A DNA stretch of 64,000 nucleotides from Clostridiales bacterium (GTDB taxonomy: Bacteria; Bacillota; Clostridia; Christensenellales; Borkfalkiaceae): positions 1-64,000 of the forward strand of contig SVHY01000003.1 of the NCBI GenBank assembly GCA_015055545.1, given 5' to 3'. Both the position numbers and the translations under genes were made by a program. Shown piece after piece: positions 1 through 64,000 of this stretch (positions within the stretch are counted from its first letter, which is position 1; each line of letters opens with the position of its first letter). The notes beneath the pieces are model-generated. The model was not told where the DNA came from. It was given only the letters and a program-made list of their open reading frames with translations, and did not search any database.

Positions 1-2
1 AT

Positions 3-971
3 ATCACCGTAAAAGCGGTGTTGCCTTCGCCTATGCCCGGAACGAATATGTCCATGGGCATGCACAGCGGGTTTGCCGTGTACGCGGACGGTGTGTTTGA
101 AGGTAATCCTCGCCCCGAATGGACGGATTTAATCAGCGTTACAGGCGATCGGTTTACGGTTGATTGTGAAAACGTCGCAGCCGCGGCACAAACTTTTTAC
201 GCTACGCTCTACCGCGACGGTAGATTTGCGTTTGAGAGTATCGTGTACGCACGGAACGTGCCGAATAAGAATTTCAACGGCGGCGGGCTGGAAAAAGAAA
301 CGAAGTTGCAAAAAGGAAACGTGCGGAATATCGATTTGTATTTTCCGCTGTATAACGGCGTGTACGAATTGTATATCGGCGTGAAAGAGGGGAGCGTTGT
401 GGAACCTGCTTTGCCCTATCCCAACGCAAAACCCGTGGTGTTTTACGGTTCGTCCATTACCCAAGGCGGGAGCGCGTCGCACGCGGGGAACGATTACGTT
501 TCCGTTTTATCGCGGCGGTTGAACTTTGATTTTATCAATCTCGGTTTTTCGGGAAACGCGAAAGGCGAGCCCGTTATGGCGGATTATTTGGCGGGTTTGC
601 AAGCGGAAGTGATGGTGCTCGATTACGATTTCAATTCCCCGACGGCGGAAACGCTCCAACAAACGCATTATCCGTTGTATGAAAAAATTCGCAAGGCGCA
701 ACCGAATACGCCGATTATATTTATGACACGCCCGAACTTTTTATACGATCCAACGGCGTGCGTGCCTAGAAGAGAAGTCATTTATCAAACGTATTTGCGG
801 GCAAAAGAGCAAGGTGATAAACTCGTTGCCTTTATCGACGGCGAAACGCTACTTGGCAAAGACGACTGGTTTATGTGCACGGTGGATAATTGCCACCCCA
901 ACGACTTGGGCTTTTACCGCATGGCGGAAAGGGTTGAACCCGTTTTGAAAGCTTTCTTGGATAAAAAATAA
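3..971 (+). CDS. SGNH/GDSL-type hydrolase, 5' truncated by window edge
   Basis: GSSITQGG block and C-terminal DNCHPNDLG; reading frame stays open upstream of the listed GTG at 18. Confidence 0.85.
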   Translation: MTVKAVLPSPMPGTNMSMGMHSGFAVYADGVFEGNPRPEWTDLISVTGDRFTVDCENVAAAAQTFYATLYRDGRFAFESIVYARNVPNKNFNGGGLEKETKLQKGNVRNIDLYFPLYNGVYELYIGVKEGSVVEPALPYPNAKPVVFYGSSITQGGSASHAGNDYVSVLSRRLNFDFINLGFSGNAKGEPVMADYLAGLQAEVMVLDYDFNSPTAETLQQTHYPLYEKIRKAQPNTPIIFMTRPNFLYDPTACVPRREVIYQTYLRAKEQGDKLVAFIDGETLLGKDDWFMCTVDNCHPNDLGFYRMAERVEPVLKAFLDKK

Positions 972-1015
972 AACGTATACAAATTCCCGTGTTTTTGAAA
1001 AATACGGGAGTTTTC
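972..1015 (+). terminator. Rho-independent terminator
   Basis: TCCCGTGTTTTT/AAAAATACGGGA stem followed by TTTTCTTTT. Confidence 0.6.
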
Positions 1016-1113
1016 TTTTGAAAGATTTTTATCTATTGACCTTTTACGTATTCTATTGTCTTGGTTAGCTAAAAACAGCAAATAATGCAATACATTTAGC
1101 AGGTTTTTCACTT

Positions 1114-1142
1114 GACTTTCTGGACAAAGATTGCTATAATTG
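1114..1142 (+). promoter_or_regulatory. sigma70-type promoter
   Basis: TTGACT-N17-TATAAT upstream of the glycosidase ORF. Confidence 0.7.
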
Positions 1143-1173
1143 TGATAAGCTATAAAAGCAAGGAGAAATAACT

Positions 1174-2871
1174 ATGAAACTTAACAACATTTGGGGCTAC
1201 GGACAACTGTTCGGGTATTCGGGTTTGGACGGTATTAACCGCTTCAATAACGATTTTGTCGGAACGCTTACGTCGAAGAAAATCTGTATTCGGTTTGAAC
1301 TCGTCGAATGGGTAAAGGTATATTTTCCCGTTAAAGGGCGCGTGAAATTCAACGCGATTACGAGCGATATGATCGATGCGAAAACGCAGGACGGCGACGT
1401 GTTTATTACGTTCGCGGATTGCGATACGCTCGTGGGCTACGCGCCGATGATTCCCGAAATTATTCCGCAAAAGAAGTGGAACTATAAAACCAGCTTGGGT
1501 ACGGACATGTGGTTTAACCATATGGACGCGGTGGTTCGCTATGTGAAAAAGCGCGATGACGGGTTGTATCAATTCGTTATCTGTCACTCTGAAGCGGCGT
1601 ATTCGCTTGCAAGAGCGCGCACGCACGAGCTTATCGATTGCGACGTGGAAGCGTTCAAAAAGGCAAGATACGATTATTTTAAGAAACTGCCCAAGTGCAA
1701 GAATAAGAAATACGAACGCTTGTATTATAAAGCGTTGTCGGTGAATAAAGTAAACGTACATAGCCCCGAAGGGCGTATTCCCTGCCGTTGGACGACTCCC
1801 GATAGAGTACCGCATAAGCGTATGTGGCTTTGGGATAGCGTATTCCACGCGCTCGCGTTTGCAACCTACGATCACGAAATGGCGAAAGACTGTATCCGTG
1901 CGGTGCTTACCCAACAGCGCGAAGACGGGTTTATTGCAGCGATGATGAACCCGTACGTTCGTCAACAGGAAACGCAACCGCAGGTTTTGGCTTGGGGCGT
2001 TTGGGAAGTGTATAAAAAATCGGGCGATAAGGCGTTCTTGGAAGAATGTGTGGAATCGCTGGATAAGTATTTGACGTGGGACAAGCTTAACCGCGACAAG
2101 AACAACAACGGGCTTTTGGAATGGTTCACCGAACCTGATTACGCGGAATGTAAGTCGGGTGAATCTGGGCAGGATAACTCGCCGAGATTTGAATTCGACG
2201 AAGAGATGGATGCGATGGATTTCACCGCGTTCCAAATCCACGACGCGGAATATTTGGCGAAGATTTATCAAGAACTCGGCGATGAAGAAAACGCGGCGCG
2301 TTGGCTTGCCGATTGCGATAAAATGCGCAAGGCTATGAACGAGCTGTTGTGGAACGAAGAAGACGGAACGTATTACGACAGACTTGTAAGCGGTAAGCAT
2401 ACGAAAGTGTTGACTCCGTCCAACTTCTTCCCCATGTTCGCGGGTGTACCTAGCCAAGAACAGGCGGAAAAGATGGTGAAAACGTTGGTGAATCCCGACC
2501 TGCTTTGGACGACGTTACCGCTTGCTACGGTGGCAAAGACCCACCCTATGTACGGAACGGACATGTGGCGCGGCGGCGTTTGGATGAATATTAACTACTT
2601 CGTGGCGCGCGGTTTGAAGAGATACGGTTTTGACGATTTGGCGAAAGAACTCATTCAAAAGACGTTGGACGCGGCGTTTAAGTGGTATAAAAAGACGGGC
2701 GTTATCTACGAATTCTACGCACCCGAAAACGATATCTATCCTTACGAATGTGAAAGAAAGGGTAAACCCGTGTTGCCGCCTGATTGGAGAAAACACGTAC
2801 ACGCGATTTCCGATTTCCATTGGTCGGCTTGTTTCTCGCTTATGTTCATTCAAGACGAATTGTATTTCTAA
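1174..2871 (+). CDS. GH63/MGH1-like glycoside hydrolase
   Basis: 565 aa, (alpha/alpha)6-type motifs HKRMWLWDSVFHALAF, YGTDMWRGGVWMNINYF. Confidence 0.75.
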   Translation: MKLNNIWGYGQLFGYSGLDGINRFNNDFVGTLTSKKICIRFELVEWVKVYFPVKGRVKFNAITSDMIDAKTQDGDVFITFADCDTLVGYAPMIPEIIPQKKWNYKTSLGTDMWFNHMDAVVRYVKKRDDGLYQFVICHSEAAYSLARARTHELIDCDVEAFKKARYDYFKKLPKCKNKKYERLYYKALSVNKVNVHSPEGRIPCRWTTPDRVPHKRMWLWDSVFHALAFATYDHEMAKDCIRAVLTQQREDGFIAAMMNPYVRQQETQPQVLAWGVWEVYKKSGDKAFLEECVESLDKYLTWDKLNRDKNNNGLLEWFTEPDYAECKSGESGQDNSPRFEFDEEMDAMDFTAFQIHDAEYLAKIYQELGDEENAARWLADCDKMRKAMNELLWNEEDGTYYDRLVSGKHTKVLTPSNFFPMFAGVPSQEQAEKMVKTLVNPDLLWTTLPLATVAKTHPMYGTDMWRGGVWMNINYFVARGLKRYGFDDLAKELIQKTLDAAFKWYKKTGVIYEFYAPENDIYPYECERKGKPVLPPDWRKHVHAISDFHWSACFSLMFIQDELYF

Positions 2872-2883
2872 GGAGTACTAAAC

Positions 2884-4035
2884 GTGGAATTAGCAGATTT
2901 TCGTTCTGCCGTGGAGCGGTTGCAAGCGAAATATATTGGCGTTTGGGAAGAAATATGCAATATTGAAAGTCCGACGATGAACAAAGCCGCCGTGGATAAA
3001 GTAGGCGAATATTGTATCCGTCTTGCAAAAGAACGGGGGTGGGCTGTGGAAACGTTTGAACATTCCGTATCGGGCAACGCGGTGTGCATCACGATGAATC
3101 CCGACGCAACTTTACCGCCCGTTTGCTTTTCGGGGCATATGGATACGGTACACCCGATTGGTTTGTTCGGATATCCGCCCGTAAAAAAGGACGCGGAAAA
3201 GATTTATGGACCGGGTGTGACCGATTGTAAAGGTGGTATCGTGGCAGGCTTGCTTGCAATGGAAGCGTTGCAAGCGTGCGGGTTTACGAAGCGGCCTGTA
3301 AAAATGCTCTTGCAAGCAGATGAGGAAATTAGCAGCGCGCCAAGCAACAAGCAAACCATTCGGTATATTTGCGAAAAGGCAAAAGGCGCGATTGCGTTCT
3401 TCAATTTGGAAAGTAATATGACGGGCAAAGTGTGTTTGCAACGAAAGGGGATATTGAATTTCCTGTTTACCGTTACGGGACAAGAAGCACATTCGTCTAT
3501 GTGCGCGGTACGCGGTGCAAACGCGATTGCGGACGCGGCGCATAAGATTTTGGAGCTGGAAAAATTCAAAGACCACGACGGTTTAACTTGCAGTTGCGGC
3601 GTGATAAACGGCGGTAGCGTGCCCAACACCGTAGCGGGAGCTTGTCAATTTAAGGTGAACGTGCGCTTTGCGAACGACGAACAACGGGAATATATTACCC
3701 GTTACGTGGAAACGTTGGCGAAGACGGAACACGTCAAGGGCTGTAGCTGTAAATTAGAAAAAATCAGCGAGCGGATAGCAATGGAATTGTTGCCGCGAAA
3801 CGTTGCGCTGTTCGATCGCCTGAACGAGATTTTTGCGGTAAACGGTGTACAGACCTTGGAGAACCAAAAAACCAACGGCGGTTCGGACGCGGCGTATATT
3901 ACCGCGGCGGGGATTCCGTGCATAGACAGCTTGGGTGTATTGGGTGGTGGAACGCATTCGCCACAGGAATTTGCCTATCTTTCGTCTTTAACCGAACGGG
4001 CAATCCAGCTTGCCGTGGCTACGTATTATTTATAA
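2884..4035 (+). CDS. M20 family metallopeptidase (ArgE/DapE/CPG2-like)
   Basis: FSGHMDTVHP, GPGVTDCKGG, ADEEISS, GTHSPQEFA motifs. Confidence 0.88.
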   Translation: MELADFRSAVERLQAKYIGVWEEICNIESPTMNKAAVDKVGEYCIRLAKERGWAVETFEHSVSGNAVCITMNPDATLPPVCFSGHMDTVHPIGLFGYPPVKKDAEKIYGPGVTDCKGGIVAGLLAMEALQACGFTKRPVKMLLQADEEISSAPSNKQTIRYICEKAKGAIAFFNLESNMTGKVCLQRKGILNFLFTVTGQEAHSSMCAVRGANAIADAAHKILELEKFKDHDGLTCSCGVINGGSVPNTVAGACQFKVNVRFANDEQREYITRYVETLAKTEHVKGCSCKLEKISERIAMELLPRNVALFDRLNEIFAVNGVQTLENQKTNGGSDAAYITAAGIPCIDSLGVLGGGTHSPQEFAYLSSLTERAIQLAVATYYL

Positions 4036-4043
4036 TTCGGTAT

Positions 4044-4088
4044 TAAAAAACAGGCTGTTGAGTGAGAACTCGACAGCCTGTTTTGTTT
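4044..4088. terminator. Bidirectional terminator between convergent genes
   Basis: CAGGCTGTTGAGT-GAGA-ACTCGACAGCCTG stem flanked by A and T runs. Confidence 0.75.
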
Positions 4089-4096
4089 TGCGATGA

Positions 4097-5326
4097 TTAC
4101 GCGTGTTCTTGGTTTTTGCTATGCTTTGTGCGTACGAGAAGCAAGTCGATAACGATTGCTACGGCGTACAACGCCAAGGTGAAAATCAAAATGTTTTGAT
4201 AGCTACCCGTTTTGCTTACGATAAGGTCAGCGATTTGGTTGCCCGTTAAGCCAGCAAACGCCCAAGCGGAAAGCGCGATACCGTGAATGGACGAAATCTT
4301 GCCCATGCCGTACACGTCCGAAAGGAGCGTGGGCAGGTTGCTAAATCCGCCGCCGTAGCCAAGGTTGACTACAATCAAGAGGGCGATACAGATAAACGCG
4401 ATTTCCTTAGAGATTGCACCCGTGGTAAGCGCGAGAGTGGTGAACAACAGTTCGCTTATTAAAATAATCTTATAGATGGTGTTTCTATCTTTCAGATGGT
4501 CGCCGATCGTCGAATAACCGAGTCTGCCTGCGGCGTTGAAGAAGCCCGTAAGCGTGCACAAGAGCGCCGCGCTGCCGCCAAGACCGACTGCCATATAGAT
4601 ATCCTTTTCGTGCGAAATGAGCGCAAGACCGCAAGTGATATTGATATAGAACACCAGCCAAATGCCGACGAATTTCGGATCAAGGAAAATCTTGAAACGC
4701 TTGAAGAAGGTTTTGACGTCCGTTTTTTCGTGGCTTTCCACCCAACCGTCGGGCTTTTTCAAAAGCAAATGTCCGACGAACATCATAACGAACCAAATAC
4801 ACGCCAAAACGTACAACGCTTTTTCCGTGCCAAGACCGTTAATCAAGCCTTCAATGATGGGCGAGAAAATCATCTTCGCCGCGCCGAAGCCCGCAACCGC
4901 AAGACCCGTGGCAAGACCTTTATTGTCCTTGAACCAGAGCATAAGCGTTTTGACGGGGGAAAGATAACCAAGCCCCAAGCCGATACCCATAATCACGCCG
5001 TAGCAAATAAGAATGAGAGGCATACTGTGCAAATGCACGGCAAGCCCCGTGCCCGCTACGCCGACGGCAAAGCAAATCGTTGCAATCAAGCTTGCCGTAT
5101 GTATATTCTTTTCTACGAAGTTGCCAAGGAACGCCGCGCTCATGCCAAGGAAGAAGATGGCAAGCGAGAACGCCCAACCAAGCGCCGACGCGCTGATACC
5201 GTTTGCGGTAAACGTTAAGGCAATAGGCGCGCTGAATAACGACCAACAATACACCGTGCCGATGCCGCAATGCAAAAGCAGAGCAGGAATCGCTGCGCGC
5301 GTCCATTTATTACTCCATTTTTTCAT
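4097..5326 (-). CDS. MFS transporter, OFA (oxalate/formate antiporter-like) family
   Basis: 409 aa, ~12 hydrophobic segments, GIGTVYCWSLFSAPI N-terminus typical of OFA family. Confidence 0.8.
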   Translation of the reverse strand: MKKWSNKWTRAAIPALLLHCGIGTVYCWSLFSAPIALTFTANGISASALGWAFSLAIFFLGMSAAFLGNFVEKNIHTASLIATICFAVGVAGTGLAVHLHSMPLILICYGVIMGIGLGLGYLSPVKTLMLWFKDNKGLATGLAVAGFGAAKMIFSPIIEGLINGLGTEKALYVLACIWFVMMFVGHLLLKKPDGWVESHEKTDVKTFFKRFKIFLDPKFVGIWLVFYINITCGLALISHEKDIYMAVGLGGSAALLCTLTGFFNAAGRLGYSTIGDHLKDRNTIYKIILISELLFTTLALTTGAISKEIAFICIALLIVVNLGYGGGFSNLPTLLSDVYGMGKISSIHGIALSAWAFAGLTGNQIADLIVSKTGSYQNILIFTLALYAVAIVIDLLLVRTKHSKNQEHA

Positions 5327-5610
5327 AAGTTATACCTACCTTTCAAAAATCACTATTGCCTATTATAGACCTTTTTGTTAAATAAGTCAAATATAAAACG
5401 ACAATAATTGACTTTATTTTTATATTTTTTATAAGGAAGTGCGTGGGGCTGAGATTTTAACGATAAAAAAATAAAAAGCGAGTTTGCGGTTCGCTTTTTC
5501 GGGTGATAAAATGGATAGAAAAACAAATAAATAGATAAAAAAAGCAAATTTTGCAATTGACAAATGGATAATATACGTGTATAATAGTATAAAAAACGGG
5601 AAGTAAGAGA

Positions 5611-6546
5611 ATGTATTATATCGGTTTTGATATCGGTGGTACAAAATGCGCGGTGTCGCTTGGGGAAGTCGTAGACGGAACGATTACCGTTTTGGGCAGA
5701 GAAGAAACGCCCACGACGTTGCCCGAAGAAACGTTTGACAGGCTTGCGCCCACGTTGGCACGCTTTCAAGCGGATAAGGAAATAGCGGGCGCAGGGATTA
5801 GTTGCGGCGGTCCGCTCGATACGGAAAACGGCGTGATTTTAACGCCGCCGAATTTGCCGAAATGGCACGGCTTTGCGATTGTTTCGTATATCAAAAAACG
5901 TTTTGGCTTAAACGCGGTTTTGGAAAACGACGCCAACGCTTGCGCGGTTGCCGAATGGCGGTTCGGTGCGGGCAAGGGCGCGAAAAATATGGTGTTTTGT
6001 ACGTTCGGTACGGGGCTTGGTGCAGGACTGATTTTGAACGGAAAACTATACGGCGGCACAAACGGGAATGCGGGTGAAATCGGGCATATCCGTTTGGCAA
6101 GTCGTGGACCTGTCGGGTATGGTAAAGCTGGTTCGTTTGAAGGGTTTTGCAGTGGCGGTGGAATTGCGCGGCTCGCCGTGGATATGGCGAAAAGGCAAAA
6201 ACAAATCCCCGATTGTATCGTGAAGATGGGCGGCTTGAATAGCGTAACCACCAAAAAATTGAGCGAATACGCGTTTGCAGGCGATTCGTTTGCCAAAAAA
6301 GTATTTGCAAAAAGCGGGCGTATGTTAGGGAAGGGACTTAGTATCGTAATTGATATGCTCAATCCCGAAAAAATCGTTTTAGGCGGTGTGTTTATGCGCT
6401 CGGGAGCGTTGCTCATTCCTGCTATGGAGCGGGAAATTAAGAAAAACGCATTGGAAAATTCCGCGGTTGCTTGCGAAATCGTAGCGGCGAAATTGAGCGA
6501 AAACGTAGGCGATATTGCGGCTTTGGCGGTTGCAGGAGGTGTATAA
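5611..6546 (+). CDS. ROK family sugar kinase
   Basis: GFDIGGTKCAVSLG, ENDANACAVAEWRFGAGKG, GTGLGAGLILNGKLYGGTNGNAGEIGH, CSGGG. Confidence 0.9.
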   Translation: MYYIGFDIGGTKCAVSLGEVVDGTITVLGREETPTTLPEETFDRLAPTLARFQADKEIAGAGISCGGPLDTENGVILTPPNLPKWHGFAIVSYIKKRFGLNAVLENDANACAVAEWRFGAGKGAKNMVFCTFGTGLGAGLILNGKLYGGTNGNAGEIGHIRLASRGPVGYGKAGSFEGFCSGGGIARLAVDMAKRQKQIPDCIVKMGGLNSVTTKKLSEYAFAGDSFAKKVFAKSGRMLGKGLSIVIDMLNPEKIVLGGVFMRSGALLIPAMEREIKKNALENSAVACEIVAAKLSENVGDIAALAVAGGV

Positions 6547-7182
6547 ATGAAAGAAACGACGAAGAATATTTTAAACGAATTGATTGAAAAATACCCCGTA
6601 CTTGCGGATTGCGAACGGGATATCGAGGCGGCGTTTATAAGCCTTTTGCATACCTATCAAAGGGGCAATAAATTGCTCCTTTGCGGCAACGGCGGTAGCG
6701 CGGCGGATTGTGAACATATCGTAGGCGAGCTTATGAAGAGCTTTAAAAAGAAACGCCCCATTTCTACGGAAGAAAAAGCCGTCCTTTCCAAGACGGAAGA
6801 AGGACGGGCGATAGCGGACGTTTTAGAAGGTGGACTGAAAGCAATCTCGCTCACGTCGCATTTATCCCTTTCTACGGCGTTTGCAAACGACAAACAACCG
6901 CTTGCGGTGTTCGCGCAACAGTTGTACGTCTTGGGTGACAAGGGTGATACGCTGCTTTGTATTTCTACCTCGGGTAATTCCAAAAACTGCGTATACGCGG
7001 CGACGGTGGCAAGGCTCAAGGGTATGTTCGTGATAGCCTTGACGGGCGAAAAAGAAAGCGCGTTGTCCGCTTGTTCGGACGTGTGCGTGCGCGTACCCGA
7101 AACGGAAACGTATAAAGTGCAAGAACTGCATTTGCCCGTATACCACGCACTGTGCGCTATGTTGGAAGAAGAATGGTTTTAA
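6547..7182 (+). CDS. SIS-domain protein, phosphoheptose isomerase-like
   Basis: LLLCGNGGSAADCEHIVGELMKSF and LCISTSGNSKNCV motifs (GmhA-like). Confidence 0.8.
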   Translation: MKETTKNILNELIEKYPVLADCERDIEAAFISLLHTYQRGNKLLLCGNGGSAADCEHIVGELMKSFKKKRPISTEEKAVLSKTEEGRAIADVLEGGLKAISLTSHLSLSTAFANDKQPLAVFAQQLYVLGDKGDTLLCISTSGNSKNCVYAATVARLKGMFVIALTGEKESALSACSDVCVRVPETETYKVQELHLPVYHALCAMLEEEWF

Positions 7183-7202
7183 TTAAAAATCTTATTATTA
7201 AA

Positions 7203-7240
7203 GCAACCGTTTGACAATGCTTGTCAAACGGTTGTTTGGT
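7203..7240. terminator. Terminator between convergent genes
   Basis: CAACCGTTTGACA-ATGCT-TGTCAAACGGTTG perfect 13-bp stem. Confidence 0.7.
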
Positions 7241-7521
7241 TATTCGATTTCTAAATATTTGGAACGGAATACGTCGTGGTCTAAAAATTCGTATATGTCC
7301 ATATCAAACCCATGCGCTAAACGGTATATCGTCGTTAGCGTGACCGTTTTGTTTAGCCCGTTCAAAATCTTATCCATAGCGCCGTGAGCAATATACGACT
7401 TTTTCTCAAGCCGATATTGTGTCATGTTCTTTTCTTTGAGCAATTGCATAATGCGCGTTGCTACTGCGTCGTTGACAGTCAATATAGTAACCCCTTTTTT
7501 ATTATAACAATATTTTAGCAA
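7240..7521 (-). CDS. Small HTH transcriptional regulator
   Basis: HTH-like N-terminus (RIMQLLKEKNMTQYRLEKKSYIAHGAMDKIL); exact start uncertain. Confidence 0.65.
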   Translation of the reverse strand: MLKYCYNKKGVTILTVNDAVATRIMQLLKEKNMTQYRLEKKSYIAHGAMDKILNGLNKTVTLTTIYRLAHGFDMDIYEFLDHDVFRSKYLEIE

Positions 7522-7612
7522 AATGCGTCTCTAAAAATACGCCTCTGTGGGGGTGTTTTTAATTGCAAAACTTGGAAGGATATGATATAATAATAAAAAA
7601 AGGAGTAAGGGA

Positions 7613-8053
7613 ATGACGATTGCATTTTTTGGAGAAAAGGAGTTTGTAGGCACGAAAGAACACGCCGACAAGCTGACGGAAATATTGAAGAGATATCAAA
7701 CGGGCGAGGTATCGTGTTTGTTTTGCGGACAGGGGGCGTTTGAGGAATTTGCAATGCAACAGTGCAAAGAATGTCAAAAGCAAAATCCCAAAATTGCTAT
7801 AAAATATATCGTGCCGCGTTTTCTAGTGAAATTTATTGATGGGTACGATTATTGGAAACAGGCTTGCGATTGGTGCCTTTATTCGCCGTATGAAGAAATG
7901 GATTTGAAAAAGGCAATTCAAAAGGAAATGGAGTGGATGATATTCAGAGCGGCGTTGGTGGTTGCTTGCGTGGACGGAAAAAACGAAGATACAAAACGGC
8001 TTTGGGAATATGCAAACGAACAAAAGCCTTGTATTAATTTGTACGATTTATAA
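7613..8053 (+). CDS. Hypothetical protein, possibly SLOG/Rossmann-like
   Basis: AFFGEKEF N-terminus and RBS AAGGAG; fold is inference. Confidence 0.55.
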   Translation: MTIAFFGEKEFVGTKEHADKLTEILKRYQTGEVSCLFCGQGAFEEFAMQQCKECQKQNPKIAIKYIVPRFLVKFIDGYDYWKQACDWCLYSPYEEMDLKKAIQKEMEWMIFRAALVVACVDGKNEDTKRLWEYANEQKPCINLYDL

Positions 8054-8057
8054 ACAA

Positions 8058-8092
8058 AAAAAGTCGCTTTTTAGCGGCTTTTTTGCTTGCGA
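8058..8092 (+). terminator. Rho-independent terminator
   Basis: AAAAAAGTCGC-TTTTTA-GCGGCTTTTTT. Confidence 0.65.
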
Positions 8093-8154
8093 ACGCTTGC
8101 TTTAAAAAAAGGAAAGTGATATAATACACGCGAAGAGTTTGGAGGAACTGTTTT

Positions 8155-9390
8155 ATGCAAAGTTATAAACGCTTAAAAGCGGCGTGTTATACCGCAAATA
8201 TTACGATGTCTATCGTTGGGAATATTTCCCCGATTTTATTTTTAACGTTCAGAACTTTATACGGAACGTCCTATTCGTTGCTTGGGCTGTTGGTGCTTGT
8301 CAACTTCTTTACGCAGCTTTGCGTGGATTTTATTTTTTCCTTTTTCTCGCACAAATTCAATATCCCTGCCGTGGTCAAAACGATGCCCGTCGTGGCGGTG
8401 GTAGGGCTTGGCTTATACGCTCTTGCACCCGTCTTGTTCTCAAATTCCGTATATTTGGGATTAGTGATTGGTACAATCATATTTTCTGCGGCAAGCGGTT
8501 TGGGCGAAGTGCTTATCAGTCCCGTTATCGCGGCTATTCCTGCTGAAAATCCCGACAAGGAAATGAGTAAATTGCACGCCGTGTACGCTTGGGGCGTAGT
8601 TGGGTTCGTGGTTGTGGCAACCGTGTTTTTGCTTGCGCTTGGCGCACAGAGCTGGCAGTGGTTGGCGGTGCTTTGCGCGCTCGTGCCGCTTGTATCCGCT
8701 ATTTTGTATGCAGGCGCGGAAGTGCCGAAAATGCAAACGCCTGAAAAGACGGCGGGTGCGGTGAAGTTCTTGAAGGACAAGGGCGTTTGGCTGTGTTTTG
8801 CGGGGATTTTCCTTGGCGGCGCGTCCGAACTGATTATGGCGCAATGGGCGTCGGGATATCTCGAACAGGCTCTCGGCGTGCCCAAGGTTTGGGGGGATAT
8901 CTTCGGCGTAGCGTTGTTTGCGGCGGCACTCGGTATGGGCAGAACGTTGTATGCAAAGATAGGCAAAAACGCGCCGCGGGCGTTGCTAATGGGTGCAATC
9001 GGAGCGACGGCGTGTTATCTGATTGCCGCGCTTTCGCCTTTTGCGATCGTGGGGCTTATCGGTTGCGCGTGTACGGGTTTTTGCGTGTCTATGCTCTGGC
9101 CGGGGAGCTTGATCGTGGCGTCGGATAAATACCCGCAGGGCGGCGTTTTGATTTACGCGCTGATGGCGGCGGGCGGCGATATGGGCGCGTCGGTAGGACC
9201 GCAGCTCGTCGGAGTCGTTACGGACGTTGCTATGACGAAGCCCTCCGTTGGCTCACTTGCCGTTAAGCTTGGATTAACAGCCGAACAGTTGGGTATGAAA
9301 ATCGGGATGTTGGTGGGGGCGTTGTTCCCGCTCGTAGCGATTTTCGTATACTTGCGATTGAAAAAGAAGAATGAAAAAATCGACGGTTGA
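8155..9390 (+). CDS. MFS transporter
   Basis: 411 aa, ~12 hydrophobic segments, LGRT/GMGRTLY loop. Confidence 0.8.
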   Translation: MQSYKRLKAACYTANITMSIVGNISPILFLTFRTLYGTSYSLLGLLVLVNFFTQLCVDFIFSFFSHKFNIPAVVKTMPVVAVVGLGLYALAPVLFSNSVYLGLVIGTIIFSAASGLGEVLISPVIAAIPAENPDKEMSKLHAVYAWGVVGFVVVATVFLLALGAQSWQWLAVLCALVPLVSAILYAGAEVPKMQTPEKTAGAVKFLKDKGVWLCFAGIFLGGASELIMAQWASGYLEQALGVPKVWGDIFGVALFAAALGMGRTLYAKIGKNAPRALLMGAIGATACYLIAALSPFAIVGLIGCACTGFCVSMLWPGSLIVASDKYPQGGVLIYALMAAGGDMGASVGPQLVGVVTDVAMTKPSVGSLAVKLGLTAEQLGMKIGMLVGALFPLVAIFVYLRLKKKNEKIDG

Positions 9391-9417
9391 GCCGTCGATT
9401 TTTTTTGTCAAAGGAAA

Positions 9418-10707
9418 TTAAGCGTTTTTCAAATGCTTGTTTTTTGCGTGTTCGTGGCGGGCACTCGTCTTGCCTTCGGGGTTGATATCGCCTGCTTTGG
9501 TGAGTGCGATTTTCGTGAGCATAGGACCGATGAGTTCATATACGAGCACGGCAAAGAGCGTGATGTTAGCAACGAGCGCGCCGCCGTTTGCCAATTCTGC
9601 CGCTTTCATCGCCATGCCAAGGGCTACGCCCGCTTGAGGTAAAAGCGTGATACCTAAATATTTAACGACGTTGGGATCGCATTTAGACATTCTTGCGCTC
9701 AAATACGCGCCCGAATATTTGCCCGCCGAACGGCTGATGATATACACCACGCCGACGAGAATGATCATGATATCCGTGAATACGGAAAGTTCTAATTCCG
9801 CACCGCTCAATACGAAGAAGAGCACGAAAATAGGCGCAGTCCATCTGTCCACTCTTTCCATAAGTTCCTCGGAAAAATCGCACACGTTGCAGAAAACCGT
9901 GCCGAGCATCATACAAACGAGCAAGGAAGAAAATCCGATATGTACGCCGCCGATATTGAATTTGAGCATGGAAAGCCCGATGGTTAACAGTACGAACGCG
10001 ACGGACACCGAAAGACGTTTGGAGCGGGAATGGAAAAACCGTTCGCAAAGCTGGAACAAGAAGCCCATTGCCGCGCCGAGTGCAAGGGAAAGGACGACTT
10101 CCAAAAGCGGTTCTACAAGTACGGATACGATACTTACTGCACCCGCGCCGAGCGCGTTTGCTACGCCGAACGATACGGCAAAGAGCACCAAGCCCACCGC
10201 ATCGTCCAAAGCGACGACGGGAAGAAGTATATCCGTAACCGCGCCTTTGGCTTTATACTGTTTCACGACCATGAGCGTTGCCGCGGGGGCGGTTGCCGAT
10301 GCGATTGCGCCAAGCGTGATTGCCGCGGGCAAAGAAAGCGTTTCGGGAATGATAAAGTGTAAGCAAATGAGCGCAACGTCCACCATAATCGTGGTAACGA
10401 CGGCTTGGAAAATGCCGACGATCGTCGCTTGTTTGCCGATTTTTTTCAGCTGGGAGAGTCGGAATTCGTTGCCTATCGAAAAGGCGATAAAACCGAGCGC
10501 TACGTCGCAGACGATAGAATAGCTTTCCACGTCTGCCATGGATATAAAGCCTAAGCCTTTTACGCCGAACGCGCCAAGGCAATACGGACCTATCAAAATA
10601 CCCGCTACAAGGTACGCCGTAACGGCGGGGAGCTGGGCAAGTTTTGCAAGACGGGATAAGAGCAAGCCCGCAAGCAATGCGATGGATAAAGATAATAAAA
10701 TTTCCAT
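9418..10707 (-). CDS. Cation:proton antiporter (CPA2/KefB-like)
   Basis: 429 aa polytopic, VTAYLVAGILIGPYCLG, ALDDAVGLVLFAVSFG. Confidence 0.85.
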   Translation of the reverse strand: MEILLSLSIALLAGLLLSRLAKLAQLPAVTAYLVAGILIGPYCLGAFGVKGLGFISMADVESYSIVCDVALGFIAFSIGNEFRLSQLKKIGKQATIVGIFQAVVTTIMVDVALICLHFIIPETLSLPAAITLGAIASATAPAATLMVVKQYKAKGAVTDILLPVVALDDAVGLVLFAVSFGVANALGAGAVSIVSVLVEPLLEVVLSLALGAAMGFLFQLCERFFHSRSKRLSVSVAFVLLTIGLSMLKFNIGGVHIGFSSLLVCMMLGTVFCNVCDFSEELMERVDRWTAPIFVLFFVLSGAELELSVFTDIMIILVGVVYIISRSAGKYSGAYLSARMSKCDPNVVKYLGITLLPQAGVALGMAMKAAELANGGALVANITLFAVLVYELIGPMLTKIALTKAGDINPEGKTSARHEHAKNKHLKNA

Positions 10708-10885
10708 AAAAATAACTCCTGTCGGACGCGATGGAGAGATTTTTTCATCGTGTTCGTATTATATTGTTAAATTACGTTCCTTATTATACTACTTAATTTT
10801 GTGAAAAGCAAATGAAAACGGAAGATAAATGAAAATTTGGTGAAAAAATTCCTTGCGTTGCTTTTGAAAAGTACGGTGCAAGCGA

Positions 10886-10916
10886 TTGACAAATGGTTTT
10901 AACTGCGGTATAATAT
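10886..10916 (+). promoter_or_regulatory. sigma70-type promoter
   Basis: TTGACA-N17-TATAAT upstream of the NfnA-like gene. Confidence 0.65.
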
Positions 10917-10954
10917 GTTATAATGAATTAAAGTATAAAGTGAAGGAACGAATT

Positions 10955-11797
10955 ATGTATCAAATCGTTAGTAAGAAATCGCTCAATCCCACGGTTACGC
11001 AGATGGAAATTCTTGCGCCGTTCGTAGCGAAAAAAGCGCTTGCGGGACAGTTTATTATTTTGCGCGTGGACGAGGACGGGGAACGTATTCCATTGACCAT
11101 TGCGGGCTACGACCGCGAAAAAGGTACGGTTACGATTATTTTCCAAATCGTCGGCGGTTCGACGGAGCGGCTCAATCATAAAAACGCGGGGGATTATATT
11201 CCCGATTTCGTAGGACCTTTGGGTAGACCTACGCATACGGAGGGGCTGAAAAAGGTTTGCGTCGTCGGCGGCGGCGTAGGCTGTGCGATTGCCTTGCCCG
11301 TGGCGCGCGCTTTGCACGAACAGGGCGCGGAGGTTACTTCTATCGTCGGGTTCAGAAATAAAGATTTGGTGATTTTGGAAGAGGAGTTTAAGGCTTGTTC
11401 CGACGCGTTTTATATGATGACAGACGACGGTTCGTACGGGGAGCAAGGTAACGTATGCGTGCCTTTGAAAGCGTTGCTGGAAAAGGGCGAAACGTTTGAC
11501 GAAGTAATTACCATTGGTCCGCTTATTATGATGAAATTCGTGTGCGCGACGACTAAGGAATACGGCGTGAAAACGATTGCGAGTATGAACCCTATCATGA
11601 TCGACGGTACGGGTATGTGCGGCGGCTGTCGGTTGACGGTGGGTGGCAAGATGAAGTTTGCGTGCGTGGACGGACCTGAATTCGACGGACACGAAATTGA
11701 TTTTGACGAGGCGATGAGCCGTTCAAGAACGTATGCGGATTTTGAAGCGCACGAACGCGAGGAAACTTGCAATCTGTTCAAACAGGAGGTAAAGTGA
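10955..11797 (+). CDS. Sulfide/dihydroorotate dehydrogenase-like FAD/NAD-binding protein (NfnA-like)
   Basis: MYQIVSKKSLNPTVTQMEILAP start, VVGGGVGCAIALPVARAL, C-terminal MCGGCRLTVGG iron-sulfur motif; start moved from ORF-track 10886 to 10955. Confidence 0.85.
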   Translation: MYQIVSKKSLNPTVTQMEILAPFVAKKALAGQFIILRVDEDGERIPLTIAGYDREKGTVTIIFQIVGGSTERLNHKNAGDYIPDFVGPLGRPTHTEGLKKVCVVGGGVGCAIALPVARALHEQGAEVTSIVGFRNKDLVILEEEFKACSDAFYMMTDDGSYGEQGNVCVPLKALLEKGETFDEVITIGPLIMMKFVCATTKEYGVKTIASMNPIMIDGTGMCGGCRLTVGGKMKFACVDGPEFDGHEIDFDEAMSRSRTYADFEAHEREETCNLFKQEVK

Positions 11798-11798
11798 G

Positions 11799-13220
11799 AT
11801 GGCGAAGTTTAATATGAACCCGCTTAAAAATCCTATGCCCACGCAAGACCCTATGGTTAGAAACGGGAACTTTGAAGAAGTGGCGCTTGGGTATACGCCC
11901 GAAATGGCAATAGACGAGGCTAAACGCTGTATCGGTTGTAAAAACCGTCCTTGCGTAGCGGCTTGTCCCGTGAATATCAATATCCCCGAATTTATCGCAA
12001 AGGTAGCCGAAGGAGATTTTGAAGGCGCGTATCAAATTATCGCAAAGGATTCTGCTCTGCCTGCCGTTTGCGGTAGGGTATGTCCGCAGGAAACGCAATG
12101 CGAGGGTAAGTGCACACGCGGGATTAAGGCGGGTTGTGAAGCGGTTGGTATCGGTAGACTGGAACGGTTCGTTGCTGACTGGCATAACGCGAACGCGACG
12201 GGCGAAGTGGAAAAAGTGCCGTCTAACGGGCATAAAGTAGCCGTTGTCGGCAGCGGTCCTGCGGGATTGACTTGCGCAGGCGATTTGGCGAAAATGGGTT
12301 ATGAAGTAACCGTGTTCGAGGCGTTGCACGTTGCGGGCGGCGTGTTGGTGTACGGTATTCCCGAATTCCGTTTGCCCAAAGCGATTGTGAAAAAGGAAGT
12401 GGAGAACTTAAAGGCGCTGGGCGTGAAAGTGGAAACGAATATGGTTATCGGGCGCGTTATCACTATCGAAGAACTGAAAACGGAATACGGTTTCGACGCG
12501 GTGTTTATCGGTTCGGGCGCGGGATTGCCCAAATTTATGAATATTCCCGGCGAAAACCTGAAAGGCGTGTATTCGGCAAACGAGTTCTTAACCCGTTCAA
12601 ATTTGATGAAAGCGTATAAACCCGACGGGCATACGCCCATTCAACGCGGTAAATGCGTGGCGGTCGTCGGCGGTGGGAACGTGGCGATGGACGCTGCGAG
12701 AACGGCGAAACGGTTGGGCGCGGAAGTGCATATCGTATACCGTCGCGGCGAAGAAGAATTGCCTGCACGCCGTGAGGAAATTGAGCACGCGAAAGAAGAA
12801 GGGATTATTTTCGATTTGCTCACGAACCCCACGCGTATTTTAGCGACGGAAACGAAAGACCCGCGCGATCCTGCGTACGGCTGGGTGAACGGGATTGAAT
12901 GTATCCGTATGGAGCTTGGCGAACCGGACGAAAGCGGTAGACGTTCGCCCAAGGAAATTGCGGGCAGTGAATTTATTATTCCCGTGGATTGCGTGATTAT
13001 GTCGCTCGGTACGTCGCCTAATCCGCTGATCAAAGCGACGACGCCGGGGCTGGAAACGCTCAGACGGGGCGAGATTGCCGTGGACGAAGTGGGTAAAACT
13101 TCGATAGAGGGCGTGTATTGCGGCGGCGACGCGGCTACGGGCGCGGCTACGGTTATCAAGGCTATGGGCGCAGGGAAAGTTGCGGCAAAAGCAATTGACG
13201 AATATATTAAAAACAAATAA
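11799..13220 (+). CDS. NADPH-dependent glutamate synthase small-chain-like oxidoreductase (NfnB/GltA-like)
   Basis: CIGCKNRPCVAACPVNINIPEFI, VVGSGPAGLTCAGDLAKMGYEVTVFE. Confidence 0.9.
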   Translation: MAKFNMNPLKNPMPTQDPMVRNGNFEEVALGYTPEMAIDEAKRCIGCKNRPCVAACPVNINIPEFIAKVAEGDFEGAYQIIAKDSALPAVCGRVCPQETQCEGKCTRGIKAGCEAVGIGRLERFVADWHNANATGEVEKVPSNGHKVAVVGSGPAGLTCAGDLAKMGYEVTVFEALHVAGGVLVYGIPEFRLPKAIVKKEVENLKALGVKVETNMVIGRVITIEELKTEYGFDAVFIGSGAGLPKFMNIPGENLKGVYSANEFLTRSNLMKAYKPDGHTPIQRGKCVAVVGGGNVAMDAARTAKRLGAEVHIVYRRGEEELPARREEIEHAKEEGIIFDLLTNPTRILATETKDPRDPAYGWVNGIECIRMELGEPDESGRRSPKEIAGSEFIIPVDCVIMSLGTSPNPLIKATTPGLETLRRGEIAVDEVGKTSIEGVYCGGDAATGAATVIKAMGAGKVAAKAIDEYIKNK

Positions 13221-13347
13221 TCGACAAAAACAGCGCGCGAGAAAGAATTTTCGCGCGTTAATTTTGGTCGCGCGCGTAAAAAATTGTTGACAAATCTATT
13301 GTTAAAGTGGTAAAATAAAGCGCGTAAAAAAACGTAGAGGCGATAAA

Positions 13348-14175
13348 ATGAAAAAACGTGGAAAGATTATGGCAATCGTTTTGGGTTTTGCGACGGCGGT
13401 TTCGTGCGTCGGTTTTGTCGCGTGCAACGAAATGACTTCCATTGTGAAAGAAGAAATTTATTATACGCAGTCGGCGGATAAATCCTATTATATCGTCAAG
13501 GGTAGCGGTTGGAACAAAGGCTCGAAATTAACCGTTCCTGAAAGTAAAAACGATCTGCCCGTCAAAGAAATCGCCGCGCGCGGTTTTGAGGGCGAATGGC
13601 TTACCGAACTCGTTCTTTCCGATACGGTGGAAATTGTCGGCGAAAAAGCGTTTTATACCTGTTGGGATTTGTCCAAAGTGCATATCGGTTCGTCCGTTTC
13701 GCAAATCGGCGAATTGGCGTTTGCCTCTTGCGTGGAATTGGACGAATTTACGGTAAGCACGGATAACGCGTATTATCAAGCCTTGGACGGGAATTTGTAC
13801 GATATAACCGCTACGACGATGGTGCAGTACGCCGTAGGCAAAAGCGCGGAAACGTTCGTTTTGCCCGAAACGGTGGTAACGATTAAAAGTAGAGCGTTTG
13901 CAGATAGCTTGTGTTTAAAAACGGTCGTGCTTGGCGGTGCGGTTCGTGAAATCGGCGAAGGCGCGTTTAGCAACGAAAATATTTCGGGTGAGCTGGAAGT
14001 GGGCATTGAACGCATATTCTATGCAGGGAATAGCGACGGCTGGAACGATATCGTTATCGGCGAAAATAACGGACGGATTACCGATTCGCGTTTGTATTTT
14101 TACAGTGCGTCTTGGAAATCGGGGAATTATTGGCGTTACGTAGACGGCGAACCCAAGTCTTGGAATGAGGATTAG
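13348..14175 (+). CDS. Leucine-rich-repeat (BspA/LRR_5-like) lipoprotein
   Basis: Signal plus lipobox FVAC; repeats such as LVLSDTVEIVGEKAFYTCWDLSKVHIGSSVSQIGELAFASC. Confidence 0.8.
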   Translation: MKKRGKIMAIVLGFATAVSCVGFVACNEMTSIVKEEIYYTQSADKSYYIVKGSGWNKGSKLTVPESKNDLPVKEIAARGFEGEWLTELVLSDTVEIVGEKAFYTCWDLSKVHIGSSVSQIGELAFASCVELDEFTVSTDNAYYQALDGNLYDITATTMVQYAVGKSAETFVLPETVVTIKSRAFADSLCLKTVVLGGAVREIGEGAFSNENISGELEVGIERIFYAGNSDGWNDIVIGENNGRITDSRLYFYSASWKSGNYWRYVDGEPKSWNED

Positions 14176-14321
14176 CCAAGTCAATATAATCCAAACTCGC
14201 TTGTTTTTCCGTAAAAGAAATTTTTTTGAAAAAAGTTGAAAAACCGCGAAAAAACGCTTGACTTAAAGCGTAGGTATGGTTATAATTATTATGCTATTCA
14301 CGAAGGGGTAGCGGAAAAAAC

Positions 14322-14398
14322 TGAGGCGTAGCGCAGCTTGGTAGCGCGTTTGGTTAGGGACCAAAAGGTCGTGGGTTCAAGTCCCGTCGCCTCAACCA
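14322..14398 (+). tRNA. tRNA-Pro (anticodon AGG)
   Basis: TGAGGCG/CGCCTCA acceptor, TTTGG-TTAGGGA-CCAAA anticodon arm, GTGGG-TTCAAGT-CCCGT T arm, ACCA end; promoter TTGACT-N17-TATAAT at ~14259. Confidence 0.93.
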
Positions 14399-14401
14399 AA
14401 A
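14374..14401 (+). repeat. attL: 28-bp direct repeat at tRNA 3' end
   Basis: GGTTCAAGTCCCGTCGCCTCAACCAAAA identical to 35339-35366. Confidence 0.92.
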
Positions 14402-14447
14402 TGGGCATTTTTTGATGAAAAATCGTCGAAAAGTGCCCATTTTTTAT
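14401..14447. terminator. Terminator after tRNA-Pro
   Basis: ATGGGCA...TGCCCAT stem followed by TTTTTT. Confidence 0.65.
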
Positions 14448-14495
14448 TGTTTTTAGCATTTCAATACGTAAAAAATGGGGAATTTTTGGGGAAAA

Positions 14496-15728
14496 TCACC
14501 ATAAATTCAGCTTTTTACCTTCTGAAAGAAGGTATTCGTCGGATAAAGACGTGTACGTGCTATCGACGGCATCCAGCGCGTGTCCCATAAACGCTTTGCG
14601 TGCGTGTTCGGAAACGCCCAGTTCTTTGCAACGCGAATTAAACGTCTTTCGCAAGTCTTTCAGCATATGATTCGGTAAGATTGCCGATACCCGACGTCGT
14701 AAGAGCTGCGGGGTCGGCAAAGGTGGCAAACCGTCTACAAGATACGGTCGCAGCTTATCGCAAATATAAATACGCTTCGTTTTTTCTTCGCGAAGTTTGG
14801 ATTTTTTCTTGCGTTTCCCTTTTGCGTTTTTGGCCACAATGAACGCACCGTCGATTTTTGCCGTTTGAATTTCACAGGGGCGAAGTCCCGTGTAAAGAGC
14901 CAAGGCTAAGGCGATGGCGAACACGGGTTCGGCACTGCTGCCATTCAGTAATGTTTTTTCTTCGTCCTTCGTGAGTGCAACGCTGCTGACTTTTTCATAC
15001 GAAACCTTCAAAATAGTATCCAACGGATTCTTTTTGATGATATCATGTCGAATTGCGCAATTGAAAATACCGTTTAAAAGTGAGTGCAGTTCTTCGCATG
15101 TCTTGAATTTTTCTTCCTTTTCCAGCGAATCAAGCACCGTTTTGCAATCGAGCGGCAAAATCGATTTGAGCTCCCGTTCTTGAAAATGCGGTCGCAAGTG
15201 TTTTTCAAATCGATTTATATCCTTTTTAAACGTTTCGGGAACGACTTGCTCTTTTCGGTACGTTTCAAAATAGAAACGGGCAAAGGCGGTAAACGTTGTC
15301 GGTAGTTCGAAACTCTCCGTTTGCGGTTTTGCCTTTTTCAGCTTTTCCAACATACGCGCTTTAGCAATCTCTTTCGTTTTTCCGCTGGCGGATACGTTAT
15401 ATCCTTCCGAACGGAAACGGATCTCATAAGTTGTAGAATTTTTGCCGCTTTCGTGAATGCGAATGCGGCAACGTTTTTTGTTTATTAAAATAATTCTTTG
15501 TAATTGTTTAGGCATTTGTTTTATCTCCTGTTCAGTAAATTCAACAAAGTCCTGTTCTGCTCCCGACGTCCCCACGTCGGGTTTTTCTTTTCCCTGTTCT
15601 GAAATAAACATTCGAAACTGTGCGCGCCGCTCTTGTGCATGTTCGTTCGATACACGATGCCGTTGAATAACGTTGATGATAAACTGCGCGGCTTGTTCTA
15701 ATTCCTGCAAATCCCTTTCAGACAACAT
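14496..15728 (-). CDS. Tyrosine recombinase/integrase
   Basis: YTGLRPCEIQTAKI, KDLRKTFNSRC, FMGHALDAVDSTYTSL; located at attL. Confidence 0.93.
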   Translation of the reverse strand: MLSERDLQELEQAAQFIINVIQRHRVSNEHAQERRAQFRMFISEQGKEKPDVGTSGAEQDFVEFTEQEIKQMPKQLQRIILINKKRCRIRIHESGKNSTTYEIRFRSEGYNVSASGKTKEIAKARMLEKLKKAKPQTESFELPTTFTAFARFYFETYRKEQVVPETFKKDINRFEKHLRPHFQERELKSILPLDCKTVLDSLEKEEKFKTCEELHSLLNGIFNCAIRHDIIKKNPLDTILKVSYEKVSSVALTKDEEKTLLNGSSAEPVFAIALALALYTGLRPCEIQTAKIDGAFIVAKNAKGKRKKKSKLREEKTKRIYICDKLRPYLVDGLPPLPTPQLLRRRVSAILPNHMLKDLRKTFNSRCKELGVSEHARKAFMGHALDAVDSTYTSLSDEYLLSEGKKLNLW

Positions 15729-15924
15729 TTTGATAGCTCCTTTGTGTAAATTTGGGTGAAAAAACCCAAGAAAAGTCTACCAAAAAATAGTCAATTTGCA
15801 ACAAAAGGGATTTTATAAAATTTATAGTATATTAAATTTTATAACAAATCTTTTGTGAGTTTTTCTACATAGAACACCCCCTAAAACTACGAATTTTTAG
15901 TAGTAAAAATCCCGACGTCGGGAT

Positions 15925-16542
15925 TTAATTTTGCGTATTTTCCATTTCAAGCGATTGTAAAAATTCGGCGCGTTCTTCTTCAAGTTCAGCGTGCAAGATA
16001 TTATATAAATCAATCAGTTTGCTTGTGCCTTTAGGAAATTCTCCTAAGGTGTGTTCTTCGATAATTTCCATAGAAGGCTTATAAAATGGATCATGTTCGA
16101 TTTTCCCAGACGAATTTAGATAATATAAATTTCCTTTTGCAAAAAGACGAAATAGCTGTCCTTTTTCTTTATCGTAAACAGTTACCATTTCACAAGTAAA
16201 CCAGTCGGGATCTTCCATTTGTGCTTTTCTTCGCAAGTGACAAGCCGTATGATACATATCGATTAAATCCTGTGGCGTGTCTTCGGGTATACCGTCATGG
16301 AAAATTATTTTTTTTAATTTATCCCATTCATAAGGTTGTCTATAATTGTGTTCATTGATTACGTAACATTTATCATCTAATCGCAGACCTATCTCTGCAG
16401 GTAATAGATAGGCGCGATTTCTCCAAAGATTTTTATAATCATAGTCAGTATTCCATTTTTTGCGTTGCACTGTTACAAATTGAATAATGTGGTAGGGTTC
16501 GTGAATTAAATTAGCTTTCTTTCGTTCGGTTTTGTTTTCCAT
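15925..16542 (-). CDS. Hypothetical protein of the element
   Basis: 205 aa ORF with upstream RBS, followed by palindromic terminator-like hairpin. Confidence 0.6.
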   Translation of the reverse strand: MENKTERKKANLIHEPYHIIQFVTVQRKKWNTDYDYKNLWRNRAYLLPAEIGLRLDDKCYVINEHNYRQPYEWDKLKKIIFHDGIPEDTPQDLIDMYHTACHLRRKAQMEDPDWFTCEMVTVYDKEKGQLFRLFAKGNLYYLNSSGKIEHDPFYKPSMEIIEEHTLGEFPKGTSKLIDLYNILHAELEEERAEFLQSLEMENTQN

Positions 16543-16606
16543 CTTGTTTTCTCCTTTTCAGCTCCGACGTCGGAGTTGGCGTTCAAAAAATCCCGACGTC
16601 GGGATT

Positions 16607-16966
16607 TTACAGTTTCCAGTTTTTATGCTTTTCTTGATAATCCAACTGCGCATCAATATATCCGTTGACAGATAATTTGTTGCCGTAATCCAGCTTTCGA
16701 TATTTTTCCAACCAAAGCCGTTCCTGCTCCGTAAGGGCAGGGGCGGTGTTTTCGTTTTGGATAGTTATGTTCCCGAAGTCGTCTTCCCTGCCAACAAGAT
16801 AATCAATCGAGCATTCAAAGAAATTTGCAAGCTGAATTAAAAAGTTTGCAGTAGGTTCGTTTAATTTTTTTTCCCAGCGTCCGATATTTGTTTGGCTTGT
16901 TTTTATGGCATTAGCTACATCTTGTTGGGATAAATTTCGTTCTTCACGTAATTCTCTTAATCGCAT
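16607..16966 (-). CDS. XRE-family repressor
   Basis: LREERNLSQQDVANAIKTSQTNIGRWEKKLNEPTANFLIQLANFFECSIDYLVGR. Confidence 0.9.
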   Translation of the reverse strand: MRLRELREERNLSQQDVANAIKTSQTNIGRWEKKLNEPTANFLIQLANFFECSIDYLVGREDDFGNITIQNENTAPALTEQERLWLEKYRKLDYGNKLSVNGYIDAQLDYQEKHKNWKL

Positions 16967-16992
16967 AATTTCAATCTCCTTAAAAAAATTTT

Positions 16993-17068
16993 AACACAAA
17001 TTTGCATAAAACGCTTGACATATGCAAATTTGCTTGATATAATACAATCAAGCTATGCAAATTTGCAT
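16993..17068 (+). promoter_or_regulatory. Divergent promoter with repeated ATGCAAATTTGCAT operators
   Basis: TTGACA (17015) -N17- TATAAT (17038); GCAAATTTGC-type palindromes at ~16995, 17022 and 17055. Confidence 0.8.
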
Positions 17069-17089
17069 AAAACCGCGATTAAAACAAAA

Positions 17090-17410
17090 ATGTCGCAAAT
17101 TCGGGCGATTAAGGGGCTGGAAATGGGCGTTATCAATTTGGTATTTTTTTCTTGTAATCGCTGTACTAGCGATTTAACATTTGCGAAAGCAGAGTATGCG
17201 ACTAAGCAAGGTTGGATGGTAGATGAGAAAGACGGTACGTGTCTATGCCCGATTTGCGTATGGGAAACGACGGGGAAATTACCACCTACAAGAAAAGCGG
17301 GCGAAGAATATTTAGAATCTATACGTAGATTAAATTTAAGCGCGGAAAGCTATAGACTCAAAGAAAAGAAAAAACGGACAAACCGAAATTCGGGGCAAAG
17401 AACGCGTTAG
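17090..17410 (+). CDS. Hypothetical, CxxC-containing
   Basis: CNRC and CPIC pairs; ORF-track start at 17015 lies inside the promoter, so start moved. Confidence 0.6.
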   Translation: MSQIRAIKGLEMGVINLVFFSCNRCTSDLTFAKAEYATKQGWMVDEKDGTCLCPICVWETTGKLPPTRKAGEEYLESIRRLNLSAESYRLKEKKKRTNRNSGQRTR

Positions 17411-17420
17411 GAGCAAGATT

Positions 17421-17894
17421 ATGATGATACAGTTGACGAGAGCGGAAGACGAAAAAACGATTTTAATTGAAACGTGCAATATGCGTTACCTTTGCCAAAA
17501 GTTGAACGATTCAGATGGACGCTTGCAGATTGAAACGTTGATATCGGTCGAGAAAATGGGCGATACACCGTTTAAGGTAAAAGAACGTTTCGTGGAATTA
17601 TCGCAGGATTTGTTTGACGGCGCGGCTTGGATGTTCTTGCCGAATGGCGAAGGATTTTATATGCTGCATTGTCAGGATTTCGTTTCGGCGGTAGACGAAG
17701 GAGAGTATCGAAAAGTTTATACGAAGTTCGGCGAATGTTTTGATTTGCCGATTAGCTTGAAAGAAATCCGTGAGAGATATGAAGACGGAATGACGGCTTT
17801 TGATTTGAAGATTAAAGGTATAAAGGCTCGCTGGAAATTTAGAAAGAGAGGCCTTCGATGGCTTAAAAAAAGGGGCATAGATTATAATGGTTGA
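17421..17894 (+). CDS. Hypothetical protein
   Basis: 157 aa ORF in tight same-strand array with RBS. Confidence 0.6.
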   Translation: MMIQLTRAEDEKTILIETCNMRYLCQKLNDSDGRLQIETLISVEKMGDTPFKVKERFVELSQDLFDGAAWMFLPNGEGFYMLHCQDFVSAVDEGEYRKVYTKFGECFDLPISLKEIRERYEDGMTAFDLKIKGIKARWKFRKRGLRWLKKRGIDYNG

Positions 17895-18120
17895 ATTTAA
17901 AATCAAAAACAGGAACGGGGAAATTTGTAGACGTTGTATCCGTACAAGCGAGATTCGCGAGATTATGGAAACCCCTGACGGAACAGCCAAGTTGCGCATA
18001 TCCGACGTGGATTTGAATGGTGATTATGTTTCGTTTACCGTCACTGATACGTACGACGAAGCGAAGCAGAAGATTGAAGAAGAGCAAAACACGCATTTAT
18101 CACGTTTACGGAAAAGTTAA
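17887..18120 (+). CDS. Hypothetical protein
   Basis: 77 aa, overlaps upstream stop (translational coupling). Confidence 0.6.
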   Translation: MVEFKIKNRNGEICRRCIRTSEIREIMETPDGTAKLRISDVDLNGDYVSFTVTDTYDEAKQKIEEEQNTHLSRLRKS

Positions 18121-18131
18121 GGAGCAAAAGG

Positions 18132-18680
18132 ATGGTTGAATTAACGGCTGTCGATAGAGAAGACGGAAGCAAAGGGAAATGTTTAGTTAGCGATTCGGAA
18201 ATCGTGCTGATTCGAGAATATGAAACGTATTGCACAATCAATCTTTCCGACGGCGAAGAAATCTACGTTGCGACGAGCTTTAAGGAAATTAAAGAAAAAC
18301 TGGCTGAAATTTATCCCAGTGTTTCATCGTACTGGATTGAGATTGACAAGACGTTATACGATAGCAGCGTGAAAGGTTGCTTGGTAAAGTCTAACAGCGT
18401 AATTAGCGTGTTCGAGTATCCGAACGGTACGAGAATCGATATATCCCACAGGCAAAGTCAATTTTCCTACACGGTAGTTACGGAAGCGCCATACGGGACA
18501 ATATTGGAAAAGTTCAAGAAACGAATGTCCGAGCAAAAACAGATTTGCGAAAGTATCAAAAGAAGCTATCGGGAGCGGGAAAATTTTCGTAGGAAGAAGC
18601 GTGAAAAAAGGGGTTCAAGAACTCCGACGTCGGAGATTGACCGACGTACGTATATACGTAAGTATATCACGAAAAATTGA
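18132..18680 (+). CDS. Hypothetical protein
   Basis: 182 aa, RBS AAGGAG; contains a CCGACGTCGG palindrome near its end. Confidence 0.6.
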   Translation: MVELTAVDREDGSKGKCLVSDSEIVLIREYETYCTINLSDGEEIYVATSFKEIKEKLAEIYPSVSSYWIEIDKTLYDSSVKGCLVKSNSVISVFEYPNGTRIDISHRQSQFSYTVVTEAPYGTILEKFKKRMSEQKQICESIKRSYRERENFRRKKREKRGSRTPTSEIDRRTYIRKYITKN

Positions 18681-18918
18681 ATAAGCCCTATAAAATTGCT
18701 AATCAAGGGACTAAAAATCCCTTTGAAATAGAAAAAGCGAAACGCTTTGCAGGAAGAATAGGGCTCTTGCAAGGCGTTTTTGCTTAATTTGTTTCATTCC
18801 CGTGGCATATCACGGCTATGAATCCTAAAACCCCTGCGTCGTCGCTCCAAAGCGGCGCGGGCGGGGGGTTAGGGAATAGATATTGGCACACAAGGCAGAA
18901 AAGCCTTTGTAGCATCTC

Positions 18919-19081
18919 CGAAAGGGCGGGTATTTTAACTGCCGTTAATTCCCGCCCCCGTATGGGGGAAACAAACAACGTTCTTATCGTCGGTGAGTAC
19001 CAACACTGACGAAATGAAATACTTCCATGTAATAGGCGGGCGGCGATTGCATTAAACCGCCTGCCCCCGTAAGGGGAAAGG
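18919..19081 (+). ncRNA. Structured leader with two hairpin+tetraloop units (candidate)
   Basis: GGCGGG..CCCGCC followed by CCCC-GTAT-GGGG; then GGCGGGCGG..CCGCCTGCC followed by CCCC-GTAA-GGGG and AAAGGA. Confidence 0.4.
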
Positions 19082-19088
19082 ATTGAAA

Positions 19089-19319
19089 ATGGATAAAGTT
19101 TTAGAAAAAGCTTTTGATTATATCATCGAATATTTCGACATGTGCAGCGTTTGCGCAAGAGTTTCGGAAAGCAAATATGACGGTGCGTGCGGATACGATG
19201 CTGACGGCGATATTCCCGAAGAGGTGGAACCGTGTCCGATGCGCAGGGAGCGAGGGAACGTTGCTTGCCGTGAAGGTATGTACGAATATTTTTTGGCGAA
19301 AGCCAAGCAGGGGAAATAA
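19089..19319 (+). CDS. Small cysteine-containing protein
   Basis: MDKVLEKAFDYIIEYFDMCSVCARVSESKYDG; start moved to ATG 19089 after AAAGGA RBS. Confidence 0.6.
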   Translation: MDKVLEKAFDYIIEYFDMCSVCARVSESKYDGACGYDADGDIPEEVEPCPMRRERGNVACREGMYEYFLAKAKQGK

Positions 19320-19400
19320 ACTGCATTTGGAGCGTGCAGGGCGACAAAGGAAATCAACCGTGAGAAATCACGCTTGAAATAAATTTTTAGGAGAATAGTT

Positions 19401-19892
19401 ATGGGAATGAAGGTAAAAGAGCCTGTGGGCGTAAGCGTGCAGGGAGAAGTGAATTTGACGGACGATGAATTGATAGAACTTTTTAATCGTTGCGTTCACT
19501 ACAACAAAATTGACGATTGCTGCGCAGATTGTCCGTTTAAAAAGGATATGTATTCTTGCAACATGCAAAAATTGCACGCACAAGTTGTATTGCTTGTAAA
19601 ACGTCAAAAAAAGCGTATAGTGGAGCTGGAAGAAAAAAAGACTGTGGAAACGGCAAAAGAACGGTTCTTGCGAATGGCAACGTTGCCGCAGGCGGAAGTG
19701 GATGCACTGTTCAATGCAGGGCGGTTCAACGATATCGCCGTCGGGTATGCAAAGCTTGCTATGGTTCAGCTTGGGTATCCGTTTGAGAAGATACAGCACG
19801 TCGTAAAGGTCATGTGGCAAATGTTTGAAGATTACCGTGCGGAAAGTGCGCGAACGTCTTCCTTTGTAAATGCGAAGGGGGTGCGCGTATGA
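19401..19892 (+). CDS. Hypothetical protein
   Basis: 163 aa, CCADCPFKKDMYSC cluster, RBS TAGGAG. Confidence 0.6.
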   Translation: MGMKVKEPVGVSVQGEVNLTDDELIELFNRCVHYNKIDDCCADCPFKKDMYSCNMQKLHAQVVLLVKRQKKRIVELEEKKTVETAKERFLRMATLPQAEVDALFNAGRFNDIAVGYAKLAMVQLGYPFEKIQHVVKVMWQMFEDYRAESARTSSFVNAKGVRV

Positions 19893-20251
19893 AGATTAAA
19901 GTGGTATACTACAACGTCATTGACCGAAAGAACCCCGAAATTATCGAAATCGAAGACGATATCGAAGTGTTTCATAAGCTTTTAAAATGCGATTGCATTG
20001 ATATCGTAACGCGAGATATTTATAATCAACGTTATAGCATTATTGTAGACGACGAAGGCGCGTTGAAAGAAAAGCCTATTGTTTCGGCAATATCGTTGAG
20101 CAAAGGGGCTTGCCCGTTATTTGGGAATTTGATAATTTGCAAATCGAATCCGCCTGAACTTGAAAGTTTGGATGACGACGTTGCAAAATTCATTTGCGAT
20201 TTTGCTTTTGCGCAATGGATAGGCGGGAAAATTCTCGTCATGACGCGGTAA
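19889..20251 (+). CDS. Hypothetical protein
   Basis: 120 aa, ATGA overlap with upstream gene. Confidence 0.6.
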   Translation: MKIKVVYYNVIDRKNPEIIEIEDDIEVFHKLLKCDCIDIVTRDIYNQRYSIIVDDEGALKEKPIVSAISLSKGACPLFGNLIICKSNPPELESLDDDVAKFICDFAFAQWIGGKILVMTR

Positions 20252-20263
20252 GGGGGTAAAATC

Positions 20264-21457
20264 ATGAGTGAATTGATTGATTTCAACACCCAAAAGAACT
20301 GGGATTTTATGAAGTTTGACGGTTCAAGCGTGAGCGGTGTGCTTTCATCGGAAGGGCAGGCGAGATTGAAAAACCGTTGCCAGCGCGTATTGGAAAGCGC
20401 GCAAAAAACGGCTGAAAGCGTTTGCGTGCTGGGGTACGAGCTTCGAGCGTTGCGCGAATCGGGTGAATGGAAGTTCGTTGTCAATCCCGAAGACGGTATG
20501 CGCTTCTTGTATTCGAGCTTTGAAAAATTTTCAGAATATGCTTTCGGGTTCGGTAGAACGTACACGTCGAATTTGACGTTGCTTGCCGAGTTTTGCGAAA
20601 AAGACGAAAGCGGGCGCGTGCAAATCAAAGAACGGTATCGTGGTTTTAAGCAAAGCGGGCTTGTAGAGCTTGCGCCCTTATCGGAAATTGAGCGACGGCA
20701 GTTTACGTCGGATATGACGATAAAGGATATTCGGCTGTGCAAGAAGTACATGCAGACGAGCAATTATTCATATCAACGTGCACGCGACGGATTCAACCTT
20801 TTGGAAAGTGCTAAGGCTTGGCAGGATTTTGAAAAAATCGGTTCGATAACACCGCCTGCAAGCGTTCAAATCCCGACGTCGGGATTTTCAGAACCCGAAA
20901 ATATACAATCCGAGCCGTTTGAACACGAGTTTTCCGACGACGTTGCGGAAATGGATGCAGAGTTCCATCGCACGTTTGCGGAAGAAGAAACGCGGGAAAC
21001 GTTTGGACAAGCTGACGATTATGAACCCGAAACGTTCTGGCAAGGCGGTGGACTTGACAACGTGGACGAGCCTGCGCCTGCGGAAGTGTATGCACACGAA
21101 CCGCCGAGCGTATCCGACTCTTGCCTTATGCCAAATTCCAAATCGTACGAATTGACGGCGCGGGATAAGGTCCGCAAGTTTTTGAAAGATTACAAGAATT
21201 GGACCAAAATAGACAAAGAGAACCTTGCCCCTGGTGTGGTAAACGAATACGAATACATATTTGAGAGTGAAAATGTGGCGTTGATTGCAAGAGAAGTGCG
21301 CTGGTTCAAAGATATGGAATCGAAAGTGGAAAAGATAGTTGTTCGATTTTACTGGGATACGCTCTACGGTGACGGATATATTGAAGCTTCCAAGGCGAAG
21401 CTTGAAAAGTTCATCCCTGCGCATTTGGACGAATTGAAGTGGGGGGCAGAAAAATGA
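20264..21457 (+). CDS. Hypothetical protein, possible phage/plasmid DNA-metabolism accessory
   Basis: 397 aa, strong RBS AAGGGGGT; N-terminal helical region YSSFEKFSEYAFGFGRTYTSNLTLLAEF resembles phage/plasmid DUF3102-type proteins (unverified). Confidence 0.6.
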   Translation: MSELIDFNTQKNWDFMKFDGSSVSGVLSSEGQARLKNRCQRVLESAQKTAESVCVLGYELRALRESGEWKFVVNPEDGMRFLYSSFEKFSEYAFGFGRTYTSNLTLLAEFCEKDESGRVQIKERYRGFKQSGLVELAPLSEIERRQFTSDMTIKDIRLCKKYMQTSNYSYQRARDGFNLLESAKAWQDFEKIGSITPPASVQIPTSGFSEPENIQSEPFEHEFSDDVAEMDAEFHRTFAEEETRETFGQADDYEPETFWQGGGLDNVDEPAPAEVYAHEPPSVSDSCLMPNSKSYELTARDKVRKFLKDYKNWTKIDKENLAPGVVNEYEYIFESENVALIAREVRWFKDMESKVEKIVVRFYWDTLYGDGYIEASKAKLEKFIPAHLDELKWGAEK

Positions 21458-21702
21458 CGTTGGATTTAGCAATAAAACTTATTTACATTGGGATGAAAGC
21501 GATTATGTACGCAGCGTTGGCAATTTGTTTGATAATATCAGTGTGTGCGTTTGTGCATTTTATTGTCACGAAAGGCTGGTCGGATGAAGTGAAAACGCCG
21601 CGAAGCTGGAAGAAAGGCGATAAAGCTATGGCGGAAAAGTGGGGTTCAGAATGGGAGAAGTTGCAAAAAATCAAAGCCAAGCGAAACGGCAACCGTTTAT
21701 AA
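21454..21702 (+). CDS. Small single-TM protein with basic C-terminal tail
   Basis: 82 aa; AIMYAALAICLIISVCAFVHFIV TM then K/R-rich tail; start moved to ATG 21454. Confidence 0.6.
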   Translation: MTLDLAIKLIYIGMKAIMYAALAICLIISVCAFVHFIVTKGWSDEVKTPRSWKKGDKAMAEKWGSEWEKLQKIKAKRNGNRL

Positions 21703-21824
21703 TCGTTTACGGTGAGCGTCGGAGCGAACAACCATACGAACGCTTGCGAATAACGCTTGTCTTGATTGAAGAATTGGAAAATAGCATTTAACCATATTTT
21801 TCATAATTTACAGGTTCCTTTGTA

Positions 21825-21875
21825 TACGGTCGGCGGGTGCCGCAAAGCCCGCCCAGCGCAAGCTGGAAAGGATGT
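21825..21875 (+). ncRNA. Leader hairpin+GNRA tetraloop unit (candidate, third copy)
   Basis: GGCGGG-TGCCGCAAAG-CCCGCC then CCAGC-GCAA-GCTGG then AAAGGATG. Confidence 0.4.
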
Positions 21876-21879
21876 CGTC

Positions 21880-22038
21880 ATGAAAAAATCAGACGAAAAT
21901 AAGCCCTTGGAAGGTCAAATCAGTATGTTTGAGAGCGTAGGCGTGGAAACGTCTGCGCAATCTTGCTATATAAAATCTATTCAAAAAGGAGAAGAAGACA
22001 ATGAGCGAAAACAAATTAAGCAAGAAGGCACTGATTAA
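21880..22038 (+). CDS. Small hypothetical protein
   Basis: 52 aa from ATG 21880 with AAAGGA RBS; MKKSDENKPLEGQISMFES. Confidence 0.5.
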   Translation: MKKSDENKPLEGQISMFESVGVETSAQSCYIKSIQKGEEDNERKQIKQEGTD

Positions 22039-22210
22039 CAATGCGGCGGTATTGGAAGCGACGTTGCGACAAATTGCAGGCGATAAGCTTACGCAGTACA
22101 AGCCGCAGGTGGACAAGGACAAGCCCAAGGAAATCGATTACGCGGCGACGTATGCCGTAATTGTCGGCACGGTGAAATCCACGCTGGAAATCGCCAAAAC
22201 GGAAGATTAA
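22001..22210 (+). CDS. Small hypothetical protein
   Basis: 69 aa, RBS AAAGGAGAAG. Confidence 0.55.
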   Translation: MSENKLSKKALINNAAVLEATLRQIAGDKLTQYKPQVDKDKPKEIDYAATYAVIVGTVKSTLEIAKTED

Positions 22211-22222
22211 GGCGGTGACGAC

Positions 22223-23395
22223 ATGGCAAAGAGTAAGATAAAGAACGTATTGATTTGTGGTGCTGCGGTGTTGTCGGCTGCTGCGTCGGTTGGCGTTCTC
22301 GTTTCGTTGTTCCATAACGACGAAGAACCCGCGCCTACGCCGACGGAAACGCGCGTGGAGTTGGAAGCAAAGGACAGCGTGAACGCGAGCATGGACGGGG
22401 CGAAAGGCGACGTGAAGCTGGTTGTTGACGGTAACATGCCGCTTGCGATGGGAGCGGCGCAAACGCAGCTTGGCGGCGATGAACTTAAAAGCATCGTCAT
22501 CGAAGCGGCGAACGCAGGGGACGCGATAACGGTTACGGGCGACGTGCGAACGTCGATTAAGCTGACGAACGCCAGCGCGACGTTGACATTCAAGGGTTTG
22601 ACGTTCTACGATGAATATGCAGGCCCGATGTCGTACATAACGGATTATATCCATTTTGCGGGTGTTATCGAGTTTGAAGATTGCACGTTCACGCACGGTA
22701 TACGCTTGAAGGCGGACGCGAACATGACCTTTGACGGTTGCACGTTCGTTTCGCCCAGCGAAGACAGATACAGCGTTTGGGTTGAAGACGGCAAGGCGAC
22801 GTTTGAAGATTGCACGTTCAAGGGTTATCGTGGTATGAAGATACACGAAGCGCCCCAAACACCAACGGACGATATCACGACGGTGAGCGTAAACGAATGT
22901 CTGTTTGACGAATTATCGGTTAAGTGCGGCGTGGCGATTGGCACGGTGAATGCGAATACGGTGGTCAAGCTGACGAACAATCAATTCATCGGTTGCCGTT
23001 CGTGGGATACGGTAGGTAGCTTGGAAGGTGTTGACGGAATATACGAGAGCGACACGCCCGTGAAAGATTACACGTTGACGTTGGATGCAAACGATGTGCG
23101 CGGGACAGTATCGAATATATACTATTTCGCCGTCATCGACGGGAATATAGGCGACGCGTTTCCGCTGGAATTTTTGACCGCGGAACACCCGACGACGTAT
23201 GTGCAGGAAGTCGGCGCGACGGTTCCAGCGTTGGAAAAGAAAACAAATTATAATCTGATATTGCAGGATTGTTGGTTCACGAACGAAGGGTGCACGGAGC
23301 GGTTCGCTGGCACGATTCCCGCAGGGCAAACGGGCGACGTGTATTTATACGCGATGTTTGAAGACGAAAACAGTAATTGGACACAAAACTATTAA
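22223..23395 (+). CDS. Secreted/anchored parallel beta-helix-like surface protein
   Basis: N-terminal hydrophobic segment; repeated FEDCTF/FDGCTF/FEDCTFKGY/VNECLF rungs. Confidence 0.7.
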   Translation: MAKSKIKNVLICGAAVLSAAASVGVLVSLFHNDEEPAPTPTETRVELEAKDSVNASMDGAKGDVKLVVDGNMPLAMGAAQTQLGGDELKSIVIEAANAGDAITVTGDVRTSIKLTNASATLTFKGLTFYDEYAGPMSYITDYIHFAGVIEFEDCTFTHGIRLKADANMTFDGCTFVSPSEDRYSVWVEDGKATFEDCTFKGYRGMKIHEAPQTPTDDITTVSVNECLFDELSVKCGVAIGTVNANTVVKLTNNQFIGCRSWDTVGSLEGVDGIYESDTPVKDYTLTLDANDVRGTVSNIYYFAVIDGNIGDAFPLEFLTAEHPTTYVQEVGATVPALEKKTNYNLILQDCWFTNEGCTERFAGTIPAGQTGDVYLYAMFEDENSNWTQNY

Positions 23396-23410
23396 AAAGG
23401 AGCAAAGAAA

Positions 23411-24610
23411 ATGAAGAACAAGAAAATTATGGCGGCAATTTTAGCAGCGACGTTGACGTTTGGTATGGTGGCGTTTAGCGGGTGCAGGGACGATGACAAA
23501 GACACGGCACAAACGCCGATGGAGAGCGTGCAGGCGGCGAACGACAACATGACGATGACGGAGCAAGGCGGTAACGGTATTCAAATGTTAAGCGTTTTGA
23601 TTAAGCCCAGCGAATACGCAAATTACGGTGTTTCCGAAAGCGCGGAAAGCGCGCATTTGGTGACGGCATCCTATCCCGACGACTACGTGAGCAACCCTGC
23701 GGTCGATTGGGTTGTTGAATTTGTTAATGCATCAAGTGAATGGGCAAAGGGAAGAAAAGCGAGCGATTACGTGACCGTAACGCCCACGTCGGACGGTGCG
23801 TTGACGGCAGTGGTTGCATGTAAGCAAGCGTTTGGTGAGCAAATCCGCGTTATATGTAGTTCACGACAAATGCCCGAACTGACGGATAATTTTGTTTGCG
23901 ATTATTCGACGAAAATATTGAAAGTGAATACGGGCTTTAACGATGATGCGACTGATGCGTGGGAATTTAATAGTGTTTTGAACAGTGTTTACTATACGGA
24001 CATTGCAGGAACTATCAAAGGCGAAGATTGCAAAAATACAATAAACTTAAACGCAAATGCGATTGTTGGGAAGTATGCGGAGAATGACTTGACCATAGCA
24101 GCAGTGACAACGGGTACGCTTTTAGAGTGGCAAGAAGCCGCACCTTGGGCGTGTTGGGTTGAAACGCCGAACGTAAGCAGTTTCTTGACGAAATTAAACG
24201 CATCGACAATTCTAACGAAAAAGGACAACGTGCAAACGGATGAAAAAGGGCGTACGCGTTCGTGCGGGGTTATAGGTTTGCCCTACGCGGAATATTTATC
24301 GGAAAGCAGCTTGAACAAGATTTTATATCATTGGACCAAGCGCAGCGGCGGCGACGTATCCAGTTCGAGCCTTTCTGCATATAACGACGGGGGCGCAGCT
24401 TATAACGAGTATTGCCGAATAATGAATCAATTGACGCAAACGATGTCGAACCAATTATCGTATACGTATTCGATTGACCTTGGGCATACATATAGAAACG
24501 CCGACGTGGAAGTAGATATTCAATTTGTAATATCCAACGCATCCGAATATTTTATCGTCGAGCCGACGGGAATTACTTTGGATACGGACCATATCTTGTT
24601 TGAACCGTAA
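23411..24610 (+). CDS. Lipoprotein A1, paralogue of 25253-26494
   Basis: Lipobox AFSGC; VDWVVEFVNASSEWAKGRKASDYVTVTP...CKQAFGEQIRVICSSR shared with A2. Confidence 0.75.
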   Translation: MKNKKIMAAILAATLTFGMVAFSGCRDDDKDTAQTPMESVQAANDNMTMTEQGGNGIQMLSVLIKPSEYANYGVSESAESAHLVTASYPDDYVSNPAVDWVVEFVNASSEWAKGRKASDYVTVTPTSDGALTAVVACKQAFGEQIRVICSSRQMPELTDNFVCDYSTKILKVNTGFNDDATDAWEFNSVLNSVYYTDIAGTIKGEDCKNTINLNANAIVGKYAENDLTIAAVTTGTLLEWQEAAPWACWVETPNVSSFLTKLNASTILTKKDNVQTDEKGRTRSCGVIGLPYAEYLSESSLNKILYHWTKRSGGDVSSSSLSAYNDGGAAYNEYCRIMNQLTQTMSNQLSYTYSIDLGHTYRNADVEVDIQFVISNASEYFIVEPTGITLDTDHILFEP

Positions 24611-24622
24611 GGGGGTTTAATT

Positions 24623-25240
24623 ATGAGTAAACACGAAAAAAGCTTTGGGGAAAAGATATTAGTAATCGTTGTCGTGTTAGTGTTTATCGCGGCGTTAGCT
24701 GGTATAGGCGTAACGATATATAAGCTTTTCGGCAACGTGCAAGAAGAAACGAAAAAAGGCGAAACAACAGGGTTTGTCGTGGATTACCAGGATAAGACGT
24801 TGGAAGAAAGTGCGGGCGGTGTGGTTTTTACGGAAACCGAGACCTTTTCCATTCGGCAGAGTGGAGCGGACTCGGCAATTTCCGCAAAGATTTACGCTAA
24901 AAAGCTGCCCGAAGATTATGAATGGAAATTCGCAAAAGAAGGGCAGGAAACACCCGATACGTACCGTTGGAACACGGATTTTGTCGGCGAAGATTTTACG
25001 GAATACTTTGACGTAGCGATAGACCAAGACGAAAACACGGTTACGGTAACAGGTACGGTGAAAGAGTTGTTGACGTCGTATGCAGCGCGGCGCGATGCAA
25101 CTTTAGAACCGATGTCGGCATTACCGAATGAAGACATGTTCGTTTTGGAAATTATGGCGGGGAACCATTCCATGGCAATCGGATTCCATGTTTATGCGCC
25201 CATTTATTCACTGGCGCTGGAAAAATTAAGTTTTTGTTAA
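24623..25240 (+). CDS. N-terminally anchored protein B1, paralogue of 26510-27097
   Basis: N-terminal TM; YRWNTDFVGEDFTEYFDVAIDQDENTVTVTG shared with B2. Confidence 0.7.
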   Translation: MSKHEKSFGEKILVIVVVLVFIAALAGIGVTIYKLFGNVQEETKKGETTGFVVDYQDKTLEESAGGVVFTETETFSIRQSGADSAISAKIYAKKLPEDYEWKFAKEGQETPDTYRWNTDFVGEDFTEYFDVAIDQDENTVTVTGTVKELLTSYAARRDATLEPMSALPNEDMFVLEIMAGNHSMAIGFHVYAPIYSLALEKLSFC

Positions 25241-25252
25241 GGAGAAAGAAAA

Positions 25253-26494
25253 ATGAAAAAGATGAAAAAAATTATTGCAGCAATACTTGCGACGGCGTGT
25301 ACATTTTCGGTACTTTCGATGACCGCTTGTGAAGCTTCGAAAGATGCAAACTTTTGGGATACGGTAAAGGGTTGGTTTGATAAGGCGGACGAAGAACCGA
25401 GTGAAACGCCCGATGCTGGAAAAGACGACGACGCAGGCGAAATGCCTGACGACGGAACAGACGAAGAACCGAGCGAAACGCCTGACGATGGAAAGGACGG
25501 CGCAGGCGAAACGCCCGACGACGGAACGGACGAACCGACGAGTGGGGGGAATATATCGACGACGGACGAAGTGCAATATCTTCGTGCTGGCGGTACATAT
25601 GCTATGAGCAAAAGTGTTGCTTTTTTGAGTACGGACGTTGCAACGACGTCTTCATATACGCCAGTAACGTCTACGATAAATGCAACGGTAGAACCTGCAG
25701 ATGCATACCAGCGCGTGGATTGGACGTATGCGTTTGTGAATGAATCCAGTGCGTGGGCAAAAGGAAAAAAGATATCTGATTATCTGACGATTACACCGCA
25801 GGCGGACGGTTCGACGGGGTTGAAAGTGACGTGTAAGCAACCGTTTGGTGAACAAATTAAAATCACGTGCACGTCGCGCGCGAATAGTAATATAAAAGCG
25901 TCGACGGTAGTGGACTTCTTAGGCGTTTCCGAATTGCAAACGGTTATGCTTGGTAGCGGTAGCAATGCGATAACCGTGAACCTTGGCGGGGAAACAATCG
26001 TCAACTTTGCGGACGGTAAAGGTGGAAGCCTTGCTTTTGGACAATACAAAGCAAGCAATGCAAGTGTATATACGAAACTTGCAACCGTGGACGATTTCGA
26101 CGTGTTTAACTTCGATTTGCTTACGCCCGCTGTTTACTATAATAAGGACGTATCGGGTTTAGATGTTTGGGAAGACGGATATTTGACTGCGGATGTGGAT
26201 GATGTTTTAGGTGGCTTTGGTAGCATTGGCAAAACTTACATTGACGATATCGGGGTTATACAAAAACAACAACAGCGTACGTTTTATACGAACGACCTTT
26301 ATGGCGATTTGCGTATTCAATATAAAACGACGGCAGGTAAATATTTTGACGAAAGTATTAGTGAATATAGTAGCGACGTAAGAGAACTTTTGCAAACTCT
26401 TTCCGAAAATTCGTTGTATACGTTTGTTTTGCACGTGGAAGTTGGCGGAGCGGTTCAAACGTATTATTCGCTGATGAAGCTACAAATCGTATAA
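25253..26494 (+). CDS. Lipoprotein A2 with acidic repeat linker
   Basis: Lipobox SMTAC; EEPSETPDDGKD repeats; VDWTYAFVNESSAWAKGKKISDYLTITP...CKQPFGEQIKITCTSR. Confidence 0.75.
   Translation: MKKMKKIIAAILATACTFSVLSMTACEASKDANFWDTVKGWFDKADEEPSETPDAGKDDDAGEMPDDGTDEEPSETPDDGKDGAGETPDDGTDEPTSGGNISTTDEVQYLRAGGTYAMSKSVAFLSTDVATTSSYTPVTSTINATVEPADAYQRVDWTYAFVNESSAWAKGKKISDYLTITPQADGSTGLKVTCKQPFGEQIKITCTSRANSNIKASTVVDFLGVSELQTVMLGSGSNAITVNLGGETIVNFADGKGGSLAFGQYKASNASVYTKLATVDDFDVFNFDLLTPAVYYNKDVSGLDVWEDGYLTADVDDVLGGFGSIGKTYIDDIGVIQKQQQRTFYTNDLYGDLRIQYKTTAGKYFDESISEYSSDVRELLQTLSENSLYTFVLHVEVGGAVQTYYSLMKLQIV
25391..25531 (+). repeat. Two in-frame tandem repeats (72 and 69 bp) encoding the lipoprotein linker
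   Basis: EEPSETPDAGKDDDAGEMPDDGTD / EEPSETPDDGKDGAGETPDDGTD. Confidence 0.85.
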
Positions 26495-26509
26495 TAAGGG
26501 GGAATCCTT

Positions 26510-27097
26510 ATGAAAGGTGGTATAAAAAAATTCTTGATTATCTTCTTGTCATGCCTTGGTTTTTTCGGCGTTGTTGGGATTTTTTGCGGGCTGATGCTGA
26601 ACAAGGACGTTGAAGAAGAACCGAACTATGACGATTTGACGTTGACGTACCGTGAAGAAACGTACGATGAGAGTGTGAAAGGCATGAAGATATACGCAGG
26701 CGACGTATTCACAGCAACAACGGAATCGACGGACAAGCTGACGGCAAAGGTGACGGCGATTAAGCTGGAAGAAGATATCACGTTCACGATAAACGAAAAG
26801 ACGTATTCGTGGAACGAAGACGTAGCGGGAGAAGAATGGACGGGCGCGTTCGGTGTAGACGTCAACCAAGACGAAAAGAGTGTAACCGTAGGCGCGACGT
26901 TGGAAGAAGCTATGAACGCATATGCACTGACGACGGCGGGCACGGGGGCGAATATCGTATACGGCACGTTGCCTGCGGTGGACATGTTTCGTTTGACGGT
27001 AGCCGTTGGGGAACAGAGTTTAGACGTGGATTTTTCCGCGCTGGCGAAAGCAACGCAAATAACGTTAGATACGGACAGGATAGTATTCGAGCCGTAA
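26510..27097 (+). CDS. N-terminally anchored protein B2
   Basis: N-terminal TM; YSWNEDVAGEEWTGAFGVDVNQDEKSVTVGA; C-terminal ITLDTDRIVFEP. Confidence 0.7.
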   Translation: MKGGIKKFLIIFLSCLGFFGVVGIFCGLMLNKDVEEEPNYDDLTLTYREETYDESVKGMKIYAGDVFTATTESTDKLTAKVTAIKLEEDITFTINEKTYSWNEDVAGEEWTGAFGVDVNQDEKSVTVGATLEEAMNAYALTTAGTGANIVYGTLPAVDMFRLTVAVGEQSLDVDFSALAKATQITLDTDRIVFEP

Positions 27098-27108
27098 GGG
27101 GGTAGAGT

Positions 27109-29172
27109 ATGAAAAATCGATTTTCAAAGATATGTAAACGGATAGCTGCGTTTGTCGCGGCGCTTATCGTAGGCTTGCCGAGTACGGCGAGCCTCGTACC
27201 CGTTTCTGCCGCTGAAAAGCTTGTAAACGAATACGATGAAACGCGTGTCGTGGATGATTTGGGCAGTGCGACGATGGCGAAGCTTGCCGCGCAGGCGACA
27301 ATGGAGCACAAAGACGCGGCACCGTCGTTGTACACGATGGCAGAATATTGTTATTCGGAAGACGAAGAAATTGCGACGGACAAGTTCGGAATTTATTTGT
27401 ACGTGTACAATCCGTCCAAAATCGAAATCGAGCAAGCGAACGGCGTGAACGTTGTGAACGTTGCGACGGCATACGAAGGCGGCGAGCCGAGCGAATATTC
27501 AAACTTGCGCTTGAAATTTTGCGGGCAATCGAGCGGCGATTATGACAAGCTCGTATACAAATTCCGCATATTGGATAGCAATACGATGTATGCTGCGGGC
27601 CGCGCGGGTATGACGAAAGACTTGGAACGTCGCTATGATATTGCTGGTATACAGTTGTTGCACAAAGGCGCAAGGACGGCGACGGATTATACGGTTGGAA
27701 AGACTTATTTTTACAAAGGTTATGCGCTGGGATGTGACGCGGAATCGACAACGAAATCGACGTTGACGGTCAACGTGAAAGAGCTGGATACGGTAGACGT
27801 AGAACTTGACCATGCCGTTTGGCGTAACACAGCGGATAATATGCAGGTAAATACGGTATACTTCGGCATCGATACGGACGTTTTTGAAACGTACGGTACG
27901 CTTCAAAAAATCAAGGCGCAGTGGTACGAATACCATACAAAGCCCATGTTTGTTATGAATGAAGAAGAAGCCCGTGACATGCTCTGGGAAAAGGCGGTCG
28001 GGAAGAACGCTAAAAACGGTTTATCAAGTGTTGATTGGCGAATTGTGTGGGCAGAGCATTGGAATCGTGACCAAGAAGAGGGTTGGCAATGGAAAGACGC
28101 GTGGGATGCCATAGATAGTGGTTTATTTGGTAATGAAACGTGTGAGTTTTATTGTTCGTGGAACGTTCCGACGAATTTTACGGCAACGTATGGTGACGAT
28201 ACGTATACGATGCATCCTGATTGGATCAATCTTCCGCAGTTAGATTGGGTTTTTTGGTCAGGCGAAATATCTGCGCAAGATGACTGGAATGTATCCCGCG
28301 CGGAAGTTCTTGAATATGCGGCAAAGTACACGGAAGCAAAAGACGTAAGTGGCGGGCTTTATCCTGACGGACCGAACAAGTATGCCGCGGCACTGTTTGA
28401 ACAGGATATGGACGAAGCGCGCAAGGCGTACTTGGTAGACCAAAACGCGGACTGTGGTTTGTGTCGCTACGAATTTGACGTCAAGGATGATAAATGGAAC
28501 TGGACGAGTTTTCATTGGAAACAGATGATAGCGATATACGAAAACAGATTAAAAGAAACGATGGTCGGTTCGCCAGCCTTTCCCGATACGTATAGACGCA
28601 AATATACGGACGAACAGGTTGCGGAAATGGTACAAGCGTATAAGGAAAAACACAGCCTATATGGACTTGACCCGTTTGTGGTTTTGGATGCATCTGCTTT
28701 GAGTATGAGTACGCCGGATTTTGCGTCAACATATTACATAAGCGAAGATGACGTGCCGACAGTGAAGAAAGCGTGCAATGCGATGATTGAGGCAGGAAAA
28801 AAGCCCGTATTGTTTCGCTTTGCAGTAACTGAATATCGTACGGCACAGGTGCGTATTGATCAAATTTCTGATCCGAACATGTCGGGAAGGGATGGATACG
28901 TTGCGTATCAAACGGTGTTTTTAGATTTCGACGTCATCAGTTTTACGTTTTGGAAGGACGGAAACGAAACGGTGCTTGGGTGCGTAGCATCGCCTATTGA
29001 TATAATCAATGGACTTGATGCGCCCGCGGGTATGCCCGTTCCGAAACCGCCTGTAGATTGGTGGTACGTCATAAAAATGGTGCTTGCGATTATAGGGCTT
29101 GGCGGATTGGCTTTTGTGGTGATTTGGTTCTTCCTTTGGTTGCGAAAACAATGGAACGGCGGGAATTATTAA
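27109..29172 (+). CDS. Large surface protein with signal peptide and C-terminal TM anchor
   Basis: 687 aa; AAFVAALIVGLPSTASLVPVSAAE signal; WWYVIKMVLAIIGLGGLAFVVIWFFLWLRKQW anchor at C-terminus. Confidence 0.75.
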   Translation: MKNRFSKICKRIAAFVAALIVGLPSTASLVPVSAAEKLVNEYDETRVVDDLGSATMAKLAAQATMEHKDAAPSLYTMAEYCYSEDEEIATDKFGIYLYVYNPSKIEIEQANGVNVVNVATAYEGGEPSEYSNLRLKFCGQSSGDYDKLVYKFRILDSNTMYAAGRAGMTKDLERRYDIAGIQLLHKGARTATDYTVGKTYFYKGYALGCDAESTTKSTLTVNVKELDTVDVELDHAVWRNTADNMQVNTVYFGIDTDVFETYGTLQKIKAQWYEYHTKPMFVMNEEEARDMLWEKAVGKNAKNGLSSVDWRIVWAEHWNRDQEEGWQWKDAWDAIDSGLFGNETCEFYCSWNVPTNFTATYGDDTYTMHPDWINLPQLDWVFWSGEISAQDDWNVSRAEVLEYAAKYTEAKDVSGGLYPDGPNKYAAALFEQDMDEARKAYLVDQNADCGLCRYEFDVKDDKWNWTSFHWKQMIAIYENRLKETMVGSPAFPDTYRRKYTDEQVAEMVQAYKEKHSLYGLDPFVVLDASALSMSTPDFASTYYISEDDVPTVKKACNAMIEAGKKPVLFRFAVTEYRTAQVRIDQISDPNMSGRDGYVAYQTVFLDFDVISFTFWKDGNETVLGCVASPIDIINGLDAPAGMPVPKPPVDWWYVIKMVLAIIGLGGLAFVVIWFFLWLRKQWNGGNY

Positions 29173-29175
29173 AAA

Positions 29176-29283
29176 ATGCGCAAGTTTAAACGTTTTTTAA
29201 AAAAACACGGCGGATTGCTGGGGCGTTGTATATTAGGTGTCGCGGCAATCCTGCTGATACTCTACGTGTGGTATTGTAGGTAA
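29176..29283 (+). CDS. 35-aa basic single-TM peptide
   Basis: MRKFKRFLKKHGGLLGRCILGVAAILLILYVWYCR; sits exactly between two operon genes; below ORF-track size cut-off. Confidence 0.55.
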   Translation: MRKFKRFLKKHGGLLGRCILGVAAILLILYVWYCR

Positions 29284-29285
29284 TT

Positions 29286-31604
29286 ATGGGTAGTAAACGG
29301 CGTGAAAGTGTATGGATATATCACGTCATCAGCGGGATATTGTTGATGGCGTCTATTTGTTACACTTTTTCGCTGGGTTGGAACGTTACGCTTCGAGCAT
29401 GGCAAGCAATAAAGGATGTTGGGAACTCTTGTGCCTATTATACGTCGTTCATGTTAGATGCTTATGGTTTTGACGTATTCGATGCATCGGCGACGGTGCA
29501 ATATATACCCGAAAGCATGGACGTATTCATGCCTGCGAGCTGGGCGGAAATTAAAGAGTATTGCGCGGGGTTTTGGTCGCGTTTTTCATCCAAAGCGTAT
29601 CTGAAAGGATATTTTGCGTGGTTAGGAACGGGAATTGCAAAGGGAAGTAAGGGATTTTTGCTTGTATTTATTCTTGCGATGCCGTTGATATTGTGCGTCA
29701 TTCTCTCATTCATTCTTTCGGATGAAAGCTATGGTAAACAGAGCATACCGCTTAGAATATGGTTGTTTTTTGAAAAATTTTTCTTTTTCCCGATAGTTCG
29801 CACGATAAAACGTTGGTGGCGTTTTATACACGACGAAGACAAAGACGGATATAAGATAGTCAATATCGATTCGGAGAAAAAGGATAAGGACGGGAACGTT
29901 GAAGCGCATCCAAGCGTTGTTGGCAAGCGATATCGAATTGTATTCATAGCAATATGGATGTTCAATCTAAATATTGCGACGATAGGGTTTGAGTTTATTG
30001 CATGGATGCTGTGGGTTGGTCCTGCGCTTGGATTTTACAACATATTTACACAGATTGCAAAGCTTGCGTTGGATTTATCGGTTGGAATCCGCACGTTGCC
30101 GAAGATTGTTTCGATAGTTCTTGGACTTTGGATATTCCACAAATACCGTCGCCATATTGGGTTTGAACGTTTATCGGACTTAGAAAAGGACGATATGCAG
30201 TTTTTAGAAGACAACCCTGGCAATTATACGGTCGTAGGGAAACCACGCGTTGGAAAAACAAAGCTGATCACGCTGTTGGCAAGATTGGAAAATAAACGTT
30301 TTCGTTTCCGTGCAAAGCGAAAAATGATGGAAGATATGAAACAATTCCCCGCACTGAACTGGCACGCTGTGCGGCAAACAGTGGATAATTTTCGTAAACT
30401 TCCGAAATTCGGTTTGGAATATATCCGTGGGTTTTGCGAAGAATTGCAATCCTGTTTTGAGAGTCGTAAAAGCATGAGCGACAAAGAACGCAAAGGGACG
30501 TTAAAAAATTTTCAAGCCCAGGGCTACGTTGGCGATGACTTTATATTCGGGTACGATTATGAGAAATTCGGGATGACGTATAATAATGGATTAATTCTCA
30601 TACCCATTTGGCGCGCTTTAACCTACTATATGGAAGAATATGCCATATACACGTCGGATTCGCTTGTTATAAGCAATTATCCTATACGTTCGACGATACG
30701 TTTTAAACAGCGTGGTCGATGCTTCCCTGTAATGAAATCGAATTGTTTTAAATTACGCCCGCAAGACGTGGAATCGGCGACAACGTGGAGCCATATTATA
30801 CCGCACGACGGTTTGCGATTGGGCGTAAAGTATAACCCAGACGGTAAATATAATAACAGCATAGACAGCGGTTTGCTTGTAATTTCAGAAGCTGGAAAGG
30901 AATTTGGGAATCAAATTACAAACCGTGGGAAGGACAAGGCTGGCGGCTGCAATCCTACAAACGATTTGTGGATGATGAACGCAAAAATGATATCGCATGC
31001 GATGACGGTTAATTATGAATGCTATACTCGTATCATGGTAGATGAGCAGCGCAGCGGTTCGATACAAACAGATTTCAATGAACTTGGAACCAAACTAACG
31101 CTAAAAAGGCGAACGAAAGATAAGATAATGATGCCTTTTTTTGCACTGGAAGAAGCCGCCTATATGCTAATTTGCAGTGCATACGATAAAATTTATGAGT
31201 TTTACTGGTCGCGACACGGGAAAGATTGTTTGACGATGCACGCGCTGTCCTGGTTGGATGGCATTATAAATAGTCACTATGTACGGACAATGAACGTGTT
31301 CGGTTCAAATGATGTCAAATTAAGGACTACGGACGAATCGAGTGGCGAAACGATGGAAAAGAGCAAGGACGAAACTCTACACGTAATGAAAGGAATGACG
31401 GACGGCGATGTGTACGATACGGGATTTTTCGGGATTGTTTACCGTGAAAAGTTCAAACGGTCGGAAGTCGGTGGACGTGAAAAAATCCCGTGCTTTACAA
31501 GCAAGTCACCAACAATACCACAAATGGTATTCCAACAAAGTCATATGTATAAAGAAGTGTTTAAATACTTTAAAGTTGATGAATTTAATGACGACGTGGC
31601 GTAA
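29286..31604 (+). CDS. Polytopic membrane P-loop ATPase (possible Zot/pI-like or T4CP-like motor)
   Basis: Several N-terminal TM segments, Walker A VVGKPRVGKTKLITLLA, Walker B-like GLLVISEAGKEFG, DEQRSGSIQTDFNELGTKLTLKRR. Confidence 0.6.
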   Translation: MGSKRRESVWIYHVISGILLMASICYTFSLGWNVTLRAWQAIKDVGNSCAYYTSFMLDAYGFDVFDASATVQYIPESMDVFMPASWAEIKEYCAGFWSRFSSKAYLKGYFAWLGTGIAKGSKGFLLVFILAMPLILCVILSFILSDESYGKQSIPLRIWLFFEKFFFFPIVRTIKRWWRFIHDEDKDGYKIVNIDSEKKDKDGNVEAHPSVVGKRYRIVFIAIWMFNLNIATIGFEFIAWMLWVGPALGFYNIFTQIAKLALDLSVGIRTLPKIVSIVLGLWIFHKYRRHIGFERLSDLEKDDMQFLEDNPGNYTVVGKPRVGKTKLITLLARLENKRFRFRAKRKMMEDMKQFPALNWHAVRQTVDNFRKLPKFGLEYIRGFCEELQSCFESRKSMSDKERKGTLKNFQAQGYVGDDFIFGYDYEKFGMTYNNGLILIPIWRALTYYMEEYAIYTSDSLVISNYPIRSTIRFKQRGRCFPVMKSNCFKLRPQDVESATTWSHIIPHDGLRLGVKYNPDGKYNNSIDSGLLVISEAGKEFGNQITNRGKDKAGGCNPTNDLWMMNAKMISHAMTVNYECYTRIMVDEQRSGSIQTDFNELGTKLTLKRRTKDKIMMPFFALEEAAYMLICSAYDKIYEFYWSRHGKDCLTMHALSWLDGIINSHYVRTMNVFGSNDVKLRTTDESSGETMEKSKDETLHVMKGMTDGDVYDTGFFGIVYREKFKRSEVGGREKIPCFTSKSPTIPQMVFQQSHMYKEVFKYFKVDEFNDDVA

Positions 31605-32118
31605 GCTTGGTACCGAAACGGCGACGTGACGGAAGTGGATGCACGGAAGCGCGGTAAATTTCGCTTGGCGAAATTTCCTGCAAACCAGAAAAGAAAAAAG
31701 ACGCTCCTGCCGTGTGGCAAGGCGCGTTGGACAGTGGGCACGGGGCGCGCGCGGCGCATATCCCATTATTAGCCCAAGTTTGTCTGAATAGACACGCTTG
31801 GTAGTTTTTGCGGAAAAAGGCGACGGGGGCGTGTCAATAGAACGGGAATTGGGATTTTGCGAATTTTTATTGCCGATTCCCTGTGCTGGCTTAGCCAAGC
31901 AGGGTCGGCTAAAAACGCAAACCCGTCTTTGTGTCGCCCCCGCCGCCCCGCAAAAACTTTGGCGGACAATGTAAAAATAATGCGCGCGAGAAACGCGCGT
32001 ACCGCATTAGCTGTCTGGACCGCGTAAGCGTGTCTGGACCGCGCCACGGAAAAACAAGGCAAAAAATCAAAAAATTCGGCGAAATCTCCGACCGTCGGAG
32101 ACGCCAAAGGGGGAACGT
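31605..32118. other. Structured intergenic region
   Basis: ~510 bp without a convincing ORF; AAATTTCGC-TTG-GCGAAATTT hairpin; long stem 31804-31831/31935-31957; repeated TGTCTGGACCGCG at 32012 and 32031. Confidence 0.5.
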
Positions 32119-32343
32119 ATGCTGCCGAAACAATCGAAATACAAAGAATTGTCGCCTGCGTTGCAGAATGTGATGGATTATTTGAACAAAGCTTTGGCGA
32201 AGGGCTCACGTTATATCAGTTATACTGACATAGGCAAAGCGTTGGAAAAGAAGCGGTCAAAGCACGCGGTAGCGTACGCAATAAATCGCCTGCGCCAGCT
32301 CGGCTACGTTCGAGTGCGTGACGGGAAACTTTCGTTGATATAA
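32119..32343 (+). CDS. Small winged-helix-like protein
   Basis: 74 aa; ISYTDIGKALEKKRSKHAVAYAINRLRQLGYVRVRDGKLSLI; RBS AAAGGGGG. Confidence 0.65.
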   Translation: MLPKQSKYKELSPALQNVMDYLNKALAKGSRYISYTDIGKALEKKRSKHAVAYAINRLRQLGYVRVRDGKLSLI

Positions 32344-32356
32344 GGGGGAAAAGACG

Positions 32357-32569
32357 ATGAGCTTTTATATAGAAACTATTAAGGTGATTCATTTAAAATG
32401 TGAACGTTGCGGAAAAAGTGATAGTTATACTGGCCTTAGAACGGCAAAGGACGCGCGCTCGTACGGTTGGGGCATATCCAAGGATTATAAAAAGTGTTAT
32501 TGTCCTGATTGTGCGCCGAAATATCGGAATGTTGGCATGGCGTACGGCGGGGTTTGTAGTTGGCGTTGA
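32357..32569 (+). CDS. Small zinc-finger-like protein
   Basis: CERC...CYCPDC; RBS AAGGGGG. Confidence 0.6.
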   Translation: MSFYIETIKVIHLKCERCGKSDSYTGLRTAKDARSYGWGISKDYKKCYCPDCAPKYRNVGMAYGGVCSWR

Positions 32570-32616
32570 CGTCGAAAAGGTGGAAATCGAATTTCCACCA
32601 TATCACCGGGAGAAAG
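32543..32616 (+). repeat. Left arm of 74-bp inverted repeat
   Basis: Reverse complement of 34150-34223 with 2 mismatches; contains GGTGGAAAT-CGA-ATTTCCACC hairpin. Confidence 0.9.
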
Positions 32617-32685
32617 GTGGACGGCCAATTTCCACCATATCCCCGGGAGAAACTATTCAATAAAATTGTAGCAGGAGCAAAGGAA

Positions 32686-33798
32686 ATGAACGTTGCGCAG
32701 GGAAACGTCAACAATGAAAAATACTTCAATTGTACGAATGGAATGTTGAAATTGGACATTCCAAGCCTTGCTGCGTTCGTGCTGGGAACGATAGACGGCT
32801 ACGCCCGTACGTCGCAAAAGAAACGCTACCGTGCAACATTGTCGGCGATAGCGAGTGATTACGGGTGCAGTCCACGGCAAATTAGCCGTACCGTCAAAAT
32901 GTTGGACGAAAAGGGTTATATCACGCGTGAATACGATGCGCGCTACGATAAGTGTGTTGCGTACGCTTCGAACTATGGCGGACCGCGTACAAATACATAT
33001 AAAATTCCGCTTTTCCTTTTGAACCGTGAATTTGATATCATAAATAAAGACAAGAAAACAGGCGAAGTGCACACGATTCGCCGTCGTTTAACACGCATCG
33101 AAGCGACGTTTGTTGTTTTGCTTGCATCGATTTGTGGCGAAAACGGCAAATTTAAGGCGACAATGCGTAAGTTTGCGAAGATGGTGCAGGATATATCCCC
33201 GATGACGGCTCAGAAGGCGATTTCAAATTTGTTGCACGCGGATATTATCGCACGTCCAAAGACAGCTACGCACCGTGCGGAAGAAAGCGAATACACGTTC
33301 AAGGACAAGGATTTGTTGAAAGAGATTCGCAAGGTAACGGAAGAAGCAAAGGCACGTCGTGCCGAAAAAGCGAAGATGAAAGAAGAAAAAGGCAAAACCG
33401 CATCCATCATATCGGCGCAGGAACAGGCAGTCAAGGACGCCGATGCGAAGAGTGCACGGGAAAGATTTTACGCCCTGCGTCGGGAACAGGCTGAAATAGA
33501 TGCAGCACGGATACAAGATAAATTGAATAAAATCCCGAAGTTTGCCGCGGCAATGCGTCAAATAAATCAATCGGAAATTCATATGGCAAGACTGGAAATC
33601 GCTGGTGACGTCAACGGTATGCGTGCATTACGCATCCAATGTGCGGGTTGGCGGCATGAAATCGAAGACGTGTTGCAGGATTTTGGCTATACGCAGGACG
33701 ATTTGAAACCAAAGCGGATTTGTTTAAAGTGCTCGGATACAGGATATTTGCCTGACGGAAAGGCTTGTGATTGCTATCCAAAGGGGGGCACGACGTGA
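32686..33798 (+). CDS. Replication initiator/primosome-like protein
   Basis: HTH region (SAIASDYGCSPRQISRTVKMLDEKGYITREYD) and C-terminal CLKCSDTGYLPDGKACDCYP zinc motif; start moved to ATG 32686 after RBS. Confidence 0.65.
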   Translation: MNVAQGNVNNEKYFNCTNGMLKLDIPSLAAFVLGTIDGYARTSQKKRYRATLSAIASDYGCSPRQISRTVKMLDEKGYITREYDARYDKCVAYASNYGGPRTNTYKIPLFLLNREFDIINKDKKTGEVHTIRRRLTRIEATFVVLLASICGENGKFKATMRKFAKMVQDISPMTAQKAISNLLHADIIARPKTATHRAEESEYTFKDKDLLKEIRKVTEEAKARRAEKAKMKEEKGKTASIISAQEQAVKDADAKSARERFYALRREQAEIDAARIQDKLNKIPKFAAAMRQINQSEIHMARLEIAGDVNGMRALRIQCAGWRHEIEDVLQDFGYTQDDLKPKRICLKCSDTGYLPDGKACDCYPKGGTT

Positions 33799-33889
33799 GA
33801 AACACGGCAAAAAATGGGAACGTAGGAATTGGATAAACGACATGAAAAAGCGCGGCAGGGTTCGCGCTTATAGACGTGCAAGAAAGTTG

Positions 33890-33925
33890 AACGCTCGGAC
33901 AAACGGTCTGAGCGTTTTTTGTTAT
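33890..33925 (+). terminator. Rho-independent terminator
   Basis: AACGCTCGGAC-AAAC-GGTCTGAGCGTTTTTTG. Confidence 0.65.
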
Positions 33926-34149
33926 TTTTCAAATAATATAAAAAAAGTCATATCACAAAGACATTTGCAGGGGGTATATATAGACAAAAAGTATACGGTT
34001 TTTCGGCTGGGGGTTTTCTATATATATAAACCTATATAATTTTGTATATAAAATAATACGCGCGCACACGTAAGCAAACGTAAGCGCGCGGGGGCACGCA
34101 AGCGTGCCTGACTTATTTCAGAACGTCGCCAAGAGATAAGCCCCGCCGA

Positions 34150-34223
34150 CTTTCTCCCGGGGATATGGTGGAAATTCGATTTCCACCTTTTCGACGTCAA
34201 CACCAACTACAAACCCCGCCGTA
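34150..34223 (-). repeat. Right arm of 74-bp inverted repeat
   Basis: See 32543-32616. Confidence 0.9.
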
Positions 34224-34376
34224 GCGGGGTGTGCGGCGCGTTGCGCCGAAAAGGCTGTGTTTGATACGTAGCGTGGGCATGAGCTTCGCGCTGGGGGCGT
34301 CGGCAACGTCGCATCCAAGCGGCGAAGGCTGGAAAAAAGCGATTGCCCGTGCCCGTATTTTTTTTGCTAAAAAAAT

Positions 34377-34449
34377 GTTGACTTTTAGTCAACAAATTTT
34401 AAAAAATCGCGTAAAAAGTGTTGACTTTTTGTCAACAATAGTGTATAAT
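34377..34449 (+). promoter_or_regulatory. hicAB promoter and operators
   Basis: Palindromes GTTGACTTTTAGTCAAC (34377-34393) and GTTGACTTTTTGTCAAC (34420-34436); TTGACT-N17-TATAAT. Confidence 0.8.
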
Positions 34450-34479
34450 AATATTAGAAAAAACGAAGGAGAAAGCGCA

Positions 34480-34668
34480 ATGCCGATTACACCAAAGGAA
34501 ATAATCAAGATTTTAAAGAAGAACGGTTTTACGGAAATTAGCCAAAAAGGCTCTCACGTAAAGCTACGAAATGATAAAACGGGAAAAACGGTCATAGTTC
34601 CTATGCACGCGAAAGATATCCCGACTGGAACAGAACAAGCAATATGGAAACAGGCGGGGCTGAAATAA
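34480..34668 (+). CDS. hicA: HicA family toxin
   Basis: MPITPKEIIKILKKNGFTEISQKGSHVKLRNDKTGKTVIVPMHAKDIPTGTEQAIWKQAGLK; start moved from ORF-track 34231 to ATG 34480 with RBS GGAG. Confidence 0.92.
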   Translation: MPITPKEIIKILKKNGFTEISQKGSHVKLRNDKTGKTVIVPMHAKDIPTGTEQAIWKQAGLK

Positions 34669-34707
34669 GCCCCACCTAAAAAGATAAAAAAAGGAGCGTT
34701 GAAAATT

Positions 34708-35175
34708 ATGAAAAAAATTTATCCTGCAATTTTCCATAAGGAAAATGGTTGTTACTGGGTGGAGTTTCCCGATTTGGAAGGCTGCATCACGCAAGGCGCG
34801 ACGTTGGAAGAAGCGTTCGCTATGGCAAAAGAAGCTTTGGCGTTATATCTTGACGGTATGAAAGAATTACCAAAAGCAACCGAAATGAACGCTATTAGTG
34901 TGCAAAATGGCGATACGGTTATGTTGGTAGAAGCTGATAATGCCGATGATATAGTTTATATTAAAACATCGGAAGTGCCGAAGTATATCGAAAACGGGTT
35001 GGAAGAAAAAGGATTGACGAAAGGTCAAGTGGCTTTTATCTTGGACGTAGACCGTTCCTATTTAACGCATATCGTAAAAGGTGAACGTGTGCCGTCTGTT
35101 GATATGGCAAAGCGTATAGGCATTTTGCTTGGGTTTGATTGGCGAATTTTCTACACCAACAACGAAGGTATTTGA
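34708..35175 (+). CDS. hicB: HicB family antitoxin with HTH
   Basis: YPAIFHKENGCYWVEFPDLEGCITQGATLEEAFAMAKEAL then C-terminal XRE HTH. Confidence 0.92.
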   Translation: MKKIYPAIFHKENGCYWVEFPDLEGCITQGATLEEAFAMAKEALALYLDGMKELPKATEMNAISVQNGDTVMLVEADNADDIVYIKTSEVPKYIENGLEEKGLTKGQVAFILDVDRSYLTHIVKGERVPSVDMAKRIGILLGFDWRIFYTNNEGI

Positions 35176-35179
35176 TGAA

Positions 35180-35216
35180 AACCCCGCACGGTAGTATTTA
35201 CCGTGCGGATATTTTA
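35180..35216 (+). terminator. Terminator after hicB
   Basis: CCGCACGGTA-GTATT-TACCGTGCGG followed by ATATTTT. Confidence 0.65.
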
Positions 35217-35338
35217 AGAAAGAAAAAACCGATTTTGATAAAAAATCGGTAGCAGAACGGGCTTTATTTTTTTGGGGAAGTGTAGGGGAAGAATTGAAAA
35301 ATCCCTTTATTTTAAAGGCTTTTTTAGCTTTCAAAATA

Positions 35339-35366
35339 GGTTCAAGTCCCGTCGCCTCAACCAAAA
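35339..35366 (+). repeat. attR: 28-bp direct repeat
   Basis: Identical to 14374-14401. Confidence 0.92.
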
Positions 35367-35408
35367 CACAGGACAGCCGTTGGCTGTCCTGTATTTTGCT
35401 TTCGGCGA
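35356..35408 (+). repeat. 53-bp att-adjacent repeat, copy 1
   Basis: CTCAACCAAAACACAGGACAGCCGTTGGCTGTCCTGTATTTTGCTTTCGGCGA, identical to 36854-36906. Confidence 0.88.
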
Positions 35409-35875
35409 CGGCTCGCGTAAACCACGGATTATCGTGGGTTCACGCGAGGAGCGAGAAAAGAAAAAATTGAGATGAGTACGAACGTTGACGAGCGACGACG
35501 CTCTGCCGAGAGTTCTCGCTTGCGAGAAACGGCAGATACCCGTCGCCGTAAAATATTTCCGTATTGTGTATACGCCGCTAAAGGCGCAAGTCCCGTCGCC
35601 CGTTGGCTGTCCTGTGTTTTGCTTTCGGCGACGGGCGGAAGCTAAACGCTTTGCCGTGGGACGAACTGCCCGTTAAGCAAGGCGTTGATAACGCCTTGTA
35701 GGGGTGAGAAGAGTGAGCGCATAAGCAACGCGCGAACGGTGACCGAGCGCAAGGAATACCGTACCTTGCGCGAGAACACGCGAGAAATGAGAAACGACAG
35801 ATACCCGTCGCATCACTATTATAAATTTAACCATATATACAAAAACACGATTGCAATGAAATGCAACCGTGTTTT

Positions 35876-36088
35876 TCAGTATTCAAGTCTACCGCATAAT
35901 ACATCAATGCTAACTTCAAAATAGTCGGCGATTTTCCAACATTCTATTATACTTGGTTCGTTTAAGCCCTGTTCCCAACGGGATAAATTAGCTTGGCTTG
36001 TACCGATTTCTTTTGCGAGTTGTCGTTGGGATAAGAGCTTTTCTTTTCTTAATTCAGCGATTTTGTTGTTTGCAAAATTATATTCCAT
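35876..36088 (-). CDS. XRE-family regulator
   Basis: IAELRKEKLLSQRQLAKEIGTSQANLSRWEQGLNEPS. Confidence 0.88.
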   Translation of the reverse strand: MEYNFANNKIAELRKEKLLSQRQLAKEIGTSQANLSRWEQGLNEPSIIECWKIADYFEVSIDVLCGRLEY

Positions 36089-36099
36089 AAAAATATTAT

Positions 36100-36150
36100 A
36101 TACAAAAATGTATCAAAATGCTTGACAAATACAAATTTGTATCATATAAT
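36100..36150 (+). promoter_or_regulatory. Divergent promoter with ATACAAATTTGTAT operators
   Basis: Palindromes at 36100-36113 and 36129-36142; TTGACA-N17-TATAAT. Confidence 0.8.
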
Positions 36151-36187
36151 ATATTCGTGGAGTAAATTTTTGGAGGCATTTTTACAA

Positions 36188-36364
36188 ATGAGCGATTCTA
36201 TCGGAACTAAAGAATTTGCAGAAAAATGGAACGTGAAACAATATAAAGTTTCGGAATGGTGTAGATTAGGATTGATTCCTGGGGCGAATCAAGATAAAGT
36301 AAGAAGCCCGTGGCATATTCCTAAGAACGCTACGCCACCGAAAATAATAAAAGGAGAGAAGTAA
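36188..36364 (+). CDS. Small MerR/excisionase-like HTH protein
   Basis: IGTKEFAEKWNVKQYKVSEWCRLGLIPGANQDKVRSPWHIP; start moved to ATG 36188. Confidence 0.65.
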   Translation: MSDSIGTKEFAEKWNVKQYKVSEWCRLGLIPGANQDKVRSPWHIPKNATPPKIIKGEK

Positions 36365-36365
36365 A

Positions 36366-36818
36366 ATGAAAAAAATTTTATCTGTTATTTTGATGATATT
36401 TATGATGTTTTCAATGGGAATAATGGCGGTCGCTTGTAAGGATAAATTTACAGGAAGTTCATATAATATTGATACTTCGGTCAATAATTCTTCTGATAAC
36501 AATAACTCAAATGCTTTGTATAGCCAATTAGAATTTATTGCGATCCAAGAATTAGGTAAGCGACTTTCCCATGAGATTAAATCTACAGGTACTCGCTGGA
36601 ATTCTCATATTGACCCTTCAAACTGTCTATATACTATTGGAAGTATTGGAAAGGCGGAAGGTTCTTTTTTTAAGTATGAGGTTAACGGAGTATGTTATCT
36701 TTATGATAAATACGGGTCGCCGGCTTTGCAATATATAGATGGTTCTGGGGGGTCTATCGTAGCTTTTAAAGTATGGATTGCAGAAGACGGGTATGCTTTA
36801 CTTAGTTTTGAGGATTAA
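36366..36818 (+). CDS. Small lipoprotein
   Basis: Signal plus AVAC lipobox, 150 aa. Confidence 0.65.
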   Translation: MKKILSVILMIFMMFSMGIMAVACKDKFTGSSYNIDTSVNNSSDNNNSNALYSQLEFIAIQELGKRLSHEIKSTGTRWNSHIDPSNCLYTIGSIGKAEGSFFKYEVNGVCYLYDKYGSPALQYIDGSGGSIVAFKVWIAEDGYALLSFED

Positions 36819-36853
36819 GAATGTTAAAAGCAATTCAAGATAGATATAAACTG

Positions 36854-36906
36854 CTCAACCAAAACACAGGACAGCCGTTGGCTGTCCTGTATTTTGCTTT
36901 CGGCGA
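36854..36906 (+). repeat. 53-bp att-adjacent repeat, copy 2
   Basis: Identical to 35356-35408. Confidence 0.88.
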
Positions 36907-37016
36907 TAAAAAACAACATATCGTTGAAAAATCAATTTGCTGTATTTGCTTGACAGGCGGAAAACGTTTGTGATATAATATAAAAAATGGTCGGAAAGAC
37001 CGAAAAAAGGAGAGAA

Positions 37017-38132
37017 ATGATGGCAAATTACAACATTCCAGAAAAAGCAAGAGTAGCAGTTTTAACCGGCGCGAAAAAGATTGAAATCTTTGAGCTCCCC
37101 GTTCCCGAAATCGGCGACGACGAAGTTCTCGTGAAAGTGGAACAAACGGGTATTTGCGGTACGGACGTACACGAATACAAGGGCGATCCGTTCGGATATA
37201 TCCCCGTAGAACTTGGTCATGAAGGTACGGGTACGGTTGTGAAAATGGGTAAAAACGTAACGACGGACTATTACGGAAAACCGCTTGCGGTGGGCGATAA
37301 AATCGTTACGGGGCTTAAACCCTGCGGTGTTTGCGATACCTGCAAGAACGACCCCGAACATATCCACCTTTGCCCCAACGGCGAAATTTTCGGCTTGATG
37401 CCCGGCGAAGCGGCGTATAAGAATTTCAACGGCTGGTTCGGCGAATACATTAAAATCAATGCGGGCGGCGTTATCTTTAACGTGAGCGATATGGACGTGG
37501 ATTTACGTACCTTAATCGAACCGGCGGCGGTTGTCGTGCACGCAGTGGAACAAGCGAAACAAATCTTCAACTTCAAACAAGGTTCGTACGTTTTGGTACA
37601 AGGCTGTGGCCCGATCGGGTTGTTGCTCCTTACCACCGTTCGTACGATGGGCGTTCGTAATATTATCGCGGTGGACGGCGATGAAAAACGTTTGGCTATG
37701 GCGAAGAAGTTGGGCGCGGCGTATACCGTGAACTTCTTGAAAGAAAACGCGATTGAAAAAATCCAACAAATCACGGGTACGGGCGCGGAAATGGCGTTCC
37801 AATGCACGGGTTCGCCCAAGGCGGCAAGCACCATTTGGAAATACGTTCGTCGCGGCGGTTCGATGTGCGAACTCGGGTTCTTCGTGGACAACGGCGACAC
37901 CACCTATAACCCCCACCAAGACATCTGCAACAAGGAAATCAAGGTTATCGGGTCTTGGACGTATCAAGCAAAAGACTGGATGCAGGCTTGCGACGTTTTG
38001 AAAGAAGCGCAAAAGGACGGCTTGCCCGTAGAAGAATTGCTCACGCATAAGTACGCGCTTGCGGATATCAACGAAGCTATGGAAATGAATATCAGCATGC
38101 AAGGCTTGAAGATTGTCGTAAAAGGCGAATAA
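37017..38132 (+). CDS. Zinc-dependent alcohol/polyol dehydrogenase (MDR family)
   Basis: GICGTDVHEYKGDPFGY, GHEGTGTVVKMG, CDTCKNDPEHIHLC, GCGPIGLLLLTTVRTMG. Confidence 0.88.
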   Translation: MMANYNIPEKARVAVLTGAKKIEIFELPVPEIGDDEVLVKVEQTGICGTDVHEYKGDPFGYIPVELGHEGTGTVVKMGKNVTTDYYGKPLAVGDKIVTGLKPCGVCDTCKNDPEHIHLCPNGEIFGLMPGEAAYKNFNGWFGEYIKINAGGVIFNVSDMDVDLRTLIEPAAVVVHAVEQAKQIFNFKQGSYVLVQGCGPIGLLLLTTVRTMGVRNIIAVDGDEKRLAMAKKLGAAYTVNFLKENAIEKIQQITGTGAEMAFQCTGSPKAASTIWKYVRRGGSMCELGFFVDNGDTTYNPHQDICNKEIKVIGSWTYQAKDWMQACDVLKEAQKDGLPVEELLTHKYALADINEAMEMNISMQGLKIVVKGE

Positions 38133-38221
38133 TCCGAAACGATAAAAAAGGGCGTTCCCAAGTGGAGCGCTCTTTCTCTTGCGCAGAAAAACACGATTGC
38201 AACGAAAAGCAACCGTGTTTT

Positions 38222-38461
38222 TTAATTTTCAGTTAATCCCAAAATATAATGGGGGTCTAAATCAAGCTCTTTGCAAAGTTTGGCAAAGGTATCGAGTTTT
38301 GGAAGTTTTTTGGTGGTACGATATTGTGTAACCATTTCTGGGGAAACGCCGATACGCTTAGCAATTTCAATCGTGGTCAAACCGCTATTTTTCAACTCTT
38401 CGCTTAATCTTGTTTTTATAATCTCATTTTCCATACAAATATTATAACCAATAGTTAGCAA
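38222..38461 (-). CDS. XRE-family regulator
   Basis: LKNSGLTTIEIAKRIGVSPEMVTQYRTTKKLPKLDTFAKLC. Confidence 0.85.
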   Translation of the reverse strand: MLTIGYNICMENEIIKTRLSEELKNSGLTTIEIAKRIGVSPEMVTQYRTTKKLPKLDTFAKLCKELDLDPHYILGLTEN

Positions 38462-38467
38462 AAATAC

Positions 38468-38497
38468 TTGACAACTAACCGTTGGTTAGTGTATAAT
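38468..38497 (+). promoter_or_regulatory. Promoter with CTAACCGTTGGTTAG operator in the spacer
   Basis: TTGACA-N18-TATAAT with palindrome at 38475-38489. Confidence 0.78.
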
Positions 38498-38530
38498 ATT
38501 TTTGGTAAATCAATTTTGGAGGTTTTTTAA

Positions 38531-39130
38531 ATGTTTTGTAAGCAATGTGGCACAAATATGGGTAATAATGCGTTTTGCCCCAATTGTAATCGACAAGCCG
38601 CGATAACTACAACCCCGCCGACATTTAACGGTGAAATGGGGATAAGCTTTGCGGACAGCGTAGATGGGGCTATGGCAATCCCCGCGCAAACGAGCAGTAA
38701 TTCTGGATTTTTTAAGACGAAGAAAAAAATATGGATACCGTTGCTTGTTGTTTCTTTGGCGTTAATTCATGTGCTGGCAATCGTATTACTGTTCGTGCTT
38801 ACAAATAGAGTGAGCGACGATCCGTATGAAGTAGCGGGAAATTTGAGGAGCGCAGGATATGAGGTCGAGATAACGGATGAAGAAGAGATAGGTTTGTATA
38901 CTCCTTTTTCGGGTGTGCAATATATAATTAGGGCGACGAATATATTTGACGAAAACGATATGGCGATTTTCTTGTTTTGCGATTCGCGTGATACAGCGCG
39001 ATCAATTGCTAAAGCGGTGGAGCTTGAGTGGGAATTAATGGATGTTGGATATCTGGAGACCGTTATTGTGGATTATGACGGGGCGGTGGCGTATATAGGA
39101 ACAGTAGCAGCAATAGATGCGGCAAAATAA
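38531..39130 (+). CDS. Zinc-ribbon membrane protein
   Basis: MFCKQCGTNMGNNAFCPNCNRQ plus one TM. Confidence 0.75.
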   Translation: MFCKQCGTNMGNNAFCPNCNRQAAITTTPPTFNGEMGISFADSVDGAMAIPAQTSSNSGFFKTKKKIWIPLLVVSLALIHVLAIVLLFVLTNRVSDDPYEVAGNLRSAGYEVEITDEEEIGLYTPFSGVQYIIRATNIFDENDMAIFLFCDSRDTARSIAKAVELEWELMDVGYLETVIVDYDGAVAYIGTVAAIDAAK

Positions 39131-39149
39131 AGTTTGGAGGTTGTAGAAT

Positions 39150-39515
39150 ATGAAATGTATGCAGTGTGGAATGGAAAATACAAACGACAGTGTGTATTGT
39201 GTTGGGTGTGGGGCAAAATTAACGCAATCTAATCAATCAAACACTCAACAGTATGCTATCAGCGGTGCACCGAGTATTGTGTGCGAATTGAATTTGGCGC
39301 AAAGAGCGGCAAAATTGTTGATGGTTTTGATGACGGTATTTCAAGGCATTTTAATTCTACCGCTTTTTTGGTGGTTGCCTATGACGATTACTTATTGTAA
39401 TGGTGTAAACCATGGACGGCGGGTAGGTAGTGCTATGATAGCATGGACGATTTTGTTGGGAAATCCTTATGCAGGTATTCTTATGTGTATGGGGGATAGA
39501 CAAAACAGCAAATAA
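39150..39515 (+). CDS. Zinc-ribbon membrane protein
   Basis: MKCMQCGMENTNDSVYCVGCGAKL plus TM segments. Confidence 0.75.
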   Translation: MKCMQCGMENTNDSVYCVGCGAKLTQSNQSNTQQYAISGAPSIVCELNLAQRAAKLLMVLMTVFQGILILPLFWWLPMTITYCNGVNHGRRVGSAMIAWTILLGNPYAGILMCMGDRQNSK

Positions 39516-39535
39516 TAAATTACATACCATATTTA

Positions 39536-39580
39536 GACGGCTCGCGAAAGGGGATTTTCCCCTTTCGCGAGTTGGCTTTA
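39536..39580 (+). terminator. Rho-independent terminator
   Basis: CTCGCGAAAGGGG-ATTTT-CCCCTTTCGCGAG. Confidence 0.6.
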
Positions 39581-39749
39581 TTATATCCAAACAAATAAAC
39601 TGCCAATCGGAAGGTGTTTCAAAGCGGATTGCAACGGCGTTGAAAAATAAATAATTGCATTTATCAAACAAAAACGATTGGCTTAAAAGCGTTGGCATAG
39701 TATAATAATTTTATTAAAATTGCAAAGATTGCAAAAAAAAGGAGCAGTT

Positions 39750-40568
39750 ATGAAAAAATTTTTAAAAACTTGTATGGTAGGTGTTTTGGCTGTAAGCGCA
39801 ATCGGTTCGATGAGCGCTTGTAAGGAAGATGCAAAAGAAACGATTTACGTTGATACGAACGCGTATTTCGCGCCGTTTGAATATTACGACGGTACGCAAA
39901 TCAAGGGCGTAGACGTGGATATTATGAACAAAGTCGGGGCAAAACTTGGCAAGAAAGTTGTGTTTGAAAACACCGATTTCGACGTGATTATCGACAACGT
40001 AGCCAGCGGCAAGAAATACGATTGCGGCGCGGCAGGGATTACGATTACCGACGAACGCGCGGCGAAAGTGGATTTCTCCAATCCCTATTATACGTCCGTA
40101 CAATACGTAATTTACAAAGCGGACGATACGTCGTTTGAAGTGAAAACGGCGACGGACGGTACGGCTTGCGTGTTCTGGTCTGATTTGATGGGTAAGCAAA
40201 TCGGCGTACAACGCGACACGACGGGGGATATTTTCGTAAACTACGAAATGGAAGAAGGCGAACTCGTTGGCACGACGGGCGATTGCACGCAGTACGATAA
40301 CGCGCAGCTTGCCGTGGACGCTATCGGCGCAAACCGTATGGACGTAGTAGTGGTAGACGAATTGCCGGCGCAATACATTTGTAACGCGAACGACGATTAC
40401 GTTTGCAAGGCGTTGTATTACGACTTAGACACGGCTACGGAAGAACAGTACGCGATTTGCGTAACCAAGGGGAATAAAGAATTGCTCGACGCTATCAACG
40501 CCGTTTTGGCTGAACTTGGCGAAGAGGGGATCAACGAGCTCGTTTCTAAACACCTTGGTTTGGAATAA
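39750..40568 (+). CDS. Amino-acid ABC transporter substrate-binding lipoprotein
   Basis: Lipobox SMSAC; YFAPFEYYDGTQIKGVDVDIMNKVGAKLGKKV. Confidence 0.88.
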   Translation: MKKFLKTCMVGVLAVSAIGSMSACKEDAKETIYVDTNAYFAPFEYYDGTQIKGVDVDIMNKVGAKLGKKVVFENTDFDVIIDNVASGKKYDCGAAGITITDERAAKVDFSNPYYTSVQYVIYKADDTSFEVKTATDGTACVFWSDLMGKQIGVQRDTTGDIFVNYEMEEGELVGTTGDCTQYDNAQLAVDAIGANRMDVVVVDELPAQYICNANDDYVCKALYYDLDTATEEQYAICVTKGNKELLDAINAVLAELGEEGINELVSKHLGLE

Positions 40569-40598
40569 TAACGAATTTACAGGATTGTTAGCAAAAGT

Positions 40599-41312
40599 AT
40601 GCTTTTTAATTTAAACGGAACTTTTATACAAGACGTCGTAAAAATTTTTACGTCGGCGGAATATATGGAGATGTTGCTGGAAGGGCTGAAATGTACCTTG
40701 CTCATTTCTTTCGGCGCGGCTATGGTTGGGATTTTGCTTGGCATGTTGGTTGCCGTCGTAAAAATTATTCCGTCCAAAAGCCCCGTCATGAAAGTTTTGA
40801 ATGTCGTTTGCGACGTGTATACCACCATTTTCCGCGGTACGCCTATGGCGTTGCAGTTGTTTTTGATGGCGTTCGTCATCTTTGCTATTCGCGGATTTCC
40901 TATGGAATTGGTTGCCATTCTTGCGTTCGGTATCAACTCGGGTGCGTACGTATCCGAAGCCATTCGCGCAGGGATACTCTCCGTTGATATCGGTCAAACG
41001 GAGGCGGGCAGAGCACTGGGGCTGTCGTACGGCAAAACCATGTGGAAAATCGTTATTCCGCAAGCGATTAAAAACGTTATTCCCGCAATCGGTAACGAAC
41101 TGATTGCCTTGATTAAGGAAACGTCTATCGTTTCCATGGTCGGTATGTACGATTTGACCTCGGTTGCGAAGATTTTAGGCGGCGGTAGGTATTTAGCAAG
41201 TTATATTGCTCCCATGACCGTGGCGGCGTTGTTCTATCTCGCTATCGTGTATTCGCTTACTTTCGTGATAAAATTGATTGAAAGGAGATTGAGAGCAAGT
41301 GATAAGCGTTAA
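40599..41312 (+). CDS. Amino-acid ABC transporter permease
   Basis: [60 protein letters not shown]. Confidence 0.93.
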
Positions 41313-42084
41313 AAACGTATATAAAAGTTTTGGAAAATTGAACGTATTAAACGGCGTTTCGCTTGATATTCAGCAGGGCGAAAAAGTGGTCATTATCGGC
41401 CCGTCGGGCTCGGGGAAGTCTACCTTGCTCCGTTGTATGAACCTGTTGGAAACGCCTGAAAAGGGCGAAGTGTGGTTGGACGGGAAACTTCTCACCGCCG
41501 CCGACCCGTCTTTGCACGAGAATATGTCCACGAAAAAGGAACGCAAAGCCTTTGAAAAGGAATACGGCGTGAATATCAATACGGGCAGAGCGCAAATGGG
41601 TATGGTATTCCAGCATTTCAATCTGTTCAATAACCTTACCGTTATGGGGAACATGATTTTAGCCCCCGTAGAATTGAAATTGAAATCCAAAGAACAGGCG
41701 ACGAAGGACGCGGAGGCGTTACTTGCCCGTATCGGTTTGTTGGAGAAAAAGGACGTATATCCCGCTACGCTTTCGGGTGGTCAAAAACAACGTATCGCCA
41801 TTGCACGGGCGCTCAATATGAACCCTAAAGCCTTGCTTTTCGACGAGCCTACGTCCGCGTTAGACCCCGAAATGGTTGGGGAAGTGTTGGCGCTTATGAA
41901 GGATTTGGCGGACGAGGGAATAACCATGGTTATCGTTACGCACGAAATGGGTTTTGCGCGCGAGATTGCTAACCGCATAATCTTCATTGACGAAGGCGTT
42001 ATCAAAGAAGAAAACGCGCCCCAAGAATTTTTCTCTAATCCTAAGGACGCGAGATTAAAGGAATTTTTACTGAAAGTTTTGTAA
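41299..42084 (+). CDS. Amino-acid ABC transporter ATP-binding protein
   Basis: [47 protein letters not shown]. Confidence 0.95.
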
Positions 42085-42246
42085 ATAAAAATCGAAATGA
42101 TAACGGACGGCTAAAAACCGTCCGTTGTTTTCACTTTTTGATAATTTTTATCAAGGAATGTGTTTTTTTGGTGAAAATTCAATTGCAAAATAAAATTGAA
42201 TATGATATAATATAGACAAGTTAAAAACTAAGGAGGATTTGTTTCA

Positions 42247-43758
42247 ATGAACAAGTTTTTTAAAGCTACGGGCTTTGATCCCGTTGCTAAGAAAACAAGT
42301 GTCAAAACGGAAATCGTTGCAGGTATCGTTACGTTCCTTGCGATGGCGTACATTTTGACGGTTAACCCCGCGCAGATTTTGGTCGGGATGGAAGATGCGG
42401 CTGCGTATTGGCCCTCGGTGTTTATGGCAACCGCGCTCGGTGCGGTTATCGGTACGCTACTTATGGCGTTCCTTGCGAAAATGCCCCTTGCACAGGCGTC
42501 GGGTATGGGTTTGAACTCACTACTCGGTGGTTTGGTTGCGCTTTGGGCGGCGGATACGTACGGTGTGCGTTTCACGATCGGACAAGCGTTTTTGATGGTG
42601 CTTATTTCGGGCGTTATCTTCTTGCTTTTGTCCCTTATCAAGATTAAAGGCAAAACGTTTAGAGAACTCGTGTTCGACGGTATGCCCGTTGCAGTTCGCG
42701 GCGCTATTTCCGTAGGTATCGGTTTGTTTATCGCGTACATAGGTTTCCAAAACGCAGGCGTTATCGTTACCAACGATTATACGCAAGTAGGGCTCGTTAG
42801 CTTTACCAACTGGGGTACGCAAATCGTAAACAACGGCAACCCCGAATCGTTTGCGGCAAAAACGGCAGTCGTTGCACTTTTGGGCTTGTTCTTTATCGCG
42901 ATTTTAGATAAACTCAACGTAAAAGGCTCGATTATTTTCGGTATTCTTGGCGCGACGATCGTCGGTATTCCTTTCGGCGTTACCGATTTGAGCGTGCTTG
43001 CAGGAAGTGGTAGTGTTTCTTGGAAATTCTGGGATAACTTCAAGAACTTCTTCACGGGCGATTACACCGTATTCGGTTCGTTTACCGATGCGTTTAAGAC
43101 GGGCTTCCCCGCAGGTTCGGTGTTCACCGTAATCATGGTTATCGTAACGATGTGTATGATCGATATGTTCGATACGATGGGTACGATCGTCGGTTGCTGC
43201 GGCGGTAACAGAATTTTGTCCGACGAAAACAACAAGCCGTATAATTACGGTAAGATTATGCTCTCCGATGCAGTAGCTACCTGTGCAGGCGCTATGCTCG
43301 GTACGTCCACGGTTACGACGTTCGTTGAATCGGGTGCGGGCGTATCCGCAGGCGGTAGAACGGGTCTTACGGCGTTCACCACGGCATGTATGTTCTTCCT
43401 TTCCATGTTTGCATTGCCTTTGTTTGCGGCGATTCCCTCCGCGGCAGCGGCTTCCGCGCTCATCTACGTAGGCGTACTCATGATGAAGAATAACGTAAAA
43501 TCGGTAGATTTCAGCAACGCGATCAACGCAACGGCGGCGTTCCTTACCATCGTAGTTATGGTTCTTTCCTATTCGATTACGAAGGGTATCGGTATCGGTC
43601 TTCTTTCCTATACGTTGATGTCCGCTTTGTCCTATCTCGTTGAGCTTATTAAGTATGCTATTACGAAACAGGATAAACCCGTTTGGAACGTATCCATAGT
43701 AGCAATCGTCATTTCTGCGATTTTCTGCGTATACTTCTTCGTTCCCGTGGTTATTTAA
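42247..43758 (+). CDS. NCS2 family purine permease (AzgA/PbuG-like)
   Basis: EIVAGIVTFLAMAYILTVNPAQIL, DMFDTMGTIVG, SGAGVSAGGRTGLTA. Confidence 0.9.
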   Translation: MNKFFKATGFDPVAKKTSVKTEIVAGIVTFLAMAYILTVNPAQILVGMEDAAAYWPSVFMATALGAVIGTLLMAFLAKMPLAQASGMGLNSLLGGLVALWAADTYGVRFTIGQAFLMVLISGVIFLLLSLIKIKGKTFRELVFDGMPVAVRGAISVGIGLFIAYIGFQNAGVIVTNDYTQVGLVSFTNWGTQIVNNGNPESFAAKTAVVALLGLFFIAILDKLNVKGSIIFGILGATIVGIPFGVTDLSVLAGSGSVSWKFWDNFKNFFTGDYTVFGSFTDAFKTGFPAGSVFTVIMVIVTMCMIDMFDTMGTIVGCCGGNRILSDENNKPYNYGKIMLSDAVATCAGAMLGTSTVTTFVESGAGVSAGGRTGLTAFTTACMFFLSMFALPLFAAIPSAAAASALIYVGVLMMKNNVKSVDFSNAINATAAFLTIVVMVLSYSITKGIGIGLLSYTLMSALSYLVELIKYAITKQDKPVWNVSIVAIVISAIFCVYFFVPVVI

Positions 43759-43818
43759 ACCTAGCAATTAAAAAAAAACAAAAAACCGAAATCCTTTTTA
43801 ACAGGGTTTCGGTTTTTT

Positions 43819-44019
43819 TTATTCTATTTCCGCAAAAAATTCATCGAATGATACGTCGAACGCCTTGACGAGTGCGATAATATAACTCGCTTTCGGTTCG
43901 TTGACGTTTCGTTCCCAATAATCCACGGCTTTCTGGCTCGCTCCGACAATTTTTGCAAGCTGCATTTGCGATAAGTCCTTTTCTATCCTCAATTCCTTAA
44001 TTCTTTCGCCAAGTTTCAT
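43819..44019 (-). CDS. XRE-family regulator
   Basis: IKELRIEKDLSQMQLAKIVGASQKAVDYWERNVNEPKASYIIALVKAFDVS. Confidence 0.9.
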   Translation of the reverse strand: MKLGERIKELRIEKDLSQMQLAKIVGASQKAVDYWERNVNEPKASYIIALVKAFDVSFDEFFAEIE

Positions 44020-44030
44020 AATAATAGTAT

Positions 44031-44081
44031 AGAAGAAAACTTCTAAAAATGCTTGACAAAGAAGAAAACTTCTTGTATAAT
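44031..44081 (+). promoter_or_regulatory. Divergent promoter with AGAAGAAAACTTCT operators
   Basis: Palindromes at 44031-44044 and 44060-44073; TTGACA-N17-TATAAT. Confidence 0.82.
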
Positions 44082-44112
44082 ATTGTCATATAATAATTTT
44101 TAGGAGTGGATT

Positions 44113-44625
44113 ATGGAAAAGAAACGGGCGATAGATTGGGTAAGGAACGCAGTTATCGGTTGCATGGCGTTGTTGGGAATATTGACGTTGGCGTTTCCAC
44201 TGTTGTCAATAGAAACGGGCACAAGCAAATACAGTGAAAACGGATTTTACTTTTTATCCTTTAAGGATAGTCAGCTTGTGAAAGGATCGTTGGGCGGTAG
44301 AATGGCTACTGTGTATGGGGTAAGTGCGATTGCGCAACTTTGTATGGGGATTGTAGCGACAGGGTTGACGATTTACACGTTTTTTACGAAGAAACGGGCG
44401 ACGAAGAAATGCGACGTGACTGTGATAGTTTTAACTGCTTTATCTTGTTTGCTTTATTTCACTTGGAGTACTTATACCAAAATCAGTTTAGCGGACAGTA
44501 AAAACGTAATGTTTCAGCGCTTGGCGGTAAGTTCGGGTGAAAGTGCATATATACCGTTGTTGCTTTGGTTGGTATTATTGGTGGGGTATATCGTTGTGAA
44601 AACGGTGGGAAAAACGAATAAATAG
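44113..44625 (+). CDS. Small membrane protein, tandem paralogue 1
   Basis: MEKKRAIDWVRNAVIGCMALLGILTLAFPLLS; ~4 TM. Confidence 0.7.
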   Translation: MEKKRAIDWVRNAVIGCMALLGILTLAFPLLSIETGTSKYSENGFYFLSFKDSQLVKGSLGGRMATVYGVSAIAQLCMGIVATGLTIYTFFTKKRATKKCDVTVIVLTALSCLLYFTWSTYTKISLADSKNVMFQRLAVSSGESAYIPLLLWLVLLVGYIVVKTVGKTNK

Positions 44626-44634
44626 GAGTGAATT

Positions 44635-45159
44635 ATGGAAAAGAAAAGAGCGATAGATTGGGTAAGAAACGTAGTTATTGGTTGTATGGCGTTGTTGGGA
44701 ATATTGACGTTGGCGTTTCCACTGTTGTCGGTGGGAACGGGTGCGAATGCGTACAGCGAAAACGGGTTCCATTTTTTATCCTTTAAGGGCAGCAAATTTG
44801 TAAGCTTTCGCGACGGGGATACAAAAGGCATAAATTTTATGGCAGTTTCGGTAATTCAGCTTTGCATGGGGATTGTGGCGACAGGGTTGGCGATTTACGC
44901 GTTCTTTACGAAGAAACGGGCAACGAAGAAATGCGACGTAACCGTTATCATACTGACGGCGATTATCTGCGTTTCGTATTTAAGTGAGAGTATTTTACTA
45001 AAACAGGACTTTCTGGATTTCGGTTATAGAAATTTTTACTTTCTACATAAAAGCGGACGATTGGAAACGGTAACGAGAGCCTATATTCCGCTGGTGCTTT
45101 GGTTGATAATGTTAGTCGGGTATATTGTCGTAAAGGCAGTAGAGAAATCGAATAAATAA
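44635..45159 (+). CDS. Small membrane protein, tandem paralogue 2
   Basis: Nearly identical N-terminus to 44113-44625. Confidence 0.7.
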   Translation: MEKKRAIDWVRNVVIGCMALLGILTLAFPLLSVGTGANAYSENGFHFLSFKGSKFVSFRDGDTKGINFMAVSVIQLCMGIVATGLAIYAFFTKKRATKKCDVTVIILTAIICVSYLSESILLKQDFLDFGYRNFYFLHKSGRLETVTRAYIPLVLWLIMLVGYIVVKAVEKSNK

Positions 45160-45318
45160 AATCAAATAAATAAATTTAACGCGCCTGTAAATGGGGCGCG
45201 TAGCTTTTTTGCAAAATATATACGAAAAAGCGGAAAAAGCGTATTATTTTCAGTTGCATATTTCCATCAATCGTGATAAAATGAAAGCGTAAAAAAACGT
45301 AAAAGGAAGGGAAGAAAT

Positions 45319-46806
45319 ATGTTTGAAAAAATCACGCCCGAACAAGCGGGATTTTCAGCAGAAAGCGTTATTGAATTTATCAACAAAGCGCAAAAACGCG
45401 GTGCGTCTACGCACGGAATATTAATGATGAAAGGCGATAAAATTTTCGCCGAAGCGTATTGGAAACCGTTTCATCAAGATTTTTGCCACAGAATGTATTC
45501 GCAGACGAAAAGTTTCGTCGGCATTGCAATCGGGCTTTTGCAAGAAGAGGGCAAGCTTTCTATTTATGATAAAATCGTGGACTACTTCCCCGAAAAAATC
45601 GACGGCAAACTTGCGAAATATTTGAAAGATCAAACGATTAAAGACATGCTTACGATGTCTACGATTGGCAATCCTGCCGATTATTGGTTTACGTCTAAAT
45701 ACGACGATAGAACGCAGTTGTATTTGAACGACGATAGAAACGGTGCGCCGCATGCGTCGGGCACGATTTGGCAGTACGACAGCTCCGGTTCGCAAGTGCT
45801 TTCGGCGCTCGTAGAAAAATTGTCGGGCAAGAGCTTGCTCGATTATATGAAAGAAAAACTGTTCAACGAAATGGGCACGTTCCAAACGGCGACGGTGCTC
45901 AAATGCCGCAACGGGGATTCGTGGGGGGATTCGGCTATGGTTTGTACGCTCCGCGATATCGCGTCGTTCGGGCGTTTGCTTATGCAAAAAGGCGTTTGGA
46001 ACGGTAAGCGTTTGATGAACGAAGAATATATCCGCGAGGCAACGTCTAAAGTGGTGGATAACAAAATGGACGCGCATTATTGTGCGTATCACCAAGGCTA
46101 CGGCTATCAAATTTGGACGGTAGCGAACGGCGGGTTTATGTTCAATGGTATGGGCGATCAGGTTACGCTTTGTTATCCCGAGCAAGACTTGCTCTTTACG
46201 TTCAATTCGGATAATCAAGGCACGAATTTGGTGCGCCAAGCGTTCGTAGTCAATTTTGAGGATATGTTCGTGGAAAAGGCGCAGAATACGCCGTTGCCCG
46301 AAAACAAAGCGGCAAACGAAAAGCTTGCAAAACTTATCGACGGCTTGAAGTTGCGCGCGGTACAAGGCGAAGAAGATTCGGCGTTTAGACAAGAGCTGGA
46401 CGGACAGGAATATATTTGCGACGAAAACCCGATGGGGATTACTAAATTTTCCTTCCACTTTACCGATAAAACGAAAGGCGAACTGCGGTATACGAAAGCG
46501 TCGGGCGAAAAAGTGTTGCCCTTTGGCGTGAATTACAACGAGTTCGGCAAATTCCCCGAATACGGGTATTCCAACGATTTCGGCGGGGTTAGAACGACGG
46601 ACGGATTTTTGTACGACGACGCGGTTTCCTTTGCTTGGTTGGAAGAAAAGAAATTGCTCGTCTACGCGCAGGTTATCGACCGCTACTTTGGGAACGTGAG
46701 CATGATTTTCGCGTTTAAGGACAATTACGCAACGGCGAAATTTACGAAGACGGCGGAAGATTTTATGTGGGATTATAACGGCGTTATGTCGGCGCATAAA
46801 GCATAA
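45319..46806 (+). CDS. Serine hydrolase (beta-lactamase/class C family)
   Basis: RMYSQTKSFVGIAIGLLQEEGKLSI (SxxK), QYDSSGSQVLSALVEKLSGKSL (YxS-like). Confidence 0.85.
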   Translation: MFEKITPEQAGFSAESVIEFINKAQKRGASTHGILMMKGDKIFAEAYWKPFHQDFCHRMYSQTKSFVGIAIGLLQEEGKLSIYDKIVDYFPEKIDGKLAKYLKDQTIKDMLTMSTIGNPADYWFTSKYDDRTQLYLNDDRNGAPHASGTIWQYDSSGSQVLSALVEKLSGKSLLDYMKEKLFNEMGTFQTATVLKCRNGDSWGDSAMVCTLRDIASFGRLLMQKGVWNGKRLMNEEYIREATSKVVDNKMDAHYCAYHQGYGYQIWTVANGGFMFNGMGDQVTLCYPEQDLLFTFNSDNQGTNLVRQAFVVNFEDMFVEKAQNTPLPENKAANEKLAKLIDGLKLRAVQGEEDSAFRQELDGQEYICDENPMGITKFSFHFTDKTKGELRYTKASGEKVLPFGVNYNEFGKFPEYGYSNDFGGVRTTDGFLYDDAVSFAWLEEKKLLVYAQVIDRYFGNVSMIFAFKDNYATAKFTKTAEDFMWDYNGVMSAHKA

Positions 46807-46834
46807 ATTATTTTTCTGTAAAGGCGTATATCGG

Positions 46835-46863
46835 CTTGACAAAGCCGTTTGAATAAGATATAA
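46835..46863 (+). promoter_or_regulatory. purA promoter
   Basis: TTGACA-N17-TATAAT. Confidence 0.7.
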
Positions 46864-46870
46864 TGTTAAG

Positions 46871-46920
46871 AGAAAACGAGAGCGTTTTCTGCCCGATAGG
46901 GAGAAAATGCTCGGTTTTTT
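46871..46920 (+). promoter_or_regulatory. Candidate attenuator upstream of purA
   Basis: AGAAAACG-AGAG-CGTTTTCT overlaps GAGCGTTTTCTGCCC-GATA-GGGAGAAAATGCTC followed by GGTTTTTT. Confidence 0.5.
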
Positions 46921-46962
46921 CGCGTGTTTGGATAAAAAAGGGAAGATCAAAGGAGAATTATC

Positions 46963-48237
46963 ATGCTTACATCTATTTGTGGTATTAACTGGGGAGACGA
47001 AGGCAAAGGCAGAATGGTTGACTTGCTTTCGCAAAACTTTGACGTTGTGTGCCGTTACCAAGGCGGTAACAACGCGGGACACACCGTTATCAACGAACGC
47101 GGTAAGTTCATTTTGAATTTGCTGCCGTCGGGGATTTTGCGTGAAGAAGTGGTCAACGTAATGGGCCCTGGTATGGTTATCGATATTAAGCATTTGTGCG
47201 GTGAAATAGCGAAACTCAAAGAGGCAGGGATTAAAATCACGCCTGAAAATTTGAAGATTTCAGATAGAGCCGTGATTACTATGCCGTATAACGTTTTGCA
47301 GGACTGTTTGGAAGAAGACCGTCTTGCGGGTAAGAAGTTCGGTTCTACCCGTCGCGGTATCGCGCCCGTTTATGCGGATAAATATTACAAGAAAGCGTTC
47401 CGTATGGGCGAACTTTTGAATACGGAAAAATTGTACGCGCGTGTAGCGGATATCGTGGAATGGAAAAATCTCACGGTTGTCGGCGGTTATAAAGCGGAAG
47501 CCGTAAAAACGGAAGATATTATCGCGTATTTTGAAGAATACGGCAAAGTGCTTGCTCCGTTCGTTTGCGACGTAGGCGCGTTCTTAACCAGAGCAAACGA
47601 CGAAGGGAAGAATATTATGTTTGAAGCGCAACTTGGCGCAATGCGCGATATCGATTTCGGTATTCATCCCTACACGTCGTCTTCTTCTACGATTGCAGCG
47701 TACGCGCCTATCGGCGCGGGTGTGCCGCAACTTCAACTGGATAATTCCATTGGGATTATGAAAGCGTATTCCACGTGCGTTGGCGAAGGTCCGTTCACGG
47801 CGGAATATTTCGGCGAGGACGCGAAAAAACTCCGTGATTTGGGCGGCGAATACGGCGCGGCAACGGGCAGACCCAGAAGAGTAGGTCCGTTCGACGTGGT
47901 GGCGTCCCGTTACGGGATTCGTTGCCAAGGCGCAAAAGAAATCGCGCTTACGAAAATGGACGTGCTTTCGGCGTACGAAGAAATTGAAATTTGCGTAGCG
48001 TACGAACTTAACGGCAAAATTATTGAAGAATTCCCGTTTATCGACGTGCTGGACGATTGCAAACCCGTGTTCAAGAAAATCAAGGGCTGGAATTGCGATA
48101 TTTCCAAATGCCGTACGGTAAAGGATTTGCCCAAAGAAGCGATTGCGTACGTGGAATATTTGGAAGAAGCTTGCGGTTGCCGCGTGAAATACCTTTCCGT
48201 TGGACCTGAACGCGACGCATACATCAAAATGTTTTAA
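46963..48237 (+). CDS. purA: Adenylosuccinate synthetase
   Basis: GINWGDEGKGRMVDLLSQ, YQGGNNAGHTV. Confidence 0.96.
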   Translation: MLTSICGINWGDEGKGRMVDLLSQNFDVVCRYQGGNNAGHTVINERGKFILNLLPSGILREEVVNVMGPGMVIDIKHLCGEIAKLKEAGIKITPENLKISDRAVITMPYNVLQDCLEEDRLAGKKFGSTRRGIAPVYADKYYKKAFRMGELLNTEKLYARVADIVEWKNLTVVGGYKAEAVKTEDIIAYFEEYGKVLAPFVCDVGAFLTRANDEGKNIMFEAQLGAMRDIDFGIHPYTSSSSTIAAYAPIGAGVPQLQLDNSIGIMKAYSTCVGEGPFTAEYFGEDAKKLRDLGGEYGAATGRPRRVGPFDVVASRYGIRCQGAKEIALTKMDVLSAYEEIEICVAYELNGKIIEEFPFIDVLDDCKPVFKKIKGWNCDISKCRTVKDLPKEAIAYVEYLEEACGCRVKYLSVGPERDAYIKMF

Positions 48238-48243
48238 CGACTA

Positions 48244-48277
48244 AAATCGGTTTTCTCACGAAAACCGATTTTCATTT
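48244..48277 (+). terminator. Rho-independent terminator
   Basis: AAAATCGGTTTTC-TCAC-GAAAACCGATTTT. Confidence 0.7.
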
Positions 48278-48397
48278 TATGCGTTTTGATTATATCTACT
48301 ATAAAAAATTTATTGCAAAAATCTCTTTTCCAAAGCTTGAAAAACGAGTGAACATATGCTATAATAAATAGCGTAAACTAATTACGAGGTATAAACC

Positions 48398-49381
48398 ATG
48401 AGTATACGGGTTGGTATTTACGGATACGGAAATCTTGGCAAGGGCGTAGAACTTGCACTCAAACAAAATCCCGATATGACGGCGGTGGGCGTATTTACCC
48501 GTCGCGCGCCCGAAAGCGTGAAAACGGTTACGGGGTTGCCCGTGTTTTCTGCGGACGACGTAAAGGATATGGCGGATAAAATCGACGTTATGATTTTATG
48601 TGGCGGCAGCTCCACCGATTTGCCTAAACAAACCCCTGCGATTGCGCAGTATTTCAACGTCGTGGACAGCTTTGATACACATGCAAAAATTCCCCAACAC
48701 GTGGCAAACGTAGACGCGGCGGCGAAAGCCGCGAAGAAAACCGCGCTCGTGTCCGTGGGGTGGGACCCGGGTACGTTTTCCATCGCTAGATTATACGCCG
48801 AAAGTATTTTACCGCAAGGTAAAACGTATACGTTTTGGGGTAAAGGCGTGAGTCAAGGTCATTCGGACGCGGTGCGCCGTATCGACGGTGTGGCTGATGC
48901 AAAACAGTATACCATTCCCGTAGAAAACGCGCTTGCGGCGGTCAGAAACGGGGAAACGCCCGAACTTTCGACGGGGCAAAAACACCGTAGAGAATGTTAC
49001 GTGGTGGTAAAGGACGACGCAGATAAAGCGAGGATTGAACGGGAAATCAAAACGATGCCCCATTACTTCGACGAATACGATACGACGGTGTATTTCATAT
49101 CGCAAGAAGAACTCAATGAAAAACATGCTGGACTTCCGCACGGCGGTGTCGTAATCAGAAACGGCTTTACGGGCGTAGGCAATCAAACGCAGCAGTCGGT
49201 GGAATACGGCTTGCGCTTACAATCCAACGCCGAATTTACGGCAAGTGTGCTCGTAGCTTATGCGCGCGCGACGTACCGCATGAACCAAGAGGGGGCGTAC
49301 GGTTGCAAAACGGTGTTTGACGTACCGCCTGCCTATCTTTCTGCACAATCCCGCGACGAACTTTTAAAAACGTTATTGTAA
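48398..49381 (+). CDS. ddh: meso-diaminopimelate dehydrogenase
   Basis: VGIYGYGNLGKGVELAL, WDPGTFSIARLYAESILP, FWGKGVSQGHSDAVRRIDGV. Confidence 0.94.
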   Translation: MSIRVGIYGYGNLGKGVELALKQNPDMTAVGVFTRRAPESVKTVTGLPVFSADDVKDMADKIDVMILCGGSSTDLPKQTPAIAQYFNVVDSFDTHAKIPQHVANVDAAAKAAKKTALVSVGWDPGTFSIARLYAESILPQGKTYTFWGKGVSQGHSDAVRRIDGVADAKQYTIPVENALAAVRNGETPELSTGQKHRRECYVVVKDDADKARIEREIKTMPHYFDEYDTTVYFISQEELNEKHAGLPHGGVVIRNGFTGVGNQTQQSVEYGLRLQSNAEFTASVLVAYARATYRMNQEGAYGCKTVFDVPPAYLSAQSRDELLKTLL

Positions 49382-49526
49382 AAAATACGCTCCGTTTTTA
49401 AGCGGAGCGTTCTTTTACGGTTAAAGATGAAAAGATTTACATATTTTATGCTTATTTTTCCTTATTTATCGTTTAATTAACGTGCTATAATAATAACCGA
49501 GCAAAAAATGAGGCGGTTAGAGAATT

Positions 49527-50795
49527 ATGGAAAAAGATATTTATAAAGCGAGTCGGTTTTTGTATATATTAGAGGCGGCGTTTGAATATTTCATATCGAT
49601 TTTGGTAGGGGGCGCGTATCTTGCGAAGGTAACGTCTGCCATCGGGGTTTCGGACAGCTTGACGGGGATATTGACGGCGTTCGTTTCCTTGGGTTGCGGC
49701 TTTCAAATGGTGGCGATTTTCATCGCGAACAAACGTCCCGTTAAAGGCTGGGTATCCCTTTTACATATCGTCAATCAAACGTTTTTCGCGCTTATATACG
49801 TAGTGCCGTTTTTGCATTTAACGCAAGCGCAAAAAATCGTTTGTTTCGTCATTTTACTGTTGCTCGGTCATATTATCAATAACGTCGTGTTTTCGCCGAA
49901 GATAAACTGGTTTATGTCGCTTGTGGACGATCATAAACGCGGCGTGTTTACCGCAAGTAAAGAAATGGTATCGCTAATCGGCGGTATGGTTTTCTCGTTT
50001 GCTATGGGTGCGGTGATTGATAAATTCGAAGCGGCAGGGAACGTGAGCGGCGCGTTTATCGTGTGTGGGGTAAGCGTGTTTGCGCTTATGCTGTTGCATA
50101 CGGCGACGTTGCTGTTTTCAAAAGAAAAGCCGAGTGAGATACAAGAAAAATTACCCTTGAAGAAATCGGTAGGGGAATTGTTCAAGGACAAAAATTTGTT
50201 AAAGATTATACTTATTTCCGTGCTTTGGAACGTCGTTTGTTATACGGCAACGCCTTTTTACGGCACGTACCAGATCAAAGAGCTGGGCTTTTCCATGACC
50301 TTTGTATCCGCACTTTCGGCGGCGTACGCGGTTATCCGTTCGGCGTTTTCTAGACCGCTTGGTCGGTTTGCAGATAAATATTCGTTTGCGAAAATGTTGA
50401 ATATCTGCTTTTTGATTATGCTGGTTGCGTTTATTGTCAACGCGTTCACCGTTCCGTCCAACGGCAAGGTGTTTTTTACCGTCTATTACGTGTTGTACGC
50501 CGTAGCCATGGCTGGGATTAACAGCGCGGCAATCAATTTGATTTACGATTATGCGGATAAGGAAAAACGCGTCGGTGCGTTGGCGCTAAAAAGTACGCTC
50601 GCAGGCTTTGCGGGGTTCTTTACAACGCTTGCCGTTTCTCCGCTCGTGTCGTATATCCAAGAGAACGGCGATACGTTTTTGGGTTTGCACGTGTACGCGC
50701 AACAGGTCGTTTCCGTCATCGCGGCGGTGCTGCTTGTAGGATTACTTATATATCTGAATACGGTCGTACGAAAGATAAAAAAGAATAACGAATAA
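49527..50795 (+). CDS. MFS transporter
   Basis: 422 aa polytopic protein. Confidence 0.75.
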   Translation: MEKDIYKASRFLYILEAAFEYFISILVGGAYLAKVTSAIGVSDSLTGILTAFVSLGCGFQMVAIFIANKRPVKGWVSLLHIVNQTFFALIYVVPFLHLTQAQKIVCFVILLLLGHIINNVVFSPKINWFMSLVDDHKRGVFTASKEMVSLIGGMVFSFAMGAVIDKFEAAGNVSGAFIVCGVSVFALMLLHTATLLFSKEKPSEIQEKLPLKKSVGELFKDKNLLKIILISVLWNVVCYTATPFYGTYQIKELGFSMTFVSALSAAYAVIRSAFSRPLGRFADKYSFAKMLNICFLIMLVAFIVNAFTVPSNGKVFFTVYYVLYAVAMAGINSAAINLIYDYADKEKRVGALALKSTLAGFAGFFTTLAVSPLVSYIQENGDTFLGLHVYAQQVVSVIAAVLLVGLLIYLNTVVRKIKKNNE

Positions 50796-50802
50796 CGAAT
50801 AC

Positions 50803-50842
50803 AAAAACACGCTCTTGAACCAACCGTTCAAGAGCGTGTTAA
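50803..50842. terminator. Bidirectional terminator
   Basis: AACACGCTCTTGAAC-CAACC-GTTCAAGAGCGTGTT between convergent genes. Confidence 0.7.
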
Positions 50843-51688
50843 GTTATCGCGGTATTTTTTCGGAGTTACGGAAAAGCGTTTTTTAAAAAGCCGAATATAA
50901 TTACTGTAATCGGGAAAACCCGAATCCATGCACGCTTGTAATACGCTTTTGCCTTGCTTTAACAGCACGCGTGAATGGGCAAGCCGTTTGGATTCCAAAT
51001 ACAGATAAGGCGTAGTATGTAAATACCTTTTAAACAAGCGATTGAGCGTGCTTTGGCTGATAAAATATTTATCCGTAAAATATTGCAAGGATTGGATTTG
51101 TGCGAAGTTCGCGTTCAAATCCCTTAAAATGTCTTTAAGCTGCGTCGGTAAATCGCGCGCGGGGGCTACGCCGCCTTTCGTTAAGTTTTTGCGGAAAATA
51201 TCCAAAATTTCCAGTTGCAAATAAAACTGCGCTTGTTTATCGTTTTGCTCGGATGCGGTTAGGAGCTGTTGATAAAGAACAAGCAAGCGTTCTTTCGACG
51301 GCGTATCGGGCGCGATATGGTTGGACGTTTTATTAGCGAGAAAATCCGAAAAGAGAAAACTGCAAGACGAATCGAACCAAATACATAAATGTTTGTGCTT
51401 GGAGGGCGTGTTCAAAATGCAGTTATGGATTTCGTTAGGACGGGAAAATACCGCGTCGCCGGCTTGTAAGCGGTAGATTTCGTTTTCTACCATGAACGAC
51501 GCGTCGCCGTCTAATAAAACGTATATTTCCAACTGGTCGTGGATATGCGGTGGAAATACGCGCGCCGCTTGTTCCTTTGCACTATTAGAAAAATAATACT
51601 CCGAATTCCATTCGGAAACGGCGGGTAAATTGCATTTGAATAAAGGGGATTGCCCCGTGCTTTGGTTGGCCATATCAATCGTTTCCAC
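50828..51688 (-). CDS. AraC family transcriptional regulator
   Basis: Cupin-like N-terminus; C-terminal FISQSTLNRLFKRYLHTTPYLYLESKRLAHSRVLL...GFPDYSNYIRLFKKRFSVTPKKYR. Confidence 0.9.
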   Translation of the reverse strand: METIDMANQSTGQSPLFKCNLPAVSEWNSEYYFSNSAKEQAARVFPPHIHDQLEIYVLLDGDASFMVENEIYRLQAGDAVFSRPNEIHNCILNTPSKHKHLCIWFDSSCSFLFSDFLANKTSNHIAPDTPSKERLLVLYQQLLTASEQNDKQAQFYLQLEILDIFRKNLTKGGVAPARDLPTQLKDILRDLNANFAQIQSLQYFTDKYFISQSTLNRLFKRYLHTTPYLYLESKRLAHSRVLLKQGKSVLQACMDSGFPDYSNYIRLFKKRFSVTPKKYRDNLTRS

Positions 51689-53075
51689 CTATGAATTGAG
51701 TTTGGAGATTAAGCGCTTTTATCATTTGTCCCACGTACCGTACGGGGATAAGCTCTATTTTGCCTTGAAATCTTTGACAGGTTTTCATATTCTTTTCGGG
51801 CAATATAACACGCTTGAAACCCGTTTTGATACATTCGTTTACGCGTTTGTCGGCGTAGTGTACGGGACGGATTTCGCCCGTCAATCCCACTTCGCCGAAT
51901 ACAGCCGTGTATTTCTCGATAGGAATATCGCTTGCCGCGCTGGCAAGCGCTGCGCAAATGGCTAAATCGACGGACGGTTCGGCAAGCTTAATCCCGCCCA
52001 TGGCGTTGATATACACGTCGGCGTTGAAAAAGGGGATTCCGCAACGCTTTTCAAGTACGGCAATCAGCACGACTAATTTGTTATAGTCCACGCCCAAGCT
52101 CATACGGCGCGGCATACCGTACGCCGTTTTGGTAATGAGCGTTTGCAGTTCTACGTTCATGCACCGATTCCCGCTTTCGGACGGGGTAACGGCAGAACCT
52201 GCCGCAACGCCGCGCGTGTCGGATAAAAACAGCCCCGAATAATCGGTTACGCTTTCGATGCCCGTGTCCGTCATTTCAAATACGCCCACTTCCTGCGCCG
52301 AACCGAATCTGTTCTTGACGGCGCGCAGGATTCGGAAATTGTCTTCTTGCTGACCTTCGAAATAGAGCACCGTATCCATGATATGTTCTAACACCTTCGG
52401 ACCAGCCAAAGAGCCTTCTTTGGTTACGTGCCCGATGATAAAGAACGTTACGTTACGAGATTTTGCGATTCGCATGATTTTCGACGCACATTCGCGAACT
52501 TGCGCTACGCTGCCCGCCGCAGACGAAAGCGTTTCCGTATAGATAGCCTGTACGGAGTCGATGACGACGAACTCTGCGTCGTCAAGGCTCGTTTCCATAT
52601 CCTCCAAACACGTTTCGTTCAAAAGCAGTAAATTATCCGAAGTCAAGCCCAACCGTTCGCAACGCATTTTTACTTGCGAACAGCTTTCTTCCGCGGACAC
52701 GTACAACACTTTCGCCGTCGTTGACAGGTGTGCGGAAACTTGCGTGAGCAGGGTGGATTTACCGATACCCGGGTCGCCACCCAAAAGTACGAGCGAGCCG
52801 CGGACGATACCGCCGCCGAGCACCGTATCAAATTCGGGAACGCCGCTTTTTACGCGCTCGAATTTTTCATAACCGATTTGCGATAAGGGCAGGGCGCGTG
52901 TTTTCATTTGTGAAACGCCCGTGCGAACGGGCGCGGAAACTTCCGCGCGTACTACTTCCTCGTGCATGGTGTTGAAATTGCCGCAATCGGGGCATTTGCC
53001 CAGCCACTTGGGCGTTGTATAACCACATTCGCTGCATACGAATTGCGTGGTGGGGGTTTTGGATTTTGCGGGCAT
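51675..53075 (-). CDS. radA: DNA repair protein RadA
   Basis: [55 protein letters not shown]. Confidence 0.96.
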   Translation of the reverse strand: MPAKSKTPTTQFVCSECGYTTPKWLGKCPDCGNFNTMHEEVVRAEVSAPVRTGVSQMKTRALPLSQIGYEKFERVKSGVPEFDTVLGGGIVRGSLVLLGGDPGIGKSTLLTQVSAHLSTTAKVLYVSAEESCSQVKMRCERLGLTSDNLLLLNETCLEDMETSLDDAEFVVIDSVQAIYTETLSSAAGSVAQVRECASKIMRIAKSRNVTFFIIGHVTKEGSLAGPKVLEHIMDTVLYFEGQQEDNFRILRAVKNRFGSAQEVGVFEMTDTGIESVTDYSGLFLSDTRGVAAGSAVTPSESGNRCMNVELQTLITKTAYGMPRRMSLGVDYNKLVVLIAVLEKRCGIPFFNADVYINAMGGIKLAEPSVDLAICAALASAASDIPIEKYTAVFGEVGLTGEIRPVHYADKRVNECIKTGFKRVILPEKNMKTCQRFQGKIELIPVRYVGQMIKALNLQTQFIGGND

Positions 53076-53087
53076 AGAGCTGCTCCT

Positions 53088-54212
53088 TTATTTTAATAAC
53101 GCGTACGCGTGTACGGTAATACCCTTGCCTTCGCCGACGTAGCCCAAGCCCTCGTTCGTACCCGCCGTAATACCAACGGCGGTGGGGTCTACGCCCAGCG
53201 CGCTTGCAAGGTTGTTTTTCATTTCGTCGATATATTTGGCAAGACGGGGTTTTTCCGCTTGCACAGCAACGGACAGGTTTTGCACGGCAAAACCGCGTTC
53301 GGATATAAGCGTAACGACCTTTTGCAAAAGCAACATGGAATTTGCGTTCTCGTAGGCGGAGTCGGAATCGGGGAAATAGAACCCGATATCGCGTAAGCCC
53401 GCCGCCGAAAGCAACGCGTCCATGACGGCGTGCGTTAAAACGTCGCCGTCGCTGTGTGCGATAAGTCCGCTATCCGACGGGATTTTTACGCCCGCAAGCA
53501 CGATATAATCTTGCGGTTTTCCAAACGCGTGCGTGTCCACGCCGAATCCACAGCGCGTAGCGGATTTTGCGAAGTCTTGCGCGTACGTCAATTTTATATT
53601 CTCGCGCGCGCCCGCGCAAAGTCGGGGTTTGCCGCAATAAATCGCAAACAGGGAAGAATCGTCCGTGAACGCAACGGGCTCGTCCTTATCGAACGCGCGG
53701 TCGTACGCAAAGAGTATGTTTTCACGGTAAAAGCCTTGCGGGGTTTGTATCTGCCACAGCGCGTCGCGATTAGGGATATTTTTGATATAGCCGTTTTCCG
53801 CAACGGCAATCGTGTCCGTGGTAGGCACGGCGCATACGCCGCTACCGTACGCCTTTACGCTTTCCAAACAGTTTTCAATTACCGTGCGCGTGACGAACGG
53901 CCGCGCGCCGTCGTGGATAAGTACGATATCCGATTGCGCAACTTTTAAGGCGTTGTAAACGGAAAGAGAACGCGTTTCGCCGCCGAGAATTACGCGCGTT
54001 CGCGGAAACACCGAGCAAAGGCGGGTGATTTCTTCTAAGTCGCTTTGCGAAGCCGTAACGATGATTTCGTCCACGGCGGGGAAGTCGAACGCGGAAACCG
54101 TTTTTTTGAGTACCCGTTCTCCGTTTAACGAAGTAAGGAGTTTGTTCATTGTAAAGCCCGCGCGGAATCCTTTTCCTGCGGCGCAGATAATAGCGCAAAC
54201 GCTCGTTTTCAT
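53088..54212 (-). CDS. ispDF: Bifunctional IspD/IspF (MEP pathway)
   Basis: N-terminal IICAAGKGFRAGFTMNKLL (IspD) fused to C-terminal GFGVDTHAFG...HSDGDVLTHAVMDALLSAAGLRDIG (IspF). Confidence 0.93.
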   Translation of the reverse strand: MKTSVCAIICAAGKGFRAGFTMNKLLTSLNGERVLKKTVSAFDFPAVDEIIVTASQSDLEEITRLCSVFPRTRVILGGETRSLSVYNALKVAQSDIVLIHDGARPFVTRTVIENCLESVKAYGSGVCAVPTTDTIAVAENGYIKNIPNRDALWQIQTPQGFYRENILFAYDRAFDKDEPVAFTDDSSLFAIYCGKPRLCAGARENIKLTYAQDFAKSATRCGFGVDTHAFGKPQDYIVLAGVKIPSDSGLIAHSDGDVLTHAVMDALLSAAGLRDIGFYFPDSDSAYENANSMLLLQKVVTLISERGFAVQNLSVAVQAEKPRLAKYIDEMKNNLASALGVDPTAVGITAGTNEGLGYVGEGKGITVHAYALLK

Positions 54213-54451
54213 AATATCACCTCGTAAAGGCTTGCCGCCTCGTCTTTTTTAATCGTTTCTTTGATGTTGCATACGCGGAATTTTAAACTGCCCGAAGCGT
54301 ACAAAACTTCCACCACGTCGCCGATTTTAACGGCGGTGGCGGGTTTGGCGGGCTTGCCGTTGATAAGTACCTTTTGTTCGCCGCACGCTTCTTGCGCGAC
54401 GGTGCGGCGTTTCAAAATCCGCGATACTTTCAAGAATTTGTCGATTCTCAT
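54209..54451 (-). CDS. S4-domain RNA-binding protein (RqcP/YabO-like)
   Basis: MRIDKFLKVSRILKRRTVAQEACGEQKVLINGKPAKPAT. Confidence 0.85.
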   Translation of the reverse strand: MRIDKFLKVSRILKRRTVAQEACGEQKVLINGKPAKPATAVKIGDVVEVLYASGSLKFRVCNIKETIKKDEAASLYEVIL

Positions 54452-54794
54452 ATGATTTCAGTCCTTATGGAAAAATTTTTAAAAAATTTCTAATTGCCTT
54501 TCAAAAACGCTTGACAACTTTTTTTGCGAAGATTATAATTAAATAATGTCTTAATATGGCATAATGCCGCTCGATGGCTTTTTTGCGAAAAAATGAAATT
54601 TGCGCAAACCCCTGAAAAATAAAGGGACGTAGGGCGTTTCGAGATTTTCACGCTATACTTATTATAACGCATACGCGCGAAAAAGTAAAGCGTAAAGACG
54701 AAAAAATTAAAAAAGTTAAAATTCGATTTTTATCGATGAAAAGATATACTCGGTAGATCGCTGAAAAAAATATGTAAGGAGCAATTTTTAAAAG

Positions 54795-57700
54795 ATGGAT
54801 TTACCTATTTCCAAGTATGGCAAGACCGAAAGAAGAAAATTCGGTTCGATCAACGAAGTTATCGATATTCCCGATCTCGTTGAAATCCAGAAAGACAGCT
54901 ATAATGCCTTTATCGAAGAAGGCATTGGCGAGGTGTTTGAAGACTTCTCTCCGATCACCGACTACTCCGACCATTTTGAGCTTTATTTCTTAGAGCACAG
55001 ATTTGGCGACAAACCTAAGTACGACGAAAAAGAATGTCGTACGCGTGACGCTACGTATGCGCTCCCGCTCCGCGTGAAAGTGCGCCTTGTGAACAAGGTC
55101 AAGAACGAAGTTCTCGATCAAGAAGTGTTCATGGGCGATATGCCTTTGATGACGGAAAACGGCGCGTTCATTATCAACGGTGCGGAACGTGTTATCGTTT
55201 CTCAGCTCGTGCGTTCGCCTGGCGTTTACAATTCGTCGAGCAAGGATAAGACGGGTAAAGAAATGTTCGCGACGACCGTTATGCCCAACCGCGGCGCATG
55301 GCTTGAACTGGAACAGGACGCGCAAGATGCGTTGTACGTTCGTGTAGACAGAAAGAAAAAGCTGTGCATCACGGTGCTTTTGCGTGCGCTCGGCTACGGT
55401 TCTAACCGCGCGATTGAAGACTTGTTCCCTGGGGACAAGATCATTGCGGCTACCCTCGCGAAAGATACGGCAAAGAGCGAATCGGACGGCTTGTACGAAC
55501 TGTACCGTCGTCTTCGTCCCGGCGAAGCGCCTACGGAAGATTCCGTAAGAGCGCACCTTTTCAATTTGTTCTTTGACCCCCGTCGCTACGATATCGCGAA
55601 AGTGGGTAGATACAAGTATAATAAGAAACTCAACATGGCGTTCCGTTTGGAAGGTTGTAGAGTTGCCGACGCGGTAGTGAACCCCGAAACGGGCGAAGTG
55701 ATCGCGGAAGCGGGCGAAAAGATTTCCGAAACGAAAGCAAAGGAAATTCAAAACTGCGGTATCAACGAAATTTTCGTGCTTGTAGACGATCCCGAAGAAG
55801 GGGAAATTAAGCACAAGATTATCGCGAACAATACGGTTGATTTCTCGGCGATTTCCGATATCCCCGTACAAGCGCGTGCGAAAGATTTCGGTTTGTTGCC
55901 CACGATTTATTATCCCGGTTATAAATTCTCCAAGCTCATTGCAGAAGAATGTGCTAATTTGAGCGTAGAAGAAGTTGCGGAAAAATATCTCGACGAGATC
56001 AACGAACTTTATAAAACGGTGGAAAAAGCGGAAGAACCGGACGAAAAGCCCGAAGAAAAGAAAAACCGCGAAAAGAGAAAGGACAACCGCTGCAAATTCG
56101 TTGCGGCTTGTAAGCTCTTCCACGAAGTACTCTTTAGCGAACACCCCGTTCCCACCAAGGAACAAAAGAAAGAAATGCGTCCGCTTATCGACAAGCTTTG
56201 CCATAAGCACGTTACGGTAGACGATATCGTTGCGGCGATTTCGTCCAACCTCGATTTGAAATACGGCATCGGTACGACGGACAATATCGACCACTTGGGC
56301 AACCGTCGTGTGCGCTCGGTTGGCGAATTGTTGCAAAACCAACTCCGCGTGGGTATTGCAAGATTGGAAAGATTGATTAAAGAAAGAATGGCGACGCAAG
56401 ATCCCATGGAAATTACGCCGTCCGCGCTTATCAATATCCGTCCCGTATCGGCGGTTATCCGTGAATTCTTCGGTTCGTCGCAGTTGTCGCAGTTCATGGA
56501 TCAAACCAACCCGATTGCAGAACTTACGCACAAGCGTAAACTTTCCGCGCTCGGCCCTGGTGGGTTGAACCGTGACAGAGCTACCTTTGAAGTGCGTGAT
56601 ATTCACCATACGCATTACGGTCGTATGTGTCCTATCGAAACGCCCGAAGGTCAAAACATCGGTCTTATCACGTCGCTTGCTACGTTTGCAAAAGTGAACG
56701 AATACGGCTTTATCATGAGCCCGTACCGCCGCGTAGACAAAGACACGGGTACGGTTACCAAGCACGTCGATTATTTGACTGCTGACGAAGAAGATAAGTA
56801 TATCGTAGCGCAAGCAAACGAACCGCTTGACGAAGAAGGACATTTCATCAACGAACGCGTAGGCTGCCGTCATCAAAACGATATTACGGAAATGCCCCGT
56901 GAAAAGATGGACTATATGGACGTATCGCCCAAGCAGCTCGTTTCCGTTGCTGCGGCGCTGATTCCTTTCCTTGAAAACGACGATACCAACCGTGCCTTGA
57001 TGGGCTCGAACATGCAACGTCAAGCCGTTCCGCTTTTGAAGACGGAAAGTGCGATTGTAGCAACGGGTATCGAAGGTTCTATCGCGCAATATTCGGGCGT
57101 TATCGTAACCGCGAAAGAGGCGGGCGTCGTCGTTGGCTGTGCGTCGAACATGATTAAGATTCGTGAAGACGACGGTACGATTAGAGAATATCCCTTGAAG
57201 AAGTTTGAACGTTCAAACGCGGGTACGTGCTTGAACCAACGTCCGATCGTATCCACGGGCGACCGCGTAGCGAAAGGCGAAATCATCGCCGACGGTCCTT
57301 CGACGAACAACGGCGAACTTGCGCTTGGTAAAAATATTCTCATCGGTTATATGGAATGGGAAGGTTATAACTACGAAGACGCTATCTTGCTTTCCGAAAA
57401 ACTCGTGCAAGACGACGTGTTCACGTCTATCCATATCGAGAAATACGAACTGGAAGCGAGAGATACCAAGCTTGGTCCTGAAGAAATCACGCGCGATATC
57501 CCCAACGTGGGTGACGACGCGCTCAAAGATTTGGACGAAGACGGTATTATCCGTATCGGTGCGGAAATCCAAAGCGGCGATATTCTCGTGGGTAAAGTTT
57601 CCCCTAAGGGTGAAGCGGAACTCACGCCTGAAGAAAGACTTCTCCGCGCGATTTTCGGTGAAAAATCGAGAGAAGTTAGAGATACGTCGTTGAAAGTTCC

Positions 57701-58814
57701 CCACGGTGAAGGCGGCGTCGTCGTGGACGTAAAAGTGTTCACCAGAGAAAACAAAGACGAACTCGAACCAGGCGTTAATAAACTCGTTCGCGTATATATC
57801 GCACAAAAACGTAAAATCCAAGTCGGCGATAAGATGGCAGGCCGTCACGGTAATAAGGGCGTTATCTCCCGCGTGCTTTCGCAAGCGGACATGCCGTTCC
57901 TTGCAGACGGTACGCCGCTTCAAATCTTGCTCAACCCGCTCGGCGTTCCTTCGCGTATGAACATCGGTCAGGTTTTGGAAGTGCACCTTGGTTACGTATG
58001 TAAACAGCTCGGTTGGAAGATTGCAACGCCCGTATTCGACGGCGCGACGGAAAAGGATTTGGAAGTCATGTTCCGTGAAAACAACCTGCTTAATCCCGAC
58101 GGCAACGTTGACGGTAAGTTCCAAGTGTTCGACGGTAGAACGGGTGAAGCGTTTGAAAACCGCGTTACGATCGGCGTACAGTATATGATTAAACTTATCC
58201 ACCTCGTTGACGATAAGATTCACGCTCGTGCAATCGGTCCTTACAGCTTGGTTACGCAACAACCGCTCGGTGGTAAAGCGCAATTCGGCGGTCAGCGTTT
58301 CGGTGAAATGGAAGTTTGGGCGCTCGAAGCTTACGGCGCAGCGCACATCTTGCAAGAAATCTTAACGGTGAAGTCGGACGACGTTGTAGGCCGTGTAAAG
58401 ACGTACGAATCCATCGTTCGCGGCGAAAACATTTCCGAACCGGGTATTCCCGAAGCGTTCAAAGTCTTGCTCAAAGAATTGCAGTCCTTGGCTCTTGACG
58501 TAAAAGTGTTGACGGAATCTGGCGACGAACTCGTCATTCGCGAATTTGAGGAAGAAGACGATGCAGCGGATAACGAAGCAAGCCGCAGAGACGGTTTGAA
58601 GGACGAAGAACTGGAAGAAATCGACTTCAACGTGGACGACGAAGCGGACGAAGACGAAGACTTCAACGTCAATATCTTCGAAGAAGAAGGCGACGACGAA
58701 GACGGGTTCAACCTTGCGGATTCGAGCGACGACGAAGATTTTGAAGACGATTTAGACGACGATTTCGGTTTCGGCAAACTTTTTGACGACGAAGATCTCG
58801 GCGATGACGAATAA
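54795..58814 (+). CDS. rpoB: RNA polymerase beta subunit
   Basis: Full-length family signature incl. [30 protein letters not shown]-like cluster; 1339 aa with acidic tail. Confidence 0.98.
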
Positions 58815-58826
58815 GGAGAGTATACC

Positions 58827-61800
58827 ATGTACGAATTAAACGATTTCAATTCTATTCAAATTAGCATCGCATCTCCCGAAAAAGTAAGAGAATGGTCGTA
58901 CGGCGAAGTAACCAAGCCCGAAACGATCAACTACCGTACGCAAAAACCCGAAAAAGACGGTCTTTTCTGCGAAAAGATTTTCGGGCCGATGAAAGACTGG
59001 GAATGTCATTGCGGTAAATATAAAAGAGTAAAATACAAAGGCCACGTATGCGAAAAGTGCGGCGTAGAAATTACGCGTTCAAAAGTCCGTCGTGAAAGAA
59101 TGGGACATATCGAACTTGCTGCGCCCGTTTCGCACATCTGGTATTTCAAGGGCGTACCCTCCAAAATCGGTTTGCTCTTGAATATGGGACCTAAACAATT
59201 AGAACAGGTTATCTATTTCGCGTCCTACGTCGTTATCAATCCCGGTAGCGTCGATGAACTCGAATACAAACAGGTTATCACGGATAAACAACTCCGTGAA
59301 ATTGAAGAAAGATACGGCGATTCGTCGGTAACGGGCTTGAAAGTGGGTATGGGTGCAGAATCCATTCGCGAACTTTTGATGGCAGTGGATCTTGACAAGG
59401 AATGTGAAGATTGCAAAAAGGCGTTGGAAGAAGGTACGAACAACCCCAAAGGCCCTAGCCAAAAAGCGGTTAAAGCGATTAAGCGTTTGGAAGTCCTCGA
59501 ATCGTTTAGAAAGAGCGGCAACCGCCCCGAATGGATGATTTTGACCGTACTTCCCGTTATCCCGCCCGATATCCGTCCTATGGTACAGCTCGACGGCGGT
59601 AGATTTGCTACGTCCGACTTGAACGACTTGTACCGTCGCGTTATCAACCGTAACAACCGTTTGAAGAAAATGATGGAAATCGGCGCGCCCGATATGATTA
59701 TCAAGAACGAAAAACGTATGTTGCAAGAAGCGGTTGACGCGCTTATCGACAACGGTAGACGCGGCAAAGCTTTGTCCGGTCCTTCCAACCGTGATTTGAA
59801 ATCGCTTTCGGCGATGCTCCGCGGTAAGCAAGGTCGTTTCCGTCAAAACTTGCTCGGTAAACGTGTAGACTATTCCGGCCGTTCGGTTATCGTCGTTGGT
59901 CCTGAACTGAAAATTTATCAATGCGGTTTGCCCAAGGAAATGGCAATCGAATTGTTCAAGCCGTTCATTATGAAACGTCTTGTAGAAAGCGGTCAATGCC
60001 ACAACATTAAAACGGCAAAGCGTGCCGTAGAAAAAGCAAAGGATATGGTTTGGAACGTTCTTGAAGACGTTATTAAAGACCACCCCGTGCTTTTGAACCG
60101 TGCGCCTACGTTGCACCGTTTGTCTATCCAAGCGTTTGAACCCGTCCTCATCGAAGGTCGTGCGATTAAAATTTCGCCCCTCGTCTGCGGACCGTTCAAC
60201 GCCGACTTCGACGGCGACCAAATGGCTGTGCACCTTCCTTTGAGCGTAGAAGCGCAAGCGGAAGCGAGGTTCTTGATGCTCTCGGCGAACAATATTTTGA
60301 AACTTGCCGACGGTAAATCGGTTATGTCGCCTACGCAAGATATGATCATCGGTGCGTATTGCTTGACGATTAAGCGCCGTGAAGAAGGTAAAACGTACGA
60401 CGAACAGGGTAGACCTGACGAAAACGGCGAAGTGTACGTCGCGCCCGTATATTCTTCTGAAAACGAAGCGATTTTGGCATATCAAAACAAGATCGCGCAC
60501 GAACAAGACGAAATGTATTTAAAACGCGTGGTAGAACTTCCCGACGGTAAGTTTGAAGATTTGCCGTTGCCGTACAGATGCCCCGTTGATAATAAAGACG
60601 GCGAAACGCCCGTAAAATGTGCGGAAGTCCGTCGCAACGAAAAGACGGGTAAGCTCGAAGTTTCGGGTATTATCAAAACGACCATCGGCCGTTTGATTTA
60701 CAACGAAGGTTTGCCGCAGGATTTGGGTTTTGTTAAACGTGAAACGCCCGAAGCGTACTTGCGTTTGGAACTCGATACGGAATTTATCGGCAAGGCAAGA
60801 GCTATCGGCAAGAAACACCTTTCGCGTATCGTAGAAGCAGCGTTCAGAACGGGTAAAGCGCCCAAGGCGTCCTACGTTCTCGACGCGATGAAAGAACGCG
60901 GTTATAAATATTCCACGCTCGCGGCTTTGACGACATCCGTATTCGATATGAAAATTCCCCCTGAAAAGGAAGAAATCATTGAAAACGCGGAAAAAGAAGT
61001 TTCCAAAATCGCGAAGAAATATGCTCGTGGTTTGCTCAACGAAGAAGAACGTTACAGCGCGGTTATCTCGCAATGGGATTCGGCGACCGACCAAGTGGCA
61101 AGCTTGCTTAAAAAGCAAGGTGAGGACGACAAGTTCAATCCTATTTGGATGATGGCTGATTCGGGTGCGCGTGGTTCTATCGACCAAATCAAACAGCTTG
61201 CGGGTATGCGTGGTCTAATGGTTAACCCTCAAGGTAAGAAAATCGAAGTTCCCGTTAAATCGTGCTTTAGAAACGGTCTTTCCGTTCTCGAATACTTCAT
61301 TTCCTCGCACGGTGGCCGTAAAGGTTTGACGGATACGGCGTTGAAGACGGCTGACTCGGGTTATTTGACTCGTCGTCTTGTAGACGTATCGCACGAAATT
61401 ATCGTCCGCGACGAAGATTGCTGTGCAGGCAGAAAGCCGCAAGGATTGAAAGTCCGCGCGATTTACGACGCAGTGGGTAAGGAAATCGAAGGCTTGAAAT
61501 CGAGAATCTTGGGTAGATTTGCGGCGGCTGACGTCGTTCATCCTGAAACGGGCGAAATTCTCGTTTCCACCAACCAATTCATCGACGAAAAAGAAGCAAG
61601 CGCAATTTGTGACGCTGGTATTGAAGAAGTTTCGATTAGAAGTATCTTTGCTTGCTCGTCTAGATTCGGCGTTTGCGCGAAATGCTACGGTAAGAACATG
61701 GCAACGACGCTCCCCGTACAGGTGGGCGAGGCAGTCGGTACGATTGCAGCGCAGTCCATCGGTGAACCCGGTACGCAGCTTACGATGCGTACGTTCCACA

Positions 61801-62603
61801 CGGGCGGTATCGCGGCTACGGGCGACATCACGCAAGGTTTGCCCCGTGTCGAAGAATTGTTTGAAGTTAGAAAACCGAAAGGTTGCGCAACCCTTTGCGA
61901 AGTGGACGGCGTAGTTTCCATCGACGATTCCGACGGTTCGAAACATATCAAGATTATGGACGAAACGACGGGCGAATTGAAGAAAGAATACACCCTTCCT
62001 TTCAACGCGGAAATCAAGGTAAAAGAAGGCGAAAAGGTAGCTCCCGGCGTGCTTTTGAACGCAGGTAGCGTATATCCCCAAGACATCTTGCGCGTGCAAG
62101 GCGTTAAGGGCGTACAAGATTATATCCTTGAACAGGTACAATCCGTATACCGTTCGCAAGGCGTTGAAATCAACGACAAACACGTTGAAATCATCGTTCG
62201 TCAAATGCTGAAAAAGGTTCGTATCGAAAACGCGGGCGACACCAACTTGTTGCCGGGCGAACTCGTGGATATGATTACCTTCCAAGACGAAAGCGCAAAA
62301 GCAATGGCAAACGGCGGCAAACCCGCTCTTGCAAAACGTGTGCTTTTGGGTATTACCAAAGCCGCGCTTGCAACCGATTCCTTCCTTTCGGCTGCATCCT
62401 TCCAAGAAACGTCGAGAGTACTCACCGAGGCTGCTATCCGCACCAAACGTGACTACCTTGTCGGCTTGAAAGAAAACGTTATCATCGGTAAGCTTATCCC
62501 TGCTGGTACGGGTACAAAATCGTATAAAACGGTTGCTCCCCAATATATCGGCAACTATAAAGCAAAAACAAGCGAAGAAATCGCTGCAACCGAAAACAAC
62601 TAA
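58827..62603 (+). CDS. rpoC: RNA polymerase beta' subunit
   Basis: [16 protein letters not shown] catalytic motif, N-terminal [22 protein letters not shown]. Confidence 0.98.
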
Positions 62604-62619
62604 AAATTTCTAAAATACA

Positions 62620-62655
62620 CCCCGTTGCGTTGTAAAGCGCAACGGGGTGTGTGAT
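62620..62655 (+). terminator. Terminator after rpoC
   Basis: ACACCCCGTTGCG-TTGTAAAG-CGCAACGGGGTGT. Confidence 0.65.
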
Positions 62656-62976
62656 TTATGGAATACTTTCGATATTTCCATTAATTATACCAAACATTCC
62701 ATATTTATTCAAAACAACCTTTGTAAAAGTATTGAAATTTTATAAAAAAAGAGTTATAATATATTAAGAAATACACTTGAAAAATATTTCAAACTTTTTT
62801 CCGCAAAACAGTTGACAAATCCCGCCTTTTGTATTATACTATTATTGCTTAATAAAACTAAATCCTATTAAGAGATGTAAAAAGAGAGAAAAAAATAAAT
62901 ACAAAGGCTTGACAAAGAGGGGGATAGTTTGGTATAATATTAGGTGGAAGAAAGGGAAGGAGAAAAGGAGTAGAAA

Positions 62977-63699
62977 ATGGTAGGTCATATTCATTCTTTT
63001 GAATCCTTCGGCACGGTGGACGGACCGGGTGTTCGATACGTCGTATTCTTGCAAGGTTGTCCGCTTAGATGCAAATATTGTCATAATCCCGATACGTGGA
63101 GTGCGGGCGGCGAAGAACGCACCGCGGAAAGCGTAGCCACGCAAGCGCTTAGGTATAAGAATTATTTCGGCGATAAAGGCGGGGTAACGGTTACGGGCGG
63201 CGAACCGCTTTTGCAGATTGATTTCGTAATCGAGCTGTTTACGCTTTTAAAAGCAAAAGGCGTGCACACTTGCGTAGATACGTCGGGCATTACCTTTCAA
63301 GCGGACAAGCCCGAAATCTTGGAAAAGCACAAAAAGCTTTTGGAAGTAACCGATTTGTTCTTACTCGATATCAAGCATATCGACGACAAAGCTTGTAAAG
63401 AGCTGACGGGGCAAAGTAACGCTCACACGTTGGCGTTTGCAAAGTTTTTAAGCGATAACGGCAAGAAGATGTGGATACGGCAGGTGTTAGTCCCCAATAT
63501 CACGGACGACGACGAGAGCTTGCAAAGAACGCGCGCGTTTATTGATACGCTGGAAATGGTGGAAAAGGTGGAAGTGTTGCCTTATCACACGATGGGTATT
63601 GTCAAATACGAAAAACTTGGTTTAGAATATCCGCTTGCGGACGTGAAAGCACCGACGAAAGAACGTGTATTAAATGCTAAACGTATTTTGATAGGTTGA
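62977..63699 (+). CDS. pflA: Pyruvate formate-lyase activating enzyme (radical SAM)
   Basis: FGTVDGPGVRYVVFLQGCPLRCKYCHNPDTW. Confidence 0.95.
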   Translation: MVGHIHSFESFGTVDGPGVRYVVFLQGCPLRCKYCHNPDTWSAGGEERTAESVATQALRYKNYFGDKGGVTVTGGEPLLQIDFVIELFTLLKAKGVHTCVDTSGITFQADKPEILEKHKKLLEVTDLFLLDIKHIDDKACKELTGQSNAHTLAFAKFLSDNGKKMWIRQVLVPNITDDDESLQRTRAFIDTLEMVEKVEVLPYHTMGIVKYEKLGLEYPLADVKAPTKERVLNAKRILIG

Positions 63700-63700
63700 T

Positions 63701-64000
63701 ATGAAAGATTATAAATCACAATTAAAAGGTCTTTGCTGTGTGGAAATCAGCGGCGAATCTTGCGCGAACTGTTTTACGCTCATGCCCGTATTAAAAGGGC
63801 TTATTGAGGCGCGGACGGATATCAAGCTCGTACACGTGGAGGCGGATTTTACGACGATTGCGCTCATGGAAGAATGGGAAGTGGAAAAAGTGCCCACCAT
63901 TTTGCTTATGGACGACGGCGAGATATTTGCGCGGTGTACGGGATTCCAACCCGAAGAGATTTTAGAGATTTGGTTGGACGCGAAGATTGAAGAACGCAAA
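63701..64000 (+). CDS. Thioredoxin-like protein, 3' truncated by window end
   Basis: MKDYKSQLKGLCCVEISGESCANCFTLMPVLKG...VEKVPTILLMDDGEIFARCTGFQP; CxxC motif and cis-Pro; not in the ORF track on this strand. Confidence 0.8.
   Translation, partial: MKDYKSQLKGLCCVEISGESCANCFTLMPVLKGLIEARTDIKLVHVEADFTTIALMEEWEVEKVPTILLMDDGEIFARCTGFQPEEILEIWLDAKIEERK

Follow-up and report, generated by a model that had tools for sequence, protein, structure and literature searches.

The stretch of DNA analyzed here (64,000 nucleotides, hereafter the window) belongs to the chromosome of a gut Clostridia bacterium and holds a complete element of 21 kb that is integrated in a tRNA-Pro gene (14322-14398, plus strand). 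A 28-bp repeat, a perfect direct copy of the tRNA-Pro 3' end, forms the left (14374-14401) and right (35339-35366) att sites, both on the plus strand, and a tyrosine integrase gene adjoins the left end (14496-15728, minus strand). This pair of repeats, together with the integrase, identifies a tRNA-integrated element. The integrase gene is followed by genes for a cI-like repressor, secreted and membrane proteins, a membrane ATPase, a winged-helix protein, a zinc-ribbon protein, a replication protein (rep) and a HicAB-like pair.

The marker of the element family is the membrane P-loop ATPase (29286-31604, plus strand), a 772-residue protein of an unnamed family that has no family match in Pfam, PHROGs or NCBIfam. 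Relatives of it were found in 45 of 200 related genomes and at 49 loci in assemblies from Clostridia and Bacilli. A fold search gave weak matches to inovirus Zot and to packaging ATPases and assigned no element class; by sequence, neither Pfam nor PHROGs relates the protein to Zot. Between this gene and rep lie a small winged-helix protein of 74 residues (32119-32343) and a zinc-ribbon open reading frame (ORF) of 70 residues (32357-32569), both on the plus strand. The gene for the winged-helix protein directly precedes rep in several relatives, where 7-18 nt separate the two. Here the two genes are separated by the zinc-ribbon ORF and by the dyad units discussed below. The HicA-like toxin (34480-34668) and the HicB-like antitoxin with a helix-turn-helix (34708-35175), both on the plus strand, lie between rep and the right att site.

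Several further repeats were noted in and around the element. The palindrome AAAAATCCCGACGTCGGGATTT occurs in two exact and two looser copies (15905-15926, 16586-16607, 20866-20887 and 18617-18638) around the cI-like repressor gene and beyond; it resembles a repressor operator, and a similar palindrome is present in one relative (L039). A direct repeat of two TGTCTGGACCGCG copies (32012-32043) lies 5' of the winged-helix gene, and CTGGACCGCGTAAGCGTGTCTGGA is kept at the same place in a relative (L035) whose ATPase is only ~33% identical. Two TGTTGAC...GTCAACA dyads, 43 bp apart, overlap the predicted promoter of the HicAB-like pair (34370-34438) and are likely the operator of this pair. Right after the right att site, a hairpin-forming repeat, GGCTGTCCTGTATTTTGC...GGCGACGG, is observed (35349-35411) and recurs 223 bp further on (35600-35634).

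The Rep protein and the region that follows its gene

The rep gene (32686-33798, plus strand) encodes 370 residues and has an ATG start with a good Shine-Dalgarno sequence. Its product shows weak PHROGs matches to phage replication initiators, and residues 260-365 match the N-terminal third of the DnaC/DnaI-type ATP-binding protein NF005304 (E 1.7e-10, a match far below the cut-off of the model). The N-terminal part of helicase loaders is the part that contacts the helicase. In the C-terminal domain of Rep, a C-x2-C-x-DTG...C-x-C motif is invariant in 11 family members. The AlphaFold model (mean pLDDT 78.9, pTM 0.52) places two winged helices ahead of a long helical part. The matches that Foldseek listed for this model include the plasmid F protein RepE54 and further complexes of Rep with DNA, at probabilities of 0.97-0.99 and E values of ~0.006-0.02, with no match at E ≤ 0.001. 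No Rep_3 Pfam match was found for this Rep (E up to 1) or for 11 family members (E up to 0.01), and none to RepA_N for this Rep or the family members searched. An HUH endonuclease domain is likewise absent from the Pfam and PHROGs matches, the model consisting of winged helices and helical parts. Rep is thus predicted to combine tandem winged helices, weakly RepE-like, with a helicase-loader N-terminal domain placed at its C-terminus, and the name "Rep-like" given to it in the initial annotation is a fair one.

A host protein (L052:1909-3633, G000:C7) carries DnaD-type domains and terminates, like Rep, in the helicase-loader N-terminal domain, and the domain in Rep may have been acquired from the host. 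Relatives of the Rep C-terminal domain (24-26% identity) are also encoded in three unannotated faecal phage records of 6-11 kb (L138, L139 and L140). Early searches of viral contigs with the single Rep and ATPase proteins gave no match.

The element family occurs across Clostridia. In every relative in which both genes could be placed, namely ten assembly loci oriented by the ATPase gene and three loci from a genome search, rep is located 3' of the ATPase gene and codirectional with it. A further feature that is shared lies just beyond rep. All 14 elements compared, counting this one, have the motif AA[T/C][T/C]G[A/G]A[T/A] within 16-42 nt of the rep end and a stem-loop after it; here, the motif GAATTGGATA occupies 33826-33835 and the stem-loop 33848-33869, both on the plus strand. 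The stem was seen in all 14 when the sequences were folded one by one, and its sequence varies among the elements; RNAalifold on a MAFFT alignment of the stem-loop returned hardly any consensus, with three pairs and no compensatory changes, the stems being apparently misaligned. The stem-loop is usually followed by a terminator and then by an AT-rich stretch. Here these correspond to an intrinsic terminator-like hairpin of rep (33889-33917, plus strand) and to an AT-rich segment (about 33930-34058), which is a candidate unwinding region. We consider the motif and stem-loop the best candidate for an origin or a packaging element, an RNA element being the other possibility.

The inverted repeat and the dyads around rep

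The rep gene, the candidate motif and stem-loop, and the AT-rich segment are bracketed by the two arms of an inverted repeat. The left arm (32543-32616, plus strand) takes in the final codons of the zinc-ribbon ORF, and the right arm (34150-34223, minus strand) is situated 3' of rep. The near-perfect 74-bp repeat described in the initial annotation was recomputed, and 72 of 74 positions (97%) are complementary, with sharp edges and a spacing of 1533 nt. The two mismatches are a C/T difference (TTGGCGTTG versus TTGGTGTTG) and an A/C difference (ATATCACC versus ATATCCCC). Exact inverted matches within the element reach 40 nt, as against a maximum of 12-20 nt in 20 shuffles. The inverted repeat is therefore real and non-random. 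The hairpin GGTGGAAAT-CGA-ATTTCCACC and the CGGGAGAAAG end that had been reported for each arm are indeed present in both, as are the Rep-like gene and the AT-rich segment between them.

The partial direct copy that had been noticed after the left arm proved to be the second of two tandem 37-bp units (unit 1, 32576-32612; unit 2, 32613-32649; plus strand), which are 86% identical. Each unit contains a dyad, GGTGGA-N9-TCCACC. Two copies thus lie directly 5' of rep, at 32579-32599 and 32616-32636 (together 32579-32636), and one lies 3' of rep, at 34167-34187 (coordinates on the plus strand). The half-sites are kept in all three units despite the changed centre of unit 2. Elsewhere in the window, no copy with fewer than two mismatches occurs, and exact matches to the dyad with ATATC were found in this genome only among the 121 genomes searched.

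The arms are equally confined. No third copy is present in the 1.95-Mb draft genome, which answers the call of the initial annotation for a search for further copies, and the arm sequence was not found in 300 related genomes. Plasmids and phages yielded nothing except a 21-bp plasmid match at chance level, and searches of viral contigs with the palindrome and unit patterns gave no matches or single ones, in numbers near chance. Among 400 relatives, the palindrome GGTGGAAAT-N0-8-ATTTCCACC had three other single matches; these were set aside as unrelated, two lying in apparent genes and one being terminator-like. The assembly loci of relatives contain no inverted pair longer than 28 nt at a spacing of 300-5000 nt, and the loci from the genome search likewise lack an arm-sized pair. 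Against three dyads in the window, no repeated dyad was found around rep in the same region of 13 relatives. The repeat is hence missing from related elements with an intact Rep, the comparison that had been proposed at the outset, and it looks like a lineage-specific one-off of a single element. As Rep relatives at 23-27% identity have no repeated dyad around rep, the dyad is not required in the family.

Origin of the right arm and rival explanations

A short direct repeat points to how the second arm arose. The 8-bp sequence CCCCGCCG borders the right arm on its inner side (34141-34148) and recurs at its outer end (34214-34221), both on the plus strand; counting flanks, 10 of 11 nt match. 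The copies are 73 bp apart, a spacing that is the size of the insertion. At the left arm, no comparable border repeat longer than 5 nt was found. Because CCCCGCCG bounds the right arm and not the left, the right arm is best interpreted as left-arm sequence that was copied and inserted in inverted form, which makes the left arm the probable donor and the right arm the probable templated copy. When the right-arm copy is removed, the flanks join as CCCCGCCGTAGCGGGG, a perfect hairpin (CCCCGC-CGTA-GCGGGG). This empty recipient site is a reconstruction; no relative with an empty site is close enough to align. An 8-bp direct repeat with such spacing and tolerance occurs at 0.2% of the element positions, and in GC-rich DNA the border repeat could be due to chance.

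The simplest reading of the sequence is a templated inverted insertion with the left locus as donor. We infer that the left side would represent the original arrangement, in which the end of the zinc-ribbon ORF is followed by a 37-bp dyad unit in the rep leader. During replication, the nascent strand at the GC-rich hairpin site 3' of rep would have switched template to the left locus through the short common sequence CCCCGCCG / CGGCGGGG, copied about 65 more bases and returned to its original template, so that an inverted copy came to lie across the replicon. The dyad would then stand twice 5' of rep and once beyond rep, the stem-loop and the AT-rich block. We tentatively favour, with a confidence a little under even, the view that both arms are a young inverted duplication in an integrated virus-like replicon and that the dyads are likeliest Rep sites.

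The main rival accepts the same templated inverted duplication and takes the dyads and the second copy to be a scar that has no role in replication and merely persists in non-coding DNA. It fits nearly all the data and is quite possible, though short of probable: the arms are absent from all relatives, the copy sits between non-coding parts, and the border direct repeat is compatible with a mutational origin. What it leaves to coincidence, as may be the case, is that all three dyads retain their half-sites despite the altered centre of unit 2, and that the copies flank the replicon block. Control by RNA, in which right-arm transcripts would act as a trans-encoded counter-transcript and silence rep by pairing with its leader, appears improbable. 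The computed duplex between a 34041-34240 RNA and the rep leader amounts to -163 kcal/mol, and a 32543-34260 transcript would pair 72 of 74 left-arm bases with the right arm; however, such pairing is expected of any inverted repeat, the terminator-like hairpin at 33889-33917 stands between the arms, and a promoter scan detected no plus-strand promoter in the AT-rich segment 5' of the right arm.

Besides Rep binding sites, the initial annotation had offered an invertible segment, a nested mobile unit and a double origin as readings. The 13 other family members, which keep rep in the same place and orientation with the motif and stem-loop behind it and lack the repeat, speak against all three, the last of them taken as a double origin that is conserved. 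Recombination between the arms, flipping rep and the downstream parts to turn replication on or off, would suit arms that are long, nearly identical and inverted, and the zinc-ribbon ORF would survive a flip almost intact because the arm carries the ORF end. Yet rep shares the direction of the ATPase gene in all family members examined, the relatives among them lack the arms, and the sole recombinase found, in place of one in or near the segment, is the integrase beside the left att site, 17 kb off; we judge such a switch quite improbable. One gene flanked by inverted arms could also suggest a mobile unit with rep as its cargo and the arms as its terminal inverted repeats, a proposal that we consider extremely improbable. 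Relatives have rep and the stem-loop in the same position without arms, from which it follows that rep did not arrive with the arms; moreover, the segment between the arms encodes no transposase, the arm pair is not flanked by a target duplication, and the genome has no second copy. Lastly, inverted chimaeras are a known artefact of assembly and amplification, and the source is a draft metagenome assembly of 59 contigs. Given the two mismatches between the arms and a contig that is continuous through both, we regard an artefact as very improbable.

Returning to the preferred reading, Rep-binding sites on both sides of rep are our leading functional guess, by analogy with plasmid F and in view of a dyad confined to the surroundings of rep and a Rep predicted to be a tandem winged-helix initiator. 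The readings of the initial annotation, which had named Rep binding sites, are to this extent partly supported. The dyads 5' of rep would serve as an autoregulatory operator for the tandem winged-helix Rep, and the duplicated dyad 3' of rep would be an extra Rep site that bridges to the upstream one. A fuller proposal holds that the uncharacterised initiator of the family unites tandem winged helices with the N-terminal, helicase-binding part of a helicase loader without its ATPase, that the origin is the conserved motif and stem-loop directly 3' of rep, and that here the inverted copy of the operator dyad beyond this origin lets Rep bridge the two sides and thereby limit replication; taken as a whole, it is unlikely.

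The repeat alone is a one-off of a single element. If formed as suggested, it would be a natural experiment in which a replicon gains a regulatory site through template switching. It also draws attention to integrated elements of gut Clostridia that form a widespread, unnamed family with an uncharacterised replication protein and an equally uncharacterised candidate origin. This broader replicon, with its ATPase family, its loader-domain initiator and its motif and stem-loop, merits more attention than the repeat.

Comparison with known replicons and elements

To our knowledge, a helicase-loader-type C-terminal domain has not been described for RepE. In other respects, the replicon of plasmid F (oriS, repE operator, repE and incC) offers a likeness: it shares a tandem winged-helix initiator, predicted here, inverted-repeat sites directly 5' of rep and a further site 3' of rep. 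The inverted repeats that lie between the promoter and repE in plasmid F are bound by dimers of RepE, and RepE on the incC iterons 3' of the gene is considered to form a loop with the origin (PMC13028717). In contrast to plasmid F, no iteron array was found 3' of rep in this element, 33799-34480 containing short two-copy repeats only, and what stands downstream is one copy of the upstream site, in inverted orientation. Furthermore, the relatives of this element lack the sites, and the element is integrated and virus-like. The evidence for membership among RepE-type replicons is therefore mixed, given that neither a Rep_3 match nor iterons are present.

Theta plasmids of the RepA_N type from Bacillota, of which pSK41 is an example, have in common with the element an N-terminal winged helix, represented here by an HTH_36 match, and a C-terminal domain with ties to host replication proteins. 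Unlike these plasmids, this Rep has no RepA_N Pfam match, and its C-terminus matches the N-terminal part of NF005304.

The proposed origin of the right arm resembles short-range template-switch mutations, in which an inverted copy of nearby sequence enters a hairpin-prone site and the junction shows short homology; in the present case, donor and recipient are 1.5 kb apart, and the ancestor is a reconstructed one. As a whole, the element is reminiscent of integrated inovirus-like elements, with which it has in common the tRNA site, the integrase, the cI-like repressor, the secreted and membrane proteins and a membrane ATPase gene. It differs from them in that its ATPase, while without a Pfam, PHROGs or NCBIfam match, resembles Zot just by a weak fold match.
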